Below, piece after piece: positions 1 to 64,000 of a DNA stretch of 64,000 bases. Position 1 is the stretch's first letter, and each line of letters starts with the position of its first letter. A program made the position numbers and the translations under genes. The DNA is from Candidatus Acidiferrales bacterium (GTDB lineage: Bacteria; Bacteroidota; Ignavibacteria; Kryptoniales; JAKASW01). Under the pieces are notes generated by a model. That model saw only the letters and a list, made by a program, of their open reading frames with translations, made no database searches and had not been told where the DNA came from. The DNA lies in contig DATJAY010000012.1 in the NCBI GenBank assembly GCA_035515795.1, positions 212,532-276,531 on the forward strand, in the 5' to 3' direction.

Positions 1-1
1 A

Positions 2-412
2 GAACCCGACTTCAGAGAAAAGTACGATATACACGTACACGTTCCTGCCGGAGCGGTACCGAAAGACGGTCCATCGGCGGGGGTGACGATGTTGACTGCC
101 CTCGTCTCGTTGCTGAAGGGTCGACTGGTTAGGAATGACCTCGCAATGACCGGCGAAATTACTCTGCGCGGGGCAGTCTTACCAATCGGAGGAGTGAAAG
201 AGAAAGTAATCGCGGCAGTCCGGTCCGGTATCAAGACGATAATACTGCCGAGGAAAAACGAATTCGATCTAGAAGAGGTACCTGCCCACGTCCGCGAACA
301 GGTGAAGTTCAAATTTGTTGACGAGATGCAGGAAGTATTGAGTACTGCGCTGCGGCCGTTGAAAAAAGAAGAAAAAACTTCTGCGAGAGCGGAACCTGCC
401 ATAGCAAACTAA
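2..412 (+). CDS. lon: Lon protease, C-terminal part (5' end outside window)
   Basis: C-terminal proteolytic domain of an ATP-dependent Lon protease, which degrades misfolded and regulatory proteins in the cytoplasm. The frame is open to the left edge, so the AAA+ and N-terminal domains lie outside. The catalytic serine motif PKDGPSAG (about codons 21-28 from the edge) and the catalytic lysine in [10 protein letters not shown] are both present, so this part looks functional. The tail after the protease domain is short and charged. A strong terminator follows. It is a paralogue of the complete lon at 25649, with clearly different sequence around the catalytic lysine (GGVKEKV here, GGLTEKL there). 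Confidence 0.95.
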
Positions 413-466
413 TCAGACAAGTCGGATTCGATCTTGCCTGAAGTAAGAAATGATTCCAGGTTAAGT

Positions 467-494
467 AACGGCAGTCATCGGCTGCCGTTTTTTT
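467..494 (+). terminator. Rho-independent terminator after lon
   Basis: An 8-bp stem AACGGCAG/CTGCCGTT with a 7-nt loop, followed by seven T (488-494). It lies 55 bases after the lon stop and in the right orientation, and separates lon from purF. Confidence 0.85.
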
Positions 495-596
495 ATATGA
501 ATTTCTCAATCACCACCCGAAGGTTTGTTTTACGTCGACTACTTTCTTAATTTGAATCTGGTGAGGATTTTCAAACGAATATTTTGTGTTTAGTAA

Positions 597-625
597 TTGG
601 CTGTTCATGATTTCTGGCCGATAAT
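597..625 (+). promoter_or_regulatory. Putative sigma-70-type promoter of purF
   Basis: TTGGCT (597-602), a 17-bp spacer, then GATAAT (620-625), 40 bases before the purF start. Four of six and five of six bases match the housekeeping consensus. Prediction from sequence only. Confidence 0.45.
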
Positions 626-665
626 TGCCAGCGGCTAATATTTTTCTACTCGGAGTCTTTCGATA

Positions 666-2192
666 ATGAATGAAGTAAGTTTAAGGATAGAAAAACCGAA
701 AACGTTCTGTGGCATTGTCGGAGTCTATGGCGCAAAGAACGCTTCAAGTTATATTTATTACGGATTGAATGCTCTCCAGCATCGCGGTCAGGAAGCGGCA
801 GGAATTGTTACACGTGCAAGATCCGCGGGAAAGACTTTCTTCAATGTTCATAAAAACACCGGACTCGTCGCGGATGTATTTAAAGGCGACAAGATTCTTA
901 ATGACGTTCTGAAAGGCGATGCCGGTATCGGTCACAACAGGTATTCCACCACGGGTTCTGCCGACAGCCGGAAAAATGTTCAGCCTATTGTAGTCAATTA
1001 CCGGAAGGGAAATCTTGCGATCGCTCATAATGGCAACCTGACCAACAGTCACAGGCTGCGGGATGAATTGACGGAAGCCGGCACACTTTTTCAGACAACT
1101 ACAGACACCGAAATAATACTCCACCTTATCGCACGCAGTCAGGAAGAAACGGTGATTGATCAGATCTATGAAGCATTGCAAACAGTACGCGGAGCGTTCT
1201 CACTGGTCATTCTCACCGATGATCAGCTTATCGTGGCGCGCGATCCCTATGGGTTCCGTCCGCTCGCACTCGGAAAGGTAGGAGATGCATTCATCGCTTC
1301 GTCGGAGACTTGTGCCTTCGATGTGATCGGCGCGGAGTATCTGCGTGATGTCGAACCGGGCGAGGTCGTCGTGATCGATGACGAATCGATTCAAACACAA
1401 AAAGTACGCTCGATTTTCTTGCCCGATTTACCGAAAGAGCCGCGTCACTGTATCTTTGAATATATTTATTTCTCGCGTCCGGACAGCAAAATTTACGGTG
1501 AGAGTGTTGATAAGGTTAGAAGAAAGATCGGCAAGGGCTTGGCCGAAGAATCTCCCGTTGAGAATGACGAGGACGAGAAGCTGGTAGTGATCAGCGTCCC
1601 GGATTCGTCGAATACCGCAACTCTCGGCTATGTTTCGCAGAGCGTGAAGATGGGAATAAAGGCAAAGTTCGAGATCGGATTGATACGAAGTCACTATATT
1701 GGCAGAACTTTTATTCAGCCGGGCCAGAATATGCGCGACTTGAAAGTGAAAATGAAATTCAATACGGTCAGAGGAGTATTGAAGGGACGAAAAGTTGTAA
1801 TAGTCGATGACTCTATCGTCCGCGGCACGACGAGCAAGCAGCTTGTTAAATTGATCCGCGAAGCGGAGCCGTCTGAAGTTCACTTCAGGGTAAGCTCGCC
1901 GCCGATCATGCATCCGTGTTTCTACGGGATGGATTTTCCTTCGGAACAGGAGTTGTTTGCTAACCAGTTCGACGGGGACATCGGCCGCATGACTAAGGAG
2001 CTGAATGTCGACTCGCTTGCATACTTGTCCCTCGAAAAGCTCCTGGAGTCAGTTCCGAGGGATGCGGAAGATTCCCAAAGTGGAAAGGGGAAAAATTACT
2101 GCACGGCGTGTTTCAGCGGACAATATCCTACCGAAGTTGAATTGAATACCAAAGAAGAGTTTGAAGCAAACATTAATGAAGCGAAAGTGTAA
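666..2192 (+). CDS. purF: Amidophosphoribosyltransferase
   Basis: First committed enzyme of de novo purine synthesis: PRPP + glutamine to 5-phosphoribosylamine. The N-terminal Ntn-hydrolase glutaminase starts at Cys15 (FCGIVGVYG), implying that a 14-residue propeptide is removed. GHNRYSTTG is near residue 89. The phosphoribosyltransferase domain carries the PRPP loop VVIVDDSIVRGTTS at about residues 377-390. Cysteines near 261, 418 and the CTAC pair at 478/481 match the [4Fe-4S] ligands of the Bacillus-type enzyme, so this is the oxygen-sensitive iron-sulfur class. The 508-residue length is usual. It has its own terminator-bounded upstream region; pgsA follows after 31 bases. Confidence 0.97.
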   Translation: MNEVSLRIEKPKTFCGIVGVYGAKNASSYIYYGLNALQHRGQEAAGIVTRARSAGKTFFNVHKNTGLVADVFKGDKILNDVLKGDAGIGHNRYSTTGSADSRKNVQPIVVNYRKGNLAIAHNGNLTNSHRLRDELTEAGTLFQTTTDTEIILHLIARSQEETVIDQIYEALQTVRGAFSLVILTDDQLIVARDPYGFRPLALGKVGDAFIASSETCAFDVIGAEYLRDVEPGEVVVIDDESIQTQKVRSIFLPDLPKEPRHCIFEYIYFSRPDSKIYGESVDKVRRKIGKGLAEESPVENDEDEKLVVISVPDSSNTATLGYVSQSVKMGIKAKFEIGLIRSHYIGRTFIQPGQNMRDLKVKMKFNTVRGVLKGRKVVIVDDSIVRGTTSKQLVKLIREAEPSEVHFRVSSPPIMHPCFYGMDFPSEQELFANQFDGDIGRMTKELNVDSLAYLSLEKLLESVPRDAEDSQSGKGKNYCTACFSGQYPTEVELNTKEEFEANINEAKV

Positions 2193-2223
2193 AAGCCTGC
2201 CTTCGCTTACAGGAGACTGAATT

Positions 2224-2859
2224 GTGGGCTCTCTTCATCATGTCTCCGAATCGGAGACCGAAGACCGGGACCTGAAATCTGGAAGTAGCTCTCCGATCTC
2301 TGGATTGAATGTTGAGAAGCGCTGGACAATCTCGAACATTCTCAGCATGAGCCGGATTCTCCTGCTGGTCCCGATTGTCATCCTTATTCTCAAGCAGGAG
2401 AGCGGATACCGGGTCACAGTCTTGATATTGATGTTGATTGCTGCAATGACCGACTTCCTTGACGGTTTTTTTGCCCGTGCATTGGACCAGGTTACTGATT
2501 TCGGCAAACTCCTGGATCCGATTGCCGATAAAATATGTGTCATCGCTGTCGCGGCAGCTCTTGTACTCGCAGGGGACATCCCTTTATGGTACGCGGCTTT
2601 GGTTGCGCTCCGCGATGTGCTTATTGTTCTGGGGAGTTCGCGGATAATAACAAAAGCGAGAGTGGTCGTCCAATCCGTGTGGACCGGGAAGCTTACGGTA
2701 AATTTCATCGCTGCATATCTTATACTTGCCACGCTGAAAGTTGATTGGTTGTTGCAGGTAAAAAGTTTTTTCCTGTATTTGAGCACCCTTTCGATATTCG
2801 TCTCACTCGCGGTATACTTCAGAGTTTACCGCGTTCATATGGTTAAGAAATCGCCGTGA
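2224..2859 (+). CDS. pgsA: CDP-diacylglycerol-glycerol-3-phosphate 3-phosphatidyltransferase
   Basis: Integral membrane enzyme making phosphatidylglycerol phosphate from CDP-diacylglycerol and glycerol-3-phosphate. The complete CDP-alcohol phosphatidyltransferase signature D-G-x2-A-R-x8-G-x3-D-x3-D is visible at about residues 80-102 (DGFFAR ... GKLLDPIAD). Several hydrophobic helices follow. The start is GTG, supported by AGGAG at 2211-2215. About 35 polar residues precede the first helix, longer than in most PgsA. Eleven bases separate it from ftsY, suggesting one transcript. Specificity within the CDP-alcohol family (PgsA against other head groups) is inferred. Confidence 0.88.
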   Translation: MGSLHHVSESETEDRDLKSGSSSPISGLNVEKRWTISNILSMSRILLLVPIVILILKQESGYRVTVLILMLIAAMTDFLDGFFARALDQVTDFGKLLDPIADKICVIAVAAALVLAGDIPLWYAALVALRDVLIVLGSSRIITKARVVVQSVWTGKLTVNFIAAYLILATLKVDWLLQVKSFFLYLSTLSIFVSLAVYFRVYRVHMVKKSP

Positions 2860-2870
2860 GTTCGTGAAGA

Positions 2871-3791
2871 ATGGGACTGCTTGATAGATTCAAGAAAATA
2901 AAAGATGGGCTTGCGAGAACTCGTTCCGGTCTGGTTGGAAGAATATCAAAAGTCACTTCTCAGATAAAAAAAATCGACAACCGTGTAATCGACAGTGTCG
3001 AGGAAATCTTGCTTTCTAGCGACGTCGGATTCGATGCGACGGAAAAAATCATTACGGACATTCGAGCACGGGTGAAAACCGAGGGCTATGAAGATTCCGG
3101 GATGCTGAAAGGGATTTTGAAAGAAGAAATAGCAAAGTATCTGATTAATTCGAACGGGCACGATCAGAAAAACGCGCGGCCATATGTGCTGATGATCGTT
3201 GGCGTGAACGGCGTTGGGAAAACCACGACCGTCGGAAAGCTGGCATACAATTTCAAGAACGAGGGAAAAAAAGTTTTGATTGCGGCAGCCGACACGTTTA
3301 GAGCTGCGGCCAACGAGCAATTGAAAATTTGGGCTGACCGTGCTGGAGTTGAGATAATTCAACAAAAACCTGGCACAGATCCGGGTGCAGTAGCATACGA
3401 TTCTGTGAACGCCGCGAAAGCCCGCGATCTTGACGTTGTTTTGATCGACACCGCAGGGAGACTCCATACGAAAACGAACTTGATGGAAGAATTGAAAAAG
3501 ATCAGGAGGGTTATTCAGAAAGTCATTTACGACGCACCGCACGAAGTGTACCTGGTTTTGGATGCAATCACCGGACAGAATGGCCTCGTGCAAGCTCGTC
3601 AGTTTCTCGAAGCCGCCGGCGTGACGGGTATCGTATTGACAAAACTTGATGGCACGGCGAAAGGCGGAATAGTCGTCGCAATAAATCAGGAACTGAAGCT
3701 TCCCGTAAAATATATCGGGGTTGGCGAAGGGATAGACGACCTGCAGCCATTCGATAGCAAAACATTTGTGGATGCCTTGTTTGAAGGATGA
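2871..3791 (+). CDS. ftsY: Signal recognition particle receptor FtsY
   Basis: SRP-family GTPase that docks ribosome-nascent-chain-SRP complexes at the membrane. The N domain covers roughly residues 1-100. The G domain has the P-loop GVNGVGKTTT near 111, DTFRAAANEQL, DTAGR and TKLDGTAKGG. It lacks the long acidic N-terminal extension of E. coli FtsY; the 306-residue form is the short type common in many bacteria. It sits between pgsA (11 bases) and mutL (9 bases) and is probably co-transcribed. A 454-codon antisense frame covers most of it and is treated as a shadow. Confidence 0.96.
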   Translation: MGLLDRFKKIKDGLARTRSGLVGRISKVTSQIKKIDNRVIDSVEEILLSSDVGFDATEKIITDIRARVKTEGYEDSGMLKGILKEEIAKYLINSNGHDQKNARPYVLMIVGVNGVGKTTTVGKLAYNFKNEGKKVLIAAADTFRAAANEQLKIWADRAGVEIIQQKPGTDPGAVAYDSVNAAKARDLDVVLIDTAGRLHTKTNLMEELKKIRRVIQKVIYDAPHEVYLVLDAITGQNGLVQARQFLEAAGVTGIVLTKLDGTAKGGIVVAINQELKLPVKYIGVGEGIDDLQPFDSKTFVDALFEG

Positions 3792-3800
3792 TGGGTTAGC

Positions 3801-5606
3801 ATGGCCAAGATTAAAGTTCTGTCCGAGGAAATTGCGAGCAAAATTGCGGCCGGGGAAGTCGTTCAGCGGCCGGAATCCGTTGTCAAAGAGCTGATTGAAA
3901 ACGCTATCGATGCCTGCGCAAAATCTATAGAGGTCGAAGTAAAAGATGCGGGGAAAAGTTTCATCAGGGTAAGCGATAACGGCACGGGAATGGTCGAGCA
4001 GGATGCGCTTCTTGCATTTCAACAGCATGCGACCAGCAAAATTGCCACCTATGGAGACCTTGAAAATATTTCGACGCTTGGTTTTCGCGGAGAGGCTCTT
4101 TACTCGATCGCCGCGGTGTCGCAGGTTGAACTCAAAACCAAAACTGAAAGTGAGGATGCCGGAACGTATCTGCGTATAGACGGCGGAAAAATGGGCAAGG
4201 CATCTAAGGTGGCGCGCGATGCCGGCACTACCGTCGTGGTCAGGAATCTGTTCTTCAACACTCCTGCGAGAAGGAATTTCTTGAAGGGGAATTCCACGGA
4301 GTTCAGGCATATCTACCAGACGCTTTCACGGTACGCGATCGCTTTTCCGGAAATCCAATTCATGCTTCAATCGGGGGACGAAGTCGTCCTGCGAGCAAAA
4401 TCAAGTACTGTGAAGGAGAGGCTGGACGAAATTTTCGGAGATAAATTTACTGATTCGCTCGTAGCCTTTGATGAAGATTTCGATCATTTAAAGGTTAGGG
4501 GGTTTCTCGGGAAACCTGAATACACGAAGAGGACACGGGGCGAACAGTTTTTGTTCTTGAATAAAAGATACGTTATCAACAAAGCCGTTAATCATGCGGC
4601 CTTCTCCGCGTACGAAAACCTCATAGACAAAGGCGACTTCCCGTTCTTTGCGATCTTTATCGAGCTTCCGCCGAATGAAGTCGATGTAAACGTTCATCCG
4701 TCTAAGTTAGAAGTAAAGTTCCGGGATGAGAGGAGTATTTACGGGGCTATCCGGTCTGCAACGCGCAGCGCTCTTGTCAGAAGCGATTTGGTGCCTGAGC
4801 TTGCCGTCGGAGGAGATTCACGCAGATTTGTCCCGAAGGGAACCAGCTGGACTAGTCGTGCGACGACAGAGTCTTCTCGCGGAGGATTTGTTCCGGTCAT
4901 GTTCAGTTCAAAACCATCACAGCAGCAAGTTGAAGATGGCCGCATAGCTGACGCGGTCGACCCGCTGTTTGCTTTGAAGCTTCCGCAGAACAGAACAACC
5001 GGAGATGAACGGTCTGCGGATGGAGAAATTGTGGAGAGTTCCGGAGATCTCATCTATCAACTTCACAACAAATATATCATCTCGCAGATTTCGACGGGAC
5101 TTCTGGTGGTTGACCAGCATGCTGCCCACGAGAGAATTATTTATGAGCGCGCTTTGAAAAGGTTTGATGAACAAGGGCAGAATACTCAGCAGCTTCTATT
5201 CCCGATAAGTTTGAATCTAGACCCTGCGGATCTTACGATTGTCGAAGAGATCATCCCCGATTTGAACAAGATGGGATTCAGCGTAAAGGTATTCAGCGGC
5301 GGAACGGTCATTCTTGACGGCGTACCAGTCGACTTGAAGCCCGGGAGGGAGAACACAATCCTCAACGAGATCATCGAGGATTACAAACGCGACAACGATT
5401 TGAGACTGACGCCGCGCGAAAAACTGTGCAAGACGTTCGCTTGCAAGGCAGCAGTTAAAGCCGGGGATTATCTTACAACCGAAGAGATGGAATCGTTGCT
5501 GGCTCAGCTTTTCAAGGCCGAAGTGCCGTATGTCTGTCCGCACGGGAGACCCGTTCTGGTGAAAATACCGCTGTTGGAATTGGACAAGAAGTTCGGAAGA
5601 ATTTAA
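3801..5606 (+). CDS. mutL: DNA mismatch repair protein MutL (endonuclease type)
   Basis: GHKL ATPase coordinating mismatch repair. The N-terminal motifs IAAGEVVQRPESVVKELIEN, DNGTGM and TLGFRGEAL (near residue 94) are intact. The C-terminal dimerisation domain has the metal-binding endonuclease motif DQHA-x2-E-x4-E near residue 437 (DQHAAHERIIYE), plus ACKAA and CPHGRP near 549 and 579. This marks the nicking MutL found in bacteria without MutH. The linker (about 330-410) is Ser/Arg-rich and poorly conserved, as usual. The gene starts 9 bases after ftsY. Confidence 0.96.
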   Translation: MAKIKVLSEEIASKIAAGEVVQRPESVVKELIENAIDACAKSIEVEVKDAGKSFIRVSDNGTGMVEQDALLAFQQHATSKIATYGDLENISTLGFRGEALYSIAAVSQVELKTKTESEDAGTYLRIDGGKMGKASKVARDAGTTVVVRNLFFNTPARRNFLKGNSTEFRHIYQTLSRYAIAFPEIQFMLQSGDEVVLRAKSSTVKERLDEIFGDKFTDSLVAFDEDFDHLKVRGFLGKPEYTKRTRGEQFLFLNKRYVINKAVNHAAFSAYENLIDKGDFPFFAIFIELPPNEVDVNVHPSKLEVKFRDERSIYGAIRSATRSALVRSDLVPELAVGGDSRRFVPKGTSWTSRATTESSRGGFVPVMFSSKPSQQQVEDGRIADAVDPLFALKLPQNRTTGDERSADGEIVESSGDLIYQLHNKYIISQISTGLLVVDQHAAHERIIYERALKRFDEQGQNTQQLLFPISLNLDPADLTIVEEIIPDLNKMGFSVKVFSGGTVILDGVPVDLKPGRENTILNEIIEDYKRDNDLRLTPREKLCKTFACKAAVKAGDYLTTEEMESLLAQLFKAEVPYVCPHGRPVLVKIPLLELDKKFGRI

Positions 5607-5691
5607 GATACATTTCACTTCTCAGCAGCAGGCTATCGGTCCAGAATCCTTTCACATTTACGCCGGGCTATTGAAATTTTACCTTTGACTT

Positions 5692-5720
5692 TTGACTTTA
5701 ACTTCCATCCTTTCTTATAT
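5692..5720 (+). promoter_or_regulatory. Putative sigma-70-type promoter of aspS
   Basis: TTGACT (5692-5697), a 17-bp spacer and TTATAT (5715-5720), 40 bases upstream of the aspS ATG. The -35 matches consensus at five of six positions. A near-repeat TTTGACT sits just upstream (5684-5690). Confidence 0.55.
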
Positions 5721-5760
5721 TGAATTTCATAATTTCAGAACAAAAAGATTGAATTTGTAG

Positions 5761-7590
5761 ATGTCTCAAACCATAGTTTCATTACGCGGCAAGAAAAGGA
5801 CTCACACTTGCGGCGGGCTTAGAAAAGATAATATCGATCAAAAAGTGATATTGAACGGTTGGGTCGATCGCCGCAGGGACCTGGGCGGCATGATTTTCGT
5901 CGATTTGCGGGACCGCTACGGTAAAACGCAGATCGTCTTTGCGCCTCAGCACAATGAAGCTGTTTATCAAACTGCAAAACAATTGAGGAGTGAAGATATA
6001 ATCGCAGTTGTCGGCAGGGTTGAACATCGACCCGAAGGGACGACAAATCTCGGCTTGCCGACGGGCGAGATCGAGGTTGCGGCAGACGAGCTTCTGATTT
6101 TGAACGAAGCCGAGACGCCTCCATTTCCAGTGGACAGCGAGAGCGACGCGAGTGAAGATTTGCGCTTGAAGTATCGCTACGTCGACCTGCGCCGCGAAAT
6201 CATGCAGAGGAATTTACAGCTCCGTCATAAAGCTGCTCAGAACGTACGACGATATCTCGACGGCCTCGGCTTTCTCGAAATTGAAACACCGTCTCTCATG
6301 AGAAGCACGCCGGAAGGTGCGCGCGACTACCTGGTCCCGAGCCGAGTCCATCGCGGCAAATTTTATGCGCTTCCACAATCGCCGCAGACCTACAAACAAA
6401 TCCTGATGGTGTCGGGGTTCGATAAATATTTCCAAATCGTAAAATGTTTTCGCGATGAAGATCTCCGTGCCGACCGCCAGCCGGAATTTACGCAGGTCGA
6501 CATAGAAATGTCCTTCGTACTGGAAGAGGATATTTATGAAATGGCTGAACGCCTGATGAAAAGCCTCTTCAAGGAGGTCAAGGGGGGCGACATCGAGACC
6601 CCGTTGCCGCGCATGAGCTACGACGAGGCGATGACAAGATACGGAAGTGACAAGCCGGACTTAAGGTTCGGGCTCGAAATTGAAAATGTATCAGATACAG
6701 TGCGTGGATCGCAGTTCAAAGTTTTTGAAGCAAGTATTCAGAGCGGCAACCTTGTCTGTGGAATCAAATTGAAAGGACATCCCGATCTGAGCCGCAAACA
6801 ACTGGATGAATTGATAGATCTTGCAAAGACTTGCGGCGCTGCCGGACTCGTGTACTTTAAAGTCGGTGCCGACACGCTCGATTCGCCTACGGCAAAACAT
6901 TTTGCCGCCGAACAGTTGAAAAGGCTCGCGATGAAATTTTCAGCGGAACCCGGAGATCTGATTCTGCTTGTCACCCAGCCTCGCGGCAAAATATTTTCGA
7001 CGCTTGGTCAGTTCCGCCTTGAGCTTGCAAAGCGATTCAATCTAATCGATGAAAATAGAAACTCATTTCTATGGGTTACCGACTTTCCTTTGTTTGAATG
7101 GTCCGATGATGAGCACAGATTTGCTGCCATGCACCATCCATTTACTTCGCCAAGGGAAGAGGATGTGGAGAAATTAGACGAAGGTCTGAAAGAATTCGCA
7201 CAAAAGAAACGATGGGTTCCCGATAATTCGGCGGGAACGGCCCGCGCCCGCGCCTATGATCTTGTCTGGAACGGAAATGAAATTGCCGGCGGGAGCATTA
7301 GAATTTTTCAGCCCGAGCTACAACAGAAAATGTTTGCCTGCCTCGGAATCTCCAAAGAAGAAGCCAGGAGAAAATTCGGGTTTCTATTGGAGGCATTTAA
7401 GTATGGCGCTCCACCACACGGAGGAATTGCGTTCGGATTTGACAGGCTTGTGATGCTTCTTACGGGAAGTAAATCGATCCGCGATGTCATTGCGTTTCCA
7501 AAAACAGCAAGCGCGGTATCTCTGATGGACGATGCGCCGAGCGAAGTAAGCCGCGAGCAGTTGATCGAGCTGCACCTGAAAGTTATCTGA
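5761..7590 (+). CDS. aspS: Aspartate-tRNA ligase
   Basis: Class II aminoacyl-tRNA synthetase charging tRNA-Asp. An N-terminal OB-fold anticodon-binding domain ([11 protein letters not shown]) is followed by the catalytic core with [16 protein letters not shown] (motif 2). The bacterial GAD insertion lies at about 290-420, then motif 3 [11 protein letters not shown] near 558. At 609 residues it has normal bacterial length. The Leu in RRRDLGG aligns with Leu30 of E. coli AspRS, which in known enzymes is associated with discriminating (tRNA-Asp-only) forms; that last point is an inference. Monocistronic by context. Confidence 0.97.
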
Positions 7591-7690
7591 CCATCTCCGA
7601 TCACGATTTGGTCGGCTTGTGTCTTGGTTCTGATTTTCGACCCCGGGGATTTCAGTGTACATTAATTAATCCTTTGCGAGAGGAATGAAA

Positions 7691-10150
7691 ATGTTTTATG
7701 GGCTTATTTTACTCGTTGGAATCAATTCGATGTTGAATGACAGCGGCGGAAGTGGGACCCCTATCGGCAGGCTCAGACAAGTCCAAAAGACTCCAGAATC
7801 TGTGATCGCCGTGTATGATTCAGGAAAAGCTAGGGTGGAAATTTTCAAAAGCGGGATAGTTCATCTTACTATTCAGCGGGGAGACGACTCCCGAAAATCT
7901 TTCGCGGTTATTGAGGAACCGGAAGAATTGTCGCGGTACAAAATTGATTCTGATAAAAAAGCCATTTCGGTAAGCCTGAAGGATGGTGCCGTAAAGTATT
8001 TACCTGAATCCATGAATCTCTCATATGTGCCCCAAAACAGCTCAAATCAGTTGGATCTAATCGGAATTCAATTCGAGGGTTCGGGTTTGGTTGCGACTTT
8101 TGATATCCACGGCGCGAGGAATTTTTACGGACTTGGTGAAAAAACGTTGCCGTACAACAAATATGGAACATGCGATACAATGTGGAATTCCGATTTTCCC
8201 GCTTACTCGGCGAAGCTCGATCCGTTATACGAGAGTATTCCCTTCTTGCTCAAGGCTGACACGAGCGGCGCGTACGGTCTCTTCTTCGATAATACTTTTC
8301 GATCGGTCTTTGATGTCGGTGCTTCCGATAGCGGCAAGCTCGTTTATAAATCCGCAGGTGGCGCGCTCGAACTTTATTTAATCACGGGGAAGAACTCTAC
8401 GGAGATCGTTCAGAGATTCAGCGAGTTAACCGGAAAGATGGCGATGCCGCCGATCTGGGCGTTGGGCTACCAGCAATCCCGATGGAGTTACTACCCTGAA
8501 GAGAAGGTACTCGACCTTGCCCGCGGTTTTCGTAAGAGAGAAATCCCGTGCGACGTAATTTACTTGGACATAAATTACATGGACGGGTACAGATGTTTCA
8601 CATGGAGTCCAAAAGATTTTCCGACGCCGAAGAACATGCTGGACACTTTGCATGATTTGGGTTTCAAAATAGTCACGATAATCGATCCCGGAATAAAGAA
8701 CGAGAGCGGTTATCGCGTTCATGACAGCGGCGTGAAGGAAGATGTTTTTGTGAAAAGTCCTGATGGAAAATATTTCGCGGGGCAAGTATGGCCAGGCGAC
8801 TGCGTATTCCCGGATTTCTTCAACGAAAAGACGAGGAAATGGTGGGGAAGTCAGTATGAATTTTTACTCGATTATGGAGTCGACGGGTTCTGGAACGACA
8901 TGAATGAGCCGAGCGTATTCAACGGTCCGAATAAAACATTCCCGCTTGATGTGGTCCATCGACTTGACGTCGAGGATCATACTAACTCTACGGGAAAGAA
9001 CGCAACAGTCACGCATGCAGAGGTGCATAATGTTTACGGCATGCAGATGGCGCGCGCGAGTCGTGAAGGTTTGGAGAAACTCGAGCCGGACGAAAGGCCG
9101 TTCGTTTTGACGAGAGCAAACTATGCCGGCGGCCAGCGTTACGCCGCGATGTGGACGGGGGACAACTTCTCGAGTTTCGCCCATCTGAAACTTGCACTGT
9201 CGATGTTTTTGAATATCGGGGTCAGCGGACAGCCGTTTGTCGGAAGCGACGTGGGCGGTTTCATCGGAAATCCGAGCGCGGAACTTTTTTCACGGTGGCT
9301 TGAACTTGGAGTGTTCACTCCTTTTTTCCGAACGCACAGCGTGTGGGATTCCAAACCGAGGGAGCCGTGGGCGTTTGATTCTGCGAGTATGGAAGTAAAC
9401 CGGGGAGTAATTGAACGAAGGTACGAATTACTTCCGGAAATCTACACCGCGTTCCGTGACGCAAGCGAGAATGGTCTGCCGATCGTGAGGCCGCTGTATT
9501 TGGATTTCCCCGAAGACCAGGAAGCGTATAATATTTCTGATGAATTTTTATTCGGGGATAATCTGCTCGTTGCTCCTGTTGTCGATTCTGGAACAGCCAG
9601 CAGGGAAATTTATTTACCGGGCCGTCATTCAGGTGATGATGTGAAGTGGAGGAGTTTCTATGATGGTGAAGAGATTCAGAAGGGCTGGCAGAGTGTCGGC
9701 GCACCCCTCGGGAAGACCCCGATATTTCTGCGAGATGGTACAATACTTCTTACACAAAGTTTAATTCAATCGACAAGCCAACAAGCAGACACACTAATTC
9801 TCAAGATTTACGGAACCAATTCCGCAAAGGGGAGTTCGTATTTTGATGACGGCGAAACGATGTCGTACAAGCGCGGAGATTTTCTTGTATGGAACATTAC
9901 TTACGAGTACACGAATTCGCACGGGATTTTGAATTTCGATAGGGAGGGTACTTATCAACCGCGGTATAGATTTCTATCGGTGGATGTCTCCGTGCTTCCC
10001 GAGCAACGGGGTCGCGTTCCCGCGCACAAAGCGGTAATGAAAACGAGTGACGGACGCGAGTTAGTGGGCGAGATTACCGATATTCGAAATGGTGTCGTCA
10101 GAGTGACCTTCCCGTTCACAACAGAAGTAAGGTCGATTGTCGTAGAATGA
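7691..10150 (+). CDS. GH31-family alpha-glucosidase
   Basis: Glycoside hydrolase family 31, releasing terminal alpha-linked glucose (or xylose) from oligosaccharides. An N-terminal beta-sandwich (about 1-225) precedes the (beta/alpha)8 barrel. The nucleophile motif is DGFWNDMNEP near 400; WTGDNFSSF near 489 holds the acid/base region. C-terminal beta domains follow. ATG codons occur at 7685 and 7691; the GAGAGGA at 7678-7684 abuts the first and is 6 bases from the second, so 7691 is preferred. A short hydrophobic N-terminus is present but no clear cleavage site, so location is uncertain. No sugar transporter is adjacent. Substrate cannot be assigned. Confidence 0.92.
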   Translation: MFYGLILLVGINSMLNDSGGSGTPIGRLRQVQKTPESVIAVYDSGKARVEIFKSGIVHLTIQRGDDSRKSFAVIEEPEELSRYKIDSDKKAISVSLKDGAVKYLPESMNLSYVPQNSSNQLDLIGIQFEGSGLVATFDIHGARNFYGLGEKTLPYNKYGTCDTMWNSDFPAYSAKLDPLYESIPFLLKADTSGAYGLFFDNTFRSVFDVGASDSGKLVYKSAGGALELYLITGKNSTEIVQRFSELTGKMAMPPIWALGYQQSRWSYYPEEKVLDLARGFRKREIPCDVIYLDINYMDGYRCFTWSPKDFPTPKNMLDTLHDLGFKIVTIIDPGIKNESGYRVHDSGVKEDVFVKSPDGKYFAGQVWPGDCVFPDFFNEKTRKWWGSQYEFLLDYGVDGFWNDMNEPSVFNGPNKTFPLDVVHRLDVEDHTNSTGKNATVTHAEVHNVYGMQMARASREGLEKLEPDERPFVLTRANYAGGQRYAAMWTGDNFSSFAHLKLALSMFLNIGVSGQPFVGSDVGGFIGNPSAELFSRWLELGVFTPFFRTHSVWDSKPREPWAFDSASMEVNRGVIERRYELLPEIYTAFRDASENGLPIVRPLYLDFPEDQEAYNISDEFLFGDNLLVAPVVDSGTASREIYLPGRHSGDDVKWRSFYDGEEIQKGWQSVGAPLGKTPIFLRDGTILLTQSLIQSTSQQADTLILKIYGTNSAKGSSYFDDGETMSYKRGDFLVWNITYEYTNSHGILNFDREGTYQPRYRFLSVDVSVLPEQRGRVPAHKAVMKTSDGRELVGEITDIRNGVVRVTFPFTTEVRSIVVE

Positions 10151-10330
10151 AGGACGGGGCTAATTATTATTGGTGCGATAACTTTAGAGTTTAGAAGCAG
10201 GACCCCACGAGCATTATTAAAGTGGTGTAATTTAACATCGGTGAACGGATAGATTCTTCGGATTTGCATGATTCGACAGACTTAGCTACAAAACCTTTTT
10301 TTCACCTGCAACCTTTTGTGCGTTACTTTG

Positions 10331-10354
10331 CCAATTCCCGGTGTTACGAATTGG
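10331..10354. promoter_or_regulatory. Inverted repeat, possible activator site
   Basis: CCAATTC (10331-10337) and GAATTGG (10348-10354) form a perfect 7-bp inverted repeat with a 10-base spacer. It lies about 60 bases upstream of the sigma-54-like element, a position typical for an enhancer-binding-protein site. No T-run follows, so it is not a terminator. Confidence 0.4.
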
Positions 10355-10415
10355 TAATTTGCCCCCTGTGGGACTCTTGGAAGTGAATAATATAGTCGTT
10401 TTTGTGGCTTTTCTG

Positions 10416-10431
10416 TGGCACGAGGCTTGTC
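10416..10431 (+). promoter_or_regulatory. Sigma-54-like (-24/-12) promoter element
   Basis: TGGCACGAGGCTTGTC matches the RpoN consensus TGGCACG-N4-TTGCW in all of the -24 half and in TTG of the -12 half. The usual GC is GT here. It is 115 bases upstream of the first DUF4402 gene. Prediction only. Confidence 0.45.
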
Positions 10432-10546
10432 ACTGAATAGGGTAAGTATGAAAAAGATGAATTCAAAACAGGTTTTTAACAATGCGTCCCGCGAGTCGGG
10501 GCTCACAAATATTTCTAACAAACAAACAAACCTTAGGAGGTTTACA

Positions 10547-11044
10547 ATGAAAAAGTTAATGTTAGTTGCGGCGCTGGTTCTCGTATTCGCGGGAATGTCT
10601 TTTGCGCAGGATCATGCAAGTAGTACGGCGACAATCAACGCCAATATTCAAAAAGGATTGACCATTTCTGTGTCCAACGCGATCCTCGATTTGGGAAACC
10701 TTGTTGCGGGCACGACCCCGGCCGCCGTCAGCCCTCTTAGCGGCACGGTTCCGGCTTTCACTGTAACAGGAGATGGCGGACACGTGGTAAACGTTTCATA
10801 TGATGCAACGGTTACTCTGAACGGACCGAGTAGTGCAACGATGACCTTCAATTCGGATTTCAAGGGTGATGCGTCAGGTACACAAGGGAGCGCTGGTGCA
10901 GTTGGCGCGACAGTTACTTTGAGTGGTGCTTCTCCCGCTACTGGCAACTACTATTTCTGGCTTGGCGGCAATGTCGGTTCGATTGACCCCGCTCAGGCTC
11001 CGGGAAGTTACACTGGCACTTTCCACGTTTCAGTAAATTATTAA
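10547..11044 (+). CDS. Secreted DUF4402 protein, putative fibre subunit
   Basis: Small exported protein of 165 residues. A clear Sec signal peptide (MKKLMLVAALVLVFAGMSFAQ) precedes one DUF4402-type beta-sandwich domain, rich in Gly/Ser/Thr and ending in YYFWLGGNVG ... SYTGTFHVSVNY. Start chosen because TAGGAGG lies at 10534-10540, 6 bases before this ATG, and the signal peptide begins exactly here. DUF4402 proteins are often found beside chaperone-usher genes, as here, which suggests a pilin-like structural role; that role is inferred. A strong terminator follows, so it is probably transcribed more than the genes behind it, as expected for a major subunit. Confidence 0.85.
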   Translation: MKKLMLVAALVLVFAGMSFAQDHASSTATINANIQKGLTISVSNAILDLGNLVAGTTPAAVSPLSGTVPAFTVTGDGGHVVNVSYDATVTLNGPSSATMTFNSDFKGDASGTQGSAGAVGATVTLSGASPATGNYYFWLGGNVGSIDPAQAPGSYTGTFHVSVNY

Positions 11045-11100
11045 TTTAGATCGACGGTGCCTCCAGTGGTACGTCGTATCGTAAATATTGTAGGGACGCA

Positions 11101-11135
11101 AGAAGGCTTAGCAGTAGTGCTGAGCCTTCTTTTTT
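11101..11135 (+). terminator. Rho-independent terminator after first DUF4402 gene
   Basis: A 13-bp stem (11101-11113 with 11118-11130, one G-T wobble), a 4-base loop and a run of six T to 11135. It separates the first subunit gene from the chaperone-usher genes. Confidence 0.9.
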
Positions 11136-11187
11136 CTCGTCAAGTTTCCGCTGATGTTTTATGTCTTGATATGTTGAAACATGAAGG

Positions 11188-12108
11188 TTGAGTGAAATGA
11201 ACCGAATGAGTTATAGGTTAGGATTTGTTTTCGGAACACTTCTCGTTGCCTATCGGGCAAGTGCGCAAAATCCTTCGATAACGTTGACCCGCAACCTGTC
11301 CTTTGGCACCAATATTACAGGCACCGCAACAATAGCGTACAACAGTGCCAACGCTGCGGTATTTGCAGTTCAGTTTCCTAACTATACTGGAGCACCTACC
11401 GCCTCATTCACATTCATTCTGCCGGCTGATTTGACGGATGGTTACGGTGATAACTTACCGATTTCCTTTGCAGCGAATTCTGCCGCGTATCACGTTAATG
11501 TAAACAGCACGACTGGAGCAACTACGTTTAACCCAAATAACGGTCTGGACGGGAATTTGGGTACCGCTGCTCACATCGATTACTTCTGGCTCGGAGGAAC
11601 TATTACGCCAGGGAACAACTACACGGCGGCATCTTACATGGGCACAATAACTGTCCAGGTAACTGTCACGGTCGGCACGCAACAATACACGGCAAGTCAG
11701 ATCATTAATGTTACGGCATCGCTCTCGGGTAATGTTTCACTTTCAGCAAGCGGCACGCTCAACTTCAGCCCAATCGTTGCGGGCACAACCCCACCTTCAC
11801 TTGGTGCTCAGGCCGTCGGTGCCCCGACATTTACTGCAACTGGTTTTAGAAACCGGAGCACTGTGTCATTCCCCGCTACAGCGACTTTGAACGACGGTAA
11901 TGGCCACACGCTGACCTTCACAGCGAGTTTATACGGTTCAAGCACGAATAATCAAGCCGGGTCACATGCGATTACCTCGGGTTCGACCTTGGGCAGCACA
12001 ACCGGCGGGACCTTTTATTTCTGGCTCGGCGGTTCTCTGGGTTCGGTCCCAATAGGGCAGGTGGCCGGAACATATAGTGGTACATTTGCGATAAGGATGA
12101 CTTATTGA
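11188..12108 (+). CDS. Secreted tandem DUF4402-like protein
   Basis: Exported protein of 306 residues with two beta-sandwich modules (about 25-160 and 170-306). The second closely resembles the single-domain protein at 10547: both have LNFSPIVAGTTPP-like and FYFWLGGSLG motifs and end in a YSGTFAIRMTY strand. The start is ATG with a following Met at codon 4; the signal peptide ends near ...YRASAQ. It probably serves as a second or tip subunit of the same fibre. No catalytic motif is visible. It is 44 bases from the chaperone gene. Confidence 0.75.
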   Translation: MSEMNRMSYRLGFVFGTLLVAYRASAQNPSITLTRNLSFGTNITGTATIAYNSANAAVFAVQFPNYTGAPTASFTFILPADLTDGYGDNLPISFAANSAAYHVNVNSTTGATTFNPNNGLDGNLGTAAHIDYFWLGGTITPGNNYTAASYMGTITVQVTVTVGTQQYTASQIINVTASLSGNVSLSASGTLNFSPIVAGTTPPSLGAQAVGAPTFTATGFRNRSTVSFPATATLNDGNGHTLTFTASLYGSSTNNQAGSHAITSGSTLGSTTGGTFYFWLGGSLGSVPIGQVAGTYSGTFAIRMTY

Positions 12109-12152
12109 AGAAATGTCATGCAAGTTTCCATTCATTAGATTAAATTGATAGC

Positions 12153-12974
12153 ATGAAAAAAATCTTAACCTTCGCGATAGTTTTGCTGGTTACCTCGTTT
12201 GTCAAGGCACAAGTGATTGTTGCACCGACGATCTTATTCATGAGCGACCAGTCCAGATTCGGAACGTTTGTGGTGATGAATCGATCGAACACACCTCAGG
12301 AGATTTCCATAACATTCAAGTTTGGATTCCCTGAATCTGATTCATCCGGAAATATCAGGATGCAATACGATGACAGTTCCATGGCAGACAAGCATTCATG
12401 CCAGCCATGGATCAAAGGGTTTCCGCAGAAGTTCGTCGTTAATCCCGGCCAGCAGCAAGTTGTCAGACTGGTCGTCGCCCCGCCGCCAGGAATCCAGGAT
12501 GGAGAGTATTGGACAAGGTTGGTAACAAGTTCAACTCCTCAGGCAAAGGTAATCGACACGGTAAGGACCGGAATTACAGCTAACATTACCTTTGTTCTCG
12601 AACAGGTCACAACCATTATTTACAGAAGGGGAAACGTTTCAACAAGTGTCAGTCTACCCGACATTGAAATTAAGCAGGACACAGCCTCGATAAATTTGCT
12701 TGCTCGTGTGACGAAAGGAGGGAATTCTCCTTTTTTTGGAAAAATCTCTGGCGAGGTTCAGGACAAGGCCGGGAACAAATTATACGATGAAGAAGAGGTC
12801 ATCGCAGTTTATCGGGACGACATGGTTTTTAAATTTGCAGTGCCTCTTTCCAAGCTGCCGCAGGGTATGTACACTGCCGCTATCAAGCTGTCATCGGAAA
12901 GAACCGATATTTCGCAGGATGACCTTTTAAAAACCGCGGCAGTGGAAAAAACCATAAAATTTTCAGTCCAGTAG
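12153..12974 (+). CDS. PapD-like periplasmic chaperone
   Basis: Exported protein of 273 residues whose N-terminal half matches a pilus-assembly-chaperone immunoglobulin fold: strand VIVAPTILFMSD, SRFGTFVVMNRSNTPQEISITF, then a basic and proline-rich stretch (VNPGQQQVVRLVVAPPPG) like the F1-G1 region of PapD proteins. Signal peptide MKKILTFAIVLLVTSFVKAQ. The C-terminal half is a second beta domain. It is expected to hold DUF4402 subunits in the periplasm and deliver them to the usher-like protein downstream. The assignment rests on fold-like pattern and neighbours rather than strong motifs. Confidence 0.65.
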   Translation: MKKILTFAIVLLVTSFVKAQVIVAPTILFMSDQSRFGTFVVMNRSNTPQEISITFKFGFPESDSSGNIRMQYDDSSMADKHSCQPWIKGFPQKFVVNPGQQQVVRLVVAPPPGIQDGEYWTRLVTSSTPQAKVIDTVRTGITANITFVLEQVTTIIYRRGNVSTSVSLPDIEIKQDTASINLLARVTKGGNSPFFGKISGEVQDKAGNKLYDEEEVIAVYRDDMVFKFAVPLSKLPQGMYTAAIKLSSERTDISQDDLLKTAAVEKTIKFSVQ

Positions 12975-13013
12975 AAATTATGTTTAACTCAGAATCAATA
13001 ATCATCTATTTAA

Positions 13014-13196
13014 ATTTTTGAAAACCTTAGAGCGGGACAAAATATCTGTACAAAAGCTTCGTGGATATGGATAATTGCAGCGAGCCTTCTCATTGTCGGG
13101 AAAGCGGGGGGACAAACAAACTTCGAGCAGTCTCAATCACAGGAAATCTATCTCTCTTTCAATTATAACGGACTGGTAAACACCGTAATCACTGCG
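13014..13196 (+). other. In-frame signal-peptide region of the usher gene lacking a normal start
   Basis: The reading frame of the usher-like gene is open upstream to a TAA at 13011. This stretch encodes a good signal-peptide pattern (KASWIWIIAASLLIVGKAGGQ) followed by ordinary mature sequence, but no ATG, GTG or TTG is in frame. A TTG at 13018 in another frame gives MKTLERDKISVQK, a plausible basic n-region, and would join this frame by a one-base shift near the AAAA at 13052-13055. Either the start codon is unusual or one base is missing. Confidence 0.55.
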
Positions 13197-16067
13197 GTGT
13201 ATCAGGACGATTCGATCTATATTCCTATCGGGGCAATTTTCAAAGAACTTGAAATTGATAGGACAATCAGCCTTCGAGATTCCACAATTAAAGGATTCTT
13301 TGTCAGACAAAACGATTTATATGAAATAAATTTTGCAAGACATATTGCACGCCTGAACAGGAGAACAATAAAGTTCGACAGTAGCCAAGTAATCATCGGC
13401 CATTTGGACTATTATGTTTTGCCATCCCTCCTCAACAAGATTTTTAGCTTAGACTTTTCTGTCGACATGAGTTCGTTGGCGCTTTCGCTTACGACGGAAC
13501 AAGAGCTTCCGATCGTTACTGAATACCAGAGAGAAGCGCGGAGGAATTATCTCGTTACTACACCGCAGGCGTCATTCATACAGGCACCCCTTGCCTATCC
13601 CCGCCATCGTTCACTATTAAATGGAGGGGTAATGGACTATTCGCTTACAGGCTTCGCTGGAATGGGACAATCGGCTTATAACTATGATTTTACCGGCGGG
13701 GGAGAAATTCTCGGCGGAGAAGCCGAAGGTACAATCTTCGGAAATTTTTCGGACAGGACCTCCAAAATTTATTCTAGTGACATTAGCTGGAAATACGTTT
13801 TTGATTCGACCAAGTACATCACTTATGCGGGCCTGGGCAATCTCTATTCGAATGGCTTGACACAGTATGGATTCCGCGGCGTTCAGCTTTCGAACGAACC
13901 GGTTTCTATAAGGACAATTTTCGGCAAATACGTCATCGATGCAAAAACAAACCCAAATTGGGACGTGGAGCTTTATCTTAATGGTCAACTTGTCGGATAT
14001 TCGAGAGCCGATGCGGACGGCAACGCGCATTTTTCGATACCTCTCGTCTACGGCACTTCATTTGTGCAGCTCAAATATTACGGACCGAGCGGAGAGGTGA
14101 TTGAATCCGACCGCAGACTTCAAATACCATTCACATTCCTACCGACAGGGCAAATTACATATACGGTCGGCGGCGGCAAGCTTAACAATACGGACTATAA
14201 CTTTATTTCAGGCGATGTTGCAGCGGGAATTTCCGACTGGATGACGGATAAGATTGGTTTGGACTATGTTGATGATCCGATTTTCGCAAAACCTCTCCTG
14301 TACAATTCGCTTTCGTTGAGAGTTGGCACCGAATACATGATAAGCCTTGACGCTGCGCCGTCTGCCTATTATCGCTCTACTTTTGACGCGCTCTATGCTT
14401 CACAAACGGCGTTCGATGTAGAGTATACTCGGTATCGGAATAATCTGCTTTACAATCCGAGCGAAAAGCTGCAGGACGCCCAGGCAGATGTTTTTATCCC
14501 GGTCATTTTCCCGATCGGTTCGTTTAACCTTAGAGCCGCTGCAATCGGGCAGGAATATGTAAATGGACAAAGGGCTTACAGCTATTCCTCCTACATAAGC
14601 TCGAGTGCCGGACAGTTCAACGCATCGTTGGGCTATCTTTTATCGGTTCTCAATTATGGCGGAGGGGTCATAAGAAGTTATGGATTGACTGCCAACGTTT
14701 TGTACTCGTTGATATTCCAGGAGGGAGCATTCGATTTTCTGAACGGATCACTCCTGGATCTAACCATGAGATACGGAGTTCTCAAGAATTCTCTCGACGA
14801 TATAAGGTTAGAGTTTTCAAAGAATGTCCAGCAATATGTGAGAGTCTCCGCCGCAGTTGAGAGAGACTTCGTGAATAAATTCACCACGTTTAATTTACAG
14901 GTAGTAGCGGATTTACCCTTCACTCGTTCGACAAGCAACGCTCAGATTCAGAACGGCAAGTCATGGTTCAGTGAAAATGTTTCTGGCTCGATTGGTTATG
15001 ACAGCCGATATCGCCATTTTGTCTTCAACGATCTCGGATGGGTTGGGCATTCAGCCGCTTCCATGAGGATGTACGTGGATAACAACAACGACGGCAAGTA
15101 TGACGCAGGCGACGAGGTCATCGATGGCACAGTAACTTTGAGGCAGGCCGTGTCGTCTGAAATCTCGAGTGATGGCATTCTAAGGGAATGGAATCTTCTG
15201 CCTTATACACAGTACAGTGCAGATATAGACATTAGCTCAATCAAAAACCCTTTGTTGATTCCAAAACAAAAATCATTTTCGTTCGTCACAGATCCTAATT
15301 CCTATAAGTCCATCGATATACCGTTCTTCGCAGGAGGAATTGTCGATGGCACCGTATTGAAAATCTCCGGCGAGACCGCGACGGCGATCCCGGGTTTAAC
15401 TCTCGAAATCAAATCTGTCGGTTCTGATTTCCAGAAAGCTATTTCGATTTTCGGTGACGGTAGTTTCTATTATATGGGCCTGCCCCCCGGAAAATATGAA
15501 GCCTATGTCGACTCGAGCCAGCTCTCTATGCTAGGGTTGGACGCCGATCCTGCTATTTTGAAGTTTGAGGTCAAGCCGACGAAGAATGGAGACTACGTTG
15601 AAGGTTTGAAGATTTTGTTGCATGACAAAAAGTCGCAGACCACGGGAGAACTAATTGAGAGGTTTCCTGCAGGTGAGGCGACCAAATGGATTGTTTACAA
15701 AGAAAGATCCGCGATCACCGAAGGCAAGTTTAGAATACAACTTGGCGCTTTCTCCACGCGTAAACGAGCCGAAAAATTTGCGGTGAATTTGAGACAGAGA
15801 ACCGGACAGCGGTTAGACGTTTCTCTAAGAAGAAATTCAAATTTGTATGTGGTTCAGTCTGAACCTATTAGCAGAAAAGAAGATGCCGTGGATAGACTTA
15901 TTAAGTTCTTGGACAGGTTCCAGTTCGAGGACGCCTTCATGACATACGAAGGAGGTGACCCGATCAAGTATCTTTACTCGATCCAAATAGCGGTAACCGT
16001 ATACGCATTCAAGATTCTCAGGAGTTTATCAGCTCTTCATGGGGAATCCTTTCATATTCAAAGGTAA
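13197..16067 (+). CDS. Usher-like outer-membrane protein with C-terminal SPOR domain
   Basis: 956 residues from the first conventional start (GTG); the true protein probably begins about 60 codons earlier. The N-terminal part (1-130) resembles a periplasmic usher domain. A long aromatic and glycine-rich beta-barrel region (about 150-600) contains a usher-like segment, VELYLNGQLVGYSRADADG then IPLVYGTSFVQLKYYGPSGE, near 260-300. A calcium-type loop DNNNDGKYDAGDE near 625-637 and a CarboxypepD-like beta domain (about 700-810) follow. A SPOR-type peptidoglycan-binding domain (FRIQLGAFSTRKRAEKFAVNL) lies near 845-915. I know of no standard usher with a SPOR module. The last 40 residues may be frame-shifted. 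Usher function is inferred from context. Confidence 0.65.
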   Translation: MYQDDSIYIPIGAIFKELEIDRTISLRDSTIKGFFVRQNDLYEINFARHIARLNRRTIKFDSSQVIIGHLDYYVLPSLLNKIFSLDFSVDMSSLALSLTTEQELPIVTEYQREARRNYLVTTPQASFIQAPLAYPRHRSLLNGGVMDYSLTGFAGMGQSAYNYDFTGGGEILGGEAEGTIFGNFSDRTSKIYSSDISWKYVFDSTKYITYAGLGNLYSNGLTQYGFRGVQLSNEPVSIRTIFGKYVIDAKTNPNWDVELYLNGQLVGYSRADADGNAHFSIPLVYGTSFVQLKYYGPSGEVIESDRRLQIPFTFLPTGQITYTVGGGKLNNTDYNFISGDVAAGISDWMTDKIGLDYVDDPIFAKPLLYNSLSLRVGTEYMISLDAAPSAYYRSTFDALYASQTAFDVEYTRYRNNLLYNPSEKLQDAQADVFIPVIFPIGSFNLRAAAIGQEYVNGQRAYSYSSYISSSAGQFNASLGYLLSVLNYGGGVIRSYGLTANVLYSLIFQEGAFDFLNGSLLDLTMRYGVLKNSLDDIRLEFSKNVQQYVRVSAAVERDFVNKFTTFNLQVVADLPFTRSTSNAQIQNGKSWFSENVSGSIGYDSRYRHFVFNDLGWVGHSAASMRMYVDNNNDGKYDAGDEVIDGTVTLRQAVSSEISSDGILREWNLLPYTQYSADIDISSIKNPLLIPKQKSFSFVTDPNSYKSIDIPFFAGGIVDGTVLKISGETATAIPGLTLEIKSVGSDFQKAISIFGDGSFYYMGLPPGKYEAYVDSSQLSMLGLDADPAILKFEVKPTKNGDYVEGLKILLHDKKSQTTGELIERFPAGEATKWIVYKERSAITEGKFRIQLGAFSTRKRAEKFAVNLRQRTGQRLDVSLRRNSNLYVVQSEPISRKEDAVDRLIKFLDRFQFEDAFMTYEGGDPIKYLYSIQIAVTVYAFKILRSLSALHGESFHIQR

Positions 16068-16218
16068 TTATTACCGATGAACCCAAGGTAATCTTTAGCA
16101 AGAAAAAACCACCAAGCCTTGTAACTATCAATAAATCAAGTTGTTATGCAACACGATAGAGTTGTCTTGATTCCACAGATTCTTGGCATTGCCTTCGCAA
16201 GATTAAGAGCAGAAGGCA

Positions 16219-16578
16219 ATGAAAAGAAAATTGAACATATCGCTCCTCCTCCCGGTGATCGGGTTGCTCGTGTGGACGTCAAATTCACAGGCTCAACAGG
16301 TGGCGACCGCAACTGCAAGAGTAACCCTCACGGTAATTCCCGCGGCGGGGATTAACTTTACTCAGACAAATTCCACAAAAACATCTTCCTCGGTAAACCA
16401 ATCCAATGGCAGTGGAATTACTTTGCATACAACCAGCAACGTGGCCGTCATGATGAACTCTTCCAGCGGCAAAAAGATGTTGAATGACAACCACGTCGGG
16501 CAGGGAGTTACAAAAACCATTACTTCAAAAGAACTCAACGACGTTTCAAAAGTTGAAATAATATACCTCGGAAGCTAA
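16219..16578 (+). CDS. Small secreted protein, possible minor fibre subunit
   Basis: 119 residues with a signal peptide (MKRKLNISLLLPVIGLLVW... ending near SQAQ) and a Thr/Ser/Asn-rich mature part beginning ATATARVTLTVIPAAGINF, similar in style to the first strand of the DUF4402 proteins upstream. AGAAGG just precedes the ATG. It closes the fibre locus and is probably a short subunit or terminator of polymerisation; function is unknown and based on neighbours only. Confidence 0.6.
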   Translation: MKRKLNISLLLPVIGLLVWTSNSQAQQVATATARVTLTVIPAAGINFTQTNSTKTSSSVNQSNGSGITLHTTSNVAVMMNSSSGKKMLNDNHVGQGVTKTITSKELNDVSKVEIIYLGS

Positions 16579-16873
16579 AGCTCCGCGTATTTCTTCACCC
16601 CTACACGAAAACTCATTTCAGGAAATAATTGTAATCCCAATTTACTTTAGCGTAATACTACACGTGCCATAGCGGGCAGGACAGGTTATTCTATCGTATT
16701 TTCCATCAATTCGGCGGCATACTAGGTGCAGATTGGCCCTACAGTGGTACATACCATGACGGCGCAGTAGAATGTTTTTTGAGACGTTGGTTCATTTTTG
16801 CCAAGGCGATGCCCTTGTATGTAATCGAATCCAGCTACTAGTTATGTTACAAAATTTATTCGAGAGAGGTTAA
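16579..16873. other. Intergenic region without recognised features
   Basis: 295 bases between the fibre locus and the PAS gene. No gene, terminator with T-run or clear promoter was found. Confidence 0.5.
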
Positions 16874-17347
16874 GTGGCGAATTTTACAATAACAGCAGAT
16901 TTCTACAGACTGTTTGAGACCGTGAAAATTCCGTTCGTTGTGACCGATTGCGATCTTAGCTTGGTCTATGCAAACCAGTTTGCGCACGAAGCGCTTCCGA
17001 TGACACTAGAGATCGGAAAACGCCTCAACATAGAAGAGTTCTTGCAGGCTGAAGACTCGTCTGCATTCGATGCCGTTGTCGATGAGTGTAAAAAGCAGGG
17101 GGAGGGGATCGGAACTCTTAAGCAAAGGGATGTCGACAAATACTTCAAGGTGAAGGCGTATTATCTCAGAGGTCCCGATAGCGAGATAGTATTTCATTTC
17201 GACGATGTCTCTCAAGTAAGGGTTCTCGAAACGCAATTTTATGAGCATCTCGTCGATCTGTACAACCAATTGGAAACCAAGGAGCGCGAGATCTCAACCC
17301 TCAAGTCTAAGGTGCTTCAATCTAAAGAGATGAGCCGTAAGATTTGA
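16874..17347 (+). CDS. PAS-domain protein with C-terminal coiled coil
   Basis: 157 residues. One PAS fold (about 10-120: FETVKIPFVVTDCDLSLVYANQFAHEAL, later YFKVKAYYLRG ... VFHFDDVSQ) is followed by a heptad-like coiled coil (LETQFYEHLVDLYNQLETKEREISTLKSKVLQ, written here in parts). There is no histidine kinase, GGDEF or DNA-binding domain, so it is a stand-alone sensor or partner protein. GTG start with GAGAGAGG upstream (16862-16869). It converges with the nirK operon and may sense redox or small ligands; the ligand is unknown. Confidence 0.7.
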   Translation: MANFTITADFYRLFETVKIPFVVTDCDLSLVYANQFAHEALPMTLEIGKRLNIEEFLQAEDSSAFDAVVDECKKQGEGIGTLKQRDVDKYFKVKAYYLRGPDSEIVFHFDDVSQVRVLETQFYEHLVDLYNQLETKEREISTLKSKVLQSKEMSRKI

Positions 17348-17394
17348 GTCCCGCCGGAAAAACCTTCAGTCCATCTTCCTAGAATTCCTTCCAG

Positions 17395-18258
17395 TCAAAC
17401 CGTCTGCAACTGTTCGAGGCTCCCCTTGAAAATCTTATATCTATCTTCATGCGGCAGGGTACTATTAATCAAAGGATAGAGAATGAGTTCTTCTTTCTTA
17501 TTGTGAGTCGCCAGCTTGCCGATCAATTGGTTGAGTATGCCGTGAATTGTCTTCACGTCAGTCTTGTCGGCAGGAGTGGAAATGCAGGACACAATCTCGC
17601 GATGTTCTGAAATCATTACGCGCACCGGTCTCATTTGCTCTGGGGTCGCATGGTCTCCGAAAGAAGGGAACAACAAAGTTTCTTCAAGTTCGATATGCTT
17701 CAGAAGCTGTGCCCTGGTTTTTGAGTAAAGCCTTGTTGCGCTTCTTTGCTCGGGGGCCGCCCGCAGCGACGATATGTTCAAATCAATCCTTCTATGGTCG
17801 AGTTCAAATAGAGACCAAACATCCGATTTCTTTCTCTCTTTTTCCATGTGATGGACTTTTTCAATTAGAGAATCCAATTCCTGTTCTGAAAGTTTCTTTC
17901 CCAACCTGGCAATTAAAATGTTTTCCTCTTCGCTGAAATGTTTGCCTAGTAGAACCAAAAAATCATCGATCTGTGATCTCAATAATTGAACGTCGCCATG
18001 GCCGAATGTCGCTTCAATCATGTCGAGACCGTGTTTTATTTCTTTGTGTTCTCGTATCATGTCGTTTACAAATTTCAGATCGTCGTCGGCGGCGTACAGA
18101 GTGAGTTCTTCAGCTTCGGCGTGAGGCACGAGATATTCCTCACAATAGGACAGTAGAAGTGATGCGTCGGTCGGGGTCTCTTTTGCTCGGTCGGCTAGTG
18201 ATTTTATTGCGCCGATAAGCTGACTGTGGTGTGTATGTAGTTTTTCGAGCGAGCTCAT
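17395..18258 (-). CDS. Tandem hemerythrin (HHE) domain protein
   Basis: 287 residues with two hemerythrin-like four-helix domains. First: H near 9-10 (LHTHHSQL), PHAEAEE, IREHKEIKHG, GKHFSEEE. Second: ELDHRRID, LKHIELEETLLFP, ISEHREIV, THNKKEELILYP. His and Glu positions fit di-iron sites able to bind O2 or NO. As the last gene of the nirK operon it may bind NO made by the reductase or repair nitrosylated centres, as proposed for RIC/YtfE-type proteins; that role is inferred from context. It begins 20 bases after the SCO gene. Confidence 0.85.
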   Translation of the reverse strand: MSSLEKLHTHHSQLIGAIKSLADRAKETPTDASLLLSYCEEYLVPHAEAEELTLYAADDDLKFVNDMIREHKEIKHGLDMIEATFGHGDVQLLRSQIDDFLVLLGKHFSEEENILIARLGKKLSEQELDSLIEKVHHMEKERKKSDVWSLFELDHRRIDLNISSLRAAPEQRSATRLYSKTRAQLLKHIELEETLLFPSFGDHATPEQMRPVRVMISEHREIVSCISTPADKTDVKTIHGILNQLIGKLATHNKKEELILYPLINSTLPHEDRYKIFKGSLEQLQTV

Positions 18259-18277
18259 TTTCTTTCCTTTTTTTTGC

Positions 18278-18949
18278 TTAGTTTTGCTCTGAACATGACC
18301 TTACAGCGTCCACGATGTCGTCTATGGACCGATTCAAACCGAAATGCTTAAAAACGATCTCCCCTTGCTTGTTGAGAACGGTTATTTGGCTCGAATGGAA
18401 AAAATCTCCGTTGGATTTCATCTTGAATTCGACTCCGAGAACTTCTGCGAGCGAACGAATGTCGTCTTCTTTGCCGGATAGAAGCTCCCAATCTCTGCCG
18501 AGCCGTTGATTCTTGGCAAGTGTCTTTAGAGCCTGAGGCGAATCTCTCTTTGGATCGAAGGAAACGAGAACGAATCCGGCCTTCCCTTTGAGATCATCCC
18601 GCAGGCTCGATTCGATTCTTTTCATGTCGTTGATCGTCAAGGGACAGGCGTACGTGCAGTGAGAATAGAACATTGCCACGATTTCAACTTTCCCCTCTAG
18701 ATCGGCTATGTTGATCGAATTGCCATCTTGATTTTCCCAAGTTGAACCGAGTTGATAGACGGAATTTCCGGTCACCGGGAGAGAATCGGCATTCTCTACA
18801 CAACACATCCTATCATTTCTTCGGTCTGCCGATCGGGCAGACTGGTTGTTTTTGTATTTTGATTCGGCTTTCTTTTGAGACAGGACCGCCGATTCAAGTG
18901 AAATGGTTAAGACTGCGGCCGTCAATAAAGAGAAGAAGATTGTTTTCAT
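18278..18949 (-). CDS. SCO1/SenC-family copper chaperone
   Basis: 223 residues with an N-terminal signal peptide and a thioredoxin-like fold. The copper ligands of the SCO family are all present: Cys98 and Cys102 in FYSHCTYACP, and His185 in GDFFHSSQ. SCO proteins deliver copper to respiratory oxidases and related cupro-enzymes; here the neighbour is the copper nitrite reductase, so it probably matures NirK. Its ATG overlaps the stop of the upstream gene by 4 bases, indicating translational coupling. Confidence 0.92.
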   Translation of the reverse strand: MKTIFFSLLTAAVLTISLESAVLSQKKAESKYKNNQSARSADRRNDRMCCVENADSLPVTGNSVYQLGSTWENQDGNSINIADLEGKVEIVAMFYSHCTYACPLTINDMKRIESSLRDDLKGKAGFVLVSFDPKRDSPQALKTLAKNQRLGRDWELLSGKEDDIRSLAEVLGVEFKMKSNGDFFHSSQITVLNKQGEIVFKHFGLNRSIDDIVDAVRSCSEQN

Positions 18950-19716
18950 TTTGTGATCCTCGAGTTTTTGTGGTAGGTCGTATTACACCTTCGTGCCGAA
19001 ATGCACTTCGGTGTGCAGGCACATCTAAATCCTAGGTTGAGAAGGCAGTAGCTTGCTCTCAATGCGCCGCGAAACGAGTATCGGAGGAACGTCTGATAGT
19101 CTTTCGGATTATTTACATTCACGGAGGACCCGCCGCAACTTAGGATTGAAGGAGAGTCGACTTCTTCCGCCTGGCTTCCGTCGAGTAGGATGTCATTGAA
19201 ATCTTCCGTCCACTCCCGAATATTTTGCATCGATAAAGAAGTTTCCATCCGATTAGCCATCATCCTGACGACATATTCCCATTCGTCCGTCGTAGGGAGT
19301 CTTTTGTGTGCCCATTTGCAGTAAGCCTGCGCTGCGAACCACGATACATCGGTTACAGGGTCAAGTGACCGGATATTTTTTCCTAGTTTTAAATCCGCAG
19401 CCCAATTCCTCAAATAATTTTTGTCCGCGAAGATGGGTCTAACTCTGGACTTCCTCCATTGTGGGTTTACCTTGACGAAATAGAGAAACTCGGCGTTCGT
19501 GACTTGATGCACATCAAGGCAAAAGGACTTCACATGAGCTTTGGCTTTCTCGCCGGCCTCTTTGGAAAAAGGAACATAACTGCCTCCCGGGACAAAAATC
19601 ATTTTCTCGTTCGGCATTTTGAATGAAGAGGTCTGGCACATTCCCATCGTTGCGAAGAACAGAAAGGTAAGCACGATTTCCGCTGAAGATGTTTTCGACT
19701 GCAGTGGAATTCTCAT
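18946..19716 (-). CDS. Formylglycine-generating-enzyme-like (SUMF1/EgtB/PvdO) protein
   Basis: 256 residues, exported (signal peptide ending near MGMCQ). The SUMF1 fold is recognisable: MIFVPGGSYVPF, VHQVTNAEFLYFV, DVSWFAAQAYCKWAHKRLPTTDEWEYVVR, and near the C-terminus FRGALRAS ... LGFRCACTP. Known relatives with this fold act as formylglycine-generating enzymes or non-heme/copper enzymes. Similar genes are found next to nirK in other bacteria, where they have been suspected to help assemble the reductase; that is not established. Its ATG overlaps the nirK stop by one base (TGATG arrangement). Confidence 0.85.
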   Translation of the reverse strand: MRIPLQSKTSSAEIVLTFLFFATMGMCQTSSFKMPNEKMIFVPGGSYVPFSKEAGEKAKAHVKSFCLDVHQVTNAEFLYFVKVNPQWRKSRVRPIFADKNYLRNWAADLKLGKNIRSLDPVTDVSWFAAQAYCKWAHKRLPTTDEWEYVVRMMANRMETSLSMQNIREWTEDFNDILLDGSQAEEVDSPSILSCGGSSVNVNNPKDYQTFLRYSFRGALRASYCLLNLGFRCACTPKCISARRCNTTYHKNSRITK

Positions 19717-21191
19717 CAGTTATCTCCGTTTAAAGAAATCATTTTTGCTGACCTGATCTGTTCGATTTCCTTTTGAGCTACGGGACCCATCTTATTTCCG
19801 AAGCTGCTTCGTACGAACGTCAACACTTTTGCGATTTGTTGATCATCGAGAGGTTGAGGTGGCATGACATTGTTGTATGCCTTCCCATTGACCATGATGG
19901 TTCCCGAATGGCCGTGGAGCACGAAGTCGATAGCCGTCTTCTGATTATTTTTCAGAAAGTCTGATCCTGCAAGCGGAGGGAATACGTTCGGGATCCCTTG
20001 CCCGTTTGACTGATGGCATGCTATGCAGGTTCGATCAAAAATTTGCTGTCCGGTCTCTTCCGCTGATACCTGCTGCGTGCTAACATTGGTTTGGATTTGG
20101 TCGTCAGCGGATTCGTCGCTCGTGTTATTAACGGAAGGCTGGCCGAGGTAGATTTCATCCGCCTGTTTTCCCGAATAAACGAGTTCGTTGCCTTTTCCTG
20201 TCACAACCAATTGTCCGACGGCTCCTTTGTTGAACGAGCGAAAAACCGAATGATCCACGATGCTGTATGTCCCCGGTACTTCAGTTTTGAATTCGACTAT
20301 GGCCGCACCGCCCGCCGGGATCAAGGTCGTCTGGATATCATGCTCGGTTACTGTCGACCCGCCTTCACCATAAACTTTGTCGAACACTTCGCCAATGATG
20401 TGAAATGATGAGATGAGATTTGGTCCGATGTTCCCCACGAATATTCTTATGATCTGGCCGGTTTCGGCGGTCAGAGCATTTTTCCCGGTAAGAGATCCGA
20501 CTGATCCGTTGAACACAACATATGATGGACGTTCATCTAGTGCTTTTTGGAGATCGAACTGCTGCAAGCCGGAGTCGCCAAACTCGCCTGTCGTGTAGAA
20601 CTCGCTTTGCATTATGTAGAACTCTTTGTCAACTTGCGGAAAACCTTCTTTCGGCTGAACGAGAATCAATCCGTACATGCCGTTGGCGATGTGCATCGGT
20701 ACAGGCGGAGTTGCGCAATGATATACGTACAATCCCGGATGCAGGGCTTTGAATGAAAAGACTGATGTGTGACCGGGAGGTGTGACCGATGAAGCCGCGC
20801 CGCCCCCGGGACCGATCACTGCATGCAAGTCGATGTTGTGTGCCATCATGTCGGACGGATCATTGCTGAGGTGAATTTCCACGAGATCGCCTTCGCGTAC
20901 GCGAATCATCGGGCCGGGCACGGTTCCGTCGAAAGTCCAGAATTGATATTGCACGCCGTCCGCAAGTCTCCCGATTTTCTCTTTTGTGAAAAGGTGAACC
21001 ACGACCTTTGATGGATGGTTACGAATTATCGGGGGTGGGACGTTCGGTGCGGACGTCAGCACTGCATCCTCCGTGCCTTCCATTTCATTCGAATAACCCG
21101 TCTCGCACCCGGAGTTGACAACGGCAAGAAGAATTATGGGTAGAAATGTCCCCAGGAAAAGAATCGTTCGGATTTCCGTTCTCACGTTCAT
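19716..21191 (-). CDS. nirK: Copper nitrite reductase fused to cytochrome c
   Basis: Reduces nitrite to NO in the periplasm. The N-terminus ends in a lipobox (VVNSGC, Cys29), so it is probably a lipoprotein. Two cupredoxin domains carry all copper ligands: type 1 His118, Cys159, His167, Met172; type 2 His123, His158, His314. Catalytic Asp121 and His264 are present. A C-terminal class I cytochrome c domain has CIACH (Cys389, Cys392, His393) and a candidate Met443 ligand. Such heme-tethered NirK enzymes have an internal electron donor. First gene of an operon with SUMF1-like, SCO and hemerythrin genes. No NO reductase is in the window. Confidence 0.96.
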   Translation of the reverse strand: MNVRTEIRTILFLGTFLPIILLAVVNSGCETGYSNEMEGTEDAVLTSAPNVPPPIIRNHPSKVVVHLFTKEKIGRLADGVQYQFWTFDGTVPGPMIRVREGDLVEIHLSNDPSDMMAHNIDLHAVIGPGGGAASSVTPPGHTSVFSFKALHPGLYVYHCATPPVPMHIANGMYGLILVQPKEGFPQVDKEFYIMQSEFYTTGEFGDSGLQQFDLQKALDERPSYVVFNGSVGSLTGKNALTAETGQIIRIFVGNIGPNLISSFHIIGEVFDKVYGEGGSTVTEHDIQTTLIPAGGAAIVEFKTEVPGTYSIVDHSVFRSFNKGAVGQLVVTGKGNELVYSGKQADEIYLGQPSVNNTSDESADDQIQTNVSTQQVSAEETGQQIFDRTCIACHQSNGQGIPNVFPPLAGSDFLKNNQKTAIDFVLHGHSGTIMVNGKAYNNVMPPQPLDDQQIAKVLTFVRSSFGNKMGPVAQKEIEQIRSAKMISLNGDN

Positions 21192-21255
21192 TTTTGCATC
21201 TCCATTTCAAAGCTACACTGAAGTCAATTCATCTTTATTATTTCGGATAAAACCC

Positions 21256-21264
21256 TCTGAAATA
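21256..21264 (-). promoter_or_regulatory. Third half-site near the nirK transcription start
   Basis: TATTTCAGA on the minus strand, identical to each arm of the palindrome at 21334-21359. It lies just downstream of the predicted nirK -10 element, where a bound protein would block initiation. Confidence 0.4.
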
Positions 21265-21266
21265 TA

Positions 21267-21295
21267 AGCATAAAAATAATCTATCTAGTTCGCAA
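21267..21295 (-). promoter_or_regulatory. Putative nirK promoter
   Basis: On the minus strand TTGCGA (21295-21290), a 17-base spacer, then TATGCT (21272-21267). About 75 bases upstream of the nirK start codon. Confidence 0.4.
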
Positions 21296-21333
21296 AAAGC
21301 AGTCCCATCTAAAGTGATTCTTTTCCTCATGTG

Positions 21334-21359
21334 TATTTCAGACTTTTGTATCTGAAATA
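21334..21359. promoter_or_regulatory. Perfect palindrome upstream of nirK, likely operator
   Basis: TATTTCAGA (21334-21342) and TCTGAAATA (21351-21359) form a perfect 9-bp inverted repeat with an 8-base spacer. There is no T-run. Spacing and symmetry suit a dimeric regulator; its arm recurs at 21256-21264. It does not match the FNR/NNR consensus TTGAT-N4-ATCAA. Confidence 0.55.
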
Positions 21360-21484
21360 TATTGTGTTGGAAAGCGTTTGTCAAGTCATCTATTAAGGTA
21401 TCGAGGAGACCCCGGATTCCGTGATCGATTAGCTAAGACGCATGTAGTCTCAGAAGGGTGTGTCGGACGCAAAGATGGTGATCA

Positions 21485-23107
21485 TCAGTCGACCCGAAAT
21501 CTCCAATCGGCGTTTGCTGCCTTCCAGCCTGTGAGAAAGATCAGCTTGACCCTCTTCTCGAGTATAGGAAAGTCTATCTTGTCACTCGTGTCCGTCGGCT
21601 TGTGGTAGTCAGAAATATTGCCGTCGAAAAAGAAAACTACCGGGATATTTTTTTTGGCAAAATTGTAGTGATCGCTGCGGTAATAGAATTGGTTCGGATC
21701 GTTGTCGGCATCAAACGCGTAGTCCAACTTGATCCTGACTGACTCACTGTCCGCAGAGACCAACAGTGAATCTAATTCAGTGTTCAGCCGCTTGCTCCCG
21801 ATCACGAAGACGTAATTGCTATCACGGTTTATGTAGGAAGTGTCGATCCGGCCGTCCATGTCGGTATTCAAATCAGCCACGATGTTTCCCATCTGCACGG
21901 TGGGATGTGAAGTAAAGTATTCTGAACCCAGGAGACCTTTTTCTTCTCCGGAAACCGCCAGAAAAATTATACTCCGCTTCGGTCTTATCTTCGATCTTGA
22001 GTATGTCTTCGCAATGCCGAGCACGGTGCTCGCACCAGAAGCGTTGTCGTCTGCTCCATGGTAGATAACTCCTTCGGCCGTCCTTCCGAGATGATCATAG
22101 TGGGCCGAATAAACCACATACTCTTTCTTGAGAGAGCTATCTGCGCCCTGTAAAATTCCAATCACGTTCTCGGACTCGCGGGTTTCGCAAGCGAGATTTA
22201 TCTTCACGGTCGCGTTGCCGAGTTGCGTGGAAGCTGGAATTTTTGATGAGTCTATTTTTTTAGCCAGACTGTCTATGTTAGATCCTTGAATCTTCAGGAG
22301 CTCATCTGCGATTTCCGCTTTTATATAGACGGATTGCATAAGTGTTCTGGTTCTGACTTCTCTTTTCCCGTTGCTCAAAGACATCGCGTTATTGCCGAAC
22401 ATCGATATGAAATTTTGGCGAATTTTTTCAAACTCGTCCTCCTTCGCTGCAAAGAGCACCGCCGCCGCGCCATGTTTCATCGCGTTGCTGCGTTTATACA
22501 ATTCCGTCTTTACCAAGACATCGGCAGTATCGGCGAAAGGCGGATTTCCGCTCAGAAGCATGACAATCTTTCCTTCTACATCTATCCCTTTATAATCCGA
22601 ATAAGAATCATCCTCAAAGCCATATCCCGCAAATACGACAGGTGCGGTTATTGTGGTGTCGCCTGCGCCGAGAGGCATCACGACAAAATCCTTTTCGTTG
22701 TGAAAATATTTTCCGCCCGCCTCGATGAAAGACGAATTGCTGACATAATGAACATCGACGGAGAAATGCTGGAGATATGTGCCGGTGTCACCGAGCGGTT
22801 TCAATGCGAGTTTTTTGAACTCCTTCGCAATAAAATCTGCCGCCTTCTTCTGTCCCGATTCGGTCGTTTCCCTCCCTTCGAGTGAGTCGGAGGCGAGGTA
22901 ATCCAGCGCATAACGAACGTATGAGATGTCGAAATACTGCAACGCTGCCCCGCCTGCTGTTTCATAGTCAATCGTCGATCTGGAACTGACGGAACTACAG
23001 TTTCCAATGAAACCCTTGTGGAAAGGACCGTCCGAAGAAATTCTTGGGGACATCTGCGCAGAAGCAATCGATACACAAAGGACCAAAGAGAAACGAAGCA
23101 GGATCAT
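21485..23107 (-). CDS. M28-family metallopeptidase with PA-like insertion
   Basis: Secreted zinc aminopeptidase-like protein. The start at 23107 is chosen because the signal peptide [18 protein letters not shown] begins there and its ATG overlaps the upstream malic enzyme stop by 4 bases; 27 further codons are open upstream but unlikely. Zinc-ligand motifs of family M28 are visible: [37 protein letters not shown] and RSDHYNF. The region around residues 120-230 (mature) resembles a PA domain inserted before the catalytic domain. About 540 residues. Probably digests peptides in the periplasm or outside the cell. Confidence 0.9.
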
Positions 23108-25380
23108 CTGGATACCTTTTCTTTCCGTTTGTCGAGAGCTTCGACTGCACACACGGCCGCGATATTGACTATCGATTCGACATCGCAACCTTGTTGAAGA
23201 ACATGGATCGGCTTTTTCATTCCCATCAAGATCGGGCCGAGCAGAGCGGCACCGCCGATCTTTCCCATGAGTTTGTATGCGATGTTTCCTGCATCCAGGT
23301 CGGGAAAAATGAGTGTATTTGCTCCGCTTTTCAAGTTCGAGAACGGATAGCTTTCCTGTATGACTTCCGGAGAGAGTGCAATGTCCGGCTGGATCTCGCC
23401 GTCAATTGTCAGGTCCGGCTCCAGCCTGTGTACTATCTCCACTGCTTTCTGAACTTTGATAGATTGTGGAAGCCTCGTGCTCCCGAAAGTGCTGAATGAA
23501 AGCATGGCGATTCTCGGGGCGATATTAAATCTTTTTACGACTTCGGCGGTCATAATTGCGATCTCCGCAAGTTCCTCCGCATCAGGATCGATATTGACTG
23601 TCGTATCGGCGAAGAAGAAAGCGTCCCGCTTTGTCATTATGATGTAAAGCCCCGCCACTCTATTTCTTCCCTCAGCCATTCCGATAACTTGCAGTGCAGG
23701 TTTTATAGTGCTCGGATATGTTTGTGTCAGCCCGGATACGAGTCCATCGGCATCGCCCATGTGTACCATCATCGCGCCGAGATAATTTGCCCTCTCGATA
23801 TATCTTGCTGCACGCGTGCGCGTGAAACCCTTGCGCTGCCTCATCCTGAAGAGTTCGTCTATATATTGTTCATGTTTGTCGAAGTATTCAGGATCGATTA
23901 TTTCTATTCCTTCCATGTCTATTTTCATCTCATGAGCTTTAGTCTCGATACGGGATTTTCGGCCGAGGAGCACCGGCTTTGCGATCTCCTCGTCAAGGAT
24001 CATCTGTGCCGCATGAAGTATCTTCGGCTCCTCGCCTTCCGGAAACACTATTCGCATTCCGCTGTGCTGCGATTTCACAATCGCCGTTCTCACAACGCTT
24101 CTCGTTATGCCCATCCTTTCTTCAAGCTGAAAGACATACTTCTCCCAGTCGTCGATTTGCAGCCTTGCTACTCCGGTTTCGATGGCCGCCTTAGCGACTG
24201 CGGGAGCGACCCATGTTATCACTCTCGGATCAAAAGGCTTGGGTATGATATAGTTTCTGCCGAACTCCAGCTCGACTCCGCCGTAAGCTCTTTTCACTGA
24301 ATCGGGAACCGGCTCCTTTGCAAGGCTCGCAAGTGCTTTCACCGCTGCGATTTTCATCTCCTCATTGATGGTACGGGCGCGAACGTCGAGTGCACCCCGG
24401 AAGATAAAAGGAAAGCCGAGCACGTTGTTTACCTGGTTCGGGTAGTCGCTGCGGCCCGTTGCCATAATCAAATCGCGCCGGCAGTCGGTGGCTTCTTCAT
24501 AGGTAATTTCCGGGTCGGGATTTGCCATCGCAAAGACTACGGGTTCCTTCGCCATCGAACAAACCATTTCCTTCGTCACCACATTAGCGACTGAGAGTCC
24601 CACGAAAACATCAGCACCGCGAATCGCTTCCGCTAGGGTTCGCAGTTTCGTATCCTGTGCAAACTGTTCTTTGTAAGGATTCATGTCGATCGGCCTCCCC
24701 TTGTAGATAAGGCCTTTGGAATCGCACATGAAGATGTTTTTTGGGTTCGCACCTAATTTGATATAAAGTTTCGTGCATGCAATTGCCGCTGCACCCGCTC
24801 CGTTCACCGTGATCCTCACTTTCGAGATATCTTTTCCGACGATTTCCAGTGCGTTGAGCAAGGCAGCTGAGCTGATGATAGCAGTGCCATGCTGGTCATC
24901 ATGGAACACCGGAATATTCATCATCTCTTTGAGTTTTTCTTCCACGTAGAAACAATCCGGCGCCTTTATATCCTCGAGATTTATTCCACCGAAAGTCGGT
25001 TCCAGCGCTTTTGCAACCGCGACGATTTCTTCCGGAGTCTTTGAGTTAATTTCTATGTCGAAGACGTCGATATCTGCGAACCTTTTGAACAAAACTCCTT
25101 TGCCTTCCATCACCGGTTTTCCGGCGAGAGGACCGATATTCCCGAGTCCAAGTACTGCGGTTCCATTTGAAAGAACAGCGACTAAATTCGACTTGGAAGT
25201 ATATTCGTAAACCGAATCCGGGTCTTTGTCGATCACCCTGCAGACTTCTGCGACTCCCGGTGTGTATGCCAGCGATAGATCACGTTGTGTTACACATGGT
25301 TTTGTCGGCACGACTTCGACTTTTCCTTTTCTTCCGATTGAGTGGTATTGAAGAGCGTCTTCGACTCTGATTTTCATCAT
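23104..25380 (-). CDS. maeB: NADP-dependent malic enzyme fused to phosphotransacetylase-like domain
   Basis: 758 residues. The N-terminal malic enzyme (about 1-430) decarboxylates malate to pyruvate with NADP reduction: [56 protein letters not shown]. The C-terminal domain (about 440-758) is phosphate-acetyltransferase-like ([37 protein letters not shown]). In known MaeB enzymes this domain binds acetyl-CoA and regulates activity rather than acting as a Pta. It is first gene of a pair with the M28 peptidase and divergent from lon. Confidence 0.95.
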
Positions 25381-25551
25381 AACCTCCGATTTTTTTCACA
25401 GCCCGTCCATGTAGCGGATCGGCCAATTTTTTGTCTGCTGGAAAGTTAGTCAGCGGGGATTGAAAGTTCAAAGCAACTTCAAGGCACAAGATGGCAGATG
25501 CTCGGACAAAGTTTTTTGTTCTACGCTTTTGTCTCTGTCGCCATCCCAATC

Positions 25552-25580
25552 TTGTTTAACCATTCAGACTCTGCTATATT
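25552..25580 (+). promoter_or_regulatory. Putative sigma-70-type promoter of lon
   Basis: TTGTTT (25552-25557), a 17-base spacer and TATATT (25575-25580). A start near 25587 leaves a leader of about 60 bases before the TTG at 25649, supporting that start over the longer open frame from 25460. Confidence 0.5.
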
Positions 25581-25648
25581 TTCTTTGTGGAATTACGCCC
25601 GGAGATCCGCGTCTGGCGGACAAATATCGTTTACCAACGGAGATAGTT

Positions 25649-28066
25649 TTGAACGAACTCAAGGAAATAGATAAAGTCGAAGAAATAAAAAAGATTGAAG
25701 ACATCCCGACGCGGCTCCCAGTTCTTCCTCTTAGGGATTCTTTAGTGCTTCCGTATATGCTGTTCCCGATTCTCGTAGGACGGGAACTATCTGTGGAAGC
25801 TGTCGAGCAAGCTTCCAAGAAGCATAAATATATTTTGCTGATCGTGCAAAAGGACAATACGCTGGAAGATCCGGCGATCGACGATCTCTATCGTGTCGGA
25901 ACCGTCGCTAGAATATTGCAGGTTCTCAAACTCCCCAATGGTTTGCTTAAAGTCCTTGTCGACGGAGTCGCGCAAGGGTTCGTAAAAAAATTCTTTGATG
26001 AGAATTTGATTCTTCATGCGGATTATTCGATCAACTTGTACCAGGCAAAAAAAGACGTCGAACTTGATGCCTACGTTAAACACGCTACGCAGTTATTCAA
26101 GGACTACGTTCACAACAGCCGCGACATCCCTCCTGAAACGGTGATGTCTCTAGATAACATGGAGCAGCCCGACCGCAAGTTCTATTACATCCTCGCAAAT
26201 TTGGATCTTCCTGTCCCGGAAAAAATGGACCTTTTCGAATTGAAGAACCTTCGCGATCAATATGAAGATGTGATAAAGATAATGACGGAGGAAATAAATA
26301 TTCTGAAGATCGAGCAGGAAATCGACGACAAAGTGCAGGACAGCATACAGAAAAACCAGCGGAAATACTGGCTGCAGGAGCAAGTAAGGATAATGCAGGA
26401 CGAACTTGGCGACGAAACGCCGACAGGGGAAATAGCGGCATTAAAGGAAAAAATAGAGAAGGCCAAGATGCCCGATTTAGCGAAGGCGAGAGCCGTGGAT
26501 GAGCTTGACAAACTGAAGAGGACACAGCCGTTTTCTCCTGAGGCAACCGTTATAAGAAATTATCTTGACTGGCTAATCGATGTGCCATGGCACGAGAAGA
26601 CACACGACAATCTCGATGTTGAACACGCCAAGAAAATTCTTGACGAGGATCATTACGGATTGGAAAAACCGAAGGAGCGATTACTCGAGCAGATCGCGGT
26701 TTTGAATCTTGTGAAAGAGATGCGCTCCCAAATACTCTGCTTCGTCGGTCCTCCCGGCGTCGGAAAAACGTCGCTTGCGAAGTCGATCGCGCGCGCACTG
26801 GGAAGAAAATTCGTTCGCCTATCGCTTGGCGGGATCAGAGATGAGGCGGAAATTCGAGGTCATCGCAGAACTTATGTCGGTTCTCTGCCTGGACGAATCC
26901 TGCAGGCGATGAAGCGTGCAGGCGTCGTCAACCCGGTCATGCTTCTGGACGAAGTTGACAAGATGTCATCGGATTTTCACGGCGACCCGTCTGCCGCACT
27001 CCTTGAAGCGCTTGACCCCGAGCAAAACCACTCCTTCCAGGACCATTACCTCGAAGTCGATTACGATCTCTCTAAGGTTTTGTTCATCACTACAGCGAAT
27101 ATTCATGATAACATACCCGTCCCGCTTGAAGACAGGATGGAAGTCATTGACCTGCCCGGCTATTTGGATTATGATAAAATAGAAATAGCAAAATCTCACA
27201 TCGTTCCCCGGCAGTTGAAAGCACACGGCATCGACGAGAAGTTTGCAGAATTCGAAGACGCGGCATTGATGAGGGTTATCCGCGAATACACATGGGAAGC
27301 CGGCGTGAGGAATCTCGAGCGATCCATCGCCGGGATTTGCAGGAAAATCGCGAAAGAGATTGTGGCGCAGAAAAATGGGAAGGCGAGTGAGCGTCAAAGA
27401 TCAGGTTCCCGGGCACAGAGTATCCGGCCTGTCCTAATTGACGAGAAAAAGGTGGAGGAATTTCTCGGAGTTCCGAAATTCCATTCGAAGCAAATCTCTG
27501 CGAAGAGCCGTATGGGGGTGGCGGTCGGACTTGCGTGGACAAGCGGGGGAGGCGATATTCTGAATATTGAAGCTGTATTGATTGATGGACCCGACAGAGT
27601 ACAATTGACGGGACGGCTGGGCAGTGTCATGCAGGAGTCTGCAAAGGCGGCTCTGACTTATGTCCGTGCAAATGCGGCTCGTCTCGGTATCCGAAAGAAT
27701 TTTGACAAAGGAAAGGAAATTCATATACATGTCCCTGAGGGTGCAACTCCCAAAGATGGTCCATCAGCCGGCCTGACGATGGCAATTGCACTGATCTCCG
27801 CTGCAGGCAAGAAACTGGTACACATGGATGTCGCAATGACCGGAGAGATAAATCTCAACGGTGAGGTTCTGCAAATCGGTGGTCTGACGGAGAAGCTTCT
27901 CGCGGCCAAACGATACGGTGTCAAGAAGGTTTTGATTCCGAAAGAAAATGTGAAGGATCTGGCCGAAGTGCCGGAGAAATTGAAAGAAGGAATTACGATC
28001 GTTCCTGTCGAGAGAATCGAAGATGCGTTGAAACATGTCTTCGTCAATGGTAAAATAAATAAATGA
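25649..28066 (+). CDS. lon: ATP-dependent Lon protease
   Basis: Complete Lon of 805 residues. N-terminal substrate-binding domain (LPVLPLRDSLVLPYMLFPILVG), coiled coil, AAA+ module with Walker A GPPGVGKTSLAKS and Walker B MLLDEVDKM, sensor region, then the protease domain with the catalytic Ser in PKDGPSAG and Lys in GGLTEKLLAAK. The start is TTG at 25649 behind ACGGAG (25637-25642); the open frame runs 63 codons further upstream, but that stretch contains the promoter and has no Lon-like sequence. It is a paralogue of the partial lon at the left edge. Overlaps dnaX by 4 bases. Confidence 0.96.
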   Translation: MNELKEIDKVEEIKKIEDIPTRLPVLPLRDSLVLPYMLFPILVGRELSVEAVEQASKKHKYILLIVQKDNTLEDPAIDDLYRVGTVARILQVLKLPNGLLKVLVDGVAQGFVKKFFDENLILHADYSINLYQAKKDVELDAYVKHATQLFKDYVHNSRDIPPETVMSLDNMEQPDRKFYYILANLDLPVPEKMDLFELKNLRDQYEDVIKIMTEEINILKIEQEIDDKVQDSIQKNQRKYWLQEQVRIMQDELGDETPTGEIAALKEKIEKAKMPDLAKARAVDELDKLKRTQPFSPEATVIRNYLDWLIDVPWHEKTHDNLDVEHAKKILDEDHYGLEKPKERLLEQIAVLNLVKEMRSQILCFVGPPGVGKTSLAKSIARALGRKFVRLSLGGIRDEAEIRGHRRTYVGSLPGRILQAMKRAGVVNPVMLLDEVDKMSSDFHGDPSAALLEALDPEQNHSFQDHYLEVDYDLSKVLFITTANIHDNIPVPLEDRMEVIDLPGYLDYDKIEIAKSHIVPRQLKAHGIDEKFAEFEDAALMRVIREYTWEAGVRNLERSIAGICRKIAKEIVAQKNGKASERQRSGSRAQSIRPVLIDEKKVEEFLGVPKFHSKQISAKSRMGVAVGLAWTSGGGDILNIEAVLIDGPDRVQLTGRLGSVMQESAKAALTYVRANAARLGIRKNFDKGKEIHIHVPEGATPKDGPSAGLTMAIALISAAGKKLVHMDVAMTGEINLNGEVLQIGGLTEKLLAAKRYGVKKVLIPKENVKDLAEVPEKLKEGITIVPVERIEDALKHVFVNGKINK

Positions 28067-29736
28067 ATTATCTGGTAACTGCCCGTAAATGGCGGCCCAT
28101 GCGGTTCGACGAAGTAACCGCTCAGGAGCATGTAACCGTCACCATGAGGAACGCGATAGTGCGGAATCGCATTGCCCATGCCTATCTGTTCAGCGGACCG
28201 AGCGGGGTCGGGAAGACGACCACCGCTCGCATCTTTGCCAAAGCGATAAACTGTCCCAATGTGAAAGACGGCGAGCCCTGCAACGAATGCGACGTCTGTA
28301 AAGAAATCACCGAAGGAAGAAGTCTCGATGTGATTGAAATTGACGGAGCTTCCAACCGCGGCATCGATGAGATAAGAGACTTGAGGGAATCCGTCAGGTA
28401 TTCGCCCTCCCGATTGAAATACAAAATCTACATCATAGATGAAGTGCATATGTTGACCAAGGAGGCGTTTAACGCATTGCTGAAGACGCTTGAAGAGCCT
28501 CCTCCCTATGCAATTTTCGTCCTTGCGACTACGGAACCGCACAAAGTTATCCCCACAATTCTTACACGCTGTCAGCGATTCGATTTCAAGAGAATCGAAA
28601 TAGAAAAGATAATCGGGCGGCTTCGTTTTATTGCAAAGGAGGAAAAAGTCTCCGTCGATGAAGAATCTTTCGTCACGATCGCAAAGAAGGGCGACGGGTC
28701 GATGCGCGATGCGCTGAGCATATTTGATCAGGTTGCTGCATTTTGCGGAAACGATATCAAGCATGAAGTGGTCGTAAGCGCTTTAAGTCTTGTAGATACC
28801 GAGCTCTTTTTTAGTTTGACAGATCTGATTAAGAAAAACGATTCGAAAGGTGCCGTCGAACTTGCGGCTCAAGTCATTTCCCGCGGATATGATCCGGTAG
28901 ATTTTCTCGAAGGGTTGTCGGAACATCTTCGCAACCTTCTCATCGCGTCTACGGCCGGTAAGGGCGATCTAATTGAGGCGTCCGAAGATCATCGTAAAAG
29001 ATATTTGGATGCTGCGTCTAAATTTGACGGGCTTGACTTGTTGAGACTTCTGAAAGTCACAAGTGAGGCGTTACAGCAGATAAAATATGTCTCGCAGCCG
29101 CGAATAAAGCTTGAGCTGACGCTGCTGCAGCTTGTTAACATGGAACGATCCGTCAAATTAAGCGAGCTTCTCCAACAGGTTGAAGAAATAAAAAAAAACT
29201 TGTCCCGGCGGGATCAGATAGGAAATAATGTAAGATCTTTTTCCGAACCTCCAGCTGCTGTCGGCGGGATAAATTACAGCAGGAAACAGGAGCCGGTCGC
29301 CAAGAATTTTGTTTTGAGAGAGCCGCGTTCAATCCCGGTGACCGGAGTCCGTAACCACGAACCGGGAATCCAGAGACCGGACAACCATGGTGCGCCCAGC
29401 GGCACTACCGTTTCTTTTCAAGAGATCACCGCCAGGTGGGAAGAACTATTGCAAGTCGTGAGGAAGGAAAGGATCGGAGTTTGGTCACAATTGATAAATT
29501 TGAAGCCGATCGGAATTAGAAGCGGCTGGCTGATGCTCGGCGCCCCTAACGAAGTTGTAATCGGAATGACCAAACCGTACAGGAATTATATACAGGACAC
29601 AATACAAAAGAACTTTGGAATGCGGGTCGCCATTGATTTTACAATAGTCTCAAACGAACAACCCGTCGAATCAGACGAAGACGATCCGTTAATAAAATAT
29701 CTGAAGGATGAATTCGGTGCCGAGCCTGTTGAGTGA
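28063..29736 (+). CDS. dnaX: DNA polymerase III subunit gamma/tau
   Basis: Clamp-loader ATPase. P-loop GPSGVGKTTTARIFAK, four zinc-binding cysteines (CPNVKDGEPCNECDVC), DEVHML Walker B and TLEEPP sensor region are all visible in the first 130 residues. AAA+ domains extend to about 370. The C-terminal region (about 380-557) is a shorter tau-like tail with a conserved block near 440-520. ATG overlaps the lon stop (ATGA), so the two are translationally coupled, which is an unusual pairing. No recR or ybaB follows. Confidence 0.95.
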   Translation: MNYLVTARKWRPMRFDEVTAQEHVTVTMRNAIVRNRIAHAYLFSGPSGVGKTTTARIFAKAINCPNVKDGEPCNECDVCKEITEGRSLDVIEIDGASNRGIDEIRDLRESVRYSPSRLKYKIYIIDEVHMLTKEAFNALLKTLEEPPPYAIFVLATTEPHKVIPTILTRCQRFDFKRIEIEKIIGRLRFIAKEEKVSVDEESFVTIAKKGDGSMRDALSIFDQVAAFCGNDIKHEVVVSALSLVDTELFFSLTDLIKKNDSKGAVELAAQVISRGYDPVDFLEGLSEHLRNLLIASTAGKGDLIEASEDHRKRYLDAASKFDGLDLLRLLKVTSEALQQIKYVSQPRIKLELTLLQLVNMERSVKLSELLQQVEEIKKNLSRRDQIGNNVRSFSEPPAAVGGINYSRKQEPVAKNFVLREPRSIPVTGVRNHEPGIQRPDNHGAPSGTTVSFQEITARWEELLQVVRKERIGVWSQLINLKPIGIRSGWLMLGAPNEVVIGMTKPYRNYIQDTIQKNFGMRVAIDFTIVSNEQPVESDEDDPLIKYLKDEFGAEPVE

Positions 29737-29877
29737 AAAATTTAGGATAGCTCATCGTAATAATTGACACATTTTTTAGGCTGTTGAATAATATCAGCGG
29801 AGAAATGCGAAATCCACTCGAATGGATTTGTTGTGAGAGCTGATGAATTCGAAAAAACGACAAAACAGGAGTCTAAT

Positions 29878-30960
29878 ATGATGAGCCCTAGAAAAAATGG
29901 GAACGGAGAATCACCCGCTCCTGATTTTTCACTTTTCGTTTCCCTTCTCGCTCTTGTTCTAATTTGTTTTTGTGCCCAAGAAATCAAAGCACAGGGGGAA
30001 GGGATCACGCTTGCAAAATATGCCAATGATTTCCTTGAAATCGGTGTGGGAGGAAGGGCGCTCGGCATGGGAAGCGCGTACACCGCCGTTGCGAACGATG
30101 TAACGTCGGGCTACTGGAATCCTGCGGGCTTATCAAAAGTGGAGTTTCCGGAAATAATCTTGATGCACGACCAGCGCTATGGCGACATCGTTAACTATAA
30201 TTACGGCGCCGGAGCTATCAAACTCTCAAATGACGAGACGGTGGGGTTAAGTGTCGTGGTGCTGAGCGTAAGCGGAGTCCCGAACACGCAATCGGCGGGG
30301 CTTGATCTCAATAATCAGCCGATTCCTCCGCAGTTCGCTAATATCGACAGCATGGTCAGGCTGGATAATACAAAAGTAACTTTTTTCGGTGAAACGGACT
30401 TCGCCTTGGTGGGAAGTTACGCGAAACGTTCAAGCGATAATTTTGCCTATGGCGGGAGTGTAAAATTGATTCGTCGCAGCATCAGCTCGACTTCCGGAAC
30501 GGGAATCGGCTTCGATGTAGGCGTGCTCTACAGCCCATTCACAAATTTAAACCTCGGTGCAAATTTACAGAATGCTACGACGACAGTCGTGGCATGGACC
30601 ACGGGGACGACGGAGGTTATGACTCCTACGCTTGCGACGGGAGCGGCTTATGGTCTTACGATGGGTTCATTCGTCGTAACACCCGCAGCTGATCTTCTTT
30701 TCAATATCGACAACATGCGGTCCGCTTCCATGGTGCATCTCGGTCCGCTCAGCGCCGATGCTCGCGTCGGTGCTGAGGCGAGCTACAAGAATGTCATCGC
30801 CATTCGGGCCGGATACAACGAGGTGAAACAATTTACAGTCGGGGCCGGGATCCATCTTCCGAAGCTCGAGATCGATTATGCTTTCGCAAAATTTTCCTCT
30901 TCGGACGCTCTTCCACCGACAAACCGCATTTCATTGAAGCTCGTGCTGGAAAATAATTAA
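29878..30960 (+). CDS. PorV/PorQ-family outer-membrane protein
   Basis: About 360 residues. After a positively charged N-terminus and a hydrophobic signal (LFVSLLALVLICFCAQEIKAQ), the mature part starts with the family hallmark FLEIGVGGRALGMGSAYTAVANDVTSGYWNPAGL. It then forms a FadL-like beta-barrel ending in a C-terminal strand. PorV proteins shuttle cargo of the type IX secretion system in Bacteroidota, but this UPF0164-like family is broad and no T9SS gene is in the window. AGGAG at 29868-29872 fixes the start at 29878; 15 further codons upstream are open. Confidence 0.85.
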   Translation: MMSPRKNGNGESPAPDFSLFVSLLALVLICFCAQEIKAQGEGITLAKYANDFLEIGVGGRALGMGSAYTAVANDVTSGYWNPAGLSKVEFPEIILMHDQRYGDIVNYNYGAGAIKLSNDETVGLSVVVLSVSGVPNTQSAGLDLNNQPIPPQFANIDSMVRLDNTKVTFFGETDFALVGSYAKRSSDNFAYGGSVKLIRRSISSTSGTGIGFDVGVLYSPFTNLNLGANLQNATTTVVAWTTGTTEVMTPTLATGAAYGLTMGSFVVTPAADLLFNIDNMRSASMVHLGPLSADARVGAEASYKNVIAIRAGYNEVKQFTVGAGIHLPKLEIDYAFAKFSSSDALPPTNRISLKLVLENN

Positions 30961-31009
30961 TGAAACGGCACAGTGGTTGCGCGGGAAGAACGAGTAGTCG
31001 CTAATCTTT

Positions 31010-31645
31010 TTGTTTGTGTCAGCCACGTCAGACCGCATCGTTAGCATTCTGATTGTCACTCTTCTTTTTATTTTCTGCTCTCGAAATGTCGAACACGTGA
31101 AGTTCAGTCCATCCGAGGCGAGAGATTACGTGCAGGAATTAGATGCTTCAAGATTGCAGAAGGACACCTTTTTGAAGTCCAGCCCTTCTTCACCTCTGAC
31201 CCCCGAGCAACGTACCGCTTTTCGACATCTTAAATACTATGCACCGAATCTTGATTTGGTTTTTCAGACGAGACTCGCCGACACCGGACACGAAACGCGG
31301 GCTGATATTCCAGCGACCGGTGGCGAGCTAAGACCCGCGCTGAGAGTCGGCGAATTCGAATTCGAAACGGCCGGAAGTAAATTTGTTCTTCACGTTTATA
31401 AGATGATCGGAGAAGATTCGGAAGAGCTTTTTCTGCCGTTCACCGATGAAACATGCGGCAGAACTTCTTATGCTGGCGGCAGGTATTTAGACCTCAAAGA
31501 GAACGAATCGGGAATCTACAGACTCGACTTCAATTATGCCTACAATCCTTATTGTGCCTACAGCCATAACTTCAGCTGCCCGATCGTGCCGCGAGAAAAT
31601 TATCTTGATGTCCCTATAGAGGCTGGTGAAGAGATGTTCAAATAG
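31010..31645 (+). CDS. DUF1684 protein, probable lipoprotein or exported
   Basis: 211 residues. The DUF1684 core is clear: ELFLPFTDETCGRTSYAGGRYLDL, then YRLDFNYAYNPYCAYSHNFSCPIVPRENYLDVPI (given in parts). A short hydrophobic N-terminus (IVSILIVTLLFIFCS) suggests export; the Cys there could be a weak lipobox. TTG at 31010 or GTG at 31016 may be the start. Biochemical function of DUF1684 is unknown to me. Confidence 0.8.
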   Translation: MFVSATSDRIVSILIVTLLFIFCSRNVEHVKFSPSEARDYVQELDASRLQKDTFLKSSPSSPLTPEQRTAFRHLKYYAPNLDLVFQTRLADTGHETRADIPATGGELRPALRVGEFEFETAGSKFVLHVYKMIGEDSEELFLPFTDETCGRTSYAGGRYLDLKENESGIYRLDFNYAYNPYCAYSHNFSCPIVPRENYLDVPIEAGEEMFK

Positions 31646-31872
31646 CTCCTCGCATCTTATTTCTTTTTAGGTGAGAGACGGGTGAAGCTCGATTCTGCAT
31701 GAGGAGCTGTCGTGTTGACTCCGTCATAAAGTGCACGGATATTTTCTACTTTTCCAGTTGACATAACCCTGATCATCTCTTATTTTTATACATAATTAAC
31801 CGGCCATGTCAGGAAACTGTCGGCACATAAACTAATTCCGAAATAGATCAATAACTAATGGAGGGCAAGAAA

Positions 31873-32760
31873 ATGAAAACGTTCTGGCTAATTACGTTTA
31901 TTCTTTCTATTACAGTCGCAACAGCTTGTGCGCAAGACATTATTGTTCTTAAGAGCGGGGTCGAGATCAAATCGAAGGTGATCGAAATAACTCCGACCGA
32001 AATCAAGTATAAGAGATTTGACAACCTTGATGGGCCGACTATAGTGATTGCGAAAACGGATGTAACGGTGATTAAGTATAAAAATGGAACTAAGGATGTG
32101 ATAAGCCCGGCCAATTCCACGAACAACGTCCAAAATGAGGGCAGCGGGACCGGGGGAGCAACAAACTCCAGCAGCAATACTGTCAGCAGCACAGGCAGCC
32201 ATCAAGGCGGCGGGGTTGCGGGTTCAATTTCCGGAGGAACCAGTTTATACTTTATGCCGCTTGGGTTTCTCGAGTTTGGTCCGGTGTTCGGCGCAGACTT
32301 TGCGTCAGACCCAAACTTGACGATCGGTGGTCATCTGCGGATTCCATCTCTAGGGTTGTTAACATATGCTGTCACCACTAACGATGATGGGGACGCGGCT
32401 GACAAGATGAGCGGATTGGGAATCGGTGCAGATATAAAATATTATTCGGAATCTGTAAGAAACGGTTTCTACTTCGGCGGGCTCTTGGAATATTTGTGGG
32501 GAACAGCGACATATTATCAAGGAGGTTTTGACGAGTACAGAAACAGTACCACTTTCATGGTGATGGCCTGTAATTGTGGTTACAAGTTTGGACTCTCACG
32601 GAGTGTCTATATAAATCTCGGCGGAACGTTGGGAGCTGCTGTTCCTGTAGCCCATGACCAAACCGTTCATCCTAACGATCCAACCAACCTAAACAATTGG
32701 AATGACCCTAACACAACAATATTCGGGATGCTTGATTTGACATTCGGAATAAACCTGTGA
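31873..32760 (+). CDS. Secreted protein with SH3-like N-terminal segment and beta-barrel-like C-terminus
   Basis: 295 residues from the ATG at 31873, preceded by GGAGGG at 31860-31865. Signal peptide MKTFWLITFILSITVATACAQ. The first 60 mature residues (DIIVLKSGVEIKSKVIEIT ... YKRFDNLDGP) follow a pattern common in uncharacterised Bacteroidota surface proteins. A Ser/Asn/Gly linker near 95-125 precedes a region of alternating aromatic strands with FYFGGLLEYLWG that could be an outer-membrane barrel. No enzyme motif. Function unknown. Confidence 0.7.
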   Translation: MKTFWLITFILSITVATACAQDIIVLKSGVEIKSKVIEITPTEIKYKRFDNLDGPTIVIAKTDVTVIKYKNGTKDVISPANSTNNVQNEGSGTGGATNSSSNTVSSTGSHQGGGVAGSISGGTSLYFMPLGFLEFGPVFGADFASDPNLTIGGHLRIPSLGLLTYAVTTNDDGDAADKMSGLGIGADIKYYSESVRNGFYFGGLLEYLWGTATYYQGGFDEYRNSTTFMVMACNCGYKFGLSRSVYINLGGTLGAAVPVAHDQTVHPNDPTNLNNWNDPNTTIFGMLDLTFGINL

Positions 32761-33239
32761 TCGGATGAAAGACAAATCGGCGAGGAGTCTGACAAATATT
32801 CTTCGCTGATTCTCCAACGTGTTGACAGCTTGCTGCTTTAGCGGACATCTGCCGTTGACAGATCGGAGGCGGTTTCATCCGCCTCCGATCTTTTTTGAGC
32901 TTGGCAGAATTCACAATACGTACTTCACCGGCTGAATCCGGTTAATGCGGCTGGAATGCTTTTGATTCCGGGATATTGTATAACCATTTCCGGCTGCGCA
33001 CTTCTTAAACCTTTCGCAATACTCCCTTCGTTTATGTCACCAACGGATACCATCATAGTATTCAGATAAATAAACTTCGACCTCATTCGCCGATGGCATT
33101 TTAGAAATCTTTTGTAACAAAACATCGCAGAATGCGAAGAATAGGAAAGGAACCTCATTGCACACGACAAGAGAGAGACATTGGAATAACTTGATGAAGT
33201 ATATGCAAAAAATGGTAAGCAAGTATTAGATTTAGTAAC
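32761..33239 (+). other. Intergenic region with terminator
   Basis: 479 bases. It contains the strong terminator at 32860-32896 and otherwise no gene with codon use or motifs I can support. Confidence 0.55.
32860..32896 (+). terminator. Strong Rho-independent terminator
   Basis: A perfect 13-bp stem (32860-32872 with 32879-32891), a 6-base loop TTTCAT and a T-run to 32896. It ends transcription 100 bases after the preceding gene. Confidence 0.93.
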
Positions 33240-35366
33240 ATGCGAATAAATTTCAGGAATAGTCTATATCTTATTTCTGCCGGAGCAATCGCGGTCGTTC
33301 TGCTCATCTACGACTGGATTCGAATTACGATCAGTCTGGAAGATCCGGTTTTGAACACCCTTCGTGATCTATTCTCGATTATCGCATTCGTATTTCTTTA
33401 TGCGGTGGTAAACTCGTGGAGAGACAAGAAGCAGCTCAAGCCGCTCGAGTCTCTGCGCAGGCTTGTGGCTTACGGATTCTTTTCCGCCGCTATAATTTCC
33501 ACCTGGGGAATAATCCTGGAGAACAAGGGAAATGTTTCGGGCAAATTTGTGCCTCAGAACATTATGCAGCTTCTTGCGACCACAGCATTCGCGTTCGGGA
33601 TATGTACTTTCGTGATGATCCTCTTGATCTACATGGCGGGAATCATATACATAAAGCCGGATAAAAAAGTAAGACGCAGATTCGAATTCTTCATAGGATT
33701 TGCGATTGCTTCTGCGGTTCTCAGCGCATTCAAAGCTTCAACTTTTATGGGCACCCTTGCTGAGATTGCTTTCGTAATTGCAATTGTTATTTCAGTCTTC
33801 CATATCGTCAGCATGAACTGGATCGTGTTCCTGTCACGCAAGGAAAAGTACAAATCACTAGCCCATTCTTTCTTCCTGATAGTTTTGTTCGGCTACTCAT
33901 TTGCCTCTATCGGTCCGGCTGATCTGGCCGGAGGAGTGCTGCAGTTTTTTAGCGTTCCCATGCAGGAGTTTTCAAAAACCGTTTTTCTATTCCTGACTAT
34001 TTATTTTTCGTTGGCGTTTATCGTGACCACGTTCCACATCCCGACGTCAGGCGTTTTTGAGAAAAAGAAACGTGAGCTTGACTCTTATCAAAACCTTAGC
34101 AAGGTGATCACAAACGTGATGGATACCTCCGAGGTTCTCAACAATACGGTGTCGGTTGTCGGAACCGTTACCCAGGCCAACAAGGTGTGGATTGAGCTCA
34201 TATCGGAAAATAAGAACTCCGGACTGGCCGATTTGAATGGTGAGGTCCAAGATGGTACGAAGAAGTCCGAGAAAGATGGTCATCGCGATTCGAGGGATAG
34301 TTTCAATATCAGTGCGACATACCGGACGAGTCAATACGAGCTCTCCGCCTTTGATTTTGACAAAGTCCGTGACGTCGTCTGCACAGCGAACAGAATAATA
34401 ATTCAGGATGCCGACGATTTTGCAAAGTACGAACTGAAGGATTTTCCAGCGAAGTCGCTCATGGCGGTACCTCTGGCTGCCCACGATGAATCCGTGGGAA
34501 TTCTCTACGTTACTAATGACATGCCATATGCATTTGACGAGGAGGAGATTTCTACGGTAAGCGCATTCGCGGACACGGCAGCTGTCGCGATACAGAATTC
34601 TCTTCTATTCACTAAGTCAATTGAAAATGAACGGCTCCAGCACGAAATGCGCATCGCCCACGAGATGCAGCTGAAACTCCTCCCGACTCGTTTCCCGAGC
34701 ACCGAGAAATTCGAGACCGATTTTCTCGCATTCCCCGCATTCGAAGTCGGAGGAGATTACATAGACTTTCTCGAGATTGACGACCGCAGATTTGCATTCA
34801 CCGTCGGCGATGTTTCCGGAAAAGGAACATCCGCGGCATTTTATATGGCTTATTTGAAAGGAGTGTTTCAATCACGTTCTGCTTCGGCAAAATCGCCTGC
34901 CGAATTTATGGTGGCTGCGAATGAAGCGGTAGAAAACACGCTTCAGAAAAATTCCTTCATAACTTTAATCTATGGCATGCTCGACTCACAGACCGGCGAG
35001 GTCACTCTGGCGCGCGCGGGACATACGCCTGCAGTGTTGATAACCGGCGGCAGCATCGAACTTATCAAATCATCGGGCTCGGCGCTTGGAATTGAGCGGC
35101 CGGATGATTTTCAAAAGCATATCGAAGAAGAAAAGATTAGTCTCAGATCTGGAGATACGCTGGTCTTTTACACAGACGGCGTCACCGATCAGAGAGATCC
35201 GGACGGGAATGAATTTGGCGAAGAAAGGTTTTATGATTTATTGAAAACACTCAGCGCCGGAACTGCGACGGAAATAAAGGGAGGCATTATCCGCGCTTTG
35301 GCAGAATTTTCACAGGGCACAGATGCAGTTGACGATACAACTGTATTAATCTTGAAGTGGAAATGA
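33240..35366 (+). CDS. Membrane PP2C (SpoIIE/RsbU-type) phosphatase with GAF domain
   Basis: 708 residues. About eight hydrophobic helices (1-270) form a membrane sensor. A GAF domain (about 285-455: VAVPL-like MAVPLAAHDESVGILYVTN) is followed by a PP2C-type phosphatase (about 480-708) with EVGGDYIDF, GDVSGKGTSAAFYMAY and FYTDGVTDQRDPDG, the metal-binding aspartates of RsbU. It is expected to dephosphorylate the STAS protein encoded directly downstream. First gene of a four-gene partner-switching group. Confidence 0.9.
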   Translation: MRINFRNSLYLISAGAIAVVLLIYDWIRITISLEDPVLNTLRDLFSIIAFVFLYAVVNSWRDKKQLKPLESLRRLVAYGFFSAAIISTWGIILENKGNVSGKFVPQNIMQLLATTAFAFGICTFVMILLIYMAGIIYIKPDKKVRRRFEFFIGFAIASAVLSAFKASTFMGTLAEIAFVIAIVISVFHIVSMNWIVFLSRKEKYKSLAHSFFLIVLFGYSFASIGPADLAGGVLQFFSVPMQEFSKTVFLFLTIYFSLAFIVTTFHIPTSGVFEKKKRELDSYQNLSKVITNVMDTSEVLNNTVSVVGTVTQANKVWIELISENKNSGLADLNGEVQDGTKKSEKDGHRDSRDSFNISATYRTSQYELSAFDFDKVRDVVCTANRIIIQDADDFAKYELKDFPAKSLMAVPLAAHDESVGILYVTNDMPYAFDEEEISTVSAFADTAAVAIQNSLLFTKSIENERLQHEMRIAHEMQLKLLPTRFPSTEKFETDFLAFPAFEVGGDYIDFLEIDDRRFAFTVGDVSGKGTSAAFYMAYLKGVFQSRSASAKSPAEFMVAANEAVENTLQKNSFITLIYGMLDSQTGEVTLARAGHTPAVLITGGSIELIKSSGSALGIERPDDFQKHIEEEKISLRSGDTLVFYTDGVTDQRDPDGNEFGEERFYDLLKTLSAGTATEIKGGIIRALAEFSQGTDAVDDTTVLILKWK

Positions 35367-35408
35367 GTATTAGAAAGCAGAAATATTTCAGCAAAGTTGG
35401 AGGAAGTA

Positions 35409-35759
35409 ATGAACGAATTTAAAGTGCTGACTAAAGATTCAGGCAATGCGGTTGTCATGGAGCTTCATGGGTTTCTTGACGCTCATACCGCGCCTGAGCT
35501 TGAAAAAAGTTTTACAGAACTCATCGGCGAAGGAAAATTTAACATCGTGGTGAACTTTGACAGCTTGAATTATATATCAAGTGCCGGTCTTGGAGTTTTC
35601 ATGGCGTATATCGACGAGATACGCAGCAAACACGGAGATATCAAGCTGACCAACATGCAGCAGAAAGTCTATCATGTGTTCGACCTCCTCGGGTTTCCAT
35701 TCCTTTATGAAATTTACAAGGATCAGGATGAAGCGTTGAAGAAATTTTCTGCTCAATGA
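35409..35759 (+). CDS. STAS-domain anti-sigma-factor antagonist
   Basis: 116 residues, one STAS domain. The phosphorylation-site block is NYISSAGLGVFMAY; the serine following YIS is the expected kinase target. GGAGGAAG at 35399-35406 fixes the start at ATG 35409 rather than the TTG at 35397. In partner switching the unphosphorylated form binds the HATPase kinase encoded next door and frees its target. Thirty bases separate it from that gene. Confidence 0.9.
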   Translation: MNEFKVLTKDSGNAVVMELHGFLDAHTAPELEKSFTELIGEGKFNIVVNFDSLNYISSAGLGVFMAYIDEIRSKHGDIKLTNMQQKVYHVFDLLGFPFLYEIYKDQDEALKKFSAQ

Positions 35760-35789
35760 CATTGACGAGAAATAATTTCGTGAGATATT

Positions 35790-36245
35790 TTGAAAAAATT
35801 AGATAAAATAGAGGACTCGAGAATATTCAAGAGCACAACGACTGCTCTCTCGGATGTCCGTGAGTTTGTCAACCAGCACGCGATCGATTTCGGTTTCGGT
35901 GACAAGGAGATTTCCGAAATAACGCTTGCCGTCGATGAGGCGTGCACGAACGTGATCAAACACGCGTATAAGGGAAACCCCGAAGCGAAATTTGAAGTCA
36001 GGATATTGGGAAGCGGAACTGAATTCGAAATTGTCGTTCGCGATTGGGGAACGGGCTTCAACCCGGAGAAAGTCCCTGTCCCGAACATAAGAGACAGAAT
36101 GAAAAAGCACAAAGCAGGCGGACTGGGAATTTTTCTGATGCGAAAGCTGATGGATACGGTAGAATACCACGTCGAAGATTCGGCTCACGGAAATAGTGAT
36201 GCCGTAAATGAAGTCCGGCTTGTGCGGTATTTGAGGAAGGAATAA
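35790..36245 (+). CDS. Anti-sigma-factor-type serine kinase (HATPase_c, RsbW-like)
   Basis: 151 residues with the GHKL ATP-binding fold: VDEACTNVIKHAYKG (N box), VRDWGTGFNP (G1) and GGLGIFLMRKLMD (G2). No histidine-phosphotransfer domain is present, so it is a stand-alone RsbW-type Ser/Thr kinase that phosphorylates a STAS partner. TTG start. Its target, a sigma factor or another output protein, is not encoded in the group. The only sigma factor nearby (40273) has its own membrane anti-sigma. Confidence 0.88.
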   Translation: MKKLDKIEDSRIFKSTTTALSDVREFVNQHAIDFGFGDKEISEITLAVDEACTNVIKHAYKGNPEAKFEVRILGSGTEFEIVVRDWGTGFNPEKVPVPNIRDRMKKHKAGGLGIFLMRKLMDTVEYHVEDSAHGNSDAVNEVRLVRYLRKE

Positions 36246-36296
36246 TCATAAATTAGTCCAGGGTTCTAAATCTTGAGTTTTCACGGAGGCATTCTT

Positions 36297-37553
36297 TTGA
36301 GCAACGATCAGGTCATTGAGTTGACTTCGCTAATTGAGACTGCGAAAATTCTGAATTCCTCCTTGGACTACAAGTTTATTTTAAACCACATCATGCTTGC
36401 TTCAATGGGGAAGCTTGTTGTCTCAAAGAGCGCCGCGTTTGTTAATCTCTTCTCTTCAACAGCGAGCGACAGGAATCTGCTGAAACTGTCAAAGGGTATA
36501 GTGCTGGAGAAGGATATCCTTGCGAAGCTGTTGGAACTTGGCTTTGAAGGATCGGTTGGAGCGGCCCAGGAGGATGGGAGTCGTGATCCGCTTGATTCGT
36601 CTCCGAGCGCGCATGAGGATCTTCGGAAAATGTTGGCCGCGGCAGGAGTCGGCAGAGTTTTTCCAATTCGGAGTTCGCATCATCTCTTCGGGTATTTGCT
36701 TATCGGCAAAAAGCTGCTGGGCGGTGAATTTACACCTGCAGAGGTAGAATTCGTTTCGACTCTGTGTAATATCGCGACCATGGCCATAGACAACGCGCGA
36801 TTGTTTGAAGAATCGTTGGCAAAGCAGCGGCTCGAAGAGGAACTGAATCTCGCGCGTACTATCCAAGAAAAACTCCTTCCGAAAGAAATGCCTGAGTTCC
36901 CCGGCTGCACCGTAAGCGCGTTTCACGTCCCGACAAAGCAGGTGGGTGGTGATTATTTCGATGTGATACGTCTCAGCGATCGTTTGCTGTGCGTCGCAAT
37001 AGCGGACGTATCGGGCAAGGGATTCCCAGCCGCGCTACTCATGGCGAACCTGCAGTCCGCCTTCCGTGCCTTAGTAACCTCAGGACTGCAGATTGCCGAG
37101 GTTTGTGAGAAGCTTAACCAAATCGTTTATGGAAATACCGAATCCGATAAGTTCATAACATTTTTTGCCGCGATTTACGATTCCAAGAATAGAGTATTGC
37201 GGTATGTTAACGCGGGTCATAACTATCCGTTTGTGATAAAATCTGACCGCAAAGTCAATAGGCTCGACAAAGGCGGCATTATGCTCGGGGTAATGGAAGA
37301 CATCACATATGAAACAGGTGAAGAAAAAGTGGGAAGCGGAGATTTGGTCTATCTATTTACAGATGGGGTGTGTGAGGCGATGAATTCCAGGGAGGAACAA
37401 TTTACGGAAGAAAAATTGGAAGAGATATTGGTTATTAATTCATCGAGCGTACCCGCGGACATCTTGAAAGTGGTTCGGAATAAAGTTGCATCTTTTGTCG
37501 GTGATGCACCTCAGAGTGATGACATCACTCAGGTTTGTGTGAAATTTCTTTAG
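36297..37553 (+). CDS. Cytoplasmic PP2C (RsbU-type) phosphatase with GAF domain
   Basis: 418 residues. A GAF domain (about 10-175) precedes a short helix with LEEELNLARTIQEKLLP and a PP2C-type phosphatase with QVGGDYFDV, ADVSGKGFPAALLMA and FTDGVCEAMNSRE. GGAGG at 36285-36289 is 7 bases before a TTG at 36297, so that start is preferred to the TTG at 36273. It lacks the membrane part of the first phosphatase, so the two probably respond to outside and inside signals and act on the same STAS protein. Confidence 0.88.
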   Translation: MSNDQVIELTSLIETAKILNSSLDYKFILNHIMLASMGKLVVSKSAAFVNLFSSTASDRNLLKLSKGIVLEKDILAKLLELGFEGSVGAAQEDGSRDPLDSSPSAHEDLRKMLAAAGVGRVFPIRSSHHLFGYLLIGKKLLGGEFTPAEVEFVSTLCNIATMAIDNARLFEESLAKQRLEEELNLARTIQEKLLPKEMPEFPGCTVSAFHVPTKQVGGDYFDVIRLSDRLLCVAIADVSGKGFPAALLMANLQSAFRALVTSGLQIAEVCEKLNQIVYGNTESDKFITFFAAIYDSKNRVLRYVNAGHNYPFVIKSDRKVNRLDKGGIMLGVMEDITYETGEEKVGSGDLVYLFTDGVCEAMNSREEQFTEEKLEEILVINSSSVPADILKVVRNKVASFVGDAPQSDDITQVCVKFL

Positions 37554-37881
37554 AGATTCTCTTTCCCGAAGGGAGCCATCTCAAACTAATCATCAACGTC
37601 TGTTTGCCGACGAATCCTTCGCTTAGCTATGCTTGAATCCGTATAAGAGAAGGCGTGGGGCTTGTTTCCCTAAGCGGGAACTCAGGAACGGGCAAAAACA
37701 TTATGAGGGCGGTAAACCAGAACGGATTTGATGCGTCAAACCCAGAGCACGTCCAGTTGAGTGGTTCTTTCTAAAATCTTCGGCAATCTCTGCAAGCCAC
37801 TTTGGTAGCCAGATCTAGACATGATCTCGGCCTTGCAGAGAATCCCCCGGAAAAAAACGCTCCTGGAGGAGAGGGTAGTCC
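37554..37881 (+). other. Intergenic region with nested hairpin
   Basis: 328 bases between the partner-switching group and the GT9 gene. It holds the structured element at 37788-37840. A 23-codon frame around 37702 is too short to support as a gene. Confidence 0.5.
37788..37840 (+). other. Nested inverted repeats before the GT9 gene
   Basis: CTCTGCAAG (37788-37796) pairs perfectly with CTTGCAGAG (37832-37840); inside lies AGATC-N7-GATCT (37811-37827). The RNA would fold as one arm with an inner hairpin 42 bases upstream of the GT9 start. No T-run follows, so it is not a simple terminator. Confidence 0.4.
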
Positions 37882-39204
37882 TTGGATAGAGAAACAAAGT
37901 TCAGAACTTTTTTTAAACTTTCAAGCGTTGTCACCGACATTTTCCCAAATGCGGGCGGCCGGTTCCTCGATGCAGCATTCAAGACCCTTCTCGGAAACAG
38001 AGTCATTCTGAACCTTGCCGCTTGGTCAACAAAAAATGTCGTCAAAAAAAACAATGGATTTAATTCCTTTCTTTTTGTCGCCGATCTGAATATCGGCGAT
38101 GCCGTTATCGGGTCGAGCGCAGTTGCGGCTATGCGGGAGATTTTTCCGGAGGCAGAAATAGATTTTGTTATAAAAAAATCCACAATAGATTTTGTCCGAG
38201 GCAATCCGGACATTTCAAATCTTTATCCGATTTATGAAGGGGCACCTTTCCCGACTGAAGAGGACACGGCCAGCCTCACCAGACTCGCTCTCGGCAAGAA
38301 TTACGATTTGATAGTTAACTTCAGCCCCATGATTGACGAAAAGATTTTTGGCGGAAAGAATGTCGTCAATTATGCTATGATGGCTGCCCAGCTTGTTCGG
38401 AATGAAAGATTCCGCGAAAGTATTAATAACGTCTCATATCAGGCATATAATTTCATAAGAAACGCCTTCGGTGACTTTTTGCCTTTGACGAACGGGAGGG
38501 AGTTTGAAGGCGCCCGTATTTATCTTTCGGAGGATGCCATAGAAGAGGCTGAAGAATTTTTGCTTCTTCAAGACATTTCGGAAGATCGGCCGATTTTATT
38601 TTTCAACCCGGATGCGTCTGCGCGTTTTACAAGAATTCCGTTCGATACCCAGCGGAGTCTACTAAAAAAATTATCGATTCTCCAGTGTTCCATCTTACTC
38701 GGCAGCGGTCATGTTGAGAAGCATATTGAGCACGAGCTGATGTATTCGCTCCCGCCCGAAGTCCGACGGAACATTTTCATTGTCCCCTCATTCATGAGCA
38801 TCGATGTCTATGCTGCGCTCATGGATTATTCCGATATATTTGTTACAGGGGACACGGGTCCGCTCCATCTTGCGGCTGCGCGTAAATTTGCGCGAAGGTA
38901 CCGCAAACCCCTGAGAAACAAAACTGCAGTCTTCTCAATATTTGGCGGCACACCGCCGCGCATTTACGGCTACGATTCCAGGACGCCGGGGTTCTTTCCC
39001 GCGAACCAGGATGCTCCATCGAGAACTTTTGTTGCAGGGAGCCCGTGCAGAAATATTACCTGCATCAACAAATCCGCGAAGACATGCAGGGAGGTGCGGT
39101 GTTTTGATTACCTCAATACGGACGAGATTGTTTCCGAAGCCGCCCGCCATCTCCAATCGGTTGTACCCTCGCGCCGGGAGAAAGTCCTGGTCCACTCAAA
39201 GTAA
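37882..39204 (+). CDS. Glycosyltransferase family 9 (heptosyltransferase-like)
   Basis: 440 residues. GT9 features: FLFVADLNIGDAVIGSSAVAAM (N-terminal nucleotide-fold loop) and FVTGDTGPLHLAAA (C-terminal nucleotide-sugar site). GT9 enzymes add heptose or related sugars to the lipopolysaccharide core in the cytoplasm. Four cysteines in CRNITCINKSAKTCREVRC near the C-terminus could bind a metal and are seen in some members. TTG start with GGAGGAG at 37864-37870. Sugar specificity cannot be told. Confidence 0.8.
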   Translation: MDRETKFRTFFKLSSVVTDIFPNAGGRFLDAAFKTLLGNRVILNLAAWSTKNVVKKNNGFNSFLFVADLNIGDAVIGSSAVAAMREIFPEAEIDFVIKKSTIDFVRGNPDISNLYPIYEGAPFPTEEDTASLTRLALGKNYDLIVNFSPMIDEKIFGGKNVVNYAMMAAQLVRNERFRESINNVSYQAYNFIRNAFGDFLPLTNGREFEGARIYLSEDAIEEAEEFLLLQDISEDRPILFFNPDASARFTRIPFDTQRSLLKKLSILQCSILLGSGHVEKHIEHELMYSLPPEVRRNIFIVPSFMSIDVYAALMDYSDIFVTGDTGPLHLAAARKFARRYRKPLRNKTAVFSIFGGTPPRIYGYDSRTPGFFPANQDAPSRTFVAGSPCRNITCINKSAKTCREVRCFDYLNTDEIVSEAARHLQSVVPSRREKVLVHSK

Positions 39205-39362
39205 ACTCTCAAAGAAGTCGTTCGGATCCAACTCGAAGTCCGAAGATTACGGTTCAAACTTCTCGGGAATTGGCGAAGTTCTAAGGGCCGTGTTTTATTT
39301 CCACTTTCAATATTTGTTTTCGATACCGCAGATACTTTATCTTACCATCAGCCCGAACCTGA

Positions 39363-40010
39363 ATGAATACTTTCTTATTTCTATTTCTGACATATGTCTT
39401 GGGATTCTTGACTGCGATACCGATTGGTGCGACCCAGATAGAGATTGCGAAACGCGCACTCAACAATCATCTGCGTTCCGCATACATGGTGGCAACGGGT
39501 TCTGTGAGCTCGGATTTGATGTATGGCGCGATCGCCCTTTTTGGAGTTGCGCCGTTCTTGGAGAACAAGATTGTCGTGGCTATCTTCGGATTGGCCGCGA
39601 CAGTAATTCTTTGGCTCCTTGCTTTTTTTACATTTAGAGACAGCAGGAGCACGAACATGCTTGAATTGGCGCATGCAACCCTGAAGAGTAATCGGATAGC
39701 TTTCGTTACGGGATTTTCGCTGGCAGTGACGAATCCTATGATGATTGTATGGTGGCTCATCGGCGCAAAGATCATAAAGGATGTCGGACTGGTTTCCAGA
39801 TTCGATGTAGACGCGTCATTAATGTTTTTGATAGCAGGCGCATTTGGACTCGCCTCATATTTGTTCACGCTCACAAATATCCTTCATTGGGCGAAGAATT
39901 TTATTTCAAATGAGGTGATGAAGAAAGTCGATTACGCATTGGGGGTTGTGCTTGTCCTCTTATCGTTTTACTTCCTCGTGACCTCGCTTCATACCCTCCT
40001 GAATCGCTAG
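39363..40010 (+). CDS. LysE-family transporter
   Basis: 215 residues with five to six hydrophobic helices. The N-terminal GFLTAIPIGATQIEIAKRAL and the NPMMIVWWLIGA segment in the middle are typical of LysE/RhtB amino-acid exporters. Substrate unknown. It follows the GT9 gene by 158 bases and is probably separate. Confidence 0.8.
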   Translation: MNTFLFLFLTYVLGFLTAIPIGATQIEIAKRALNNHLRSAYMVATGSVSSDLMYGAIALFGVAPFLENKIVVAIFGLAATVILWLLAFFTFRDSRSTNMLELAHATLKSNRIAFVTGFSLAVTNPMMIVWWLIGAKIIKDVGLVSRFDVDASLMFLIAGAFGLASYLFTLTNILHWAKNFISNEVMKKVDYALGVVLVLLSFYFLVTSLHTLLNR

Positions 40011-40272
40011 ATTCGATTAGATTTCAAACGCCAATTCCCGGACGAGGGAAGAATTCCGATGGAATTTCTCCGGAAAAGATCCATTTTGAAACACATCTCT
40101 TTTTTGCACTTCGAGCTCCGGCCTACTGTACACAAGAGACTTTTATAATCGTACTTCCAGAAAGGATTCTTTGAAAAAAATTCAAGATTCCCATTTTTTA
40201 CCCCCAACTATTTAGAGCTATCTTTGGTCGAAACATATGAACGAACAAATACGAAGAAAATAAGAGGAGAAC

Positions 40273-40866
40273 TTGTCCGCCGAATCAGTGCGTGAGAAGG
40301 TGACTGATAGAGAGCTTGTCATCCTGGCCCAAAACGGAGATGTAGACGCTTTTGAGAAGCTCGTGGAGAGATATGATAGGCGCATATTGTCGCTCGCGTT
40401 TTCGTTCACCCGGAACTCAGATGACGCCAAAGATATTTATCAAGAGACGCTGATCCGTGCGTACAATTCGATAAGGAAATTTCAAATGAAGAGCGAGTTT
40501 TCGACATGGCTTTATAGAATTGCCAGCAACGTTTGCATAAGCTTCAGGTACGGTCAGAAAAAAAGAATGGATATGTTCAAACAGAACTCTTATGACAGTA
40601 GAGATGGAACAGACGATGTTCTGATCCAGGCAAATTCCAATTCCGTCGAAGGAGAGTTTATGAGGTCCGAACTTGCCAAGCAAATCGAGAAAGCTCTCGA
40701 TAAACTTTCCCCGACACAGAGATTTATTTTTACAATGAAACACTACGAGGGTTACTTACTGAGGGAGATCGCATCCCTTGCGCACTGCAGCGAAGGAAAT
40801 GTAAAAAGACATTTATATGAAGCGGTCCGACGCCTGCAGAAAGAACTCATAGGAGCCCTCGAGTAG
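40273..40866 (+). CDS. ECF-type RNA polymerase sigma factor
   Basis: 197 residues with region 2 (FEKLVERYDRRILSLAFSF, DDAKDIYQETLIRAYNS, FSTWLYRIASNVC) and region 4 (LSPTQRFIFTMKHYEGYLLREIA, then CSEGNVKRHLYEAVRRLQ). Sigma-70 regions 1 and 3 are absent, as in extracytoplasmic-function factors. TTG start behind AGGAGA (40264-40269). An anti-sigma gene starts 12 bases downstream, so the pair controls an envelope-linked regulon, probably including its own operon. Confidence 0.93.
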   Translation: MSAESVREKVTDRELVILAQNGDVDAFEKLVERYDRRILSLAFSFTRNSDDAKDIYQETLIRAYNSIRKFQMKSEFSTWLYRIASNVCISFRYGQKKRMDMFKQNSYDSRDGTDDVLIQANSNSVEGEFMRSELAKQIEKALDKLSPTQRFIFTMKHYEGYLLREIASLAHCSEGNVKRHLYEAVRRLQKELIGALE

Positions 40867-40878
40867 GAGAATGAAGCA

Positions 40879-41847
40879 ATGAGACATAAGAAATATGAAA
40901 GTCTTATCGTCATGGATTTTTATAAAGAGATTTTGCCGGAAGAAAAGGCAAAGCTGGAAAGACATATGTCGTTGTGCGTGAAGTGCGGCGAGTTCAGGAA
41001 GAATCTTACGGACACCGTACCTCAGCGAAGGCAGACTGATGATGCGTTCCTCGACAGAACTCTTCCTGATGCGAGGAGTGAATTTCGTCGTGCTCTTCAT
41101 GAAGACAAAAAATTAACAGTACACAGGTATCGGTTTCTTTCATACGAAAAGAGTTCCATGCCGGTTCCATTATATGCCGTGGTTGTGGTTGCTTTCGTGA
41201 TGCTGGCAATTGGCACAGCGGCAAGTTTTCTATTTCTTAATCGCTCAGGGAAAAATGCGGTGTCAGTAATTTCCGAGCTTACGTCGGATAATAGAAACAA
41301 TGTTACGATAGACAATATCAATTTTCTCCCTACCGATCAGAGATCCGGCGAGGTGCAATTCTCTTTTGACTTTGTCAAGCGTTATGAGATGAAAGGCTCG
41401 CTGGATGACCAGGGCATCCAGAAGGTACTTTCGTACGCGCTTATTAATTCGGATAATGCCGGCGTGAGAATAAAGACGGCAGGGATGCTTAATGTTGCGG
41501 CATCGGGCGGGACTGACAAGGAAATTGAAAACGCTCTTCTGAAGGCAACGAGGACCGACGAGAATACCGGGGTGCGCAGGGAAGCACTTCTTTCGCTGGA
41601 GCAATTGCCGTTCGATAATGAAATAAAGGATGTCCTTCTTTCCGTTCTTCAAAATGACAAGAACCCCGGCATGCGTGTCCTGGCGATCAACTATTTGTCT
41701 GAGAAGGAAATTTCTACGGCTGCGACGAAGATTAACGAGATCGATCCGAAAATCCTTAATGTGCTGAAGGAAAAATCTTTATCAGACCAAAATCAATATG
41801 TAAGAGTAAAAGCAGCAGGTATGCTGAAGGAATTTAGGGAACTTTAA
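40879..41847 (+). CDS. Membrane anti-sigma factor with zinc finger and HEAT-like repeats
   Basis: 322 residues. The N-terminal ZAS domain has His29-x3-Cys33-x2-Cys36 (HMSLCVKC), which binds zinc in ECF anti-sigma factors. A transmembrane helix follows (about 103-123, VVVVAFVMLAIGTAASFLFL). The periplasmic part contains three HEAT-like helical repeats (NAGVRIKTAGML, NTGVRREALLSL, NPGMRVLAINYL, NQYVRVKAAGML), an uncommon addition that may sense a protein ligand. Probable partner of the sigma factor upstream. Confidence 0.88.
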   Translation: MRHKKYESLIVMDFYKEILPEEKAKLERHMSLCVKCGEFRKNLTDTVPQRRQTDDAFLDRTLPDARSEFRRALHEDKKLTVHRYRFLSYEKSSMPVPLYAVVVVAFVMLAIGTAASFLFLNRSGKNAVSVISELTSDNRNNVTIDNINFLPTDQRSGEVQFSFDFVKRYEMKGSLDDQGIQKVLSYALINSDNAGVRIKTAGMLNVAASGGTDKEIENALLKATRTDENTGVRREALLSLEQLPFDNEIKDVLLSVLQNDKNPGMRVLAINYLSEKEISTAATKINEIDPKILNVLKEKSLSDQNQYVRVKAAGMLKEFREL

Positions 41848-41848
41848 A

Positions 41849-42976
41849 ATGAAAAAGATTATTTGCAGTTCTATTTTTGCGGTTCTTGTTTTTGCAGGAG
41901 TCGTCGCAGGAAAAGAGCCGTCCGATTTACAGAAGAACTTTTCCGTCTCGGAAGGTGGAAAATTGGTAGTTTCAATTAATGGTGGTGACATTCAGGTCAA
42001 AGTGTGGGACAAGTTACAAGTTCAGATGACGGCGCAGGACATCGGCGATGACGCTGATCTCATCGAGACCAGTCAGGATGGCAACACCATCAATGTCCGA
42101 ACGCGCGGAGGGTGGTGGAGCGGCAGTCGTGATTTGAGATTTATCTTTTATGTGCCAACAAATTTCAATCTGAATCTTTCCACATCCGGCGGAGACTTGG
42201 AACTCGGCGGAGAGCTTACCGGAGATGTCGAATTATCAACTTCAGGAGGAGACGTCACAATCGAAGACGTGAACGGCACGGTCGCGGGAAAAACGTCAGG
42301 TGGCGACATGGTCGCTCACAATTTGGAGAAAGATGCCACGCTTTCCACTTCCGGCGGAGACATCCGTGTGGACCATGCGGGAAATAATCTTGACATTTCC
42401 ACTTCCGGCGGCGACATAACAATTGGAACGGTGGCGAAGAATCTTGACGCTTCTACTGCGGGAGGAGATATCGATATATCGAAGGTCGGTGGCGAGCTCC
42501 ATGCCTCCACCTCGAGTGGTAATTTGACGATCGGAAAGGTAGGCGGAAGCGTCAGCGTTTCAACTTCCGGCGGGGATATCTCGCTGACTTCTGGAAACGG
42601 CCGCATCACGGCGAACACTTCCGGTGGAGACATCGAGATCAAAACGGCAACGGGGTCGGTTGATATATCGTCGTCCGGGGGAACAATTACGGTTGGTCTT
42701 GTCCCTAAAGGCGATGAAGAGAGCAAAGTGGAATCGAGTTGCGGCGACGTGTATTTGTACATTCCTTCTGATGTGAAAGCAAATATCAAAGCAGAAGTAT
42801 TCGGAGGGGAAGACAGTGAAATATTTAATGGATTGACCGGCGCCTCCTTCAAGATGTCAACCGGTTACGGCAAAAAAGAGGCGGACTTCGTCATCAACGG
42901 CGGCGGCCAGCCAATATACCTGCGCACTTCGAGTGGAAACATTTACGTCAAAGATTTGAATTCATTCTCTAAATAA
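41849..42976 (+). CDS. Secreted DUF4097-type protein with STSGGD repeats
   Basis: 375 residues with a signal peptide (MKKIICSSIFAVLVFAGVVAG). The middle (about 105-275) is made of roughly ten 18-20-residue repeats around the core S-T-S-G-G-D, matching the DUF4097 beta-helix or beta-solenoid pattern. The repeats are unusually regular and are also visible as near-repeats in the DNA. It follows the anti-sigma stop after 1 base and is surely in the same operon. Probably a cell-surface or periplasmic protein; function unknown. Confidence 0.85.
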   Translation: MKKIICSSIFAVLVFAGVVAGKEPSDLQKNFSVSEGGKLVVSINGGDIQVKVWDKLQVQMTAQDIGDDADLIETSQDGNTINVRTRGGWWSGSRDLRFIFYVPTNFNLNLSTSGGDLELGGELTGDVELSTSGGDVTIEDVNGTVAGKTSGGDMVAHNLEKDATLSTSGGDIRVDHAGNNLDISTSGGDITIGTVAKNLDASTAGGDIDISKVGGELHASTSSGNLTIGKVGGSVSVSTSGGDISLTSGNGRITANTSGGDIEIKTATGSVDISSSGGTITVGLVPKGDEESKVESSCGDVYLYIPSDVKANIKAEVFGGEDSEIFNGLTGASFKMSTGYGKKEADFVINGGGQPIYLRTSSGNIYVKDLNSFSK

Positions 42977-42999
42977 CCAAAACAAGGAGGAGCAGCCAT

Positions 43000-43797
43000 A
43001 TGAAAGCCACAAAATTTCTCACCGTAGTTTTTATTTGTCTCGCAGCACGTTCAAGCCAGGCGATGGTCCGCGGAAGTGAGGTCGTCGAGGAGTTCCATCA
43101 ATCATACGCGCTCTCAGATGGCGGCTCAGTACGGCTGAACAATATTAACGGCGGGGTGGAAATAAAAGTCTGGGATAAGCGTGAAGTCGAAGTCGATGCC
43201 GAAAAGCGTGCAGACGACAAAGACATGATGGAACAGTTGCAGATCGTTGTCAATGCTTCTCAAGACCTTGTAGACATAGACACCAAATACCCTGACGATA
43301 ACAATACTCACAATGACCATGGACCGTGGGTGGAGTATACGATCACCGTACCGAGGGATGCCAACCTCGACAGAATAAAGATCATCAATGGCGACATAGA
43401 GATCTCAGGAGTCGGTGGAAAGATGAACGCGTCAACGATAAACGGAATTGTCCGAGCGTCGGATGTCAAGAATGATTGCATACTGGAAACAGTCAATGGA
43501 ACAATTGATGCTGATTTTGCCTCATTGAAGTCCCGATGCGATCTGAGAATAAAATCTGTGAATGGGTCGATCGCAGTTAATTTACCTGCAGATCTGAACG
43601 CGAGAATAAAAGCAAAGACGGTCAGCGGGCATATTTCAAATGATTTTGGCATTGTCTTATCACGCGATAGTGATGATCATTCCTTCGTTAAGATCGGGGA
43701 TTCGATTGATGGGAAGATAGGTAATGGTGATGGATATGTTAATGCTGAGACTGTAAACGGAAGCATAAAGATTTTGAAATCAGGGGAAGGCAAGTGA
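43000..43797 (+). CDS. Secreted DUF4097-type protein
   Basis: 265 residues with a signal peptide and a shorter DUF4097-like region: LNNINGGVEIKVWDKREVEV, IKIINGDIEISGVGGKMNASTINGIV, LETVNGTIDADF. The core repeat here is (V/I)NG(T/S)I, unlike the STSGGD core of the upstream paralogue. AGGAGGAG (42986-42993) precedes the ATG. Overlaps the next gene by 4 bases. Role unknown. Confidence 0.82.
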   Translation: MKATKFLTVVFICLAARSSQAMVRGSEVVEEFHQSYALSDGGSVRLNNINGGVEIKVWDKREVEVDAEKRADDKDMMEQLQIVVNASQDLVDIDTKYPDDNNTHNDHGPWVEYTITVPRDANLDRIKIINGDIEISGVGGKMNASTINGIVRASDVKNDCILETVNGTIDADFASLKSRCDLRIKSVNGSIAVNLPADLNARIKAKTVSGHISNDFGIVLSRDSDDHSFVKIGDSIDGKIGNGDGYVNAETVNGSIKILKSGEGK

Positions 43798-46442
43798 AGC
43801 ATCTGCTTCTTTTGCTAACCGCAGCAAATGTCCATATCCTGTTTATCAATTCGAATCTACTTGCAGATCGGAGAGACTCGACGTCTGTTGAAGCTGTTCG
43901 GTGCGATTCGGAAATAAAAATAGATGGCATCCTTTCGGAACAGGTTTGGCATCGCGATGGGTTTGCACGATTTAAGGAGCGGGATCCGAACGAAGGGACA
44001 AAACCGAGCAAGCGAACTGAAGTCTGGATAGCGTACGACGACGAAGCAATTTACGTCGCTGCGAGAATGTATGATACCGCTCCCGATTCTATTGTCGCGC
44101 GCCTGGCACGAAGAGACACTAAGGTTTCTTCTGATTATTTCGTATTCTACGTAGATTCGTATCATGATCATCGGTCAGGGTTTTATTTTGCAATCAACGC
44201 TGCCGGCACAATTGGCGACGGCGTGCTTTACAATGATGATTGGAGCGACGGAACGTGGGACGGAGTCTGGGAGGGAAAAGCTCACGTCGATTCTCTCGGA
44301 TGGACTGCCGAGATGAGAATCCCGTTCTCTCAATTGAGATTCGAACATGACACTTCTTACATCTGGGGGGTTGACTTTGAGAGGTTCATCGGACGGAATA
44401 ATGAAGATGACTATGCGGTCTACACCCCGAAAAACTCCAGCGGATTTGCCTCTCGATTTATTGATTTAATCGGGATACGGGATATCAACGCACATCGTCC
44501 GGTAGAGTTGCTTCCGTATTTTATTACTAAGGCCGAGTATTTGAATGTTGGATCCAGCGATCCGTTCAACGACGGTTCGCGATATACTCCCGGTATCGGC
44601 GGAGATTTCAAAATCGGCATAGGAAATAATCTAACGCTTGATGGAACAATAAATCCGGATTTTGGCCAGGTCGAAGTCGATCCGGCGGTTGTGAACCTGA
44701 GCGATATCCAGACTTACTACGATGAGAAAAGACCATTCTTCATCGAGGGGGCGGATATTTTCAATAACTTCGGTCAAGGAGGGGCAAATAATTTTTGGGG
44801 CTTTAATTTTAGCAATCCTCAATTTTTCTACAGCCGGAGGATTGGGCGACCGCCGGAAGGAAGCGTTCCGTCAGCTGACTTTGTTGATGAGCCCGCCGGT
44901 ACCCCGATAATCGGCGCGGCCAAACTTACGGGGCGGATCGGTGACGGATGGACCGTCGGAATGGTAGACGCCGTGACGGCGTCTCAAAACGCGCGTGTAG
45001 ATTCGTCCGGTAATATTTTTTCCGTCCCCGTAGAGCCTCTGACTTACTATGGAGTAGCGAGGATTCGCAAGGAAATGAATGCAGGCAACCAGGGCATTGG
45101 ATTCATTTCTACGCTGTCCGAACGTAGCTTCAGGGACAGCACTTTGAGAGATCAACTAAATGGCAGCGAGGCGGTATTCGCTGCGGATGGCTGGACATTT
45201 TTGGATCGTGATAAGGAATGGGTTTTGACCGGATGGACAGGAATGAGCGAGGTTAAGGGTGACAGGAACAGAATGATTTCATTGCAGGAGAGTGAGCCTC
45301 ATTACTTGCAGCGGCCGGATGCGGGCTATCTTCATTTTGACAGCAACGCAACTTCATTGACAGGCTACGCGGGAAGAGTCTGGCTAAACAAGCAGAAGGG
45401 AAATGTTTACGTAAACGCAGCTCTCGGATTTATCGATCCGAGGTTCGATGTCAATGACCTCGGTTTCATGTGGCGCGGAGACGTAGTGAACGGCCACACG
45501 GTGGTCGGCTATCAATGGACCGAGCCTGGAACGTTCGCTCGTTATGCGGGCCTCTACTTTGCGTTGTTCAGGAGCTATGATTTCGGAGGAAAAGTCACTT
45601 GGAGCGGCTATTTCACACAAGGCAACATTACATTCTTGAACTACTATTCGGTCTTCGGCTTCTTTGCTTATAATCCACAGAGCATGAGTGATTATTCGAC
45701 TCGCGGTGGCCCCAGAGTGTTGAACCTGCCCGGCTGGGAAACTGATATCCAACTAAGCTCTGATGATAGAAAAATTTGGATTGTGAACGCAGAAGTACAT
45801 CCGTTAAACTACCGGACCGGTGACCATGATGTCACATATAGCACTACCGTTCAATGGAGACCGCAGCCCGACGTTTCATTCAGCCTTGGACCGTCATTTG
45901 AGCAATCGAATTGGGATGCGCAGTGGGTTGGGAACTTCGTCGATCAGTCTGCGGTGAGTACTTATGGGACCCGATATGTTTTCGCAACATTGAAACAAAA
46001 AACGCTGTCGGCAACCATCCGACTCGACTGGACATTCACGCCCCAGCTAAGTCTCCAGCTCTATGCGCAACCGCTTATATCGGCCGGAGATTACCATAAC
46101 TATAAGGAACTTGCGAGACCGGGTTCTTATGATTTCAATTTTTACGGGAGAGACGGAAGCACGATTGCTGAGGTCGCTGGTACATATCAGGTTGACCCCG
46201 GTGGACAAGGCAACTCATTTACCTTTTCCGACCCGAATTTTAACTACAAGTCTTTGCGCGGCGATGCCATATTGAGATGGGAATACACGCCAGGTTCGAC
46301 GCTGTATCTTGTCTGGACACAAAATAGAACCGACTCTCAGTTGCCGGGTTTCATGGAAATAGACCGCGACCTGAGACGCCTCATGTCTGCACGTCCCGAT
46401 AACATTTTCCTTCTAAAGTTTACGTACTGGTTCAATATGTAG
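43794..46442 (+). CDS. DUF5916 protein with CBM9-like N-terminal domain
   Basis: 882 residues, exported. The N-terminal domain (about 35-215) has the pattern IDGILSEQVWHRDGFARFKERDPNEG and WIAYDDEAIYVAARMYD, typical of the CBM9-like part of DUF5916 proteins. The rest (220-882) is predicted outer-membrane beta-barrel with DGTINPDFGQVEVDPAVVNLSD, KRPFFIEGADIFN, and many aromatic strands ending in YWFNM. Substrate or partner is unknown; CBM9 suggests glycan binding. Last gene of the ECF operon, with ATGA overlap. Confidence 0.88.
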   Translation: MKHLLLLLTAANVHILFINSNLLADRRDSTSVEAVRCDSEIKIDGILSEQVWHRDGFARFKERDPNEGTKPSKRTEVWIAYDDEAIYVAARMYDTAPDSIVARLARRDTKVSSDYFVFYVDSYHDHRSGFYFAINAAGTIGDGVLYNDDWSDGTWDGVWEGKAHVDSLGWTAEMRIPFSQLRFEHDTSYIWGVDFERFIGRNNEDDYAVYTPKNSSGFASRFIDLIGIRDINAHRPVELLPYFITKAEYLNVGSSDPFNDGSRYTPGIGGDFKIGIGNNLTLDGTINPDFGQVEVDPAVVNLSDIQTYYDEKRPFFIEGADIFNNFGQGGANNFWGFNFSNPQFFYSRRIGRPPEGSVPSADFVDEPAGTPIIGAAKLTGRIGDGWTVGMVDAVTASQNARVDSSGNIFSVPVEPLTYYGVARIRKEMNAGNQGIGFISTLSERSFRDSTLRDQLNGSEAVFAADGWTFLDRDKEWVLTGWTGMSEVKGDRNRMISLQESEPHYLQRPDAGYLHFDSNATSLTGYAGRVWLNKQKGNVYVNAALGFIDPRFDVNDLGFMWRGDVVNGHTVVGYQWTEPGTFARYAGLYFALFRSYDFGGKVTWSGYFTQGNITFLNYYSVFGFFAYNPQSMSDYSTRGGPRVLNLPGWETDIQLSSDDRKIWIVNAEVHPLNYRTGDHDVTYSTTVQWRPQPDVSFSLGPSFEQSNWDAQWVGNFVDQSAVSTYGTRYVFATLKQKTLSATIRLDWTFTPQLSLQLYAQPLISAGDYHNYKELARPGSYDFNFYGRDGSTIAEVAGTYQVDPGGQGNSFTFSDPNFNYKSLRGDAILRWEYTPGSTLYLVWTQNRTDSQLPGFMEIDRDLRRLMSARPDNIFLLKFTYWFNM

Positions 46443-46463
46443 TTCGTCCTCGTTAAACTCGAC

Positions 46464-46862
46464 CTACTTTTTCGCCCCGAAATATTCCTTCATAGGTTTG
46501 AAATAGAATTTCTTCCATCCATCTTTGTACGAATCGGCTTGACCGTCGGGAATGTTGCTGTGTGTGAGTGTAAGTTTTGTACCACCATCTACACGCTCCA
46601 GGGTTACCTCTAATCTGGAGTCTTCACCGTCGGCAGGGAATTCCGTCGTCCGCCAGGCTTGAACAATTTTTTTGTTCGGCTGAAGTTCTAAGTTTGTCCC
46701 TTTTATGTAATCACCGAAAGCGGTGAAACGACCGCCGACTTTTGGATCCACCCGCGCTCTTTCGCCTGTAAACGCCGCGTGTTCTTTGCCGCTCAGCCAT
46801 GCGCTGTAAATTCTCTTTGCGGTGGCGGGTAAAGTTGTCGAAATCTTAAATGACTGCGCCAT
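46464..46862 (-). CDS. SRPBCC/AHSA1-family protein
   Basis: 132 residues with the START/Bet v1-like fold of AHSA1 proteins: KISTTLPATAKRIYSAWLSGKEHAAFTGERARVDPKVGGRFTAFGDYI in the N-terminal half, VQAWRTTEFPADGEDSRLEVTLE then LTLTHSNIPDGQADSYKDGW. Such proteins bind hydrophobic ligands; no specific role is known here. AGGAGGAG lies upstream of the ATG on the minus strand. Converges on the DUF5916 gene with a 21-base gap. Confidence 0.85.
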   Translation of the reverse strand: MAQSFKISTTLPATAKRIYSAWLSGKEHAAFTGERARVDPKVGGRFTAFGDYIKGTNLELQPNKKIVQAWRTTEFPADGEDSRLEVTLERVDGGTKLTLTHSNIPDGQADSYKDGWKKFYFKPMKEYFGAKK

Positions 46863-47018
46863 TCTATCTTCTCCTCCTGTGTGTTTTGCTTTCCAAGAAA
46901 ATAAAATAAAAGTCGCCCTGTTGCAATTGGATACTCGACAGTTATCAGGTTTGTTTTTCGAATGATTGAAGATATATTCATTGGGTATTGGCTAATGTGA
47001 GATATTACGAGGTTAATC

Positions 47019-47312
47019 ATGAGGATCGCCGACAAATCGATGAAAGATCTTCTACAAATTCCGGGAGTTGGAAAATCGATCGCACAGGATTTTCTTTCAA
47101 TCGGGATCAAATCGATGCAAGACTTGAAGGGGAAAAATCCTGAAACACTCTATAGATTGGTCAATGAAAAAAAGGGGATTGTGCAGGATCGTTGTCTCCT
47201 TTACGTTTTCAGGTGTGCTGTTTATTATGCTTCAACCGCAAAATCCATCCAGCACCCGGATCGGCTGAAGTGGTGGAATTGGACAGATGCGAAAACGTCC
47301 CGTGAGAATTGA
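47019..47312 (+). CDS. Helix-hairpin-helix (Cdd1-like) protein
   Basis: 97 residues. N-terminal HhH motif LLQIPGVGKSIAQDFLSIGI, then KGKNPETLYRLVNEKKG and DRCLLYVFRCAVYYAS, matching the small pathogenicity-locus Cdd1 family, likely a DNA- or RNA-binding protein. The tail ends in RLKWWNWTD, common in that family. No operon partner. Function unknown. Confidence 0.8.
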   Translation: MRIADKSMKDLLQIPGVGKSIAQDFLSIGIKSMQDLKGKNPETLYRLVNEKKGIVQDRCLLYVFRCAVYYASTAKSIQHPDRLKWWNWTDAKTSREN

Positions 47313-47458
47313 AATGCGCATGTAGCCGGGTGTTGTGTCGGGAACCTCCTTCTATCTTTGATTTTTCCTTCCCGATGGCTATATTTTATGCCACGACGCT
47401 TTAAAGAGCTTGTGCTTGGCAAATCCCAAGCGTCGCAATCTTTGTTGGATTGAAGAAT

Positions 47459-47530
47459 TGGGGCGTAGCCAAGTGGTAAGGCATCCCGATTCGACTGTGT
47501 GGAATCGGGACACTCGTAGGTTCGGACGCC
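47459..47530 (+). pseudogene. tRNA-like degenerate copy (upstream)
   Basis: The first 25 bases (47459-47483) are identical to the start of the intact tRNA-Gln at 47570, including the acceptor 5' strand and D arm. The anticodon arm is replaced by a 9-bp hairpin TCCCGATTC/GAATCGGGA with a 9-base loop (47484-47510). CACTCGTAGGTTCG (47511-47524) again matches the tRNA, but the 3' T-stem and acceptor strand are lost. It cannot form a cloverleaf. Confidence 0.7.
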
Positions 47531-47569
47531 AATAATGATACGCCTCAGGTTATTTAAGAGTCCCCAGAT

Positions 47570-47641
<72 letters not shown>

Positions 47642-47646
47642 CAAAG

Positions 47647-47901
47647 ATGAGCTTCTATGTGTATGTGTTGTCGAGCCTGACGGCAAAGCGATTCTACGTT
47701 GGTCAGACCAAAGACCTTACAGACAGGCTCAGGAGACACAACCGGGGAAGAGTGAAGTCGACGAAGGCATTTAGGCCGTGGTCGGTAGTCTATTTTGAAA
47801 AGTATGAGACGCGTGGAAAAGCAATGAGACGTGAGCGAGAGCTCAAGGGTCTCAAAGGGACTGCAAGATTTTTGGAAGTTGCTGGCGCAGCCAAATGGTA
47901 A
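47647..47901 (+). CDS. GIY-YIG endonuclease-domain protein
   Basis: 84 residues, a single GIY-YIG domain of the small UPF0213-like group: FYVYVLSS and RFYVGQTKDLTDRLRRHNRG hold the Y-x-Y and YVG motifs, and RRERELKG holds the expected catalytic Glu. The gene starts 6 bases after tRNA-Gln. Its last codons (AGAAKW) and stop TAA (47899-47901) lie inside the downstream tRNA-like copy. No known cellular role; this arrangement suggests association with a mobile or gene-duplicating unit. Longer in-frame reading through the tRNA is discarded. Confidence 0.88.
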   Translation: MSFYVYVLSSLTAKRFYVGQTKDLTDRLRRHNRGRVKSTKAFRPWSVVYFEKYETRGKAMRRERELKGLKGTARFLEVAGAAKW

Positions 47902-47963
47902 GGCATCCCGATCCCACTTGTGGAATCGGGACACTCGCAGGTTCGAATCCTGCAGCCCCAGCA
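47881..47963 (+). pseudogene. tRNA-like degenerate copy (downstream)
   Basis: Shares AAATGGTAAGGCA and CACTCGCAGGTTCGAATCC-type arms with the tRNA-Gln cluster. The T arm GCAGG-TTCGAAT-CCTGC is intact. The anticodon arm is a long hairpin TCCCGAT...ATCGGGA (47905-47930) with a 12-base loop instead of 5 bp and 7. The acceptor strands pair poorly (GCTGGCG with CCCCAGC, offset by 2 bases). It contains TTGTGGA, a possible former His anticodon loop. The GIY-YIG stop lies in its D arm. Confidence 0.65.
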
Positions 47964-48099
47964 ACGATTGACAAATTAGTTAACAAATCTGAGAAGTTTA
48001 TCTGAACTGCAAGGCGTTCCGACAGATTTTACTTTGTCGGAGATCCGAATTCTCCACTGCTGAGAATCCTTGCTGTATGAAAGAAAATCATTACCCATA

Positions 48100-49032
48100 A
48101 TGGATGGCATGAAAATATTTTCCGGCCGTAGCAATATTCCGCTTGCGGAAAAAATTGCTCATGAGATCGGCGAGCCTCTCGGAGAAAGAGAGATCGTTAA
48201 TTTTAGCGACGGTGAAATCTGGGTGAAGTACTCGGACAACATCCGGGGCTCGGATGTGTTCATCATACAGAGTACCTTCCCGCCTGCCGAGAATCTGATG
48301 GAACTTCTTATTATGATAGATGCCGCCAAACGCGCTTCCGCATCGAGAGTCACGGCGGTAATTCCGTATTTTGGATATGCGCGTCAGGATAGAAAGGATC
48401 AGCCGCGAGTCGCCATATCGTCGAAACTGATAGCCAATCTGCTGACCCAAGCCGGTGCATCGCGCATATTGACCATGGATTTGCACGCGGCTCAGATCCA
48501 GGGATTCTTCGACATACCGGTCGATCATTTGTACTCGTCTGCCGTTTTTGTGAAATACATCAAGGACTTAAAAATACCGAACCTGGTTGTTGTATCCCCC
48601 GATGTTGGCGGGATAAAATTTGCGCGGGCTTATGCAACGCGGCTCGAAGCAGATCTCGTGTTGATTGACAAGCGCAGGCCGAAGGCGAACGTCGCCGAAG
48701 TCGTAAATATTATAGGCGACGTGAAGGGCAAGAATGTGCTTATCGTTGATGATCTTATCGATACCGGTGGGACTTTTGTTGCGGGAGTCAATGCTCTGAA
48801 ATCGGCGGGCGTCACGGACGTTTATGGTGCCTGCACACATCCCGTCATGAGCGGGAACGCTTTTGAAAAAATAAGCAGGAGTCCGATTAAGAAACTCATA
48901 GTAAGCGACACCGTGCCGCTAAATCATACGTCTGAAAAAATCGAGGTTAGATCTGTGGCGAGGCTTTTTGCGGAAGCGATCAGACGAACTTATCAGAACG
49001 AATCAATTAGTTCATTATTCGAAATCAAGTAG
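48100..49032 (+). CDS. prs: Ribose-phosphate pyrophosphokinase
   Basis: Makes PRPP from ribose-5-phosphate and ATP. Motifs: MKIFSGRSN N-terminus, FSDGEIWVKYSDNIRG, YARQDRKDQPR, TMDLHAAQIQGFFD and the PRPP-binding loop VDDLIDTGGTF. About 310 residues, standard length. ATG at 48100 or 48109 fits the family start (the sequence MKIF starts at 48109); the TTG at 48070 is less likely. Leads a translation-related cluster with rplY 11 bases downstream. Confidence 0.96.
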   Translation: MDGMKIFSGRSNIPLAEKIAHEIGEPLGEREIVNFSDGEIWVKYSDNIRGSDVFIIQSTFPPAENLMELLIMIDAAKRASASRVTAVIPYFGYARQDRKDQPRVAISSKLIANLLTQAGASRILTMDLHAAQIQGFFDIPVDHLYSSAVFVKYIKDLKIPNLVVVSPDVGGIKFARAYATRLEADLVLIDKRRPKANVAEVVNIIGDVKGKNVLIVDDLIDTGGTFVAGVNALKSAGVTDVYGACTHPVMSGNAFEKISRSPIKKLIVSDTVPLNHTSEKIEVRSVARLFAEAIRRTYQNESISSLFEIK

Positions 49033-49043
49033 TAGAGGAAGCG

Positions 49044-49760
49044 ATGGAAGAAGTTGTTTTGAATGTTGAGAAAAGGACTTTGCTGGGTAAGAAATCGAAA
49101 AGGCTTTTTGTTGAGAAAAAGATTCCCGGGGTATTTTATCTCGGAGCAGAGAATATAGTGGTACAGGCTGACGAAGCGCCGGTCCGCGGCCTTGCGACCT
49201 CGCGTACGACTCATCTCATCAAAGTAAAATTCCAGGATGGTACAGAACGCCGCGCCATCCTGAACGATGTACAGTTTGATCCAGTTGCCGGCAAGATCCT
49301 GCATTTTGATCTCCACGGAATCAAAGAAGGACAGAAAATAACTGTGCAGGTTCCCGTCCAGCTTGTAGGAACACCTAAGGGGGTCAAGGACGGAGGAATA
49401 ATCCAGCACTCGATTCATAGGATCAAGATTCAATGTGATCCGGAAAATGTTCCCGAACATGTCGAGATCAATATCGATGAACTTGGAATTGCAGATTCTA
49501 TTCATATAAAAGATCTCAAATTGGATGGGGTGAAAATTCTCGACAATCCTGAATCTGCGATCGTGACGGTGGTTCCGCCTCCGACCATCAAAGAGGAGAC
49601 TCCGGAAACTGCGGCTGTAGCTACTGAGGAGCCGACAGAGCCCGAGGTGATCGGTAAGACGAAGAAGGCTGAGGAAGGTGAAGAGGAACCGGAGGAGACC
49701 GAGAAAGCAAAAGAGAAGGAAAAACCCAAGGATAAGGAAAAGGAGAAGGAAAAGAAGTAG
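49044..49760 (+). CDS. rplY: 50S ribosomal protein L25 (Ctc form)
   Basis: 238 residues: N-terminal L25 domain (LNVEKRTLLGKKSKRLFVEKKIPG) binding 5S rRNA, then the CTC-type beta domain (about 100-190, with VNIDELGIADSIHIKDLKL-like text). A highly charged Glu/Lys tail (about 195-238) of KEKE type follows, of uncertain role. AGGAAG (49036-49041) precedes the ATG. It is 49 bases ahead of pth, the common rplY-pth order. Confidence 0.95.
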   Translation: MEEVVLNVEKRTLLGKKSKRLFVEKKIPGVFYLGAENIVVQADEAPVRGLATSRTTHLIKVKFQDGTERRAILNDVQFDPVAGKILHFDLHGIKEGQKITVQVPVQLVGTPKGVKDGGIIQHSIHRIKIQCDPENVPEHVEINIDELGIADSIHIKDLKLDGVKILDNPESAIVTVVPPPTIKEETPETAAVATEEPTEPEVIGKTKKAEEGEEEPEETEKAKEKEKPKDKEKEKEKK

Positions 49761-49808
49761 AGAAGCAAGGTCGTTGCTTTTGTACTTTCCGAAACGCCAA
49801 GGTTTTGA

Positions 49809-50381
49809 TTGGTGAGCCAAAAGATGATTGTAGGTCTGGGAAACGTAGGTCGGGAATATGAAGGAACACGCCATAACGTCGGCTTCATGGTTGTCGACGA
49901 GGTTTCTGCAAAATCGAGAAAAAGTTTTGCGCCGGGGAAGGGGGAATATTATTTTTCTGAAATCCGGTACGCTGGTGAAGAAGTCATTCTAGTGAAACCC
50001 ACGACTTTCATGAACAACAGCGGTATCGCCGTTAAGGATGCCATGGACAGGTTTGGCACGAGGCTCGAAGACTTGTTGGTTGTTTATGACGATTTCAATA
50101 TACCGCTTACGAAGCTCCGTATGAAAAAGGGCGGCAGCGATGGCGGCCACAACGGAGTTTACTCTGTCATATATCATTTAAACGATGACGGTTTCCCGCG
50201 TTTGAGATGCGGCATAGGGAGCGATAAAGTTGTGCCGGGAAGAGACATGGTGGATTTTGTTCTTTCGAAATTTGATGCGGTTGAAGTTCCTGAGGTAAGG
50301 AAAATGGTGATGGATGCTGCGGATGCGGTATTCGCCTTCATTGATGAAGGGATTGAAATTGCTATGAACAGATTTAATTAG
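49809..50381 (+). CDS. pth: Peptidyl-tRNA hydrolase
   Basis: Releases tRNA from prematurely ended peptidyl-tRNA. GLGNVGREYEGTRHNVGF contains the catalytic His; KPTTFMNNSG and VYDDFNIP follow, with the catalytic Asp. RMKKGGSDGGHNGVYS completes the family signature. 190 residues. TTG (49809), GTG (49812) and ATG (49824) are all possible starts; the family N-terminus favours one close to MIVGLGN at 49824. Confidence 0.95.
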   Translation: MVSQKMIVGLGNVGREYEGTRHNVGFMVVDEVSAKSRKSFAPGKGEYYFSEIRYAGEEVILVKPTTFMNNSGIAVKDAMDRFGTRLEDLLVVYDDFNIPLTKLRMKKGGSDGGHNGVYSVIYHLNDDGFPRLRCGIGSDKVVPGRDMVDFVLSKFDAVEVPEVRKMVMDAADAVFAFIDEGIEIAMNRFN

Positions 50382-50396
50382 ATGCTATCGTCTAAC

Positions 50397-50406
50397 AAGG
50401 AGGTGA
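50397..50406 (+). promoter_or_regulatory. Perfect Shine-Dalgarno of rpsF
   Basis: AAGGAGGTGA is fully complementary to the 16S rRNA 3' end. It is 6 bases before the CTG at 50413, which decides that start. Confidence 0.85.
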
Positions 50407-50412
50407 AGTAAA

Positions 50413-50817
50413 CTGAATATCGTTCAACGTGAATACGAAACAACGTTTATCATAAATTCCAATCTCGAAGATAATCAGGTCGAGACGGTAATAACACGTT
50501 ATCAAGAATTCATATCAAAGAACGGTGGCGAAGTGACGAACGCGGACCGCTGGGGAAGAAGGCGCCTTGCGTATCCAATTAAGAAAAGGAATGCCGGCTT
50601 CTACATACAGCTGCTGCACAAGTCACCGACCGATATGGTTCCCAAGCTGGAGCAGGTGTTCAAGCTTGATGAAGATGTCATTCGACATCTTACCGTTGTA
50701 GTTGACAAGAACATGTTGAAAGCGCGTGCAGGTGTAAAAAAACGCCGGCGGCAGCGCGTTTCCAAAACCGAGCAGGCAGATATACCGACTGCTATGGCTG
50801 AAAAAGATCACAACTAG
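50413..50817 (+). CDS. rpsF: 30S ribosomal protein S6, apparent CTG start
   Basis: 134 residues. From the CTG the sequence reads (M)NIVQREYETTFIINSNLED, then GGEVTNADRWGRRRLAYPIKKRNAGFYI and a Lys/Arg-rich tail, a full S6. An in-frame TGA lies at 50404, and no ATG, GTG or TTG occurs before the GTG at 50533, which would remove the first 40 residues and half of the fold. The perfect Shine-Dalgarno just upstream supports CTG. Gene order rpsF-ssb-rpsR-rplI is the classic operon. Confidence 0.9.
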   Translation: MNIVQREYETTFIINSNLEDNQVETVITRYQEFISKNGGEVTNADRWGRRRLAYPIKKRNAGFYIQLLHKSPTDMVPKLEQVFKLDEDVIRHLTVVVDKNMLKARAGVKKRRRQRVSKTEQADIPTAMAEKDHN

Positions 50818-50902
50818 AAACAGTGGTTGGTGGTAGGCCCTTAGCCGTGAGCTGAGAGCGGACTTCCAATTGCGGCCTTATAATTTTTATGATGGAGGAT
50901 TT

Positions 50903-51415
50903 ATGGCTGATCTAAAGATGCCCGAAATGAATAGCGTCATAATTGCCGGAAATCTTACTAGAGATCCTGTCTTTCGCGAAACGACGAACGGAACTCCGGT
51001 TGTGAATTTTACAGTCGCTTCCAATAGAAAATTCCGCGACAGCGGGAACCAATGGCAGGAAGATGTCTGCTACGTCGGGGTTGTTGCGTGGAACAAGCTT
51101 GCCGACAGCTGTCGCGACAAATTAAAGAAGGGTAATGCCGTTTTGGTTGATGGAGAACTGCAAAGCCGGAATTGGAAAACTGACGACGGGCATCATCGTT
51201 CGATCGTAGAGATCAAAGCAAGAAGGATACAGTTCCTGAACAAACAAGGTCATTTCAACGATGTTTCCCCTGAGCAGGTTGCAGACGAAGAGCCATCATC
51301 GTTCACGGATGATTCTTTCGATCATTTCTTGTCGAGTGAGGAATCTGAATTGCTTAAAAATAACGGAATACAGGCGCAGGACATCGCGTCTCAACAAAAA
51401 TCAGTGAGTAAATGA
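50903..51415 (+). CDS. ssb: Single-stranded DNA-binding protein
   Basis: 170 residues. OB fold with [35 protein letters not shown] and [11 protein letters not shown]. The tail is acidic but ends in QQKSVSK, lacking the usual DDxPF tip that recruits partner proteins; whether that is real or a family trait is unclear. GGAGG (50893-50897) fixes the ATG at 50903. Part of the rpsF-ssb-rpsR-rplI operon. Confidence 0.95.
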
Positions 51416-51416
51416 A

Positions 51417-51653
51417 TTGGTACCAGTCAAAGAAATAAAGAAGAGAAAAATCTGCAGGTTCTGTGAGAACGGAGACGTTTATGTCGATTACAAGGACGAC
51501 AAACGTCTAATAAAGTTTACCTCCGAGCAGGGGAAAATTATTCCCCGGCGCGTGACAGGAACCTGCGCGAAACACCAGCGGCAGCTTGCTCTCGCGATTA
51601 AACGCGCGCGCCATCTTGCCATGTTGCCTTACGTTTCGGACATAATTAGATAG
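51417..51653 (+). CDS. rpsR: 30S ribosomal protein S18
   Basis: 78 residues with [15 protein letters not shown], the zinc-ribbon-type C+ form, and [25 protein letters not shown]. Start TTG, 2 bases after the ssb stop, so translationally coupled. Pairs with S6 on the 30S platform. Confidence 0.96.
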
Positions 51654-51734
51654 TAACCTGTTATCAGTCATCGGAGGTTGGTGGGATGTCTATCACTCTG
51701 AGAACTGAAAACTGTAAATTTTTTTGGAGTCGAT

Positions 51735-52184
51735 ATGAAAGTAATACTGAGAAAAAATTATGAAGGTCTCGGTGAAATAGGAAAAGTGATCGATGTGCGT
51801 GACGGCTATGCGAGGAATTTCTTAATTCCACAGAAAGTTGCATATCCCTTCGCACCGGGTTACTTGAAGATGATCGAGAACGAAAAGAAAGCATACGAGG
51901 CGAAGCTGAACCGCGAAGTACATGATGCGAAGACGCTGGCCGAGAAACTGAACGGCGTCGAAATATCGCTCGAGGTCCAGGCCGGTGAAGAGGACAAATT
52001 ATTCGGATCGGTTACTTCGCAGATGATTGTGGACAAACTTGCGGAAAAGGGATTCGAGGTCGATCGGAGACGCGTCGAGCTGGCCGAGCCGATTAAGTCG
52101 ATCGGGGAGTACAAAGTGCCTTTGAAACTTCATCAACAAGTGACCACTGAGATAAAGGTTTCAGTGAAGAAACAGGCGGAATAA
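51735..52184 (+). CDS. rplI: 50S ribosomal protein L9
   Basis: 149 residues: N-terminal domain MKVILRKNYEGLGEIGKVIDVRDGYARNFLIPQKVA, a long helix (about 40-80) and a C-terminal RNA-binding domain. TTTTTTTGGAGTCG precedes the ATG (GGAG at 51724-51727). Last gene of the ribosomal operon. Confidence 0.97.
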   Translation: MKVILRKNYEGLGEIGKVIDVRDGYARNFLIPQKVAYPFAPGYLKMIENEKKAYEAKLNREVHDAKTLAEKLNGVEISLEVQAGEEDKLFGSVTSQMIVDKLAEKGFEVDRRRVELAEPIKSIGEYKVPLKLHQQVTTEIKVSVKKQAE

Positions 52185-52340
52185 ATAGTCTTTTGCGGAT
52201 TGAACCTTTGTTCCGCACCAAACATCTCATTAAGCGATGCTAGTTTGCTCTTCACGAGTTCGGTTTGATCCGGTTATCTCGAGCCGCAAGATTTACCTAA
52301 ACAGCCTTGAGTTTCTTTCTAACCTAACGGGGAATGGAAA

Positions 52341-53063
52341 TTGGAGAACGTAAATATCCTCACTGCTTTTCTGTTCGGGATAATCTCCTTCATATCTCCG
52401 TGTGTCCTGCCGATCGTGCCGGGGTATCTGTCATTCATCAGTGGTTATAGTTTTGACGAGATGGTCACGCGCTCGGAATTGTTCAAGAAAGTGACTCTTA
52501 ATTCTGTGTTTTTTGTGCTAGGATTTTCCGTTGTCTTTGTGGCCCTTGGAGCTTCCGCGACGGCTATCGGGCAGTTGCTTGTTCAGAAATTAAATTTGTT
52601 TTCCAAGATAGCAGGCGCAATAATCATTGTGTTCGGCCTTCATATGATCGGATTGTTCAGAATAAAATTTTTAAATTACGAGAAGAGGTTTCATACGGCA
52701 AAAAAAATCGGTCTTCTCGGTTCGTTTGTTGCCGGACTTGCATTTGCCTTTGGATGGACACCGTGTATCGGGCCGGTTCTCGCTGCGATACTGGCGATCG
52801 CGGCTCAGCAAGACACCATCGGCAAAGGAGTGATACTCCTTTCTGCTTATTCGCTTGGACTGGGCGTGCCTTTCTTGGCGACGAGCCTGAGCATAAATGC
52901 ATTTCTCAGATTCTTCAGGAGATTCAGCAAGTACATCAGATGGGTTGAAGTGACAGGTGGAATTTTGTTAGTATTGGTTGGAATTTTGATAATGACGAAC
53001 AATTTGACCGTGCTCTCAGGTTATTTTGCAAAGTGGTTCCCATTTCTCAATGAGCTGTCATGA
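52341..53063 (+). CDS. ccdA: CcdA/DsbD-type membrane electron carrier
   Basis: 240 residues with six predicted helices. The two redox cysteines appear in FISPCVLPIVPG (near 22) and FGWTPCIGPVLAA (near 141), the hallmark of CcdA. It moves electrons from cytoplasmic thioredoxin to periplasmic thiol proteins such as cytochrome c assembly factors. TTG start. The TlpA-like protein at 59282 and the heme in NirK are possible clients; that link is inference. Confidence 0.9.
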   Translation: MENVNILTAFLFGIISFISPCVLPIVPGYLSFISGYSFDEMVTRSELFKKVTLNSVFFVLGFSVVFVALGASATAIGQLLVQKLNLFSKIAGAIIIVFGLHMIGLFRIKFLNYEKRFHTAKKIGLLGSFVAGLAFAFGWTPCIGPVLAAILAIAAQQDTIGKGVILLSAYSLGLGVPFLATSLSINAFLRFFRRFSKYIRWVEVTGGILLVLVGILIMTNNLTVLSGYFAKWFPFLNELS

Positions 53064-53088
53064 ACGCTATTATAAAGAGGTAATTTGA

Positions 53089-54924
53089 ATGAGTAAGAAG
53101 ACTAAGATACTGGATGCTGTTGTGATCCGATTCGCTGGTGATTCGGGAGACGGGATGCAGTTGACGGGTACGCAATTTACAAACACGACGGCGCTTGCCG
53201 GAAACGATTTGAGCACTCTTCCGGATTATCCTGCCGAGATTAGGGCGCCTGCCGGAACATTGTTCGGAGTTTCGAGTTTCCAGCTTCATTTTTCAAGCGA
53301 AGATATTCTTACACCCGGCGATCATCCGGATGTCCTCGTTGCGATGAATCCTGCGGCGCTGAAAGTTCACCTGAAAGATTTGAAGAACGGCGGATTGATA
53401 CTCGCCAATACGGATTCCTTTGACGACAAAAATCTTGAGCTTGCAGGATATAAATCAAATCCATTGACGGATGGTTCGCTTGTAGATTATCAAGTGATCG
53501 ATGTCCCGATAACAAAGTTGACGTTAAACACTTTGCAGGGGATCGGATTGACTCAGAAAGAGATGGTGCGCTGCAAAAATTTCTTCGCCCTCGGGCTGAT
53601 GTACTGGATGTATTCACGCGCGACGGAAGCGACGGAAGAATGGATTCGAGAAAAATTCGGCAGCGAGCCGAAAATCGCGGAGGCCAATCTTAAAGCATTG
53701 AAAGCAGGTTACTATTACGGCGACACGACGGAGGCGTTTGCTTCCCGGTTCGAAGTGAAGCCCGCACAACTGAAACCCGGTCTGTACAGGAATATTACCG
53801 GCAATGAAGCGACCGCTCTCGGATTTGTGGCCGCTGCGAGTAAAGCCGGTGTGCCACTTTATTATGCGAGTTACCCGATTACTCCCGCGAGCGACATTTT
53901 GCACAACTTATCGATGTACAAGAATTTCGGGGTGAAGACCTTCCAGGCTGAAGATGAAATTGCGGCTGCAGGGGCAGCTCTCGGTGCGTCTTATGCCGGC
54001 AACCTGGCGGTGACTGGAACAAGCGGTCCGGGCGCGGCATTGAAATCAGAAACTATCAGTCTCGGGATCATGCTCGAGCTTCCTCTGGTTATCGTCGATG
54101 TGCAGCGCGGAGGACCCTCAACCGGTTTGCCCACAAAGACAGAGCAGGCAGATTTAATGTTTGTGACTTACGGACGCCATGGTGAGGCTCCCGCTCCCGT
54201 GCTCGCAGCCGCGACTCCCGCGGATTGTTTTAATATGGCTTATGAAGCTGCTAGAATTGCAGTCAAATATATGACGCCGGTGTACTTGCTTACGGATGGC
54301 TATCTCGCGAACGGCAGCGAACCGTGGCTCGTTCCGGATGCTAAGGACCTTCCCGAAATCTCGGTACATTTCAGGTCCGATCCTGAAAATTTCCATCCTT
54401 ATTCGAGGAACGAAAATAATGTCAGACCGTGGGCAATTCCCGGTGTGCCGGGCCTTGAGCACAGAATTGGCGGTCTGGAAAAACAAAATATATCCGGCAA
54501 TGTCAGCTACGACCCGGATAACCATGATTTCATGGTACACTTGAGAGCCGAGAAGGTGAAGGGCATCGAGAAAGACATTCCCATGCAGGAAGTTTACGGC
54601 GAAGAGAGCGGCGATCTTCTCGCAGTGAGCTGGGGCGGCACCTTCGGCGCAGTTCGGTCAAGCGTCGAAAGACTGCGTAAGCTGCACTATAAGGTGTCCC
54701 ATGTTCATCTTCGATATCTGAATCCATTTCCCAGAAACCTGGGAAACATTCTGAAAAATTTTAAAAATGTTTTTGTGCCCGAGATTAATCTGGGCCAGCT
54801 TTCGAAACTCTTGAGGAGCGAATTTCTCATTCCGGTTGTTCAGTTTAATAAGGTGAGAGGGTTACCTCTTCGATCCAATGAATTAGATAAAGCAATCAAA
54901 GATGTTTTAGGAGGTGCTAAATAA
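53089..54924 (+). CDS. korA: 2-oxoacid:ferredoxin oxidoreductase, fused gamma-alpha subunit
   Basis: 611 residues. The gamma domain (about 1-190: [34 protein letters not shown]) is fused to the alpha domain (about 205-611: [50 protein letters not shown]). This organisation is typical of 2-oxoglutarate:ferredoxin oxidoreductases used in anaerobic or reductive TCA metabolism; pyruvate as substrate cannot be excluded. It overlaps korB by one base (TAATG). Confidence 0.9.
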
Positions 54925-55967
54925 TGGCTATAACTGGTGGAAATGGTGAAGTCCAGGCGAAGAAATATACGGCGAAAGATTTCGCTTCAGATCAGGATGT
55001 AAGGTGGTGTCCCGGATGTGGTGACTACTCTATTCTGGCGCAGATGCAGAGAATTCTTCCCGAGCTCGACGTCTCGAAAGAAAAACACGTATTTGTGTCA
55101 GGCATCGGCTGCTCGAGCAGGTTTCCGTATTACATGGAAGCCTACGGTGTTCATGGAATACATGGACGTGCTCCAGCAATTGCAACCGGAGTGAAAACCG
55201 CGAATCCGGATCTTACCGTCTGGGTCGCGACCGGTGACGGCGACGCGCTTTCGATCGGTGGAAATCATTTCATACACGCATTACGGCGAAATGTTGGCTT
55301 GAAGATACTTCTGTTCAATAACAGGATTTACGGCTTGACGAAAGGTCAATACTCACCGACCTCTGAGCTCGGCAAGAAAACAAAGTCGACGCCTTACGGG
55401 ACGGTAGATTATCCGTTCAACCCTGTTCAGCTTGCGCTTGGCGCCGCCGGGACTTTCGTGGCGCGCTCGATGGACCGCGATCCCAAGCATCTTCAGCAGA
55501 TTCTTCTTCGTGCAGCGAGACATCATGGAACAGCTTTCCTGGAAATTTACCAGAACTGCAACGTCTTTAATGACGGAGCATTCGAGATCCTTACCGAGAA
55601 AGAAACGAAAGCGGACAATGTCGTCTACCTAGAAAACGGTAAGCCGTTGATCTTCGGAAAGGAAAACGACAAAGGAATTAGGTTGAACGTTTTCACGCCG
55701 GAAGTCGTATCTTTGAAAGACGGCAAATGGAGTGTGAACGACATTCTGGTTTACAACGAATCTTCGCTTGACCTTGCAGTGCTCCTCGCGACTTTCAGCG
55801 AGAGACCGGGTCTCCCGACACCTGTCGGAGTTTTTTACCAGGTCGAGCGGAAGAGCTACGAAGAATTGATGATCGAGCAAATAGAAGCAGTTACAAAAAA
55901 GAGAGGTGCCGGAGATCTTGACAAACTCTTAAAGTCCGGTAATACCTGGGTCGTTTCTGCAAACTAG
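54924..55967 (+). CDS. korB: 2-oxoacid:ferredoxin oxidoreductase, beta subunit
   Basis: 347 residues. WCPGCGDYSILA, GIGCSSRFPYY and a further Cys in YQNCNVFNDG supply [4Fe-4S] ligands; GDGDALSIGGNHFIHALRRN is the thiamine-diphosphate motif. No separate ferredoxin-like delta subunit is encoded, as expected for the Kor type. Follows korA directly and is ended by a terminator at 55975. Confidence 0.93.
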   Translation: MAITGGNGEVQAKKYTAKDFASDQDVRWCPGCGDYSILAQMQRILPELDVSKEKHVFVSGIGCSSRFPYYMEAYGVHGIHGRAPAIATGVKTANPDLTVWVATGDGDALSIGGNHFIHALRRNVGLKILLFNNRIYGLTKGQYSPTSELGKKTKSTPYGTVDYPFNPVQLALGAAGTFVARSMDRDPKHLQQILLRAARHHGTAFLEIYQNCNVFNDGAFEILTEKETKADNVVYLENGKPLIFGKENDKGIRLNVFTPEVVSLKDGKWSVNDILVYNESSLDLAVLLATFSERPGLPTPVGVFYQVERKSYEELMIEQIEAVTKKRGAGDLDKLLKSGNTWVVSAN

Positions 55968-55974
55968 TCTTTTG

Positions 55975-55997
55975 GGGGAATCGCGTGATTCCCCTTT
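55975..55997 (+). terminator. Terminator after korB
   Basis: Stem GGGGAATC (55975-55982)/GATTCCCC (55987-55994), loop GCGT, then a short T-run. It lies 7 bases after the korB stop. Confidence 0.75.
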
Positions 55998-56176
55998 CTT
56001 ATTTGTGATATCTGTTAAGTGATTCAAAATCCTAAGCTCCGATAGATGAATTCCAAACGATTGCCGGTGCCGAAATCCCGCCGGTTTTGTTTTGGACACG
56101 GGATTTGCGATTCAGTATTTCTTCAATCTTGAAATCTGAGATTAGGAGCTCCTTATTAGTGCATGATGGAGGATAA

Positions 56177-57211
56177 ATGATCCACTCACCGGTCCTTGCC
56201 GTGAAAGAAATTGCGAACATTTTCAGGATGCTGGTCGATGACAACGTCAAGTTTGTTCTGACCACTCATGTTAACCCGGACGCCGACGGACTTGGATCGG
56301 AACTTGCCTTGCATCGATTCTTGAAAAAATTAAGAAAGTCATCTGCAATATTAAATCACAGTGAGACGCCGGCAAACCATGCTTTCATGGACTACGATAA
56401 CGAAATTAAGAAATTTGATCCCGAAAAGGACGGCAAACTCGTTCTCGGCGCAGATGTATTGGTTGCCGTTGACATGAACAATCCTTCCCGATTGCGAAGC
56501 ATGGAGAAATCTTTTCTTGAAAGCAAAGCAAGGAAAGTGATCATCGATCATCATCTCGAAGCACAGGATTTTGTGGACTACCAGCTCATAGATTTGGATT
56601 CTCCTGCGACGGCAGAAATTGTTTATAAATGCCTGATGGCTTATGATCCTAACCTTTTGGATAAAGGAATTGCCGAAGCTTTATATGCTGCGATAATGAC
56701 GGACACTGGTTCATTTCGTTTTCCACGGACGGATGGAGATATTCATCGCGTCACGGCCCATCTTCTCGATGTCGGTGTCGACCCGAACTACATCTATAAC
56801 AATTTATACGAGCAGAATTCGATTGGCAGGACTAGACTTCTCGGTGAAGTTCTCCAGAACGTTCAATTGGCTTACGAAGGAAAAGTGGCATACTTCTCGA
56901 TCACCCAAGAGCAGCTGAAAAAGAATCGCGTTGTTCCGGATGAGACGGAACAATTTGCTAACTACGCAGGCGCAATTTCCGGGGTCGTGGTCTCAATTTT
57001 TTTCATGGAGCTGCCGGATGGAATCAAGATCAGCTTCAGGTCCAAGGGTGATGTTTCCGTGAACGAGCTCGCAAAACTTTACGGGGGAGGAGGGCACAAG
57101 AATGCGGCGGGCGCGAGGCTGTTCGGCGCGCATCTCGATGAAATAATACCGAGAGTTTTGAAAGACGCATCAAGAATCCTGCCATCGAAAAATATTTCGG
57201 AGGAGAAATGA
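56177..57211 (+). CDS. DHH/DHHA1 phosphoesterase (NrnA-like)
   Basis: 344 residues. Manganese-binding DHH motifs TTHVNPDADGLGSEL, VDMNNP, IDHH and MTDTGSFRF, plus the DHHA1 motif KLYGGGGHKNAAGA near 294-307. This domain set marks nano-RNase and pAp phosphatase NrnA, which turns over oligoribonucleotides and pAp. No membrane or CBS domain is present. pepA overlaps its stop by 4 bases. Confidence 0.9.
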   Translation: MIHSPVLAVKEIANIFRMLVDDNVKFVLTTHVNPDADGLGSELALHRFLKKLRKSSAILNHSETPANHAFMDYDNEIKKFDPEKDGKLVLGADVLVAVDMNNPSRLRSMEKSFLESKARKVIIDHHLEAQDFVDYQLIDLDSPATAEIVYKCLMAYDPNLLDKGIAEALYAAIMTDTGSFRFPRTDGDIHRVTAHLLDVGVDPNYIYNNLYEQNSIGRTRLLGEVLQNVQLAYEGKVAYFSITQEQLKKNRVVPDETEQFANYAGAISGVVVSIFFMELPDGIKISFRSKGDVSVNELAKLYGGGGHKNAAGARLFGAHLDEIIPRVLKDASRILPSKNISEEK

Positions 57212-58719
57212 AATTCGAGTTTCTGGAGAAAAAAGCTACCGCCGTAAAATCGGATGCCCTCATCCTTTTGCTCACCAAGGACGATTTAGCTGCCGGAAAA
57301 GAGGGAAAGGTGCACTATGGTAAAGTGGATCATCTCTTCGGTGATCATAAAAAACAAATTGAGGCGGCTTTGAAGGCCGGCGGCTTTGAAGGCGACAAGG
57401 AGCAGGAGCTTTCAGTGTATTCTGTCGGAGCTCATCGCATCGTTTTCCTGATCGGCCTGGGAGAGAAATCTCAACTGACAAATGAAAAAATCAGGCGTAC
57501 GGCCGCTGCCGGCATAAAAGGGGCAAGACATGCAAAGGCAAAGTCGGCAGTCATTTCAACTCTCGATTCGACCGTTGAACAGCTGAGCGATTACGAAACT
57601 GTCCATGCGATTGTTGAAGGGATCAAACTTGGCTATTACAGATTTGACAAGTATTTAACTCAGAGGAAGGAAAAATCTGAAGTCGAAGGAGTTACCGTGG
57701 CCCTCGAAAATGTGAGCTCGGCGATCGGAAAGAAAGCGGCGCGTGATGCCGAGATTCTTTGCGACGCCGTTTGTCTGACGCGCGACCTGTCGAATGCGCC
57801 TGCGAACGAAGTTTATCCTGAAGTGCTTGCCGAAGTTGCATCGGACATGGCGAAGAAATATCATCTTCAGGCGAGAATTCTCGATGAAAAGCAGATTCGG
57901 AAACTGAAAATGGGCGGACTGCTCGCGGTCAATTCCGGGAGTGCGAGGCCACCTCGATTTATTACGATGGAATATAAAGGCAATCCGAAGAGCAGAGATT
58001 GGTACGCAATCGTCGGAAAGGGGATTACCTTCGACAGTGGCGGAATTTCGATCAAGCCATCGTCCAATATGGGTGAGATGAAGATGGATATGGCAGGCGC
58101 TGCAGCTGTCATAGGGACCATGCAGGCGGTTGCTGCCCTAAAAATCCCTGTCAACATTGCCGGGATTGCACCGTGCACCGAAAATCTCCCCAGCGGCTCT
58201 GCCTATAAACCGGGCGACGTCGTGACCACGATGTCGGGAATTACGATTGAGGTTGATAATACCGACGCCGAGGGCAGAATTATCTTGTCCGATGGACTTT
58301 ATTACGCCCAGCGATATCGACCCAAAGCGATAATTGATCTTGCGACTCTGACCGGCGCGTGTGTTGTCGCGCTCGGTCAGCATGCGACGGGGATGTTCGG
58401 AACCGGCGACGAGGTAATGGCACAGCTGAAAGAGGCGGGCGAGAAAACTTATGAGCGCGTGTGGCAAATGCCCATCTTTGAAGAATATGAGAAGCAAATA
58501 AAAAGTGACATTGCGGATGTAAAGAACGTCGGCGGACGCTGGGCAGGAGCGATTACCGCCGCACTGTTTCTGAAGAAGTTTGTGGGGGATTATCCGTGGG
58601 TTCATCTCGATATCGCCGGGACTGCGATGCTTGAAGAGGTGACAGATTATGCGCCGAAAGGCGGATCTGGTGTCGGCGTCAGACTCCTGACGCAGTTCTT
58701 TAAGCAAATCGCTTCGTAG
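57208..58719 (+). CDS. pepA: Leucyl aminopeptidase (M17)
   Basis: 503 residues. M17 metal and catalytic motifs: GKGITFDSGGISIKP, NTDAEGRIILSDGLYYA and GAITAALFLKKFV, present from about 265 to 450. It removes N-terminal residues from peptides in the cytoplasm. ATGA overlap with the upstream phosphoesterase points to co-translation. Confidence 0.95.
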   Translation: MKFEFLEKKATAVKSDALILLLTKDDLAAGKEGKVHYGKVDHLFGDHKKQIEAALKAGGFEGDKEQELSVYSVGAHRIVFLIGLGEKSQLTNEKIRRTAAAGIKGARHAKAKSAVISTLDSTVEQLSDYETVHAIVEGIKLGYYRFDKYLTQRKEKSEVEGVTVALENVSSAIGKKAARDAEILCDAVCLTRDLSNAPANEVYPEVLAEVASDMAKKYHLQARILDEKQIRKLKMGGLLAVNSGSARPPRFITMEYKGNPKSRDWYAIVGKGITFDSGGISIKPSSNMGEMKMDMAGAAAVIGTMQAVAALKIPVNIAGIAPCTENLPSGSAYKPGDVVTTMSGITIEVDNTDAEGRIILSDGLYYAQRYRPKAIIDLATLTGACVVALGQHATGMFGTGDEVMAQLKEAGEKTYERVWQMPIFEEYEKQIKSDIADVKNVGGRWAGAITAALFLKKFVGDYPWVHLDIAGTAMLEEVTDYAPKGGSGVGVRLLTQFFKQIAS

Positions 58720-58819
58720 AAAAAGTCTCAGAGGTCAAGGTTAGTGCGTGTTGTTCAGATGGACGGTTTGCCGTCGAATTCCACTCTGCTTGCATTCAAA
58801 ACTAAATCTTCCGTCGTTA

Positions 58820-58828
58820 TGTTATAAT
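58820..58828 (+). promoter_or_regulatory. Extended -10 promoter of trxA
   Basis: TGTTATAAT: perfect TATAAT (58823-58828) with an upstream TG, the extended -10 form that needs no -35. It gives a leader of about 60 bases. Confidence 0.5.
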
Positions 58829-58897
58829 GGTGAAACTCTTTATGATTCTCTGCATCAAATTAAGCGAAAGTAGAATTTCTATTGAAAGGATAAAGAA

Positions 58898-59230
58898 ATG
58901 TCAAATATTATTGAAGCATCAACCGCAAGTTTCAAAACTGAAGTTTTAGATTCGACGACGCCGGTGTTGGTTGACTTCTGGGCCCCGTGGTGCGGACCAT
59001 GCAGGATGGTTGCACCTCTTGTGGAGGAGATCGCGAAGGAATACGGCGACAAATTGAAAGTATTCAAAGTTAACACAGATGAGAACATGGATATCGCCAT
59101 AAAGTACAACATTGTGAGTATTCCGACGCTCGGATTCTTCCGAGGAGGAGAGATGGTCGACAGGATAATTGGGGCAGTGCCCAAGAAAGTGATCGTCGAA
59201 AAAATATCGAAAACCCTGGATATGAATTAG
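58898..59230 (+). CDS. trxA: Thioredoxin
   Basis: 110 residues with the active site WAPWCGPCRM (Cys32, Cys35), KVNTDENMDIAIKYNIVSIPT with the cis-Pro. Cytoplasmic disulfide reductant. AAAGGA (58886-58891) precedes the ATG. Followed by a membrane-anchored thioredoxin-like protein. Confidence 0.97.
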   Translation: MSNIIEASTASFKTEVLDSTTPVLVDFWAPWCGPCRMVAPLVEEIAKEYGDKLKVFKVNTDENMDIAIKYNIVSIPTLGFFRGGEMVDRIIGAVPKKVIVEKISKTLDMN

Positions 59231-59281
59231 ATATTCATGTGGCAGAAAAGATGAAGGCATATATAATTAAGGTGATGCGAG

Positions 59282-59890
59282 ATGGAACACAAAGTAAAGC
59301 GAGGAGGATTTCTGGAAGAGCATTTCCATTTGATTGTAATAGGTGTAATAGCACTCGTAGCAGGCGCTGTGTATTTAGGAGAGTCGAGCAGCAGTAATTC
59401 TGCATCGGCCACAAATCTTCCGAAGCAATCTGCGACCGTAGGTACGAACAGGGAAATTGCTCCGGATTTCACGCTGACCTCGATTGACGGGAAAACAATC
59501 AAGCTGTCTGATTACCGCGGAAAAGTTGTTATCCTAGATTTTTGGGCGACATGGTGTGCGCCATGCAAAGCGGAGATCCCGGATTTCATCAAGCTTTCTT
59601 CTCAGTATAAAAGCCATGATTTCCAGATGCTCGGAGTGTCTTTGGATGAAGGTGGATTGAAGGAGGTCGCACCGTTCATGAAGCAACTCGGGATGAATTA
59701 TCCGGTTGTCCTGGGCACTGAAGAAGTCGTGTCGGCATATGGGGGCATTAGAGGAATACCGACAACGTTCGTGATCGATAAGAATGGTTTTGTTCGGGCG
59801 GTGTTTGAAGGCTACCGCGATGCCACTGTGTTTGAGAATTTGGTCAAACAACTTTTGTTCGAATCGATGTCTTCGGAAGATCGAAAATGA
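59282..59890 (+). CDS. Membrane-anchored TlpA/ResA-like thiol-disulfide protein
   Basis: 202 residues. A single N-terminal transmembrane helix (HLIVIGVIALVAGAVYLG) anchors a thioredoxin fold facing the periplasm, with FWATWCAPCKAEIP (Cys92, Cys95) and the cis-Pro in GIPTTFVID. ResA-like proteins reduce apocytochrome c cysteines. The CcdA at 52341 could supply electrons. ATGA overlap with the OsmC gene. Confidence 0.88.
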   Translation: MEHKVKRGGFLEEHFHLIVIGVIALVAGAVYLGESSSSNSASATNLPKQSATVGTNREIAPDFTLTSIDGKTIKLSDYRGKVVILDFWATWCAPCKAEIPDFIKLSSQYKSHDFQMLGVSLDEGGLKEVAPFMKQLGMNYPVVLGTEEVVSAYGGIRGIPTTFVIDKNGFVRAVFEGYRDATVFENLVKQLLFESMSSEDRK

Positions 59891-60297
59891 AGATACAGCT
59901 AAAGCAGGTTGAAGGGAATACGTTCCTGGCCAAAGGCGAGTCGAATCACTGGACCACGATAGACACTTCTCTAAAAGACGGTGGTGCAGGTGCCGCATCG
60001 GGTCCGATGGAGATGATTCTGATGGCGCTTGCGGGCTGCACCGCGATGGACGTCGTCTCCATATTGCAGAAGAAGCGCGCGGGGATGACGCGGCTCGAAA
60101 TAAATGTCGCGGGTGAACGCGCCGACGATTTTCCCAAGGTGTTCAAGAAGATTCACATCACTTACATAATTCATGGGAAAGTCAGGAAGGAAGATGCCGA
60201 GCATGCGGTTTCTTTATCGCAGGAAAAATATTGTTCCGTTGCCGGTATGCTGAAGAAAGCTGTCGAGCTCACCTACAACATACAACTTGACGACTGA
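59887..60297 (+). CDS. OsmC-family protein
   Basis: 136 residues, OsmC-like: GPMEMILMALAGCTAMDVVSILQKKR with the Cys of the peroxidase site, and a second Cys in QEKYCSVAGML. The two-cysteine pair fits organic-hydroperoxide or redox activity, though some OsmC-like proteins are not peroxidases. Overlaps the upstream TlpA-like gene (ATGA) and so belongs to a redox group. Confidence 0.88.
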   Translation: MKIQLKQVEGNTFLAKGESNHWTTIDTSLKDGGAGAASGPMEMILMALAGCTAMDVVSILQKKRAGMTRLEINVAGERADDFPKVFKKIHITYIIHGKVRKEDAEHAVSLSQEKYCSVAGMLKKAVELTYNIQLDD

Positions 60298-60384
60298 TTT
60301 TGTTTTCCGCGGATAAAAGTTCTATCAAACTCTTCCCAGGAACTCAGCACGACATTTCAGAGCCTTCCTAGAGACTGTCGTCTC

Positions 60385-61170
60385 CTAAAATCTCAGCTTA
60401 AATTTTCCGTTCCATTCTTTTTGCATTTTCTCCAGGAACTTGTGATGCGTCAGATCGAAGTGTATCGGGGTAACGGAAACAAATCCCGATCTCAGTGCAA
60501 CCTGATCGACATTCTCATCGTGATCAAGTATCCGCATATCGCCTGCAAGCCAGTAATAATCCCTGTTCTTTGGATCTTTCCGCAAGTAGAACTTGTCGTC
60601 CCATCTTGAACGGCCTTGTCGAGTAAATTTTATTCCCTTAATTCTTTTTGCTGGGATCGACGGTACATTTATGTTCAGGATTGTATCCTTTGGGATGCCG
60701 TGTTTCAGAATATACTTTGCAATTGCCGAGGCAACCTTTGCGGCAGGCTCAAAGTCAGGTTTTTGCGTGTACTCAATCGAAACCGCTATCGACGGAATGC
60801 CCAGAATTGTTCCCTCGGTGGCCGCGCTGACGGTTCCCGAGTAAATAACGTTCACGGCGGTGTTGAGGCCGTCATTTATTCCGGAGATGATAAGATCCGG
60901 TTTCGGTTTGATGAGTGACCGGATTGCCAGTTTGATACAATCCGCCGGTGTTCCATCCACCGCATATCCGAACAGCTTTCCATCACGTCTAAATTCATGA
61001 GCGCGCAAAGGTGTTCGAACAGTTATCGCGTGCCCGACTGCGCTTTGTTGAATGCTCGGCGCCACGACTGCGACATCTGCGAATTGCTTGAGTCGCTTGG
61101 CGAGGACGTAGAGTCCCGGGGCGTCGATTCCGTCGTCGTTCGATATCAGGATTTGTGGTTTTTTTCCCAT
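60385..61170 (-). CDS. surE: 5'/3'-nucleotidase SurE
   Basis: 261 residues. N-terminal ILISNDDGIDAPGLYVL carries the metal-binding Asp pair; SAVGHAITVRTPL, GTPADCIKLA and SGINDGLNTAVNVIYSGTVSAA complete the SurE signature. It dephosphorylates nucleoside monophosphates and may trim polyphosphate. Convergent with the OsmC gene. Confidence 0.96.
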   Translation of the reverse strand: MGKKPQILISNDDGIDAPGLYVLAKRLKQFADVAVVAPSIQQSAVGHAITVRTPLRAHEFRRDGKLFGYAVDGTPADCIKLAIRSLIKPKPDLIISGINDGLNTAVNVIYSGTVSAATEGTILGIPSIAVSIEYTQKPDFEPAAKVASAIAKYILKHGIPKDTILNINVPSIPAKRIKGIKFTRQGRSRWDDKFYLRKDPKNRDYYWLAGDMRILDHDENVDQVALRSGFVSVTPIHFDLTHHKFLEKMQKEWNGKFKLRF

Positions 61171-61373
61171 GCTAAAATTTAACTCGAAAAGTTGTTATAT
61201 ACACTTGTTCGATGGCCCTGTTCGGGGAGGAGTAGATCTTGCCTTGGCTGCGACTTCCAAGTAAAGTTGCGGGCTGTGATGGTTTGGAATTGGATTGCAA
61301 ATTTGTTAACGTTAGCGTAGGATTCCCGTTAAGGAAAGCGTGGAATTGAACTTTTAATAATAGAGGAGCAGTA

Positions 61374-61703
61374 ATGAATATTTACGTAGGTAACATTTCG
61401 AGGGACCTGAGCGAGGATGAATTGCGAGAAGCGTTCGCAGCGTTTGGACAGGTTTCAACAGTGAACATCATTAAGGACAAATTCACCGGAGAGTATCGCG
61501 GTTTTGGATTCGTTGAGATGCCGGTGAAGGAGGAAGCATCCGCTGCCATAAATGGCCTTAACGGAAAAGAACTGAAGGGAAAAGCCTTGAACGTGAACGA
61601 AGCTCGTCCACGCACCGATGACCGGAAAGGCGGCGGCGGCCGAAGGGGTGGTGGACCGAAGCGCGGTGGTTTCGGTGGCGGCGGAGGCCGTCGAAGGTTC
61701 TAA
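61374..61703 (+). CDS. RNA-binding protein with RRM and Gly/Arg-rich tail
   Basis: 109 residues. One RRM with RNP2 NIYVGNI and RNP1 EYRGFGFVEM (residues 2-80), then an RGG-like tail (KGGGGRRGGGPKRGG). Small RRM proteins of this type are common in cyanobacteria and Bacteroidota and often respond to cold. A leader of at least 60 bases with GAGGAG (61361-61366) precedes it; an RNA-based control is possible but not shown. Confidence 0.92.
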   Translation: MNIYVGNISRDLSEDELREAFAAFGQVSTVNIIKDKFTGEYRGFGFVEMPVKEEASAAINGLNGKELKGKALNVNEARPRTDDRKGGGGRRGGGPKRGGFGGGGGRRRF

Positions 61704-61711
61704 ATTATTCA

Positions 61712-61744
61712 TGACAGACAGCTGCAGACATGGGCTGTCTGTCA
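61712..61744 (+). terminator. Hairpin after the RRM gene
   Basis: An 11-bp perfect stem (61712-61722 with 61734-61744) starting 8 bases after the stop. The T-run after it is poor (CCTCTTATCTTTC), so it is a likely but weaker terminator; it may also serve the convergent gene. Confidence 0.6.
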
Positions 61745-61815
61745 CCTCTTATCTTTCGGAGTAGGGGCCAGCATCCTAGTATTTTAATCGAAGCCGTCGG
61801 CAAGAGGGATGATCA

Positions 61816-62613
61816 TTAGTCGATACCGAAGTGTAATAGCTCTAAAGACATCTCTGCGATGAAAAGGACCTTTCTTTTTGTTCCGTATTCCCAGTAAGGA
61901 AAAGAATTGGTCAAAACGTCGGCGGTCGTGAAGAGCAGTGTGCCGCCTGCGCGCAGCGTGAGCAGGTGTTTGACTAGAGTCAACCTGAGACCAACCCCGG
62001 CTGCTTGACTAAAATATTTTGCGGCTCGAAAACCTTCCCCGAATGGCCGTGGATTGTAGTAAACGTATGGCGTCAATCCATGAAAGTCTCTTGGAGAATG
62101 AATGGCAATAACGAAGCTGATCGTAGCGTAATGTGTCGGGTCGTACCCGTCGATTGCTAAGGCGGCCGCTGCCCATATTCCTATATTACATCCCAATTCG
62201 TATCTGACTGAAAAAGACCTTCCCGAAGGGTACGAATCTCCGATCTGAGGTATCTTTGCTATTCCGAATGCGGAGTACAGAAAGCCTTCCCGGGGCTTTT
62301 TATTTTTCGAAATAAGAATACCGCCAAGACGGTCCCGCAGTGAGACAAGCGGGCCCATATGACTTTCATTGAATTCATAGATCCCATTTTCTAAAAAACA
62401 TATCTTCGCGGTGACATTGCTGTCTTGGTCGATAGAGAAGACTGCCCACTGGAAACTTTCGATGTCTTCGAAAAGCCCGAAAAATTTTCTTTGATTCCCG
62501 TCAAGCGTGTCGCCGACAAGAGGTATTAGTGTGACGCTCACAATTCTGTTATGAGATCTGGAGTCGGTGCTCATCAAAGCAATGATCAGGAAACATGTCT
62601 TCAGTGTTTTCAT
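61816..62613 (-). CDS. Exported protein of unknown function
   Basis: 265 residues with a signal peptide (MKTLKTCFLIIALMSTDSRS). The mature part has alternating strands with aromatic residues (VYYNPRPFGEG, LRAGGTLLFTTAD) that could form an outer-membrane beta-barrel. No family recognised. It overlaps the lipoprotein gene upstream by 4 bases. Confidence 0.6.
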   Translation of the reverse strand: MKTLKTCFLIIALMSTDSRSHNRIVSVTLIPLVGDTLDGNQRKFFGLFEDIESFQWAVFSIDQDSNVTAKICFLENGIYEFNESHMGPLVSLRDRLGGILISKNKKPREGFLYSAFGIAKIPQIGDSYPSGRSFSVRYELGCNIGIWAAAALAIDGYDPTHYATISFVIAIHSPRDFHGLTPYVYYNPRPFGEGFRAAKYFSQAAGVGLRLTLVKHLLTLRAGGTLLFTTADVLTNSFPYWEYGTKRKVLFIAEMSLELLHFGID

Positions 62614-63167
62614 AGCTCAAGTTTCTTCAGCTTCAACCTGTATAAGTCCAACCCCCGCGGAATGCCTTGAGGAAAACGGGAATACTTTTTGTTCTCACTC
62701 CACCAGTCCAGATCGGGCTTGGTTTGATTAAATTTCCCTGAATAGGATTCGGAAATAGTTGCGGGAATTCCGGTCAGAAGCCATAGTGGAGCAGTAAGGA
62801 TAAAGAAAAAACCGTGTGATATGGTCGAGAGTGTTCCCAAAGCTGTCCATCCGCCGACTATTCCCGACTTGTTTGAGTGAAACTCTAGAGCGGCGTGACT
62901 AATTTTACCGCAGGGAACGACAACCGGTTTGGTTTCGGTGAGCACATAAACAGAACTGTCCTGGAAGGCAATAAACTCGCCGGCCACCGTAGAGTCCTTA
63001 GCTTTGGTAGAGAGGTCCAATGTAATCCAACCGCCATATACTTCCCATTGAGTCTCGGTATCGTCCGGCAAATAGCCGCTCGGTGCTTTCGTTACCGCAC
63101 ATCCTGATATTGCGAAAACGGCAAAGAGAGAAAACAATTTTGCTGTCAAGAATTTAATGTTGGACAT
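62610..63167 (-). CDS. Lipoprotein of unknown function
   Basis: 185 residues. Lipobox VFAISGC with Cys23 marks it as a lipoprotein. A hydrophobic segment near 115-135 (HGFFFILTAPLWLLTGI) may lie in the membrane. No known domain. It overlaps the gene upstream by 14 bases and the one downstream by 4, so the three form an operon. Confidence 0.65.
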   Translation of the reverse strand: MSNIKFLTAKLFSLFAVFAISGCAVTKAPSGYLPDDTETQWEVYGGWITLDLSTKAKDSTVAGEFIAFQDSSVYVLTETKPVVVPCGKISHAALEFHSNKSGIVGGWTALGTLSTISHGFFFILTAPLWLLTGIPATISESYSGKFNQTKPDLDWWSENKKYSRFPQGIPRGLDLYRLKLKKLEL

Positions 63168-63999
63168 ATTTGCTCCTCCAAAAGTCTTTCTCCATTTGAG
63201 GTTCTATCCTCTTGAACTGTGGTGCAAGGACTTTTAAGTATTGGCTGGGATTTGCAAACATCATCATGGTCATATTTGGATTTTCTTCTGCGATCCATTC
63301 TTTTCTAATCCACTCTAGGTAGTACCCTTTCGATTCAATAAAAACCTCGTAGTTCTCATAGTCGTCAGGCAACTTGTAAATTATGGAATATCTATCGCCG
63401 GGCATCGTAACCAGAGGTGTTGCTTCACCTGCTAAACTCATCCTTGCTTTCTCATCTATCATGGTGTCTCCCCGAACCACCACGGATGGTTGTACCTTTA
63501 ACGGTTCGACCTTCTTGCTTAAGTGCACAAGCGCAGCATAATCAAGTCGCCACATGCCGCGCGTCATCCTGAGCTTGATCTTCATCGTTGAAGATGCTGG
63601 CTGAGGAAGCTGGATAAGCTCAACATTTGTCGCGATGGGACCTATCTCTGAAAATTCCCCCGATCTCTGCCAGTTCCCATTTTTGTCCTGCGTCATCACC
63701 TCGATTGTGCTAACAGGGGCCCAGAACAATCGCTTCAGCATGTTTGCGTAGGTTCCAGTTTCTAGTTGCACAGCGGCAGCCCATTGCCCTGCTGAACTTC
63801 CCATGTAGGCGAGCGCTTGATAGAATAGATATGTAGTCAAAAGAGTCTGCCGGTAACCCAGTGCAAGGCCCAAGTTGCCTTTCGGAACTGAGTCGAATGT
63901 GAGTTCTATTTCTTCCTTCGATGCGAGGTTATTTGAGTCAGCGGTGCTAAATCTTTCTACGTCGTCGGCTGCTGAAAGTTTGTCGAGGCAGCTGCCCTC
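63154..63999 (-). CDS. Unknown protein, 5' part beyond the window
   Basis: Open to the right edge; at least 281 residues. The start lies outside: codons upstream of the TTG at 63873 stay open (EGSCLDKLSAADDVERFSTA and on). The visible part is mixed alpha/beta with VSTIEVMTQDKNGNWQRSGEF and an acidic C-terminus (PQMEKDFWRSKYVQH). No family recognised. Upstream member of the operon with the lipoprotein. Confidence 0.6.
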   Translation of the reverse strand, partial: EGSCLDKLSAADDVERFSTADSNNLASKEEIELTFDSVPKGNLGLALGYRQTLLTTYLFYQALAYMGSSAGQWAAAVQLETGTYANMLKRLFWAPVSTIEVMTQDKNGNWQRSGEFSEIGPIATNVELIQLPQPASSTMKIKLRMTRGMWRLDYAALVHLSKKVEPLKVQPSVVVRGDTMIDEKARMSLAGEATPLVTMPGDRYSIIYKLPDDYENYEVFIESKGYYLEWIRKEWIAEENPNMTMMMFANPSQYLKVLAPQFKRIEPQMEKDFWRSKYVQH

Positions 64000-64000
64000 A

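Follow-up and report, generated by a model that had tools for sequence, protein, structure and literature searches.

Chaperone-usher pili were described in a 2015 paper as present only in proteobacteria, Cyanobacteria and Deinococcus-Thermus, and archaic pili (Csu, CupE) have likewise been described only in these groups (PMC4654587). The locus we analyzed, which lies in a window (i.e., the whole stretch of DNA under study) of 64,000 nucleotides from Candidatus Acidiferrales bacterium, an uncultivated, Bacteroidetes-like organism, is like the archaic pili in its broad spread beyond the classical groups and in that CsuE is among the structural matches of one of its pilins, but its pilins are not detected as being of the spore-coat-U type. 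The usher in the window shares the whole-core fold of FimD and PapC, i.e., an N-terminal domain, a plugged barrel and C-terminal domains, whereas identity to these proteins is only about 11-14% across aligned columns. Neither FimD nor PapC is known to continue past its C-terminal domains into a wall-binding tail. We consider that the locus probably represents a divergent branch of chaperone-usher pili in Bacteroidota and other FCB phyla, with a wall-anchored usher and graded expression.

The initial annotation of this region had proposed a surface-fibre assembly system made up of one- and two-domain DUF4402 proteins, a PapD-like chaperone, an usher with a C-terminal SPOR domain that tethers it to the cell wall, and a small exported protein. 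Our analysis found all five genes to be present and collinear on the plus strand, and the usher-fold model, the pilin fold of the DUF4402 proteins and the conserved gene order all support the surface-fibre reading. These genes, and a neighbour conserved in the genus, are:

10547-11044, plus strand: SubA, a single-domain DUF4402 pilin with a signal peptide (PF14352, alignment)
11197-12108, plus strand: SubB, a two-domain DUF4402 pilin (two stretches of PF14352, AlphaFold, Foldseek)
12153-12974, plus strand: putative PapD-like periplasmic chaperone, very divergent (PapD_N, synteny)
13044-16067, plus strand: usher of 1007 aa, with signal peptide, N-terminal domain, plugged barrel, two C-terminal beta domains and SPOR (AlphaFold, Foldseek, SPOR profile)
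16219-16578, plus strand: small exported protein with a signal peptide and a pilin-like N-terminal extension (conserved after the usher, alignment, hhalign)
16874-17347, plus strand: PAS-like protein (synteny; PAS_8 at E 0.068 only)

A survey of related genomes demonstrated that 12 of the 13 genomes searched from the genus of the window carry the usher, and that the order pilins-chaperone-usher, with the small protein and the PAS gene usually coming next, recurs in this genus more than expected by chance. Pilin, chaperone and usher are again found together in paralogous and distant loci, and the same order is present in loci of the class and of distant FCB groups, including Balneolaceae, Cloacimonadota and Ignavibacteria. 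Members of the usher family occur in 48 of 197 genomes of the class and 89 of 396 genomes of the phylum. Relatives were recovered by scanning genome contigs using an alignment of close relatives; a scan with the window protein alone as the query recovered none.

Usher fold and DUF4402 subunits

None of the sequence profiles that we tried identified the window protein as an usher. The usher profile PF00577 did not match it, or any other protein encoded by its genome, and matched only 1 of 19 members of the usher family (E 0.0035). Profile searches of the PDB with the usher alignment returned nothing useful, and those with the chaperone alignment gave no match, because divergence is too high. 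An AlphaFold model made without templates and then compared with the PDB using Foldseek gave a different picture: the 18 best matches are all FimD or PapC (E 3e-29 to 1e-14), followed by a gap to the next match at 2.5e-8. Confidence in the model is moderate (mean pLDDT 77.8, pTM 0.55), and it contains the plugged, usher-type barrel that the initial annotation had anticipated, with the parts of the core located as follows:

13140-13502, plus strand: periplasmic domain at the N terminus, residues 10-130 of the model (modelled secondary structure)
13617-15077, plus strand: beta-barrel including the plug, model residues 169-655 (model, Foldseek)
13908-14141, plus strand: plug, residues 266-343 of the model, inserted after barrel strand 6 and before strand 7 (model)
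15117-15626, plus strand: two C-terminal beta domains, like the usher CTD (model, weak CarboxypepD_reg signal)

The modelled plug consists of six short strands that follow six barrel strands, with lower confidence (blocks mostly 56-79), and this plug-like insertion holds all three of the segments VELYLNGQLVG, IPLVYGTSF and KYYGPSGE, a motif conserved in the usher family. On the strength of this model, we regard the fold of the window protein as that of an usher despite the PF00577 miss. The chaperone adjoins the usher in nearly all loci with sufficient flanking sequence; its PapD_N match is below the cut-off (E 0.0075) and suggestive only, with matches to the same profile in 3 of 14 relatives (up to 2.2e-4).

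Both DUF4402 proteins pass the Pfam cut-off of 25.2, with 42.5 bits in 10547-11044 and 42.7 bits, over two stretches, in 11188-12108, and, for SubA, DUF4402 is the sole match in 19 of 20 aligned homologues. Alignment shows that SubA carries a donor-strand-like N-terminal extension of alternating residues (SSTATINANI), and that its chain stops at the last conserved strand, like pilins that have no G strand. The first domain of SubB has no such extension and is tip-like, and its second domain is preceded by a strand of alternating residues that pairs with the first. The SubB model (pLDDT 90.6) has as its top PDB matches CfaB-CfaB (3f84), CfaE-CfaB (3f83) and CsuE, with FimH, CooA and EcpA also matched. 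An incomplete immunoglobulin fold, as expected of pilins, is borne out by chains that end at the last conserved strand and by a SubB model that matches donor-strand-complemented pilins first. Our search of the literature found no papers on DUF4402, for which a function as a pilin is likely; SubA is presumed to be the main shaft subunit, and SubB the tip subunit. The small exported protein has a short body ending in Y-L-G-S and aligns to pilins at 93% in hhalign over its N-terminal 48 columns only; it is a candidate for the base or terminator of the fibre. A match of this protein to RTC_insert (E 0.0027, below the cut-off) was taken as chance.

Some chaperone-usher systems form capsule-like coats, and the number of pilin genes differs among the loci we surveyed, as might be expected if the DUF4402 proteins exported by the usher formed a coat on the surface or short fibrillae. 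We think this unlikely, since SubA, with its extension and one pilin domain, and the tip-like SubB resemble the shaft and tip of an extended pilus.

Exchange of the usher tail

The C-terminal SPOR domain is confirmed by PF05036 (37.3 bits against a cut-off of 21), and its modelled secondary structure is correct for a SPOR domain. The window usher contains one complete copy and part of a second:

15720-15947, plus strand: complete SPOR domain, beta-alpha-beta-beta-alpha-beta, model residues 873-945 (PF05036, 3.5e-9)
15966-16064, plus strand: second SPOR domain (SPOR2), first part only, truncated (tblastn of relatives' tails)

Most relatives in the genus contain about three tandem SPOR copies, their tails extending through SPOR2 and SPOR3. 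A tblastn search with these tails found no SPOR3 remnant downstream of the window usher, and one other copy in the genus (L046) likewise ends in SPOR2. Across the usher family, we observe tails consisting of SPOR arrays, OmpA, SPOR with LysM, or TPR, as well as ushers with no tail. A SPOR, OmpA or LysM tail is present in 42 of 91 classified ushers; four groups include members with a called OmpA tail, and one includes SPOR with LysM. Approximately 40% of classified ushers are tailless and ten contain TPR only; wall binding is therefore not essential to the family. On the core tree, tail type changes at least 19 times, and some close relatives differ by SPOR versus TPR, although deep nodes of this tree are weak and parsimony cannot separate gain of a tail from its loss. 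The usher family has thus repeatedly exchanged its periplasmic tail. The SPOR addition had been noted as unusual. This holds against described ushers, but falls short of the full picture, since SPOR fusions are common within the usher family itself. Our search of the literature found no precedent for an usher with a SPOR, OmpA or peptidoglycan-binding domain.

SPOR domains bind denuded glycan, which is enriched at the septum (PMC6895207). As SPOR is also the most frequent tail among classified ushers, the tail could serve to direct the usher to the site of division or to the new pole without bearing load. We find this doubtful, as OmpA or LysM takes the place of SPOR in relatives, and the property common to all three modules is wall binding. 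OmpA and LysM bind peptidoglycan with no known septal preference. Wall anchoring therefore fits better than septal targeting alone, and the earlier wall-tether proposal gains independent support because other peptidoglycan-binding modules occupy the same site in relatives; these comparisons suggest an usher pore anchored to the cell wall. SPOR, OmpA and TPR are widespread in envelope proteins, and such tails might instead be general tethers of many large barrels between the outer membrane and the wall, serving envelope stability rather than the fibre; this appears quite improbable given that tails recur within one usher family, switching type over an unchanged core.

Presumed AUC start of the usher and possible graded expression

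Observed or presumed expression signals in the locus are:

10535-10540, plus strand: strong ribosome-binding site AGGAGG upstream of SubA (read from the sequence)
11100-11137, plus strand: intrinsic terminator after SubA, 14-pair stem and T run (scan, folding energy, relatives)
13032-13046, plus strand: SD-like GCGGGA, then the presumed usher start codon AUC at 13044-13046 (reading, alignment with 11 copies from the same genus)

The open frame of the usher extends from 13014, but its only plausible start is the ATC at 13044-13046; the first ATG, GTG or TTG in frame is a GTG at 13197, within the mature N-terminal domain. The usher gene therefore seems, judged from the alignment, to begin at a conserved AUC. 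A frameshift behind the missing usual start was ruled out, as in several relatives the codon immediately 5′ of the ATC is an in-frame stop and no alternative start could be used. The gene infC starts with ATT or ATC, and such starts are repressed by IF3 (PMC5472188); the usher start, if true, would be a rare case of conserved non-AUG initiation beyond the infC type. Usher GTG starts in family f39 (20 of 21; chaperones start with ATG) were considered as a second weak-start case and rejected, since several of these GTG codons overlap the chaperone stop, and coupling may therefore explain them.

The missing usual start ahead of the mature domain, together with the truncated SPOR2, might indicate that the window copy is decaying. 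This is very unlikely: approximately 1000 codons are open, identity to the genus copies is 55-64%, relatives show the same conserved start feature, and the ending in SPOR2 is shared with L046.

The terminator after SubA (-26.6 kcal/mol, z -5.8) is kept in relatives at +81 to +90 past the first pilin gene, and presumably raises the SubA share of output. With a presumed AUC usher start and a terminator past the major pilin gene, expression therefore looks graded: SubA would be boosted by its strong ribosome site and the terminator, the remaining genes would be reached by readthrough, and the weak AUC start would keep the usher scarce.

Proposed mechanism and comparison with known systems

We propose that the chaperone escorts the pilins to the usher, which would thread them outward through its barrel by donor-strand exchange to form a fibre with a SubA shaft and a SubB tip. 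The C-terminal tail would lie in the periplasm and bind peptidoglycan, here by SPOR on denuded glycan and in relatives by OmpA or SPOR with LysM, so that the anchored pore could pass a pulling force on the fibre to the sacculus. In its most specific form, towards which we lean slightly, this reading describes a separate FCB branch of the chaperone-usher superfamily whose usher is held on peptidoglycan by a C-terminal anchor that can be exchanged (SPOR arrays, OmpA, SPOR with LysM, perhaps TPR adaptors); in the genus of the window, a conserved AUC start would also throttle the usher relative to the pilins.

Because wall-binding modules have been fused to usher tails again and again, it becomes testable whether a pilus pore needs to be anchored to the wall, and for what reason. 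Two described systems offer partial parallels. The P-usher (Ruer et al. 2008, cited in PMC4793230) is reportedly an usher-pathway component with an extra domain, described as a secretion translocator domain; both it and the window usher carry a fused extra domain, but that of the P-usher is not a peptidoglycan binder. TsaP (PMC3956165, cited in PMC7616799) is said to be a peptidoglycan-binding protein associated with the surface-fibre machine of type IV pili, but it is a separate protein, unfused to the pore, and the machine is unrelated. Similarity to the ushers of alternative and archaic pili is too low for simple grouping in a tree. The alternative pili (CFA/I, CS1, ECP) are like the locus described here in their pilin fold, in a two-domain, tip-like subunit, and in having a chaperone, here putative, and an usher in one operon; the present locus differs in occurring in other phyla, in its DUF4402 pilins and predicted wall-binding usher tail, and in a sequence identity that is not recognisable. 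The usher family described here would place chaperone-usher pili in Bacteroidota and in further FCB phyla, as a type missed by sequence profiles.

Usher fold, pilins and gene content

The usher was called in the initial annotation from a motif (VELYLNGQLVG ... IPLVYGTSF ... KYYGPSGE), and a fold check using AlphaFold and Foldseek supported this call, with FimD and PapC on top. Modeled with 23 relatives and no templates (mean pLDDT 77.8, pTM 0.55), the protein is predicted to begin with an N-terminal domain, followed by six barrel strands, a plug-like insertion (residues 266-343) that holds the motif, a further ~18-20 strands, a pair of C-terminal beta domains and, at residues 873-945, a SPOR fold. 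The first 18 PDB matches were all FimD or PapC (E 3e-29 to 1e-14), with the 19th being an unrelated protein (E 2.5e-8). Profile searches identified no match to the PF00577 usher family in this protein or elsewhere in its genome. The DUF4402 domains proposed for both exported pilin proteins (SubA and SubB), and the SPOR domain proposed for the usher, are above the Pfam cut-off; the PapD-like chaperone does have a PapD_N match, but this is sub-threshold. The locus comprises:

10547-11044, plus strand: SubA, DUF4402 protein
11197-12108, plus strand: SubB, DUF4402 protein
12153-12974, plus strand: chaperone, sub-threshold PapD_N match
13014 (frame open; presumed start 13044) to 16067, plus strand: usher with SPOR domain
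16219-16578, plus strand: small exported protein, same direction as the other four

The small exported protein, which is kept 3′ of the usher, has a pilin-like start and no pilin body, and is a candidate terminator or base subunit. The minus strand at 17395-21191 encodes a hemerythrin-domain protein, an SCO1-like protein, an unassigned ORF and a multicopper oxidase that also carries a cytochrome c domain, in a nitrite-reductase-like arrangement.

The SubB model is confident (pLDDT 90.6), and its first Foldseek matches are CfaB-CfaB and CfaE-CfaB fusions, then CsuE, with FimH, CooA and EcpA lower. Global TM-scores are low (0.2-0.4), which we attribute to the two domains being compared in different mutual orientation, and the argument for a pilin fold rests on E-values and the consistency of matches rather than on these scores. 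A strand (139-153) lies between the SubB domains, directly after the last strand of domain 1 as in a hairpin; the corresponding N-terminal extension is present in SubA and absent from SubB domain 1. SubB may form the tip, and SubA the shaft. Orphan DUF4402 proteins occur in the window's own genome (L036:5411-6505 on C10, L037:6267-6893 on C28) away from the sole usher found, with no chaperone or usher gene seen beside them, and may be extra pilins of the same machine.

Presumed usher start codon and possible graded expression

In the window and most copies from its genus, the usher frame contains no ATG, GTG or TTG before the signal peptide. Among 12 copies, 10 have an ATC at the same position, behind an SD-like motif that reads GGGAG or nearly so, and five of these 10 have an in-frame stop one codon upstream. 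This conserved ATC is at 13044-13046 in the window and at the equivalent place in L038-L047. No usual start occurs between the ATC and the mature protein in L043, L044 and L047. L039 carries an ATG four codons upstream, L046 carries a TTG, and L048 lacks any usual start. Adjacent chaperone genes begin with ATG, as do the ushers of paralogous loci L049-L052. We presume that the usher starts at the ATC at 13044. There is a precedent in infC, whose start codon is ATT in E. coli and ATC in Streptomyces; non-canonical starts are repressed by IF3 (PMC5472188). In the large family f39 (L108-L131), 20 of 21 loci have a GTG usher start, overlapping the chaperone stop in several, and the chaperone directly upstream has ATG.

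The terminator that lies 3′ of SubA is strong (-26.6 kcal/mol, z -5.8). It recurs in six relatives, ~+81 to +90 past their first pilin gene, with only weak candidates past other pilin genes. Taken together, the presumed ATC start and this terminator suggest graded expression, in which SubA would be abundant, the other proteins less so and the usher scarce.

Conservation of the locus and variation of usher tails

Within the window's genus the genes run pilin(s), chaperone, usher, small protein, PAS, exceptions being contig ends or single missing genes. The usher is present in 12 of 13 genus genomes searched, four of which repeat pilin, chaperone and usher at paralogous loci. These three genes also occur at distant loci in Balneolaceae, Cloacimonadota, Ignavibacteria and Neomarinimicrobiota records, although no pilin was detected at the Ignavibacteria pair. 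A core profile detected the usher family in 48 of 197 genomes of the class and in 89 of 396 of the phylum, some of the phylum matches being partial and weak; the chaperone adjoins the usher, with few exceptions, wherever enough flank was fetched. Five ushers (L058, L059, L020, L092, L124) have long putative N-terminal frames (260-590 aa) before the core, with weak Ig-like matches in L058 and L092 and no assignment for the others.

Same-genus ushers mostly carry about three SPOR-like repeats (Pfam by itself calls two in L039), and the window usher and L046 both terminate within the second. In a low-coverage genome (L047:5553-8327) the frame ends within the first, representing either a genuine truncation or an assembly error. 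Across the family, the region past the two C-terminal domains varies:

SPOR arrays: window genus, f39, single members of families f54, f44 and f36 (with L135 scoring right at the cut-off and L110 slightly under)
SPOR and LysM: L053
OmpA: L057, L080/L081, L100/L101, L102/L106 (L081 and L101 assigned from similarity to tested partners)
TPR: L054, L088, part of f39, f38 (frequently under the Pfam cut-off in shorter tails)
TPR like YbgF/CpoB, with weak SPOR slightly under cut-off: L056

Of 91 classified ushers, 42 contain a SPOR, OmpA or LysM module, 10 have TPR alone, 3 end in a tail of unknown type and 36 lack a tail. Tail type switches at least 19 times on a core tree built without the tail, whose deep nodes are weak and whose switch count does not tell gain from loss; close relatives differ in SPOR vs TPR (L118/L120; L119 or L121 vs L111). 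Long acidic, Thr/Pro-rich stretches of up to several hundred residues lie ahead of or between SPOR parts in L115, L116, L127 and L128, as if suited to spanning a wide periplasm.

The SPOR, OmpA and LysM families share peptidoglycan binding, and the usher tail is located in the periplasm. The tail could serve septal targeting alone, but convergence on peptidoglycan binding argues against this, and is the best argument that the tail would anchor the pore to the wall.

Relation to known chaperone-usher systems

Our literature search found no paper naming DUF4402 and no report of an usher fusion with SPOR, OmpA or any other wall-binding domain; since subscription journals lay mostly outside this search, these negatives are weak evidence of novelty. 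Classical and alternative systems are described from beta- and gamma-proteobacteria, and archaic systems from proteobacteria, Cyanobacteria and Deinococcus-Thermus (2015 paper, PMC4654587). We file the present system as belonging to the chaperone-usher kind, assigned to neither the alternative nor the archaic clade.
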